Origin: a virus
Virus record (IMG/VR): IMGVR_UViG_3300000256_000007
Span: 1 to 23,088 of that record
Strand: one strand, 5' to 3'
DNA length: 23,088 nt
Positions 1 to 23,088 of this stretch are shown here, piece after piece. Positions within the stretch are counted from its first letter, which is position 1, and every line of letters begins with the position of its first letter. The translations under genes and the position numbers were made by a program. Under the pieces are notes generated by a model. That model did no database searches. It saw only the letters and a list, made by a program, of their open reading frames with translations, and had not been told where the DNA came from.

Positions 1-257
1 TGTTCTTCGCAAAGTTCAATATCTAAATGATAAGGATTAGATAATATTACCTGTCCAAGTGGATCTTCGTAAATAGTATCCGGACATGACGTCCGATTAG
101 AAACCTGTTCCCAACCAGTGCATTCATCATAATACACAGGAGAGTCCTTAAATGTAATTTGAACACGATTTTTGAGAGGGTCACCAAAGTCTCTAGCGTA
201 TACTGTTAGGCCGCCGTCTGGTGATTCATATATTTGTGGTTTTTTAGTATTTTCCAT
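1..257 (-). CDS. Partial hypothetical phage protein (N-terminal 85 residues)
   Basis: An open frame runs off the left edge. It starts at ATG 257 (MENTKKPQIYESPDGG...), seven or so bases after a GGAAAG Shine-Dalgarno, and has no stop within the window. The start lies inside the phosphomannomutase gene (overlap 206-257), the same translational coupling used by its neighbours. The visible residues are polar, with an IYESPDGGLTVYARDFGDP segment that I associate, from memory only, with short conserved proteins of marine T4-like phages. No catalytic motif is visible, so no function is assigned. The good ribosome site and an 85-codon open frame make it likely real. Confidence 0.7.
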   Translation of the reverse strand, partial: MENTKKPQIYESPDGGLTVYARDFGDPLKNRVQITFKDSPVYYDECTGWEQVSNRTSCPDTIYEDPLGQVILSNPYHLDIELCEE

Positions 258-919
258 GTTTCTTTCCAGTTTTTTACATGTGATACTTGACAAGTTTTTC
301 TTTTCTTTAAACGACTAGCAATACTGTAGTCATTACCGCTAGGATCGCAACGATCTCCAAAGAAGTGTATAGGATTACCGCTAAAGTATTTAAGTACCTG
401 AGACTTGTCACTTCCCCTAGGATATATATCAATGCCTGTTTCACCGCCAACTTCTGCGGCTAGGTCATGAAATTTGCTTCTAATTAACACTGCAATACGC
501 TGTCTTTCGTTATTTTCTTCATCCCACTTGAAGTAATTGGTTCTTTGGTCACCAACTGAGTTTCTTCCCACTACACTGAAATTAAGCATACCTGGTCTGA
601 CTTCAATATGGTTACCATGTCTTTCTGGATATGGACTACTGGATAAAGTTTGCTCTAGTAACTCTATTAATTTGTTACTGGGTTTCCAGCTATTTTTTGC
701 TATATGATTTCCTCGTAGATAGACATCACTGCCACTACAGTTAAAACAATATTGTGCCTGCTTAAACACATCCTCTCCTACTTGCTCTATAGTTTTTGGA
801 TAATCACTGCCTGTAACTAAACTAAAATTTGGCAATGTAAGAAAGAACTTTTTAAAGTCTGGATCCATAACCTCCCTGCTAGGAGTTATGGTTCCATCAA
901 CATCGAAAAGATAGATCAT
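206..919 (-). CDS. Eukaryotic-type phosphomannomutase (HAD superfamily, class IIB)
   Basis: A 237-aa protein that should interconvert mannose-6-phosphate and mannose-1-phosphate, the precursor of GDP-mannose. Visible HAD motifs are DVDGT at residues 7-11 (nucleophile and acid/base aspartates), SLVTGSD near 33-39, and the acidic loop GDRCDPSGND near the C-terminus. The cap carries VRPGMLNFSVVGRN and GIDIYPRGSDKSQ, which match the signature substrate-binding segments of eukaryotic PMM, and the length is close to the usual ~245 aa. It overlaps folE by four bases (ATGA). In phage context it may feed sugar nucleotides to the glycosyltransferase or sugar dehydrogenase and epimerase nearby; that link is inference. 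Another HAD-IIB sugar phosphatase is a less likely alternative. Confidence 0.82.
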   Translation of the reverse strand: MIYLFDVDGTITPSREVMDPDFKKFFLTLPNFSLVTGSDYPKTIEQVGEDVFKQAQYCFNCSGSDVYLRGNHIAKNSWKPSNKLIELLEQTLSSSPYPERHGNHIEVRPGMLNFSVVGRNSVGDQRTNYFKWDEENNERQRIAVLIRSKFHDLAAEVGGETGIDIYPRGSDKSQVLKYFSGNPIHFFGDRCDPSGNDYSIASRLKKRKTCQVSHVKNWKETWKILKNHKYMNHQTAA

Positions 920-1584
920 TTTATTATAGCCATAAATTCTGCACGGGCTTGTGGGTCATTCTTAAAACATCCACCAAGTTTAGTAGTAATAGTGGACGAA
1001 CCAGTATCTTCTACTCCACGGCTTTTAACACAATAATGTTGTGCGTCAACTACTACTGCAATATTATCTGTTTGTAGAATATATTGCAATGCATAGTAAA
1101 CTTGTTCTGTTAAACGCTCCTGGATTTGAGGACGTTTTGCAAAGTATTCTACGACACGATTAAGTTTACTAAGTCCTAATACTTTTTCGCTAGGGATATA
1201 TGCTACTGTAGCCAAGCCGTCAATAACAACAAAGTGATGTTCACAGTTACTTTGAACGTTTATATTACGCTCAATCACCATTTCATCATACTTCATCTTG
1301 TTGTCTACGGCAGTGCATTTAGGAAATGCTTCGTAGTCTAAACCCCAAAAGATCTCGTTTACATACATCTTGGCTACACGTTTTGGTGTATCAATAAGAC
1401 TATCATCTCTAAGATCTAGTCCTAGTAATTTCATAATATGTGTAAAATGCTCTTGGATTTGCTCGATCTTATCTTTACGATCAAGACCTGAATCTATTAC
1501 AGGAGTTTCAACACCCATCTTGACAAGGTGTTCGTGGACTCGGAGACCCAAGTCAGCGTCAGTTTTTGTTTTATTGTATGCCAT
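916..1584 (-). CDS. folE: GTP cyclohydrolase I
   Basis: A 222-aa enzyme converting GTP to dihydroneopterin triphosphate, the first step of folate and of queuosine/7-deazaguanine synthesis. Zinc and catalytic residues are visible: C114-E-H116-H117 (SNCEHHFVV) and HYC185VKSRGVEDTGSSTITT, both diagnostic of the family. Residues 40-110 form the usual helical N-terminal part (DDSLIDTPKRVAKMYVNEIF). Start ATG 1584 follows GGAAGGAATTAAAT. The stop overlaps the phosphomannomutase ATG. With DpdA 2 kb upstream and a QueD-like protein at 8847-9329, the likely role is to raise precursor flux to preQ0-type bases for phage DNA; folate supply for nucleotide synthesis is the alternative. Confidence 0.95.
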   Translation of the reverse strand: MAYNKTKTDADLGLRVHEHLVKMGVETPVIDSGLDRKDKIEQIQEHFTHIMKLLGLDLRDDSLIDTPKRVAKMYVNEIFWGLDYEAFPKCTAVDNKMKYDEMVIERNINVQSNCEHHFVVIDGLATVAYIPSEKVLGLSKLNRVVEYFAKRPQIQERLTEQVYYALQYILQTDNIAVVVDAQHYCVKSRGVEDTGSSTITTKLGGCFKNDPQARAEFMAIIK

Positions 1585-1622
1585 ATTTAATTCCTTCCTT
1601 ACATGGATATGGTTTATTTTAA

Positions 1623-1642
1623 GTGTTACCGTTGTGTAACAC
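1623..1642. other. Perfect inverted repeat upstream of folE
   Basis: GTGTTAC (1623-1629) and GTAACAC (1636-1642) form a perfect 7-bp stem with a 6-base loop, in the short spacer between the glycosyltransferase stop and the folE start. Neither strand has a following T-run, so it is a poor intrinsic terminator. It could be a protein-binding operator or an mRNA hairpin in the folE leader. Confidence 0.5.
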
Positions 1643-1645
1643 AGT

Positions 1646-1653
1646 TATTTATT
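1646..1653 (-). promoter_or_regulatory. Possible late promoter AATAAATA upstream of folE
   Basis: On the minus strand the octamer AATAAATA, one base off the T4 late consensus TATAAATA, overlaps the glycosyltransferase stop and lies 62 bases before folE. No convincing sigma-70 -35/-10 pair is visible in this spacer. AT-rich coincidence is quite possible. Confidence 0.3.
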
Positions 1654-2710
1654 AAGTGTGTTTTAATATGTTTTCCATCATAATATTACTGGTTAAATAC
1701 TCTCTCTTTAATCTTTCTTGTTGAGCAGTAAGTAAATCTTTATATGCTGAATAGCGTGTTAATCTGTCATCTATAAACCTAATTAGTTTATCTTTGTGCT
1801 TAACGTAACTTGGCATATCCTGCGTCCATTTACTTGGATATTTAAACTCGTCATGGTACATTTCTGTATAACTGCATCTGTCAGGAACAATAGGAATTGC
1901 TCCTGTAAGCACTGCTTCCATTACACTAATGCCTAAGTTTTCATGCAATGCACAGCTAAAAATAGCTTTACTAGTACCCATTTTAGCATAGTAATCAGCT
2001 TTATCCAAATTCATTTTTTGAGTAATAACCATGTCAAAGTTATCTGATAAGTCTTCTGCTATTAAAGGTTGTTTATCAGCATTATATCTGTGTGGCCACA
2101 TAACAGTATCTTGTTTGGGAGTATCCTGGTAAGCTACTAGATCTTTAACTATCAGCTCATGCGGTTGTCCACTCCTAATTGCCTTGTGATGATATTTGAC
2201 AGGAATGTCTAAATTCTTTAGGAACATATCCCTGTGGCTGTTAGTAGCATAATAGTTATAATCGCTGCTATGGAACCAACTGCGCTCTGCATCCCAGGGC
2301 CAGGGCTTTTGCATCTTATAACCCAATATATCACTGGGATCATAAGCACCGGCGTGAACAATGGAATGCAGTTCCCAATCTTGATCCATAAGATCATTCA
2401 TATATTTTACTTGGGTAATAACTGGGTTCCAAAAATCAGTGAATAGAAATTTATCATTAATTGTAGTTTCGCCAGCATCGTATAATTCAATAAAATTACA
2501 TAATTGTGAACTCTTCCAATAATTAGTGTCTGTAAAATTCAAAAAAGCCCCGGGGGTTAATTTAGCATTTCGTTGAATACCATCGATTTGCCTTACATTA
2601 TAATTATCTCCAGCTGCCTCCTGTAGTATCGTCGGCAGATTTTCATGCCATTGTTTTGTATATCTGCCATCAAGTGGCTCCAATGCGAATATCCAAATAT
2701 TAGGTACCAA
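1652..2710 (-). CDS. GT-B fold glycosyltransferase (GT4-like)
   Basis: A 352-aa putative sugar transferase. The C-terminal half holds the hallmark donor-binding segment HENLGISVMEAVLTGAIPIVPD (residues about 257-279), with the E-x7-E arrangement and the Pro/Gly turn of GT4-type enzymes. MWPHRYNADKQP near 204 marks the start of the C-terminal Rossmann domain. Start is TTG 2710: it has GGAG seven bases upstream, and no in-frame ATG lies nearby. A sigma-70-like promoter (2742-2771) sits directly upstream. Lying between dpdA and folE, it may glycosylate a modified DNA base, but host-surface or virion glycosylation cannot be excluded. The acceptor is unknown. Confidence 0.8.
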   Translation of the reverse strand: MVPNIWIFALEPLDGRYTKQWHENLPTILQEAAGDNYNVRQIDGIQRNAKLTPGAFLNFTDTNYWKSSQLCNFIELYDAGETTINDKFLFTDFWNPVITQVKYMNDLMDQDWELHSIVHAGAYDPSDILGYKMQKPWPWDAERSWFHSSDYNYYATNSHRDMFLKNLDIPVKYHHKAIRSGQPHELIVKDLVAYQDTPKQDTVMWPHRYNADKQPLIAEDLSDNFDMVITQKMNLDKADYYAKMGTSKAIFSCALHENLGISVMEAVLTGAIPIVPDRCSYTEMYHDEFKYPSKWTQDMPSYVKHKDKLIRFIDDRLTRYSAYKDLLTAQQERLKREYLTSNIMMENILKHT

Positions 2711-2741
2711 TTTTGTTCTCCATGCTAAATACTATGAATTA

Positions 2742-2771
2742 ATTATATAACACCGGGTGTTCTTATGTCAA
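2742..2771 (-). promoter_or_regulatory. Sigma-70-like promoter for the glycosyltransferase gene
   Basis: Minus strand TTGACA (2771-2766), an 18-base spacer, then TATAAT (2747-2742). Both hexamers are perfect consensus. Transcription would start near 2735, leaving a leader that contains GGAG before the TTG start. The -35 box overlaps the start codon of the opposing HNH gene. Confidence 0.75.
2749..2761 (+). other. Short hairpin in front of the HNH endonuclease start
   Basis: AACAC-CGG-GTGTT forms a 5-bp stem ending three bases before ATG 2765 on the plus strand. It would fold over the ribosome-binding region of the endonuclease mRNA. T4 homing-endonuclease genes are known to be restrained by hairpins over their ribosome sites; that this one acts likewise is inference. 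Confidence 0.35.
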
Positions 2772-3571
2772 TAAAAACCATTATTCAAAATTGTGCTAAA
2801 ACTAATGATGTTAAAAAAGTTATTCGGAAATATATGGAACCATATATTTCCATATATCCAACTGCTTGGCCACTATATAAGCAAGCATACCATCAGATTT
2901 ATTTAAAGCAATCTATTCATCCCGTGTTATGTCCTGTGTGTGGAAGTGAACTAAAATTTGCCGGTCTAAAAAAAGGTTATCCGAAAAATTGTTCCTATAA
3001 ATGTAGAGCAAATAATAATGATACTCAAACAAAATATAAAGAAACATGCCTTGAACGGTACGGTAAAGAATATGCTTCACAAACTTCTGATTTCCGCAAC
3101 CAAGTCGAACAAACATGTTTGCATAAATTTGGTGTTTCAAATCCTGCTAAATCACCTTCTGTACAAGAAAAATACCAGCAAACTGTTCTAGCAAAATATG
3201 GTGTTACCAATGCATCAAAAGCCCAATGTGTAAAAGATAAAATTCGCAATTCGCATATTAACACTGGAAATTGGAAATCTTATAATGAGCTCTCTAAACT
3301 TGACCAATATAGACGGGAAGTAGAAATTATAACTAAACGTTCATATCACGATCATTATTATGACATTAATCCAAATGATTTAGAACGAAGTCGTTATGTT
3401 TATCATCTAGATCATATATATTCAGTTCAGGAAGGATTTAATAATAATGTACCTCCGGAAGTAATTGGGCATTGGACTAACTTAAGAATGATGTGGCATC
3501 TAGATAATTCTAGAAAAAATACACGTTGTGATAAAACTATCGATCAACTTTTCGAAGACTTCAAAAAATAA
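2765..3571 (+). CDS. Free-standing HNH homing endonuclease
   Basis: A 268-aa protein and the only plus-strand gene. Layout: a zinc finger CPVC (56-59) and CSYKC (76-80); three degenerate repeats of the form KYxxTxxxKYGVxNxxxS (about 90-160), typical DNA-recognition repeats of phage homing endonucleases; and a C-terminal HNH core with HLDH (214-217), TNL (N239) and HLDNSRKN. It is divergent from the glycosyltransferase and convergent with dpdA, with no intron visible, so it behaves as an inserted mobile gene. Its coding looks more AT-rich than its neighbours. It probably cuts genomes that lack it and spreads by recombination. There is no clear Shine-Dalgarno, suggesting restrained expression. 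Confidence 0.85.
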   Translation: MSIKTIIQNCAKTNDVKKVIRKYMEPYISIYPTAWPLYKQAYHQIYLKQSIHPVLCPVCGSELKFAGLKKGYPKNCSYKCRANNNDTQTKYKETCLERYGKEYASQTSDFRNQVEQTCLHKFGVSNPAKSPSVQEKYQQTVLAKYGVTNASKAQCVKDKIRNSHINTGNWKSYNELSKLDQYRREVEIITKRSYHDHYYDINPNDLERSRYVYHLDHIYSVQEGFNNNVPPEVIGHWTNLRMMWHLDNSRKNTRCDKTIDQLFEDFKK

Positions 3572-3602
3572 ATTGGTTCAATAGGAATAATATAGATGGT
3601 GT

Positions 3603-5069
3603 TCATCTTGCATCGTCCTCTTCCTGACTACTTTCAATGTCAGTGTTAGTTGTTGCATCATCTTCAAAGTTAAACAAACTATCAAACGTAGTTGAGTTTT
3701 CCAGCTTCTTCATACGGCTTAGTTTAGCAATTAGTTTTTCATGTTTAGCTAGTTCCGCATCAATAGCATCCATGCTCTGGCCATAATCTTTAGCAAACAA
3801 TTCATCACAGATCTGATTAAACTCCAAGTACTGGCTGGGAACCCAGTGATGCATTCCGCTTGGCCTAGACATAAGCCTGTTTGCCATTTGTACGGCATCA
3901 ATATGCTTGTAAATATTATGTCCCATCATTAAGCAATATGCAAAACTATCCCAGCTAGTTCTACCTTCTTTGCCAATCTTGTTAAGCTCGCCGGGATCAT
4001 ACCAGTTAATATCTTTCCAAGTGCAACGCTCACCAATTGGACTATCATCCCAGGGCCAGGGAGCATCTTTGCCGTATGGTTCTTTTTCATCAACCATTTT
4101 AACCATGTTGTATCCCATGCGCTTTGTATCAAATACATTGTGCGTGTATACTTGACCGTTAGCTGTAGCAATAAATGGACTAGCACAATCCATGCTAATT
4201 GTAAGATCAGGATTAACGTGTTTTCTAATAGCACGTTGCATTGCTGAGTACATAACACCTTGATCTAATCTGCCTGTACCTAGGAAGTGTATCCACTCTG
4301 ACTTTTGTAGCAAGTCTAATTCTTTAAGAAATAGTACACGCCTAAGACTATGGTTTAAGTTTGTTTTTTGTACGCCACCAAATGCCCAGCCATGTGTTTC
4401 ATTTACCACAGGAACACAAACCTTTATAAACCAATCATCTGCTTGTTCATATGTACTGCCCTGGCATACATTTAGGAACTTTGTTTTATTCTGCCTGTGT
4501 TTAAAGAAGTAATTGTTATTAGCAATAGTTGCATCTCTAAACTCATTGTAGTTGTTTAGACCGCACTTAGGCTTGCCAGTTTCTTCGTTAATAAAGTTAA
4601 GTCCGTTTGTAGGAATATCCAGTACCATGCTGTAGTCTGCTGTATTCTCCAGCCAGTTTAATACCTTACCACGTTGCTTGTCAGTAGCTGAACACTGACC
4701 TTCAGGCTCTAGCCAGTTACCCTGCCATACACCTTTACTGATCTGGAAGCCGCCGCTGTCTCCAATTAGTGTAGTCCATTCCTTGTCGCGACCATGAATC
4801 ATTCCTTCTTTAGCTGGCGCCTTTTGCATATCTAATTCGGCATGCCCTGCGCTGTAAAGCACATGGTCATATGTAAAGTACCCTTGGTTAGGGTTAAGAA
4901 AGTTTAATCCTTCAATACCATTTTCAAATTTCTTAGGAATACGGTCTGCTTCGACATAGTTGCCAGTGGCCTGTTGCTTGCTAACGTAACTACTGTAAAA
5001 CCCGCTTAGTGCTGGGGTAAAGATAGCGTAGTCATGATTCTTTTTGCTTAGATCAATCTTATTTGCCAT
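3603..5069 (-). CDS. dpdA: DpdA-type DNA 7-deazaguanine transglycosylase
   Basis: A 488-aa member of the tRNA-guanine transglycosylase superfamily, of the branch that swaps guanine for preQ0-type bases in DNA. Motifs in TGT order: IGDSGGFQ (D104), VLDIP (D151), LNVCQGST (about 199-206), WAFGGV (228-233), HFLGTGR (261-267) and SMDCASP, where D294 aligns with the TGT nucleophile. Start ATG 5069 follows GAGG at good spacing, and a near-consensus promoter precedes it (5100-5128). The last 30 residues are a basic/coiled stretch, then TFDSLFNFE (461-469), then an acidic tail. That peptide almost repeats the DNA polymerase C-terminus, suggesting sliding-clamp binding. With FolE and a QueD-like protein it forms a DNA-modification pathway, probably protecting against host restriction. 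Confidence 0.87.
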   Translation of the reverse strand: MANKIDLSKKNHDYAIFTPALSGFYSSYVSKQQATGNYVEADRIPKKFENGIEGLNFLNPNQGYFTYDHVLYSAGHAELDMQKAPAKEGMIHGRDKEWTTLIGDSGGFQISKGVWQGNWLEPEGQCSATDKQRGKVLNWLENTADYSMVLDIPTNGLNFINEETGKPKCGLNNYNEFRDATIANNNYFFKHRQNKTKFLNVCQGSTYEQADDWFIKVCVPVVNETHGWAFGGVQKTNLNHSLRRVLFLKELDLLQKSEWIHFLGTGRLDQGVMYSAMQRAIRKHVNPDLTISMDCASPFIATANGQVYTHNVFDTKRMGYNMVKMVDEKEPYGKDAPWPWDDSPIGERCTWKDINWYDPGELNKIGKEGRTSWDSFAYCLMMGHNIYKHIDAVQMANRLMSRPSGMHHWVPSQYLEFNQICDELFAKDYGQSMDAIDAELAKHEKLIAKLSRMKKLENSTTFDSLFNFEDDATTNTDIESSQEEDDAR

Positions 5070-5099
5070 TTATATGCCTCTAATTTTTTATATTGTTTT

Positions 5100-5128
5100 A
5101 TTATATGATTATTTAGACGATTAGTCAA
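5100..5128 (-). promoter_or_regulatory. Sigma-70-like promoter for dpdA
   Basis: Minus strand TTGACT (5128-5123), a 17-base spacer, then TATAAT (5105-5100). The hexamers match consensus at 11 of 12 positions. The -35 box overlaps the aminotransferase stop codon. A start near 5093 gives a leader of about 25 bases with GAGG before ATG 5069. This separates dpdA transcription from the sugar genes upstream. Confidence 0.78.
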
Positions 5129-5723
5129 TATTAATCGAAATTTTACTAACATCTGGATAAGTTACTATTTGACTTTTCATATTAGGCATTTCGTCTGGAC
5201 GACTTAGTAGTTCAATGCCACGAGCGGCATCTTCTAGCCGCATATTATAATGGAAACCTAAATACCAAGTTGTTTGTTTTTGCCATGGACTAATATGTAA
5301 ATGGCGACCATCATAAGCCATACTTTTAAGTGAAATATAATCTGTTCTTTTATCTAATAGAATAGCGCCGCCATGGCCAATGGCAAGGCGTTTATCCCAG
5401 CCAAAGCTCACACACTTCCAGGTACCTGGCTTGTGCATATCTTTATCAAATGCTCTTGCACTGTCCCATATATTTGTAGGCGAAATGCGGTATTCGTAAT
5501 TCCATTTGTATTCTTTATCCCAATATATTTCTAAGCCCAATTTATGCATAGTCATTGGCACACTAATATATGTATGACAAGGCATAATAATTGGACCTTG
5601 CCATTTCTGGTATCGCAAACATAACTCTATTGCATGGGTGCAACTATCTGTAAGAACAACATACGGAGCACCAGTGTACTCGCTAATAAGTTTCTCAAAG
5701 TCTTCTAAAATACTATAATTCAT
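5121..5723 (-). CDS. Truncated DegT/DnrJ/EryC1-type PLP aminotransferase domain
   Basis: A 200-aa protein with the large PLP domain of sugar aminotransferases: TDSCTHAIELCL (phosphate-binding turn, about 25-36), IIMPCHTYISVPMT, IWDSARAFD (aspartate that pairs with the pyridine nitrogen) and SFGWDKRLAIGHGG, containing the Schiff-base lysine. Family members are usually about 370 aa; here the whole C-terminal small domain is missing and the gene stops just where the dpdA promoter begins. The start overlaps the 2OG-oxygenase stop, with AGGA nearly touching the ATG. It may be a minimal enzyme that needs a partner, or a decayed gene whose 5' part is intact. Confidence 0.7.
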   Translation of the reverse strand: MNYSILEDFEKLISEYTGAPYVVLTDSCTHAIELCLRYQKWQGPIIMPCHTYISVPMTMHKLGLEIYWDKEYKWNYEYRISPTNIWDSARAFDKDMHKPGTWKCVSFGWDKRLAIGHGGAILLDKRTDYISLKSMAYDGRHLHISPWQKQTTWYLGFHYNMRLEDAARGIELLSRPDEMPNMKSQIVTYPDVSKISINID

Positions 5724-6255
5724 GTCCTGTAACCTGTAATGTAAACCTTGGGGTTAATCCTAAATTTGCTGCCATATGGTTTACATCACCACGCCACCAA
5801 ATATAATCACCTTGTTTCCATTTTGTAATAGGCGTTTGATCAATCTCAAAATAATGACCTGACTCCCAATTTTCTACAAATACGATAATTCTAATAATAT
5901 TGTTTAGATCACAATTAAACAAACTTCTGTACTTTTTGTATGTGTCGCGATGTTCTGGAAGTACTGACCCAGTTCCCATCCTATAATAGCTAGTACCAAC
6001 GTCAGTAATAGGAAAAGTTTTTAATAACTCGTTAACAATGCTTTGAGTATACCATGCTTGTTCTTTACGCATGTCGCACAAGGCACCAACATAATTACCA
6101 CTGTATCCATCACTATCCCACTTAGCTATATCTTCTGGATTATTAAAGTCCTCTTTCATGTATTCTAACTGGCAATGATGATTATCCCAAAAAGGTTTAA
6201 TATAACCTTGACCCCAGTTATCGTGTGTTTCCGTAATGGATGACTGTGTAATCAT
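5713..6255 (-). CDS. 2-oxoglutarate/Fe(II)-dependent oxygenase family protein
   Basis: A 180-aa protein from ATG 6255 (MITQSSITET). That start has AAGGAAAAC directly upstream; a longer frame to 6327 exists but lies deeper in the preceding gene without a ribosome site. The iron triad is visible as H102-R-D104 (LPEHRDTYKKY) and H160 (GDVNHMAANLG), with R170 (TPRFTLQV) suited to 2-oxoglutarate. The core strands IIRIIVFVENW and KQGDYIWWRG are typical of the double-stranded beta-helix. Such oxygenases are common in marine T4-like phages; substrates are mostly unknown. Set among sugar enzymes and upstream of dpdA, it could hydroxylate a base or a sugar. It overlaps the sugar dehydrogenase gene by 38 bases. 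Confidence 0.75.
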   Translation of the reverse strand: MITQSSITETHDNWGQGYIKPFWDNHHCQLEYMKEDFNNPEDIAKWDSDGYSGNYVGALCDMRKEQAWYTQSIVNELLKTFPITDVGTSYYRMGTGSVLPEHRDTYKKYRSLFNCDLNNIIRIIVFVENWESGHYFEIDQTPITKWKQGDYIWWRGDVNHMAANLGLTPRFTLQVTGHEL

Positions 6256-7438
6256 TGTTTTCCTTACTAAAATTCCGCCATGGGTCAACAATGACACTGC
6301 CCGGCAATACTTCGCAATACATTTCATCTGCGTAGTTTTGATTTGTATACTGATATGTAGTACTTGCGTTATGCGCTAAAAGAACTATAGCTTTATACGG
6401 GCCTGGATCTGGATGTGATAATGGATCAATCATAATAGGATTAAATCCTTTTTCGTTTAAGTAGTGTGATACCAGTAAACTATAACTTCCATCTAAATAT
6501 GGAACTCCGGGCTTGTATGCGATCCCGTGCATTAGTACAGGCAAGTCGTGTTCTTCTGCTAAATTTATTAAAAACTCAGCCATATTCTTTGCTTGTTTTT
6601 CTCTAGCGTTCATAATACTGCCAAACAAGTCATAACCGAGATCCAGCTCTTCAGCCATCCAGCGTAGTGCAATATTGTCTCTTGGATGACACGCACCTCC
6701 ATCACCCATGCCTGCTGTCATATACTGTGGACCCATAATACGCTTTGTACTTTTAGCAAGTGCATCTGTAACTATATCAACATTCATGTGACCGATCTTT
6801 AGTGATACGTCTTGTATCATGTTTACTAAACTGAGCTTGGCACTAATAAATGTATTATAAAATATTTTAATACTTTCAGCTTCTTCATATGTACCAACAG
6901 CATATCGTGGATCATTTTCCATGATAGTATCGTAAAAATCTAACAGTTTTCTAGCATCACCAGTTTCGCTTCCATCATTAGTACCAATAATAACCATTTC
7001 AGGATTAACCATATCCCATGCAATACTGCCCATGGCAATTAAGTATGGGTTGTATATAAAGTTTGCATTGGTAATTATAGGAGCAAGTTCCCTACGAACA
7101 GTTCCTGGTAATACTGTACTAATTAACACAATTAGAGCATGACTTTCAGCGTGATTGTTAATTTCGGTGAGTACTTGCTTTACCTGATCATAGTTAAAAT
7201 CTTTGTTAGGTAAGTGTGCTGTTGGTTTACTTCCATCATACTCTGGATGGTGCGGTGTTTGTACAGCTACAAAAACAATGTCTTGACCACTAACAGCTAA
7301 ATTTAGATCAGTAACAACATTAATTTTATCACTAATGCGATCATTAATATCATAACCAGTTACTTCATGATTGCCCACCCACATTTCTTCGGCACAAATT
7401 AGTCCAAGTTTGCCTAATCCAACAAATCCAACTTTCAT
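6218..7438 (-). CDS. UDP-glucose/GDP-mannose dehydrogenase family protein
   Basis: A 406-aa NAD-dependent nucleotide-sugar dehydrogenase, which oxidises the C6 alcohol of a nucleotide sugar to a carboxylate. The N-terminal Rossmann motif is GFVGLGKLG (4-12). The middle helix carries EAESIKIFYNTFISAKLS, with the family's conserved Glu/Lys/Asn pattern near 188-201. The catalytic cysteine is C250 in GGACHPRDNIAL. The length fits the family (about 390-450 aa), so it appears complete. Start ATG 7438 follows AAGGAAG, seven bases away. It lies directly behind the epimerase gene (3-base gap), as in uronic-acid or surface-sugar pathways. Whether the donor is UDP- or GDP-linked cannot be read here; the phosphomannomutase favours GDP-mannose. 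Confidence 0.85.
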   Translation of the reverse strand: MKVGFVGLGKLGLICAEEMWVGNHEVTGYDINDRISDKINVVTDLNLAVSGQDIVFVAVQTPHHPEYDGSKPTAHLPNKDFNYDQVKQVLTEINNHAESHALIVLISTVLPGTVRRELAPIITNANFIYNPYLIAMGSIAWDMVNPEMVIIGTNDGSETGDARKLLDFYDTIMENDPRYAVGTYEEAESIKIFYNTFISAKLSLVNMIQDVSLKIGHMNVDIVTDALAKSTKRIMGPQYMTAGMGDGGACHPRDNIALRWMAEELDLGYDLFGSIMNAREKQAKNMAEFLINLAEEHDLPVLMHGIAYKPGVPYLDGSYSLLVSHYLNEKGFNPIMIDPLSHPDPGPYKAIVLLAHNASTTYQYTNQNYADEMYCEVLPGSVIVDPWRNFSKENNDYTVIHYGNTR

Positions 7439-7441
7439 ATA

Positions 7442-8275
7442 CTAACTTCCTTGTAGTAAATTATCTATGCCGTTGTAAACATCTTGCGTAGGCTTAAATC
7501 CTAATTCATTCTTTGCTTTGCTAATATCCATAGTGCCACGCTGGGGATATTCAAAGTCATTTAATTCTACTTTAACTGATCCTGACCCAACCTTGTCGCA
7601 TATATATTTGGCAACATTTTCTAGAGGCTGACTTTTACCATAACTTATGTTATACACTCTGGAACTCATTTCGGGAGCATCAAAGCCTAGGATAATTCCT
7701 TGTACGACGTCATCAACGTGTGTAAAATCCAAACTATTATCATGTCCTTTAACAATGAGTTCTTTATTATTTTTTGCTAAATTAATAAACTTGGGCAGTA
7801 CTCGGGACGGATCATCGTCTTGTCCATAAACTGCGGTAGGTCTAATAATAGTATAATTATCGTGTAATTCTTTTACAATACTTTCTCCGGCCAGCTTTAG
7901 CTGGCCATATAGATCTAATGGAGATCTACTGTCGCTTTCATTAACACCAGACAACGAGCTCCAGTTTCCATACACCATGCTACTGCTGATATATGTAAAG
8001 TGTGATTCTTTGTAAAAACGCAGACTATTCATTAATCCTGATGTCATAGTTTTAATTGCTTCAGTAGGTTTACGTCTTACTGCTCTTAAGTTAGCTGCCG
8101 CGGCTAAAAAAACTACATGGCTGTATTTTACATCAGTGATAAAACTATACTCATCATTAATATCTCGTCCATTCTTCTTGTCAATAACGTCAACTAAATG
8201 GCCCTGACTTTCTAGTTTAGCATGTAGTTTAGTGCCAATAAATCCAGCCCCTCCGATTAGTAGTACAGTTTTCAT
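7442..8275 (-). CDS. NAD-dependent sugar epimerase/dehydratase (extended SDR)
   Basis: A 277-aa extended short-chain dehydrogenase. NAD-binding GGAGFIGT is at 8-15, the active-site serines are in YISSSMVYG (95-103), and the catalytic pair is Y123-x3-K127 (YGQLKLAGE). IIRPTAVYGQDDD and LDFTHVDDVV are classic for NDP-sugar epimerases. It is slightly shorter than the usual 310-330 aa but has a normal C-terminus (ISKAKNELGFKPTQDV). The start overlaps the previous stop as ATGA. Together with the following dehydrogenase it should make a modified nucleotide sugar. The exact reaction (4-epimerase, 4,6-dehydratase or reductase) is not determinable here. Confidence 0.85.
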   Translation of the reverse strand: MKTVLLIGGAGFIGTKLHAKLESQGHLVDVIDKKNGRDINDEYSFITDVKYSHVVFLAAAANLRAVRRKPTEAIKTMTSGLMNSLRFYKESHFTYISSSMVYGNWSSLSGVNESDSRSPLDLYGQLKLAGESIVKELHDNYTIIRPTAVYGQDDDPSRVLPKFINLAKNNKELIVKGHDNSLDFTHVDDVVQGIILGFDAPEMSSRVYNISYGKSQPLENVAKYICDKVGSGSVKVELNDFEYPQRGTMDISKAKNELGFKPTQDVYNGIDNLLQGS

Positions 8276-8619
8276 GTTAGCATATGCTCCGTGGTTGCGC
8301 CAAGGTTTAGTAACAGTTTATGTTCTTCCTTGGCAAAGCGAAGGACAACAGTTGGGTTGTCTAAACCTTGGTAGCTAAATCCATCCCACCACCAATCAAC
8401 ATTGTAAATTAATCCGTGTTTTCCTAGCAAATTGCTTATAGCACACAGTGCATCAACTGGCGTATACCCTGCGTTTAATGCACCGCCTTCGCCTGGCTGA
8501 TGATTTTCTCTACTGGTATACGTGTGTGCTGATATACTAGTTTTAAATGGAAATTCTTTTAGATTATATAGTTTTAGAGGGGCTTGCTTGACACTTGCTG
8601 TTCTGTTGGAAAGTTTCAT
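8272..8619 (-). CDS. Hypothetical protein, 115 aa
   Basis: Start chosen at ATG 8619 (MKLSNRTASVK) with AGGT upstream; a TTG three bases earlier is possible. The N-terminal 20 residues are basic, the middle is Gly-rich with aromatic residues (NVDWWWDGFSYQGL), and the end is hydrophobic (NPTVVLRFAKEEHKLLLNLG). No catalytic signature or membrane segment is visible and I do not recognise the family. It is translationally coupled to the epimerase downstream (ATGA) and lies six bases after the 71-aa gene, so it is cotranscribed with the sugar genes. Confidence 0.7.
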   Translation of the reverse strand: MKLSNRTASVKQAPLKLYNLKEFPFKTSISAHTYTSRENHQPGEGGALNAGYTPVDALCAISNLLGKHGLIYNVDWWWDGFSYQGLDNPTVVLRFAKEEHKLLLNLGATTEHMLT

Positions 8620-8625
8620 CAATTA

Positions 8626-8841
8626 TTACCTATTCCCAAAGATGTTTCGTCCATAAATTTTTGCATCACGCATCCAGTTGTTACTGATACGTGTGCCTTC
8701 TTTGAGAAAGCGATACTGCTTGTATACTTCGCTTTCTTCGTTATACAAGTCTGCTTCGTTATAAGGGTGTCCAAAGGTTTTACAGAATCTTAGAAAGTCC
8801 TGTAAATCATCAAAAACTTTGGTAACTTCTGGGTTCTTCAT
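8626..8841 (-). CDS. Hypothetical protein, 71 aa, conserved-looking phage ORF
   Basis: A small polar protein, MKNPEVTKVFDDLQDFLRFC..., with an amphipathic N-terminal helix and an aromatic, basic C-terminus (NWMRDAKIYGRNIFGNR). It resembles, from memory, short proteins conserved in marine T4-like phages; no function is known to me. It starts five bases after the QueD-like gene's stop with only a weak ribosome site (GGATACATAAAAAAA), so translation probably depends on the upstream gene. Confidence 0.65.
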   Translation of the reverse strand: MKNPEVTKVFDDLQDFLRFCKTFGHPYNEADLYNEESEVYKQYRFLKEGTRISNNWMRDAKIYGRNIFGNR

Positions 8842-8846
8842 TTTTT

Positions 8847-9329
8847 TTATGTATCCTTGTTGTAGAATGTTAATGAACCGTTTTCACCGTCTTCGCTTAT
8901 TTCGATTTGAACGTCTCTGCCTGGATAACGTTCGTTGATTATTAAGTATAACGCATCGCTAATCATTTCGCAACTTTTAAAATCAAGTTCTAGTGTATTA
9001 TCTGAATAGAGTTTTTCAAGCCAACGTTTAAATTGGATAAACTCAATATCGCGATCGTCATGGAATACTTCAATCCATACCTTAAAGTGAAAAATGTGTC
9101 GATGAACATAACCTAAAAAACTAACGTCATATTCATCACCAGTCGCTAAACGCGGGTCGTCTAACGCTGCTGGGTATTTATGTAGGCCTTCTTTCCTAAA
9201 TGTAACCCAGATCATTTTACTTGCCTTGTTAACACGTTCTTCTGAAGAACGTGTAACACGTTCTTCCAGAGCTTTTTCACGCATATTGCGTAAAATAAAC
9301 TCATCATGACTTTCTCTACTTTCTGCCAT
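8847..9329 (-). CDS. QueD/6-pyruvoyl-tetrahydropterin synthase-like (T-fold) protein
   Basis: A 160-aa protein. After a charged helical N-terminus (1-37) the pattern follows QueD: IWVTFRKEGLHKYP (first zinc-ligand histidine position), then GYVHRHIFHFKVWIEV matching the LHGHxYxVxV zinc motif, FIQFKRWLEKLY matching the DFxxLK segment, and SCEMISDALY...VQIEISEDGEN matching the PTSENLA...VxVxET end. The catalytic Cys before the HxH and the Asp-His pair are not obvious. It may be a divergent QueD working after FolE (dihydroneopterin triphosphate to carboxytetrahydropterin) or a non-catalytic relative. The assignment rests on motif order by eye. Start ATG 9329 follows AGGAC. Confidence 0.5.
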   Translation of the reverse strand: MAESRESHDEFILRNMREKALEERVTRSSEERVNKASKMIWVTFRKEGLHKYPAALDDPRLATGDEYDVSFLGYVHRHIFHFKVWIEVFHDDRDIEFIQFKRWLEKLYSDNTLELDFKSCEMISDALYLIINERYPGRDVQIEISEDGENGSLTFYNKDT

Positions 9330-9337
9330 TTTATGTC

Positions 9338-9613
9338 CTAATGTACTGTGGTTGAATCGAATGTAAGATTATCTAAATCGTATGCGGTAACATCTTTAGC
9401 TGAATCTGTAATAGCTTCTACCATTAATAAGAAATCTTCTTCAGTTAAACAAGTTCTGTACAAACGCATTGATTGTGCTAGTAGTACACTAGCCAAATTT
9501 AACGGTTTTTCTCCGCTGTTTATTAACTTAATAGATACTGCAAACACCTTTTGATATAAATCGTCGATTTCATCTGGAGTAAGCTCAGCAATATCCTCAA
9601 TATCGTTTGTCAT
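9338..9613 (-). CDS. Hypothetical protein, 91 aa
   Basis: Start chosen at ATG 9613 (MTNDIEDIAELTPDE) because GGGAG lies eight bases upstream; a longer frame to 9628 would place the start inside the previous gene. The protein is acidic and probably all-helical: TPDEIDDLYQKVFAVSIKLI, then LASVLLAQSMRLYRTCLTEEDFLLMVEAI. No transmembrane segment or known motif. It lies eight bases before the QueD-like gene and two after the acidic 193-aa gene, so it belongs to the same transcript. Function unknown. Confidence 0.7.
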   Translation of the reverse strand: MTNDIEDIAELTPDEIDDLYQKVFAVSIKLINSGEKPLNLASVLLAQSMRLYRTCLTEEDFLLMVEAITDSAKDVTAYDLDNLTFDSTTVH

Positions 9614-9615
9614 TT

Positions 9616-10197
9616 TTAGTTCTCCCAAACTCGGGCATAATAACCCTTTCCTGTGGTGTCACCACCATCGTTGTCTAATTCTTCACCGTTATATGATAAT
9701 AGATCTAACATTGTTCTATCCGGAGTGTCTGTCAGACAAAACTCTAGCTTAGAAAGATCTATTGGCTCGTCTGTTACAAGTTCGTATTGACCAAAATTGC
9801 CTTTTTCAGCACTTGAACCGGAAAACACATATTCAGCATTTTCAGCACATTCTTCTTCATCTATATGTGTAATAATTATATCTTGTTCTTCTTCAAAATC
9901 ATCCCAGGACTGTCCTACTATCTGGTTGCCATCTTCGTCCTCTATATCAATATACGCTCCGCTAGCCTCTGCACCCCAATGGTGTAGCAAATCGTCAAGC
10001 TCATTCCAGTGACCAAGGAACCTCTTGTCAGAATCGTCAAAGACAGGATTTTCATCGTTCTCATCCCAGGGATCATCAAACGCATGAGCAATAATGTCTT
10101 CTTCTTCTAAATCTTTCCAAAAGTCATATTGCTCTTTAGTTAATGTGCCAAGGACCTGTTCTGATCCATATCCAGATATTGATATACTGTATTTCAT
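9616..10197 (-). CDS. Highly acidic hypothetical protein, 193 aa
   Basis: Start at ATG 10197 (MKYSISISGYGSEQ) with GGAG seven bases upstream, preferred over a longer frame to 10218. About 53 of 193 residues are Asp or Glu against about 10 Lys or Arg, giving a very low pI. Acidic runs such as EEED, DDPWDENDEN and WDDFEEEQD alternate with short beta-like stretches, and it ends GKGYYARVWEN. Negative charge of this degree occurs in DNA-mimic anti-restriction proteins, but many marine phages carry acidic small proteins with no such role known. Function not assigned. Confidence 0.72.
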   Translation of the reverse strand: MKYSISISGYGSEQVLGTLTKEQYDFWKDLEEEDIIAHAFDDPWDENDENPVFDDSDKRFLGHWNELDDLLHHWGAEASGAYIDIEDEDGNQIVGQSWDDFEEEQDIIITHIDEEECAENAEYVFSGSSAEKGNFGQYELVTDEPIDLSKLEFCLTDTPDRTMLDLLSYNGEELDNDGGDTTGKGYYARVWEN

Positions 10198-10201
10198 ATT
10201 A

Positions 10202-10405
10202 TTACTCCATAAAATCAAATGATTGTTGACTCTCTAAGAATGCAATTTCATCTTTTACTGCTAGCTTCTTCTTTTTAAGATCGTGGATCTTAAACTCAAT
10301 GTCAGCTTCGGTGCTTATAATTTTTTCTAATTCAGTAATAGCGTTGTCTAGCCTCTTGTGCTGGTCGTGTAAATTAGCTATTCTATTATTACCACCAGTT
10401 TTCAT
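10202..10405 (-). CDS. YdcH/DUF465-like coiled-coil protein
   Basis: A 67-aa helical protein. NLHDQHKRLDNAITELEKII (11-30), followed by IHDLKKKKLAVKDEIAFLES, matches the DUF465 pattern: a first helix with HxxLDxxIxxLE, then LKKxKLxLKDEI. It should form a short antiparallel coiled coil. The family is frequent in proteobacteria and some phages; its function is unknown. Start ATG 10405 follows AGGAG. A 27-residue relative of its first helix is encoded at 11167-11250, beyond the SGNH-like gene. Confidence 0.78.
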   Translation of the reverse strand: MKTGGNNRIANLHDQHKRLDNAITELEKIISTEADIEFKIHDLKKKKLAVKDEIAFLESQQSFDFME

Positions 10406-10425
10406 ATATAACTCCTATTATAATT

Positions 10426-10560
10426 TTACTTTAGCATTTCGTCTATTGTAACATCGTTACTGTATAAATTCAACCTTTTGTAGTTATTAAACCAGTCTTT
10501 CCACGTATTTTTTTCGTTAAGATCTAATCTGTCGCCATTATCAGCATGCCGCCCCAGCAT
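10426..10560 (-). CDS. Small hypothetical protein, 44 aa
   Basis: An open frame from ATG 10560 to TAA 10426, overlapping the end of the SGNH-like gene by 20 bases and filling what would otherwise be a 135-base gap. The sequence (MLGRHADNGDRLDLNEKNTW..., with WKDWFNNYKRLNLYSND) is amphipathic and aromatic and reads like protein. The ribosome site is weak (GCGAG about eight bases upstream), so coupling to the upstream gene is likely. No known family. Confidence 0.5.
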   Translation of the reverse strand: MLGRHADNGDRLDLNEKNTWKDWFNNYKRLNLYSNDVTIDEMLK

Positions 10561-11155
10561 TAACAAACTCGCTTATAAAAGAGTTGTAATAATCTAAGTT
10601 CCCTTGATGACTAAGATGAAATTCATCATCGTCTAACATTCCGTTATCATGTGCCCACTTATTCATAGGCGGGCTTTGAAATAAGGAATTATCTAAATCT
10701 TGTAATGTTAAGTACAAAGACCGGGCGCCACTGTCTTGTACTATTTTTTTAACCTGGGTAATCCATGCCAGGGTTTCTATCTTTTGACTGTGCTCGCTGT
10801 AATACTCACGCATTAGTGGAACCAAATATCTTTTACCTACCGGATTATTATTCCACGCACCACGTGGTCCTGCTGTACACCATGCTATACAATTTTTAAG
10901 TTCCCGTTGTCTAATACTGGGAACGTCTTGTAGTGTTTGGTTGAACGCACTATTCTTGTCTAATACGAGATCAATGCGTTCAACCTCACTAAATTGAACT
11001 ATAATACTATCTTTACTACTTAATGGTATCTGGTCTACACAAGCATATATGTATTTGTTACCAGCACCTGGCTCGCTGTAATTTATATGATCGTACTTTA
11101 CAAACTTAGGCCAGCAGTAATCGGCACTATAACTACATCCAACTATGTATAGCAT
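10541..11155 (-). CDS. SGNH/GDSL-hydrolase-like protein
   Basis: A 204-aa protein whose layout fits the SGNH fold: N-terminal block I GCSYSADY (nucleophile serine at 8), EPGAGNKYIYA (Gly block), IVQFSEVERID (hydrophobic strand with a polar end) and C-terminal DDEFHLSHQGNLDYYN, where Asp/His fit the catalytic dyad. Phage SGNH-like proteins of this size are usually uncharacterised; they may deacylate glycans or be tail-associated. The neighbour upstream is a sulfotransferase. The ribosome site is weak (GTAGAG, about nine bases). Confidence 0.65.
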   Translation of the reverse strand: MLYIVGCSYSADYCWPKFVKYDHINYSEPGAGNKYIYACVDQIPLSSKDSIIVQFSEVERIDLVLDKNSAFNQTLQDVPSIRQRELKNCIAWCTAGPRGAWNNNPVGKRYLVPLMREYYSEHSQKIETLAWITQVKKIVQDSGARSLYLTLQDLDNSLFQSPPMNKWAHDNGMLDDDEFHLSHQGNLDYYNSFISEFVNAGAAC

Positions 11156-11166
11156 AAATTGCTACT

Positions 11167-11250
11167 CTACTTCTTTTCTAACTCAGTAATAGCTCTATTT
11201 AATCGAAAATGTTGATCTTCTAGAACTTTAATGCGCGAATTATTACTCAT
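11167..11250 (-). CDS. 27-aa mini-ORF related to the first helix of YdcH/DUF465
   Basis: ATG 11250 to TAG 11167, with a strong GAGG six bases upstream. The peptide contains RIKVLEDQHFRLNRAITELE, which aligns with RIANLHDQHKRLDNAITELE of the 67-aa protein at 10202-10405 (14 of 20 identical). It ends where that protein's second helix would begin. It overlaps the sulfotransferase end by eight bases. It is either a decayed copy or a functional one-helix partner. Confidence 0.6.
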   Translation of the reverse strand: MSNNSRIKVLEDQHFRLNRAITELEKK

Positions 11251-11869
11251 ACTTGGCCTCTTTATACTTCGTATGTTGATCTAAAATATCATAATCACGT
11301 TTATGTAATCTTAGCAATGATACATTTTTTGAAAACATTTCATCTAGCTTGTTGCGGATTGCAAGTTTATCTTTATTATTGGATGCAGGATTAACTGGTT
11401 CAGTATAATTATCAAAATCTGCAATTCCGTTAGTGCTTTTAATCCAAGAAGCTAGTAATCTATAAAACTTTTGGGGATTGGTATTTTGCAAATAGATGTA
11501 TTTTAGATTTGTTGCGTTACCTATAAATCTATGTTGATACTCTGTGTGATCATCAAATACAGGATTTAAAAATATAGTTTTAATAAATGTTTCATTATCT
11601 AATAAATCTATACTAATATCACGTTCAGACATGCATTGTGCGAGTCCACTTATCCAACGTTTAATTGGATCTCGGAGTACAGATAATTTTTCAATATTAG
11701 GTGATTCAGCTATAGGTACTATAAGATCTTCCGGTACATCAACCCAATGATTATCATCCAATACTTTTTGTATAAAACTACTAGCATTTTTAGGTATATT
11801 AATCCACGCATACTTTAGCGTTGGATTAATCTTCATTGCGTAATTTTTGGGCCGAAAGAAATCTGCCAT
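11243..11869 (-). CDS. Sulfotransferase family protein
   Basis: A 208-aa protein with the two PAPS-binding segments of sulfotransferases: INIPKNASSF (24-32, the 5'-phosphosulfate loop with K27) and SVLRDPIKRWISG (63-75, the 3'-phosphate site with R66 and the following serine). DDHTEYQHRFIG fits the substrate-side loop seen in carbohydrate sulfotransferases. It would move sulfate from PAPS to a sugar or other hydroxyl. The acceptor is unknown; nearby sugar genes and the SGNH-like protein suggest a glycan. Start ATG 11869 has a weak ribosome site; ATG at residue 12 is possible but also weak. Confidence 0.78.
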   Translation of the reverse strand: MADFFRPKNYAMKINPTLKYAWINIPKNASSFIQKVLDDNHWVDVPEDLIVPIAESPNIEKLSVLRDPIKRWISGLAQCMSERDISIDLLDNETFIKTIFLNPVFDDHTEYQHRFIGNATNLKYIYLQNTNPQKFYRLLASWIKSTNGIADFDNYTEPVNPASNNKDKLAIRNKLDEMFSKNVSLLRLHKRDYDILDQHTKYKEAKYE

Positions 11870-11883
11870 TGATTTTACTATGG

Positions 11884-12615
11884 TTACTTGGTTTGTGCTG
11901 GTAACAAATAATCATAAACTGCTAATCCGCTGTCTACCGTAATTTGCGTTACGCCGTCATCACTGATCTTGTAAGTGCTATCACCACTAAGGCTCAAAAT
12001 CTTACTTACTTGATCCACTGGCCATGCCCACGCCTTGGATAATGATCCACCAACATCATGCTGAAATACAAACTCACCAGCGTGTGTACTTGCATCACCA
12101 AACGCAAACTTAAGATCTTTGCCTTCCGACTTAGCAATAAAAACACCTTGTTCGCTGTTAGCTGATACCATCATCTTTAAACGTGCGATACTGGCCACAG
12201 TAGGTACAAAGTCAACACCCCATTTAACTGAACGCATTTGTACAGTTTTAAGTTGATCATTAACAATGTCACTACTCATGAAACGGTAATCGTTTTGGAA
12301 GTCTCCAGATTTGTTTTCGAAGTGTAGTCCAACTGGCACAGTTTCGCCATTGCGATCCTGTGAATTGATGCTGACTACAGCATCTTCTGCGTACTCCGGG
12401 ATACGCAAAATCACACCTAGTTTATCCAAGTTAGGCATACCAAACGTGCCCATAAACTCAGCTACAGGGTTGTGGAACTTTCCTTTGAGAATAACACTTC
12501 TGTCTTCTGCAAGTCCTTCAATACTAGTAGTAGTATCATCTCCTGTAACTTTAACTAAGTCAATAAACCCTAGATTGTGCGTATGTTGCACAATATCAAG
12601 TAGAAAATCTTTCAT
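11884..12615 (-). CDS. 45: DNA polymerase sliding clamp (T4 gp45 type)
   Basis: A 243-aa protein with the T4 gp45 layout: MKDFLLDIVQHTHNLGFID at the start, GKFHNPVAEFMGTFGMPNLDKLGVIL, a middle linker MRSVKWGVDFVPTVASIARL and a C-terminal repeat ending TVDSGLAVYDYLLP. Length is near T4 gp45 (228 aa). It forms a trimeric ring holding polymerase on DNA and, in T4, also activates late transcription. Start ATG 12615 follows AAGGAC, and a sigma-70-like promoter lies upstream (12649-12677). It is separated from the polymerase gene by a methyltransferase-like gene. It is the expected partner of the C-terminal peptides of the polymerase and, possibly, DpdA. Confidence 0.9.
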   Translation of the reverse strand: MKDFLLDIVQHTHNLGFIDLVKVTGDDTTTSIEGLAEDRSVILKGKFHNPVAEFMGTFGMPNLDKLGVILRIPEYAEDAVVSINSQDRNGETVPVGLHFENKSGDFQNDYRFMSSDIVNDQLKTVQMRSVKWGVDFVPTVASIARLKMMVSANSEQGVFIAKSEGKDLKFAFGDASTHAGEFVFQHDVGGSLSKAWAWPVDQVSKILSLSGDSTYKISDDGVTQITVDSGLAVYDYLLPAQTK

Positions 12616-12646
12616 AAAATAGTCCTTTTTGTATAAGTGTTATGTG

Positions 12647-12667
12647 TAATTTTACAAGGTAAAATTA
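12647..12667. other. Perfect 9-bp hairpin over the gene 45 promoter
   Basis: TAATTTTAC and GTAAAATTA pair perfectly around a 3-base AAG loop. The repeat overlaps the -10 box of the minus-strand promoter upstream of the sliding-clamp gene. It is too AT-rich and lacks a T-run for a standard terminator. It could be a regulator site or a weak RNA hairpin on read-through transcripts. Confidence 0.5.
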
Positions 12668-12677
12668 GGTTAGTCAA
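12649..12677 (-). promoter_or_regulatory. Sigma-70-like promoter for the sliding-clamp gene
   Basis: Minus strand TTGACT (12677-12672), a 17-base spacer, then TAAAAT (12654-12649); 10 of 12 positions match consensus. The predicted start near 12642 gives a leader of about 27 bases containing AAGGAC before ATG 12615. It lies just after the stop of the methyltransferase-like gene. Confidence 0.7.
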
Positions 12678-12683
12678 TAACTT

Positions 12684-13757
12684 TTATTGGCTGGATATGT
12701 GTTTTTCTATACTAGAAATCATAAACTGGTACTTAGGATCAAGGTTAGCTTTAACATTTAATAGCCAACCCACGTTGTTTCCGTTTCCGTAACAGCTTTT
12801 TACGTACTCTTGTAAGTCAACTGGCCACTTGACATGGGGAATAAATTTTGGAATAAACTCTACTTCTGGCCCAGCCAGCTTTTGGCTAGTCAACGTGCCT
12901 GTCTTTTGCAACATCATAAAACTCCAAACGCCGTCATTTACAGTCCCAGTTTCTAAAATATCAAAGCCCAATCCAAACATAACGTTGGATATCAAACTTC
13001 TTGTGCCCAAACATCTAAAATTGTTATCCATTAGCTCTAGGCTGTATCGTTGTTCACAATCATTGTATGAAATTAAGAACTTACCGCCTGGTCGTAGCTT
13101 ATCAAACACTAGTCTAGCGATATCTTTGATAGGATCCAGCGGCATGTATTCAAATTGATTAATACTAGTAGCAAATCCCACGCAATTATCAGGAATCTCA
13201 CTGACATTTCTATACAGTCGTAACCTTTTTTCAGCGTAGAACTCGTTAAAATGGCTCTTTACAGCCTGTGTAGTAAGATCGCTTTGTGATATACAATACT
13301 GCGGCTCAGCAGCATTCATTAGTATACTGAATCTACCATCGCCTGGATTTACTTCTAAACTAGGATACTGCCAAAATGTATTTGCCTGTATATGTCCTTC
13401 AACAACTTCACAAAACTCTGCAGACAAATATTGCTGTCTTTCCACAGTTTCAAACCCAGCAGTAGGATTATTTTCATATGCTTCATAATCCCTTTGTAAT
13501 ATCCGACTTTCTAAACGTCTTACATTAGCTGATAAGTTATCGTTTAGTCTCTTTGCTGATTCTGTATATTCTGAATATGCATTTTGTAGAGCATTAAGTT
13601 TTGCAATAACATCATCATGATATTCTTTATTTTTCCACTTTATACTTTGATCCTTGATTAATTGCTTTTTGCTTTCTAACTCAAGGTCAACAGAAAGTTT
13701 TTGTAATTGTCTTTGGTGTTGATCCAGTAAACTGTGTTTTTGATGAAGCCTGCTCAT
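12684..13757 (-). CDS. Coiled-coil protein with methyltransferase-like C-terminal domain
   Basis: A 357-aa protein. Residues 1-90 are long charged helices (HQKHSLLDQHQRQLQKLSVD..., coiled coil likely). From about 120 there is a Rossmann-like domain: SLEVNPGDGRFSILMN fits SAM motif I, DNCVGFATSINQFEYMP fits motif III/IV, and KLRPGGKFLISYND is the classic post-motif strand of class I methyltransferases. The acceptor cannot be read. It lies between polymerase and clamp genes and has its own perfect late promoter with only five bases before the ATG and no Shine-Dalgarno, so it may be translated from a leaderless late mRNA and could be virion-associated. It may instead be an inactive fold relative. 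Confidence 0.65.
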   Translation of the reverse strand: MSRLHQKHSLLDQHQRQLQKLSVDLELESKKQLIKDQSIKWKNKEYHDDVIAKLNALQNAYSEYTESAKRLNDNLSANVRRLESRILQRDYEAYENNPTAGFETVERQQYLSAEFCEVVEGHIQANTFWQYPSLEVNPGDGRFSILMNAAEPQYCISQSDLTTQAVKSHFNEFYAEKRLRLYRNVSEIPDNCVGFATSINQFEYMPLDPIKDIARLVFDKLRPGGKFLISYNDCEQRYSLELMDNNFRCLGTRSLISNVMFGLGFDILETGTVNDGVWSFMMLQKTGTLTSQKLAGPEVEFIPKFIPHVKWPVDLQEYVKSCYGNGNNVGWLLNVKANLDPKYQFMISSIEKHISSQ

Positions 13758-13762
13758 GCTAT

Positions 13763-13770
13763 TATTTATA
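13763..13770 (-). promoter_or_regulatory. T4-type late promoter, perfect consensus
   Basis: Minus strand TATAAATA, identical to the T4 late consensus, five bases before ATG 13757. With the T4 spacing, transcription would start at or within a base or two of the ATG. There is no Shine-Dalgarno between promoter and start. Confidence 0.7.
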
Positions 13771-13778
13771 TATGTATA

Positions 13779-16433
13779 TTACTCAAATGAGAATAACGTA
13801 TCAAAAGTGTTGTTGGTTTGTGTTTTTTCCTTGATGTTCCAATTTAGATCGCCTAGTAAGTTATCAATCTTTTGATCTACAATAGCTTCTAACATAGCTT
13901 CGTTGTTAAATGGCAAATCCTTAAACCACTGTGGCAGTGTTGTTTCGTCCGTAGGATATCCTACACTTGTATAACCCAGTGGATTATCTTTAAGTTTACA
14001 CACAATGGTTTTCATTCCATCCACAATCTGTTGACTGTAGTTGTCCCCATTAAGTTTGCGTAGGTAATTCCAGTTCATAGCCGCTCTAACGTGTCCTGGC
14101 ATATTAGTCTTGCCTTCACTGTTATGTTTAGCTGTAAATTTAGTTAAGTTATTAACACGTTTAGGAGTGCCTTTTTCCCAGCCCGGACGATCCGTAAACT
14201 CATACTTAAACTCTTTAATGCGTTCAATAATAGTCTCTGGATCTTTGTCTGTTAGTACGTCAAGTAATAGTTCACCCAGGAAGTCCTGCATAAATGCTGG
14301 CGTATCACTACGCTTAAGATCTAGTCCCATTGCTTTAACTTTGCCAGGTTTGCCTTCCGTGTCACTACGATAACCTTCAGTATCAATAACAAGTGCCGCA
14401 TAACGTTTCTTGGTAATAAACAGTCCTTTAGTTGCTACAATCTCTCTAGCACCTGCCATAATACTACCCAAGTTACGTGGACAATGAAATGCTTTCTCCA
14501 TGTATCCAGCAAACGTTTCGTTTACTGCTTCTCCAAGTTGATCATACAAAGAAATACATTCTTCTTTGCCCCACTTCATCTGACCTTTTTCAACTTGTTC
14601 CTTTATCACAGGCCATGCACTAAAGTAAACTGAGTCAGTGTCTCCATAGATAACACATTCCCCCACGTGATCATATTCATCAGTAAGCAGTTTGTTTACT
14701 TGTGCGCTCATGTGTTTTGCAATACAGCGTCCTGTAAGTGTAGTACTCTGTCCAATACGATGATCATGGAATCTACAATATGGATTAAGGATTGCACCAT
14801 ACAAACTGTTCAAGTTAATCTTTTTAACTAACTGTCTCTTATCCCAAAACTCACGCTCACTGCCTTCTGCTTTTCGCATCTTTGCTTGAATCTCTTGACG
14901 TTCTGCATACCAACGCTCCAACAGCCCAGGTATAATCCCCTGTTTTTCATGTGTTAGTATTGTTCCGTTTGCACTTAATATCCAAGGATTATTGCTGTCA
15001 AAAACTAGCCTCCAGACATCCGCGGCGCTCAGTGTATCATTATCGCCATCTTCCCAGTCGATAGTAATTTCAGTGCCTGCTTCCATGTTCATAACTGCTT
15101 GATATTCTTTACTACCAAACTCGCCTTCCCAGGCATCTGCCCAACTTTTCTTATCTGATAGTTTTTCCTTGATAGCATGATCAGTAATTACTGGCCTAAG
15201 CTGACCAATTATTGTTTCTGGCGCCATGTTAAGAGCTCTAATTACACTGGGATACAGACTGTTTAAGTCAATACTACCAATCCAATCATGCAACCCTTTT
15301 TTAGGATATGCTACATATGCACCAGCAGCTTTATTGTGTTCGTCATCGCTCTTCTGTTTGTTAGGAACAACTAGTCCTTGCTCATGAGCGTGGTTAATAA
15401 TAGCCTGTTCTGTAAGTGCAACCGCACCCATTGTTGTTGGCAATAGCACTGTGTTTTCATGGGCTAGCACATTAGCTAGGTCAATAAACTTGAGCTTATC
15501 GTCTAACTTTTTAAGTAGCAATGTATCTTGTCTGTTGTAGTCAATAAATGTATAAAAGTCTTGGTTGTATAATTGATCCAAGGTCCCTTCATACGCAACT
15601 TTGCGCTCGCCAAGTTCGTATTCACCAATGGCATCCAAACTATAACTATGCATTTCATGATACGTATACTTGCGGTATAATTGCATATAGTCTAAGTGTT
15701 GTCTGCCAATTAAATCATATGTAGTTTGTTCCGATCCAAAACGTTCAAACGTGCGCTTCTTAGGATGCTGCCCCCATAAACAAAACTTGCGTGTATCGTC
15801 TTTGCTTAGTACTCTGGTAATACGGTTAACAGTATAAGGAATATCATATCCTTCGCTGTTCCATCCACTTAGGATATCTGCATCATCAATTAACTCTAGG
15901 AATGTCTTTAGTAGCTCTGCTTCAGTCTTAAATAAAAATGTATTGTCAAAGTCTGCTATGCTTTCCTTAGCAGACTCCATGCTCATGCTTTTGGGAGGTA
16001 TTGCTAATGTTACAAGTTGGCCAGTCCAGTCCATTTGAACTGTGATAGCAGTAATCATATTAAAGGGATCATCAGGACTACTGTATCCACGCTGTGGATC
16101 AAAATCTACCTCAATATCAAAAAACGCTGTTTGCAACTTAGGAGAATCTACACCCAGATAATTCTCTTCTAAACAACGAAATACTGGATTAATATCACTT
16201 TCCCAGATTCCACTTCCGCCATGGATCCTTACTTCTTTGTGGAACTCTTTGCCGTTGCGTGTGCTAAATCTGCTTACGGGATTTCCGTAGATTGTTTTGT
16301 GTTTGCCACGATTATCATTGTAATAAAACGTATAGTTTGCTGGAAACTCTCTGTATTCTCGCTTTCCATCTATACGTTCTACTGCATGAATACGATCATG
16401 ATCTCTGTCAAAGTATGCGTCTACGTAACTCAT
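13779..16433 (-). CDS. 43: Family-B DNA polymerase (T4 gp43 type)
   Basis: An 884-aa replicative polymerase, close to T4 gp43 (898 aa). 3'-5' exonuclease motifs: FFDIEVD (D106, E108), SGWNSEGYDIPY near 197 and YNRQDTLLL near 299. Polymerase motifs: IDLNSLYPSVIRA near 388 (motif A), KKINLNSLYGAI near 537 (motif B) and IYGDTDSVYFS near 594 (motif C). The C-terminus NNTFDTLFSFE is a hydrophobic-acidic tail like those that dock T4-type polymerases to gp45. Start ATG 16433 overlaps the preceding gene's stop (ATGA). A perfect sigma-70 promoter at 16944-16972 probably drives it together with dsbA. Confidence 0.97.
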   Translation of the reverse strand: MSYVDAYFDRDHDRIHAVERIDGKREYREFPANYTFYYNDNRGKHKTIYGNPVSRFSTRNGKEFHKEVRIHGGSGIWESDINPVFRCLEENYLGVDSPKLQTAFFDIEVDFDPQRGYSSPDDPFNMITAITVQMDWTGQLVTLAIPPKSMSMESAKESIADFDNTFLFKTEAELLKTFLELIDDADILSGWNSEGYDIPYTVNRITRVLSKDDTRKFCLWGQHPKKRTFERFGSEQTTYDLIGRQHLDYMQLYRKYTYHEMHSYSLDAIGEYELGERKVAYEGTLDQLYNQDFYTFIDYNRQDTLLLKKLDDKLKFIDLANVLAHENTVLLPTTMGAVALTEQAIINHAHEQGLVVPNKQKSDDEHNKAAGAYVAYPKKGLHDWIGSIDLNSLYPSVIRALNMAPETIIGQLRPVITDHAIKEKLSDKKSWADAWEGEFGSKEYQAVMNMEAGTEITIDWEDGDNDTLSAADVWRLVFDSNNPWILSANGTILTHEKQGIIPGLLERWYAERQEIQAKMRKAEGSEREFWDKRQLVKKINLNSLYGAILNPYCRFHDHRIGQSTTLTGRCIAKHMSAQVNKLLTDEYDHVGECVIYGDTDSVYFSAWPVIKEQVEKGQMKWGKEECISLYDQLGEAVNETFAGYMEKAFHCPRNLGSIMAGAREIVATKGLFITKKRYAALVIDTEGYRSDTEGKPGKVKAMGLDLKRSDTPAFMQDFLGELLLDVLTDKDPETIIERIKEFKYEFTDRPGWEKGTPKRVNNLTKFTAKHNSEGKTNMPGHVRAAMNWNYLRKLNGDNYSQQIVDGMKTIVCKLKDNPLGYTSVGYPTDETTLPQWFKDLPFNNEAMLEAIVDQKIDNLLGDLNWNIKEKTQTNNTFDTLFSFE

Positions 16434-16654
16434 TCAAATACTAATCCCACTATATACACTATTGTAAGTCCTGTATTAAGAATAATCAAGCTATTTTCTC
16501 GCCATAGGAATCCTACAGCCGCCCATATTCCATTGCTAATTAGAAACATCCACAGATATAGTGGGTAGATGTTAAAGGCCGCGGCAACAGCACTTGCAAG
16601 TATCATTGTAGTGCCGAACCAGGCTAGGACTTGATAAGGTTTGCGCTCTGTCAA
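16430..16654 (-). CDS. Small three-helix membrane protein, 74 aa
   Basis: Start TTG 16654 overlaps the DsbA stop as TTGA; the first ATG would cut into the first membrane helix. Three hydrophobic segments: VLAWFGTTMILASAVAAAF (9-27), YPLYLWMFLISNGIWAAVGFLW (30-51) and SLIILNTGLTIVYIVGLVF (55-73). The second and third helices (W...G, then an Asn in the next helix) recall semiSWEET-type half transporters, but this is a weak likeness. It is coupled at both ends (TTGA with dsbA, ATGA with gene 43), so it is made early with the polymerase. Role unknown. Confidence 0.72.
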   Translation of the reverse strand: MTERKPYQVLAWFGTTMILASAVAAAFNIYPLYLWMFLISNGIWAAVGFLWRENSLIILNTGLTIVYIVGLVFE

Positions 16655-16917
16655 TTAAGTTTACCAACAGTGGCCAGAATGTTTTCCAATGCGGCAAGAT
16701 CTTCGCTATGCTTGGCAAAGTCTGCTTTGTATGCAGTCTTAACAGCTTTTTTAAGTACTGTTGGTTTAATCTGCATTTCTTCCGCAATGGCTTTTACTGT
16801 ATCGCTAAGACCTTCATTAAGATCGTCAACTTCTTGTAATACAGTTAGGCCTTCGTTGATTAATTGTGTTAGTTTAGCTTTTTCTTCGGGATTAAAAACT
16901 CTATCGCCGTCGCTCAT
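16651..16917 (-). CDS. dsbA: DsbA-like double-stranded DNA-binding protein
   Basis: An 88-aa helical protein. The order of helices and key positions (INEGLTVLQEVDDLNEGLSD, then AIAEEMQIKPTVLKKAVKTAYKAD, then an acidic AALENIL end) follows T4 DsbA, which binds dsDNA and aids late transcription. The length equals T4 DsbA (about 89 aa). Start ATG 16917 follows GGAG at six bases. A perfect sigma-70 promoter lies just upstream and it leads the operon dsbA, membrane protein, gene 43. The family call is by pattern, not search; note that it is unrelated to the disulfide oxidoreductase of the same name. Confidence 0.68.
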   Translation of the reverse strand: MSDGDRVFNPEEKAKLTQLINEGLTVLQEVDDLNEGLSDTVKAIAEEMQIKPTVLKKAVKTAYKADFAKHSEDLAALENILATVGKLN

Positions 16918-16943
16918 GTAATACTCCTTTACTATTATGTCTT

Positions 16944-16972
16944 ATTATATAGCTTGATAGTATTAATGTCAA
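16944..16972 (-). promoter_or_regulatory. Perfect consensus sigma-70 promoter (dsbA-gene 43 operon)
   Basis: Minus strand TTGACA (16972-16967), exactly 17 bases, TATAAT (16949-16944): a 12 of 12 match with ideal spacing. The -35 overlaps the stop codon of the membrane-cassette gene. Start near 16937 gives a leader of about 20 bases holding GGAG. It indicates early, host-polymerase-driven expression of replication genes. Confidence 0.88.
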
Positions 16973-17448
16973 CCTTTGGGATAGACTTGCTGGTATGGAA
17001 ACTCGTATACTTTTAGTATATGAGATTCAGTGTCTTCAAGCATATCTTTAGATTTGATCTTCGTTCTTTCAAACTTACCCTTAAGAGACTTGCCTCTCAT
17101 TTTAGATTTTCTAGCCTGACTTAAACTTTCTTTCATGCTTTTAATAAACGGGAATCTATATAATCTTTGTCTGTCAGACTGTCTAATCCACAGGGTAACC
17201 ATCTTATTACCATCGTACTTGGCTATAGTATGATATACATATACAAATTCATCTTCCGGAATACCATATATTGGTGTACCAAGGAACTCTTTGTTGGTTA
17301 TAAAACTAGCATATATGGCAAAAAATACTAGGGGAACTACCAGATATCGTTTCCAATTTGTTTGTATAACTAAAGGTGCTAAAGCGACAACTCCTGCTAA
17401 AACCCATATTACTATTAGTATAGTTGTATTTAGATTAAATTCAATCAT
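16969..17448 (-). CDS. Membrane protein, third gene of the ExbB/ExbD-like cassette
   Basis: A 159-aa protein with two membrane helices (TTILIVIWVLAGVVALAPLV, 8-27, and YLVVPLVFFAIYASFI, 35-50), followed by a soluble domain (IYGIPEDEFVYVYHTI..., KMVTLWIRQ) and a strongly basic stretch (QARKSKMRGKSLKGKF). The start overlaps the ExbD-like gene's stop (ATGA), with AGGAGG lying directly against the ATG, an unusually short spacing that favours coupled translation. I do not recognise the family. Its tight linkage to the channel genes suggests a shared complex. Confidence 0.72.
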   Translation of the reverse strand: MIEFNLNTTILIVIWVLAGVVALAPLVIQTNWKRYLVVPLVFFAIYASFITNKEFLGTPIYGIPEDEFVYVYHTIAKYDGNKMVTLWIRQSDRQRLYRFPFIKSMKESLSQARKSKMRGKSLKGKFERTKIKSKDMLEDTESHILKVYEFPYQQVYPKG

Positions 17449-18155
17449 CCTCCTATCCCGTTTGGTTCGTAATTATACATATGAGGTGGCCCATCTGGTT
17501 CTAGATGGCTATGATTATCTGGACGGTCACTAATAATATCTTCGTTATTAACGATTAGTTCACCTGTTTCAGTTACAATAGTACTGCCATCGTCGCGAAC
17601 TTCAAATGCAAATACATGTTGTTCGTCACCACGGCCAGTTAACGTTAACTTTTTTGTTTCTAATACTTTATAAGGATTAACTTGTATTAATTCAATGCTA
17701 ACATCTTCAGATTGATTTTCTTCCATATAACTCCCAGTTAGTGCATAAAGATGTACGCTTGCTGTATATACCCTAGGGTCTTTGCCACGTATACTTACAA
17801 CTTCACGATTTTCATATATTCTAATAACTCTACCAGTATCCTTGTCAATGTATGAATCATTGCGCTGACCTAGGTCGTCTCTGTCCAAGTGCATTAAACC
17901 ACGATCACGTGACCTAAAACTTACAATATGTCGCTTATCGTCCATTACCCACAAGTCAATATCATTGGCACTTTTTTCTTGCCAACTCAAGATAACAAAG
18001 TATTCAGCTGTTGCATCTATGTCTTTTTTCTTAGCAACTGGATTAATTAGCAAGAACGCTAAAAAGAACATTAACGTAACGCCTACTAATAAGTTAAAAA
18101 GTAAATCTATAAAACCAAAACTAGACTTATACCTAATTAGATTAGGAGTCGCCAT
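17445..18155 (-). CDS. ExbD/TolR-like stator protein with unusual periplasmic beta domain
   Basis: A 236-aa protein. A short cytoplasmic N-terminus leads into one membrane helix, FGFIDLLFNLLVGVTLMFFL (13-32), whose D17 matches the single protonatable Asp of ExbD/TolR (PFVDVMLVLL-type). After the helix, instead of the usual small ExbD domain, it carries NDIDLWVMDDKRHIVSF...LDRDDLGQRND, resembling the DLDLxVxxPxG calcium-type beta-sandwich motif of YfaP/DUF2135 proteins, then more strands and a Pro/Asn-rich tail. Start ATG 18155 follows GGAAAG and overlaps the ExbB-like gene by 14 bases. It probably pairs with that protein as a proton channel; what it drives is unknown. Confidence 0.75.
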   Translation of the reverse strand: MATPNLIRYKSSFGFIDLLFNLLVGVTLMFFLAFLLINPVAKKKDIDATAEYFVILSWQEKSANDIDLWVMDDKRHIVSFRSRDRGLMHLDRDDLGQRNDSYIDKDTGRVIRIYENREVVSIRGKDPRVYTASVHLYALTGSYMEENQSEDVSIELIQVNPYKVLETKKLTLTGRGDEQHVFAFEVRDDGSTIVTETGELIVNNEDIISDRPDNHSHLEPDGPPHMYNYEPNGIGG

Positions 18156-18621
18156 CGTCTTTCCAGCAGTTTTCTAATATAACCAATTGTACTTTAGTTA
18201 ATACACTGCAAATTAGTCCAACTAATGTAGTACTTAAAGCCGTACTCATACCAACAGCCATTTCACTGATAGCTTCTTGCACACTGGCTACGCTCTTAAC
18301 ATCTAATCCTATAAAAGCATGGTTAAGCATTAATAAGAATCCGGCAACAGTTCCAATCATTCCCATTGTAATCATTGCTTCACTTGAAAACCATGCATAG
18401 TTAGCTAGACGTCTTGTTTTTACAACTTGTGTATATTTACTCATGTAACCAATTAGTATTTGAGTGCTTATAAAGACAGTTAGAATTAGCATACTAATTT
18501 TTGTAATGTCTGCGTTGTATAGAGCATGTAACCAGCCAAGTTCAAAAAATACAACTATTGCGAAAATACTACAAACAAACTGAACCCACCATTTCAGAAA
18601 TGGCCTATTTAACCCTAACAT
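18142..18621 (-). CDS. ExbB/TolQ/MotA-like proton channel protein
   Basis: A 159-aa protein with four hydrophobic segments: about 13-34, 41-61, 80-100 (MITMGMIGTVAGFLLML) and 124-145 (MSTALSTTLVGLICSVLTKV). The last two carry the family signatures: the GxxGTVxG helix, and the ALxTTxxGL helix whose Thr lines the proton path. It is shorter than ExbB/TolQ (about 230-240 aa) and lacks most of the cytoplasmic loop. Start ATG 18621 follows AAGGAC. The Asp-bearing ExbD-like partner is next and overlaps. Possible roles are energising an envelope machine, dissipating membrane potential, or blocking superinfection; none is shown by the sequence. Confidence 0.78.
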   Translation of the reverse strand: MLGLNRPFLKWWVQFVCSIFAIVVFFELGWLHALYNADITKISMLILTVFISTQILIGYMSKYTQVVKTRRLANYAWFSSEAMITMGMIGTVAGFLLMLNHAFIGLDVKSVASVQEAISEMAVGMSTALSTTLVGLICSVLTKVQLVILENCWKDDGDS

Positions 18622-18635
18622 TATGATTGTCCTTT

Positions 18636-18959
18636 TTATACTTCAGCTAGAAATTTTTGGAACGCTTGATCCACTTCGGATCGTGGTGCATATGAACTCA
18701 CTGGGAGTTTTGCTAGCTCTACGTAGAATTGCTGAGGATAAAACCTTCCGTTGTGTTCAAATCCGCCATCTTTTGTTTTACGATATACGGAGTAGTCGTT
18801 CTTGCGTGAGTCATTATCGTCATGCACTGTGTTTCCAAGTGCATATACGACGCCGTCTTTTTCTACAGTGTCTTCGAGATCAAAGTCGCGATTAGCTACT
18901 AATTCCATACTAGAATTTTCAAGCATATCGATAGTTTTACGTATATCTTGTGCAGTCAT
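18636..18959 (-). CDS. Hypothetical protein, 107 aa
   Basis: A soluble charged protein: an N-terminal helix MTAQDIRKTIDMLENSS, a middle beta-rich part (EKDGVVYALGNTVHDDND, YSVYRKTKDGGFEHNGRFY) and a helical end VDQAFQKFLAEV. No known motif. ATG 18959 has no Shine-Dalgarno but lies eight bases after a late-type AATAAATA, so the mRNA would have almost no leader. It is 14 bases before the ExbB-like gene and so may start the transcript of the membrane cassette, which would place that cassette under late control. Confidence 0.7.
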   Translation of the reverse strand: MTAQDIRKTIDMLENSSMELVANRDFDLEDTVEKDGVVYALGNTVHDDNDSRKNDYSVYRKTKDGGFEHNGRFYPQQFYVELAKLPVSSYAPRSEVDQAFQKFLAEV

Positions 18960-18967
18960 AACGCTTG

Positions 18968-18975
18968 TATTTATT
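18968..18975 (-). promoter_or_regulatory. T4-type late promoter (AATAAATA) before the 107-aa gene
   Basis: Minus strand AATAAATA, one base from consensus, with eight bases to ATG 18959. The predicted start leaves a leader of about three bases. It may also transcribe the ExbB/ExbD-like cassette downstream. Confidence 0.55.
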
Positions 18976-18978
18976 AAA

Positions 18979-19050
18979 CTATTTCAGGAGGATGATTGTT
19001 TTGGTTGCATAATAGTTTTTTACACCTTCATATAATTCATGAAGTAGCAT
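18979..19050 (-). CDS. 23-aa mini-ORF sharing the N-terminus of the CCA enzyme
   Basis: ATG 19050 to TAG 18979 encodes MLLHELYEGVKNYY... and ends after 23 residues. The first eight residues are identical to the start of the CCA enzyme, because the frame begins in the downstream copy of the 29-bp direct repeat. It overlaps the CCA gene's last 14 bases. It has no clear ribosome site of its own. It may be a remnant of a gene disrupted when the cca gene arrived, or a short translated leader. Confidence 0.4.
   Translation of the reverse strand: MLLHELYEGVKNYYATKTIILLK
19022..19050. repeat. 29-bp direct repeat, copy downstream of cca
   Basis: This segment and 20172-20200 match at 27 of 29 positions in the same orientation. 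This copy covers the last codons and stop of the CCA enzyme; the other copy covers its first codons. The two copies are 1150 bp apart and neatly bracket the gene. Confidence 0.85.
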
Positions 19051-20200
19051 TTAATAATTCATCCTTGGTAGCAGTAAAGTTACTTTGCTTCCATTGTGTT
19101 TTTAATTGATTAAGTATTGCACCCATTTCTGGTCCAGGCTTCATGCCCTTCTGTATTAAGTCATTGCCTGTTACTGGAAAATTAGGTACGTTAGCAGTAG
19201 TCGCATGGTCTACCATATCGCTTTTACCTTGTAACTCTGCTAGTGCTGAAATCTTTTCCTTGTCAACTCCGTCAGCAATCATATCTTCTACTTTTTTTGT
19301 GTCAAGTGCATTGTTCTTATTTTTAACTAAAAAATCTAATAATACTGCCTCAGTATTACTTAATCTCCACCGTTTTGCTATATCCACATTGTTGCCCATT
19401 TGTGCTAGTGCAATTATAGGATTGCCGTTATCTTGTATTTTATTTAAATCGTTTGTTGCTAATCCAATAACTTTACTAACACCTGTTTTAGTCATATTAT
19501 CTAGAACATTAGCAACATTGTTACCAGAAAGTACTTTGCCCATTTCTTGCCAAATACGTTCAACACTTATTTGTGTTAAACCTTTTGCATGTGTAGTAAT
19601 TGCTTTTAGTGTATCATCGTTCCAACTAGGTGTTGATAACCTTCCTTGGAAACGGAAGTAACGTAATATACGTAAATAATCTTCTGTAATTCTTTTCTCT
19701 GCATCACCTACAAACTTACTTACTTTATCTTGTAAATCATCCATGCCGCCAAAATAATCATAAACGTTACCGTCAACGTCCATGCTCATAGCATTGTATG
19801 TTAGGTCTCTGCGTTTGGCATCTTCTTCCCAACTACGTACAAATTCAACTTCAGCATGTCTGCCATCAGTTTCTATGTCTGCTCTTAGTGTTGTGATTTC
19901 AAATGGTTCGCTATCTATAATTGCTGTAATAGTACCGTGTTCTAAACCTGTTGGCTTATGTCTGATATTTGCTTTATCAAGTATAGCAATCATTTCGTCT
20001 GGAGTGGCGTTTGTCGCAAAGTCAATATCTTTAGGTAACTTTCCTAATGCAATATCTCGTACTGCACCACCTACTATCCGCATTTCGTAATTATTGTTTT
20101 TGAAGACTTTGTCTAGGAATTTTATAGAAGGAGATATTATTGGCTTTACGTTTAACCTTTCTTCGTATATAACAACTTCATATAATTCATGTAGTAGCAT
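19037..20200 (-). CDS. cca: CCA-adding tRNA nucleotidyltransferase
   Basis: A 387-aa member of the class II CCA-adding/poly(A) polymerase family, which repairs or adds the CCA end of tRNAs. Visible: RIVGGAVRDIALG (41-53), the metal-binding D58-x-D60 in KDIDFAT, HEHGT-like EHGTITAI, RRDLTYNAMSMD (130-141) and FVGDAEKRITEDYLRILRYFRF (NTP-binding and neck region). Length and layout are complete. Before the catalytic head it has about 20 extra residues (MLLHELYEVVIYEE...), whose DNA is part of a direct repeat flanking the gene. A late promoter ends five bases before the ATG and no Shine-Dalgarno is seen. No tRNA lies in this window. A late-expressed or packaged enzyme is inference. Confidence 0.92.
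   Translation of the reverse strand: MLLHELYEVVIYEERLNVKPIISPSIKFLDKVFKNNNYEMRIVGGAVRDIALGKLPKDIDFATNATPDEMIAILDKANIRHKPTGLEHGTITAIIDSEPFEITTLRADIETDGRHAEVEFVRSWEEDAKRRDLTYNAMSMDVDGNVYDYFGGMDDLQDKVSKFVGDAEKRITEDYLRILRYFRFQGRLSTPSWNDDTLKAITTHAKGLTQISVERIWQEMGKVLSGNNVANVLDNMTKTGVSKVIGLATNDLNKIQDNGNPIIALAQMGNNVDIAKRWRLSNTEAVLLDFLVKNKNNALDTKKVEDMIADGVDKEKISALAELQGKSDMVDHATTANVPNFPVTGNDLIQKGMKPGPEMGAILNQLKTQWKQSNFTATKDELLNATS
20172..20200. repeat. 29-bp direct repeat, copy at the start of cca
   Basis: Partner of 19022-19050 (27 of 29 identical, same orientation). It encodes the N-terminal MLLHELYE of the CCA enzyme on the minus strand and ends exactly at its ATG. Confidence 0.85.
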
Positions 20201-20205
20201 ATACG

Positions 20206-20213
20206 TATTTATT
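20206..20213 (-). promoter_or_regulatory. T4-type late promoter (AATAAATA) before cca
   Basis: Minus strand AATAAATA followed by CGTAT and then ATG 20200. The five-base gap is the same as at the perfect late promoter before 13757. The expected transcription start coincides with the start codon. Confidence 0.6.
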
Positions 20214-20230
20214 GACTACGCATACTTTGT

Positions 20231-20758
20231 TTAATCGCCGTCTACATCTTGGGGAGGCTGTGAATACATATGCGCTTCTTCAATAGCGTCCATAGCCTCA
20301 GTTAATTTTTTATTAGCGTCAGCAATCCATGCACTGTCGCCGCCTTCACGTTCTACCATCTTACTTAATACACCTGCTTCTCTTGTGATCTTTAGTAAGC
20401 GGCCCATCATGTTAAACATTTTTTGAAAACTGTCATCAATAGCCATTGCAGAACTTGTTGCTTCTTTAACAGCAACGTTGATTGTGTCTAAGTCGTTACC
20501 TTGTGCTGTCTCGCTCTTCATAAAATCACTAAAACGTGATCGTATGTCTGACTCAACTTCTTCAGCTTCTTGAATCTTTTCACCTTCAATATCTGAAATA
20601 ACATGTAGTAGACTGGCAGTTTCGCGAGCACCAGCAACAGCCTCGTCTGCTGTTTGTTTGTAAGGAGTACTACTCTCTGTAATAACTTCTGATTTATTGG
20701 ACGGTAGTTCCCCACCAATCTGGTTAATCTTTCTTACTAGTTCTGTAAAGTCGCTCAT
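20231..20758 (-). CDS. Hypothetical late virion-type protein, 175 aa
   Basis: A helical, acidic protein (VAGARETASLLHVISDIEGEKIQEAEE..., FQKMFNMMGRLLKITREAGVL) with a Pro/Asp-rich end. Near the N-terminus it has VITE|SSTP (cut after residue 28), matching the [LI]xE|[AGS] rule of the T4 prohead protease. The start overlaps the preceding stop as TAATG, with GGGG upstream. Its place in the row of four such proteins suggests a capsid-core or structural role. The family is not named by me with confidence. Confidence 0.7.
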   Translation of the reverse strand: MSDFTELVRKINQIGGELPSNKSEVITESSTPYKQTADEAVAGARETASLLHVISDIEGEKIQEAEEVESDIRSRFSDFMKSETAQGNDLDTINVAVKEATSSAMAIDDSFQKMFNMMGRLLKITREAGVLSKMVEREGGDSAWIADANKKLTEAMDAIEEAHMYSQPPQDVDGD

Positions 20759-21375
20759 TATTTTTTACCCCAATCACTAAATTTACGTGTTTCTCTGCCT
20801 AGGTCTGACTCTGTTTTTGAATTGTTAACAATCGGCTTTCCACCACTGGACTGACCGCCAATTGGCTTAACTGTCTTTTTAATACCTATACCTTGTGCTT
20901 TTAATTGCTTGTCCGTTTCTGGGTCACTTTGATCTAATGCACTTTGAAAGTTTGGATCGTTTGCAGGATTGTCTGTTTTATCAGCTGTCATACCAATATC
21001 AGGCTTTGACTTAGGCAGTACTTTGTCCTCGTCAGTTTTATCTTCTGTGGCAAGATCAAATGCCATCTGACCCATCTGTTCTGCTTCGGCTGGTGCTTCA
21101 TCAGCCATTGGACTCATTTCATAATCTAGACTGTGGTAAACACTGCCTATGCAATCAGCGGCTTTAGTAATCTTGCTCTGTTTCCAGCCTTCGATTCCTT
21201 CAGCTTCACTAATATTTTTCATCATGTCGTGTAGTTTAATAGCATACTTGGCAATCTTGAAAAGATCTGCTCTTGCCATCTGAACTTCATGATCTGCTTC
21301 ACACTTGCTGGCTAAATCACCGAGCTGACCTTCAGTTAAAACAATTTTATCAAGTTTGTCTAGTATATCTTTCAT
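20758..21375 (-). CDS. Putative virion/prohead core protein, 205 aa
   Basis: The helical N-terminal half (MKDILDKLDKIVLTEG..., DHEVQMARADLFKIAKYAIKLHDMMKNI, KITKAADCIGSVYHSLDYEM) resembles, from memory, a conserved structural protein of marine T4-like phages. The rest is low-complexity, Asp/Lys/Pro-rich, ending RKFSDWGKK. VLTE|GQLG at residues 12-19 fits the T4 prohead-protease cleavage rule. Start ATG 21375 follows AGGA at seven bases. It overlaps the next gene by TAATG. Protein-core or scaffolding function is inference from position and composition. Confidence 0.72.
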   Translation of the reverse strand: MKDILDKLDKIVLTEGQLGDLASKCEADHEVQMARADLFKIAKYAIKLHDMMKNISEAEGIEGWKQSKITKAADCIGSVYHSLDYEMSPMADEAPAEAEQMGQMAFDLATEDKTDEDKVLPKSKPDIGMTADKTDNPANDPNFQSALDQSDPETDKQLKAQGIGIKKTVKPIGGQSSGGKPIVNNSKTESDLGRETRKFSDWGKK

Positions 21376-21384
21376 TTTATTATC

Positions 21385-22434
21385 CTATTCACCGGAAGAA
21401 TCATCGTTGTCTTGTGGTAGTGTTTTAATTTTACCGCCGCCTAACCATTTTGGTAATTGTGCAACAACTTCACCACCTCTAGGATCGTCTGGTTTTAACA
21501 AATTCTTTGTGCCGCCTAGGATATTTTTTGGAGCTGGTTTTTTCTTTGTAGGCTTTGGCGGTGCATTCCGTTTTGCTTGTACTGCCTGCTGAAGTCTTGT
21601 TATCATTGCTTTTTTCTGATCAGGTGTTGCCTTGTTATATACTGATTTAAATGCATTTTTTCTAGTAGGACCGCCTGGCATGTCTGTTCTAATTTTAGGT
21701 TTTGCATTGGACGTATTATTAATCGGATCCATGCCAGTATTACTGTATTCTGGATTTTGTTTAACTGATGGTCCTGGTTGTTTTACTTTACTACCTGGAG
21801 TAGATGTTGACATTCCTGCAGCCTTCATTGCGGCTCTAGTTTTTGGACCCATGAGTCCGTCTGCTTTAATGTTAGCACCTTGTGCAATAAGTTTTTTCTG
21901 CAACGCCAGAGTTTTGTCATAATCTCTTGTATTAGCGGCAGTTGCTTTAACTGTAGGTCGTTCTGGTTTTACTTGTTTAACCATCGCATCCATATCACCT
22001 GCAGCACCAGTTTTTGGTATGATGGGGTCGATATTAACACCGGGTTTTGGATCCTTTGGGGGAGCCGCTTGGGCTTCTTTATCACCAGTACGGAACCTTT
22101 TTCTTCTTCGTGTATTTAAATAAGTTTTTTCAGCTTCTGCCGCTTCTGCATCTTGAGCATCTTGCGCATCTCGACTATCAACAGCGCCTAATGTAGCTTT
22201 GTTTAACTGATCACGCCAATCGCCACCCCAATTAAAACCTGACCAATCACCTTTATCATTCCATTTAAACCAATCCGATGTTTTAGATTGTTTAGTAGGT
22301 GATTGCAATGCAGCTTCCTTTAACTTGTTAACTGCATCTTTTTTGGTAATTGAGCCTTCACAGTAAGAAATAATAATTTCTTGTTCTTCAGTTAATTGAA
22401 CTTCCTGTGACTGTTTAAATTCTGTAAATTTCAT
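21385..22434 (-). CDS. Basic low-complexity protein with a peptidoglycan-binding repeat
   Basis: A 349-aa protein. The N-terminus MKFTEFKQSQE resembles T4 capsid-targeting peptides, and NKLKE|AAL (cut after residue 40) fits the prohead protease rule. Residues 52-75 are Trp/Gly/Asp-rich (SDWFKWNDKGDW), 85-103 an Asp/Ala repeat, and 172-207 (DYDKTLALQKKLIAQ..., ADGLMGPKTRAAM) matches the PG_binding_1 three-helix motif. The C-terminal third is Lys/Pro-rich (PPKPTKKKPAPK). I see no catalytic wall-cutting domain. An internal virion protein that meets the cell wall on injection, or a tail-associated binder, would fit. Start ATG 22434 follows AAGGA, and late promoter candidates lie upstream. Confidence 0.72.
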   Translation of the reverse strand: MKFTEFKQSQEVQLTEEQEIIISYCEGSITKKDAVNKLKEAALQSPTKQSKTSDWFKWNDKGDWSGFNWGGDWRDQLNKATLGAVDSRDAQDAQDAEAAEAEKTYLNTRRRKRFRTGDKEAQAAPPKDPKPGVNIDPIIPKTGAAGDMDAMVKQVKPERPTVKATAANTRDYDKTLALQKKLIAQGANIKADGLMGPKTRAAMKAAGMSTSTPGSKVKQPGPSVKQNPEYSNTGMDPINNTSNAKPKIRTDMPGGPTRKNAFKSVYNKATPDQKKAMITRLQQAVQAKRNAPPKPTKKKPAPKNILGGTKNLLKPDDPRGGEVVAQLPKWLGGGKIKTLPQDNDDSSGE

Positions 22435-22456
22435 TGTATTATCCTTGCAAGATTAT

Positions 22457-22476
22457 AATTTATAGTGGTATTTATG
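22457..22476 (-). promoter_or_regulatory. Two late-promoter candidates before the peptidoglycan-binding gene
   Basis: Minus strand CATAAATA (22476-22469) and TATAAATT (22464-22457), each one base from the T4 late consensus. From the second, transcription would begin near 22451, leaving a 17-base leader with AAGGA before ATG 22434. This is ordinary late-promoter placement, unlike those at 13763 and 20206. Confidence 0.5.
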
Positions 22477-22477
22477 C

Positions 22478-22497
22478 TAGTTAAACTCTTTTAACTA
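22478..22497. other. Perfect AT-rich inverted repeat at a gene end
   Basis: TAGTTAAA and TTTAACTA pair as an 8-bp stem around CTCT. It spans the stop codon of the 72-aa gene, just before the late-promoter candidates. The stem is AT-rich with no T-run, so termination is doubtful; it may mark an mRNA 3' boundary. Confidence 0.4.
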
Positions 22498-22699
22498 TAC
22501 TTCCCAAGATGTTATCGGCTACGTCTAGTGCGTTTTTAGCTGTGCCGTCATTGTTTTTCTTTTGCGGTGCTTTTGGTATTCCGTTTTTATCTCTCTTTAA
22601 CTTTTGATGAGCTTGCACAGGGTTAGCAACACTGGCAATATTACCTGAGCTTGTAGCGCATGCACTAGCTGCTTCCTTAATAAATTCGCTTGCTCTCAT
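22481..22699 (-). CDS. Small virion-type protein with capsid-targeting-like N-terminus, 72 aa
   Basis: MRASEFIKEAAS... closely resembles the T4 internal-protein targeting peptide pattern (MKTYQEFIAEA in T4 internal proteins), and FIKE|A (cut after residue 9) fits the prohead protease rule. The remainder is basic and polar (HQKLKRDKNGIPKAPQKKNN), ending in a short helix (ALDVADNILGSIVKRV). Start ATG 22699 has GGAG ten bases upstream and overlaps the previous stop. It is likely an internal head protein, possibly injected with DNA; this is inferred from the N-terminus only. Confidence 0.68.
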   Translation of the reverse strand: MRASEFIKEAASACATSSGNIASVANPVQAHQKLKRDKNGIPKAPQKKNNDGTAKNALDVADNILGSIVKRV

Positions 22700-22959
22700 A
22701 TTTTAAATACTCCATGTTCATGCTCAATTGGCTTGTCTTCTATATACAACTTACCCAGTGTAAATTCAGCATTTATGCCCTGTATATTAATAGTATTGTC
22801 GCCAGCTGGCAAGTTAAGGTCATTGTGATATCTATAGTGGCCTTTTTCATTTTTTGGTACAAAGTAAACACGTTCAGCCATGAGTTCTCCGTTAACGAAT
22901 ATGCGATAACTTGGGTTATCTTTCCACGACTCTGTGTACATATCACAACTTAATTTCAT
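22696..22959 (-). CDS. Hypothetical protein, 87 aa, beta-rich
   Basis: A small protein of predicted strands and turns: SWKDNPSYRIFVNGELMAERVYF, then LPAGDNTINIQGINAEFTLGKLYIEDKPIE. It looks like a compact beta-sandwich, perhaps a virion decoration or carbohydrate-binding module. ATG 22959 has an excellent GGAGG six bases upstream and overlaps the preceding stop as TAATG. The segment WxxNPSYRI also appears in the frame just upstream, hinting at a tandem duplication. Function not known to me. Confidence 0.72.
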   Translation of the reverse strand: MKLSCDMYTESWKDNPSYRIFVNGELMAERVYFVPKNEKGHYRYHNDLNLPAGDNTINIQGINAEFTLGKLYIEDKPIEHEHGVFKI

Positions 22960-23088
22960 TAAAATCCTCCTAACATTAAGTATTTAATTATAGCACTACA
23001 ACCTGGTGTAAGTAGCATTATTCCCATTAGGCATAGTATCAATAATATCTTGTTAAAATATATACGATAACTTGGGTTAGATTCCCAT
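22959..23088 (-). CDS. Partial lipoprotein-like C-terminal frame
   Basis: An open frame entering from the right edge, ending TAA at 22959-22961. The visible 42 residues are WESNPSYRIYFNK, then a hydrophobic stretch ILLILCLMGIML, a lipobox-like LLTPGC and a short tail. Read as a whole it looks like the WxxNPSYRI start of the next protein fused to a lipoprotein signal. Alternatively a small lipoprotein starts at an internal TTG or ATG within this frame. The true start is outside the window or not identifiable. Confidence 0.45.
   Translation of the reverse strand, partial: WESNPSYRIYFNKILLILCLMGIMLLTPGCSAIIKYLMLGGF

Follow-up and report, generated by a model that had tools for sequence, protein, structure and literature searches.

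In phage T4, the clamp-binding motifs of gp43, gp55 and gp33 are interchangeable, and that of gp55 also works when placed internally in a fusion (PMC2988020). As read here, the three tails are SLDFLFG (gp43), SLDFLYEAND (gp55) and TLDFLL (gp33). A phage DNA-modifying enzyme associated with the replication clamp is also on record, namely the T4 alpha-glucosyltransferase, whose association with gp45 goes back to Sommer 2004, as cited and confirmed in PMC13216743, according to which the glucosylation share is mostly set by promoter strength and enzyme level, not by clamp binding. Among cellular enzymes, DNMT1 is tethered to PCNA by a PIP box (PMC11371216). As for 7-deazaguanine modification, dPreQ0 is present in the DNA of Vibrio phage nt-1 (PMC6884629), and a system that makes and incorporates deazaguanine has been ascribed to phage PA5oct in independent work (PMC7824862). 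The open-access texts searched yielded no report of a clamp-binding DpdA, the terms DpdA and sliding clamp occurring together, without being connected, in two papers. The preliminary description of the present locus likewise knew of no clamp-tethered DpdA. A clamp-bound modifying enzyme as such was already known from T4 alpha-glucosyltransferase and DNMT1.

The DNA analysed here (the window) covers positions 1 to 23,088 of an IMG/VR virus record that is 42,797 bases long, and contains a gene of the DpdA type:

3603..5069, minus strand: DpdA-like TGT-family DNA base transglycosylase, 488 residues (TIGR00449, active-site signatures, weak match to nt-1 DpdA2)
3663..3689, minus strand: predicted clamp-binding motif TFDSLFNFE, DpdA residues 461-469, core FDSLF (conservation peak, enrichment, co-variation)
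3606..3662, minus strand: acidic tail C-terminal to the DpdA motif, DDATTNTDIESSQEEDDAR (sequence; low model confidence)

The TIGR00449 model (tRNA-guanine transglycosylase) matches DpdA residues 91-394 with E=2.2e-6, which is under the curated cut-off. The DSGG.Q signature (D104, S105, G106, G107 and Q109, in DSGGFQ) is invariant in 25 relatives, as is the second Asp, D294, within SxDCASP; D104-Q109 and D294 are presumably the TGT catalytic residues. A weak colinear match to nt-1 DpdA2 was obtained with hhalign (E=0.006, 172 columns) and the PA5oct DpdA is 39% identical to the one of this record; hhalign found no sequence match between the phage 9g DpdA and the DpdA family of this record, and searches of PDB sequences with the DpdA sequence and profile returned nothing useful. 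The protein resembles the phage DpdA and DpdA2 enzymes already described in its TGT-like signature, DSGG motif and linked FolE, but differs from them in that no clamp motif has been described there (PMC6884629).

The peptide of interest is shared with the DNA polymerase of the same window:

13779..16433, minus strand: family-B DNA polymerase (gp43-like), 884 residues (Pfam PF00136/PF03104, phrog_262)
13782..13808, minus strand: polymerase C-terminal clamp-binding peptide TFDTLFSFE (extreme C-terminus; place and type as in the T4 gp43 tail ..KASLDFLFG)

The polymerase is recognized by Pfam DNA_pol_B (E=4.8e-38) and phrog_262 (E=3e-198). Both peptides read as first reported, the last nine residues of the polymerase being identical to DpdA residues 461-469 at seven of nine positions. 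In DpdA the peptide was said to lie between a helical linker and a disordered acidic tail, a picture with which the structure model is loosely consistent: residues 433-452 form a helix and residues 467-488 have pLDDT values <50, but the model is poor overall (mean pLDDT 38, narrow alignment A1). In this DpdA, 19 residues follow the motif, whereas in other clades (L014, L019, L236 and L243 among the loci collected, which are designated by L numbers) it is extreme C-terminal; the place of the motif thus varies by clade while the core is retained. As the internal gp55 motif is functional in T4 fusions, an internal place in DpdA fits, and T4 gp55 itself has residues after its motif. The likeness to the T4 gp43/gp55/gp33 motif extends to the presence of a short hydrophobic/acidic peptide ([ST][LF]DxL[FYL]), a flexible linker and the use of the peptide by several proteins of one phage; what differs is the carrier, here a base transglycosylase, the core, F-x-x-L-F instead of L-D-F-L-[FYL], and the 19-residue acidic tail that follows it. 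T4 alpha-glucosyltransferase, although likewise a phage DNA-modifying enzyme associated with the replication clamp, is an unrelated enzyme that adds glucose to hydroxymethylcytosine, and its tail, ..KEQFDIITK, has no FxxLF core. DNMT1 is also a base-modifying enzyme held on a PCNA-fold clamp at the replication fork by a short linear motif, but it carries out cellular maintenance methylation, its motif is N-terminal and the enzyme is another one.

The putative docking partner is encoded between dpdA and the polymerase gene:

11884..12615, minus strand: PCNA-type sliding clamp (gp45-like), 243 residues (AF2 model, Foldseek, phrog_12062)

The AF2 model of this product has a pLDDT of 92.6 and each of the best 50 Foldseek matches listed for it is a PCNA structure (prob 1.00, TM about 0.7), so that, by its predicted structure, the 243-residue protein is a PCNA-type sliding clamp with the two-domain PCNA fold. 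The ORF belongs to phrog_12062, listed as of 'unknown function' and including PA5oct EST35_0314 and NVP2275O_465; on the same modelling, phrog_12062 is a PCNA-type clamp family, and a Vibrio phage member also matches phrog_223, 'DNA polymerase processivity factor'. PA5oct EST35_0314 carries the annotation 'structural protein'. Sequence and profile searches of PDB sequences with the clamp found no clamp, and weak matches of its profile to ribosomal L24 in that search were discarded as chance. Since no sequence similarity to T4 gp45 is detectable (hhalign prob 3%), the protein is named PCNA-type and only functionally gp45-like. The interpretation of the DpdA peptide as a clamp-docking site, put forward in the preliminary description with gp45 as the partner, is accordingly refined on this point, while co-variation and conservation (see below) and the existence of a partner predicted to have the PCNA fold speak in its favour.

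The genes for polymerase, clamp and DpdA are closely linked. Clamp and dpdA lie on one strand in 144 of 150 loci, the clamp gene being upstream in 129 of these 144 and within 60 bases in 43. The order polymerase, clamp, dpdA, folE is also found in phage 9g (L274:36-3960), an unrelated E. coli phage. In PA5oct the polymerase is encoded by two CDS around a homing-endonuclease-like gene (L181:20596-25822, EST35_0311-0313). Two further genes of the window may bear on the modification itself:

916..1584, minus strand: FolE, the GTP cyclohydrolase I with which preQ0 synthesis starts (PF01227, E=4.2e-62)
1652..2710, minus strand: glycosyltransferase-like protein, dpdA-associated (weak PF00534)

The FolE family is found in 60 of the 150 dpdA loci, and the glycosyltransferase-like family in 98, lying at most 2 kb downstream of dpdA in 55 of the 125 loci with room for it; in PA5oct its gene is directly behind dpdA, with a 2-base gap. 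This glycosyltransferase-like protein, of which further members are found at L148:3117-4175, L002:11464-12528 and L189:10800-11888, may glycosylate the 7-deazaguanine base. Other 7-deazaguanine synthesis genes occur near dpdA elsewhere, i.e. QueE in PA5oct, QueF in Vibrio phage 2.275.O, and FolE with a QueE-like protein in Phosso; no QueC, QueD or QueE was recognized in the present record, which is partial. In the window, dpdA is parted from the glycosyltransferase gene by a DUF7487/HNH-like ORF (2765-3571, plus strand) that looks like a homing endonuclease insertion, the two genes adjoining in some relatives. The C-terminus of this ORF, TIDQLFEDF, was considered as a further clamp motif and dropped, no examined relative supporting it. 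Elsewhere in the same virus record (L167:11123-12675, bases about 34,200-35,800), an ammonium transporter (PF00909, E=5e-101) stands beside a P-II regulator (PF00543, E=5e-27), two genes of host character that are seldom expected together in a phage.

With a DpdA motif of the kind found in T4 gp43, gp55 and gp33 on the one side and a predicted clamp on the other, it is quite probable that DpdA is docked on the clamp and acts on freshly synthesized DNA in coordination with replication. Docking could in principle serve other ends, such as storage, recycling or the assembly of a complex (e.g. with the glycosyltransferase or a late transcription complex). The T4 clamp is indeed also used in late transcription via gp55/gp33 (PMC2988020), and T4 alpha-glucosyltransferase binds gp45, yet its glucosylation share mostly follows promoter strength and enzyme level (PMC13216743). 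We consider these roles unlikely in view of the tight linkage of dpdA to the polymerase and clamp genes, and of the same tail being present on a DNA methylase, another DNA-modifying enzyme.

Whether the motif is a lasting property of DpdA can be judged from its relatives. It is not lost in close DpdA homologues with the same gp43 tail, as F[DE]SLFSF is kept in 10 of the 10 close relatives whose C-terminus is intact. A profile scan led to 80 loci with 39-46% identity, the FxxLF core being found in most of their DpdA tails, and when lineages are defined by polymerases <85% identical to others (53 lineages, the loci including metagenomic contigs), the DpdA tail contains a core F..[LIMF]F in 43/53 and [FVIY]..[LIMF]F in 47/53. 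Single-query scans with the PA5oct or Vibrio 2.275.O DpdA returned no viral contigs. The F, L and F of the DpdA core carry 3.46, 3.00 and 4.01 bits, respectively, against about 0.5-2.0 bits for the flanks; in the 25-member DpdA alignment A4, F466 is the sole nearly invariant position after F425, and outside the core the tail is hardly alignable, being a poorly conserved linker beyond the catalytic domain. The core recurs in PA5oct, which belongs to a different phage family (polymerase HFDSLFGW, DpdA SFNSLFDV). A minority of DpdAs have a degenerate or absent motif while the polymerase keeps FxxLF (L213, L221, L241, L260 and L105); the DpdAs of L097, L099, L102 and L104 end in NPDLFGE or DPSIFEE, and that of Phosso in VEGLF. 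The motif is absent from DpdA2 of the T4-like phage nt-1, and is therefore to be regarded as a property of one DpdA family. The end of the phage 9g DpdA, LQDLFDE, was not counted as an instance because the 9g polymerase has no matching tail.

Specificity was assessed by counting F[DNEHQSTGA]x[LIM]F within the last 60 residues of the 3,418 distinct ORFs of all loci, which fall into 159 families. By non-redundant groups, this strict motif is present in 24/32 polymerases, 36/51 DpdAs and 2/3 DNA methylases, against 10/1489 (0.7%) in all remaining ORF families, enrichment being limited to the polymerase, DpdA and the rare DNA methylase among the 159 families. The methylase (PF01555, E=2.2e-5) occurs in two large marine phages (L158:14647-15909, minus strand, and L170:1-1260) with the polymerase-like tail QF[DE]RLFE. 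In Vibrio phage 2.275.O, the amidoligase-like NVP2275O_469 (L182:5735-6847), which adjoins DpdA, starts with MFNELFDF, which may be a further copy of the motif, placed at the N-terminus.

Co-variation with the polymerase tail of the same phage, suggested as a check in the preliminary description, was examined in 138 loci holding both polymerase and dpdA (104 distinct tail pairs), and the DpdA motif was found to track its own polymerase. A change from FxxLF to FxxFF in the polymerase, or loss of the first F, is usually matched by the DpdA of the same phage. Thus, in L112 the polymerase has FQSFF and DpdA FNAFF, the 86%-identical neighbour L106 having FQSLF and FNNLF; FF is present in both partners in L236 (FANFF/YNNFF), L243 (FSSFF/FEDFF) and L232; I or V comes first in both in L200, L216 and L239 ([IV]DDLF / V[HN]D[IL]F); and in Vibrio phage 2.275.O a polymerase ending in NNTDLFDW is paired with a DpdA NNNDLFGW. 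When mapped on a tree of polymerases stripped of their tails, the joint changes need three independent events per position. Fisher tests, in which some degenerate DpdA cores were set by hand (e.g. L232 ASMFF, Vibrio NNDLF and L213), gave p=2.8e-5 with 91 clusters and 9e-4 with 20 clusters for L/F at core position 4, and p=1.7e-5 and 0.009, respectively, for the presence or absence of the first F. A permutation test with BLOSUM62 scores that set the own polymerase tail against those of others, and which is independent of the hand-set cores, was weaker than the Fisher tests yet significant (p=0.0017, 0.0025, 0.014 and 0.027 at 90, 80, 70 and 65% thinning). The tracking is not strict, DpdA ranking first within its locus for similarity to the polymerase tail in only 28/40 loci, with one-partner shifts in three lineages (L218, polymerase only; L196 and L229, DpdA only). 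As the DpdA and polymerase peptides have changed together in distant phages, DpdA is probably clamp-riding.

The same data weigh on the suggestion that FxxLF is an internal structural or dimerization element of DpdA, which resembles the polymerase tail because both converged on a hydrophobic pattern that is common. TGT enzymes do act as dimers (PMC6884629) and FxxLF is short; such an element, however, would hardly be expected in a divergent tail, internal or extreme C-terminal according to the clade, co-varying with the polymerase tail and standing out from the low background of other families, which makes this explanation very improbable. That the match is due to chance, or to the polymerase tail having recently been copied, as the seven identical residues in a single genome might suggest, is refuted by the lineage survey and can be dismissed, chance because the motif recurs across DpdA relatives and copying because, in line with the preliminary description, the underlying DNA differs (just 18/27 bases in common) and the flanks differ between clades.

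The predicted docking of DpdA on the clamp is strongly supported. The FDSLF core in the flexible C-terminal tail of DpdA would dock on the phage's own PCNA-type clamp, presumably by direct physical binding and in a pocket shared with the polymerase tail. The tethered enzyme would then scan the duplex that replication has just produced and replace guanine by a 7-deazaguanine base, putatively preQ0 or a derivative, in an exchange coordinated with replication and probably timed to take place behind the fork.

Among the practical consequences, phrog_12062 is now recognized as a clamp family, the motif can be used to find other clamp-bound phage enzymes, and F462, L465 and F466 are named as the residues without which modification should no longer be coupled to replication. 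It is also conceivable, although we hold this more tentatively and would not yet favour it, that many T4-like and jumbo phages, forming a large group, use the clamp more generally as a platform for modifying their genomes. DpdA, one or more DNA methylases and perhaps the amidoligase would dock there by peptides that copy the polymerase tail, each in co-evolution with the clamp of its own phage. If so, the DNA would be hypermodified on leaving the fork, so that restriction enzymes would never meet it unmodified, and a modifying enzyme would fit only its own clamp and could not be transferred freely. For one large family, clamp docking would offer a concrete and testable answer to how post-replicative base exchange outpaces host restriction.
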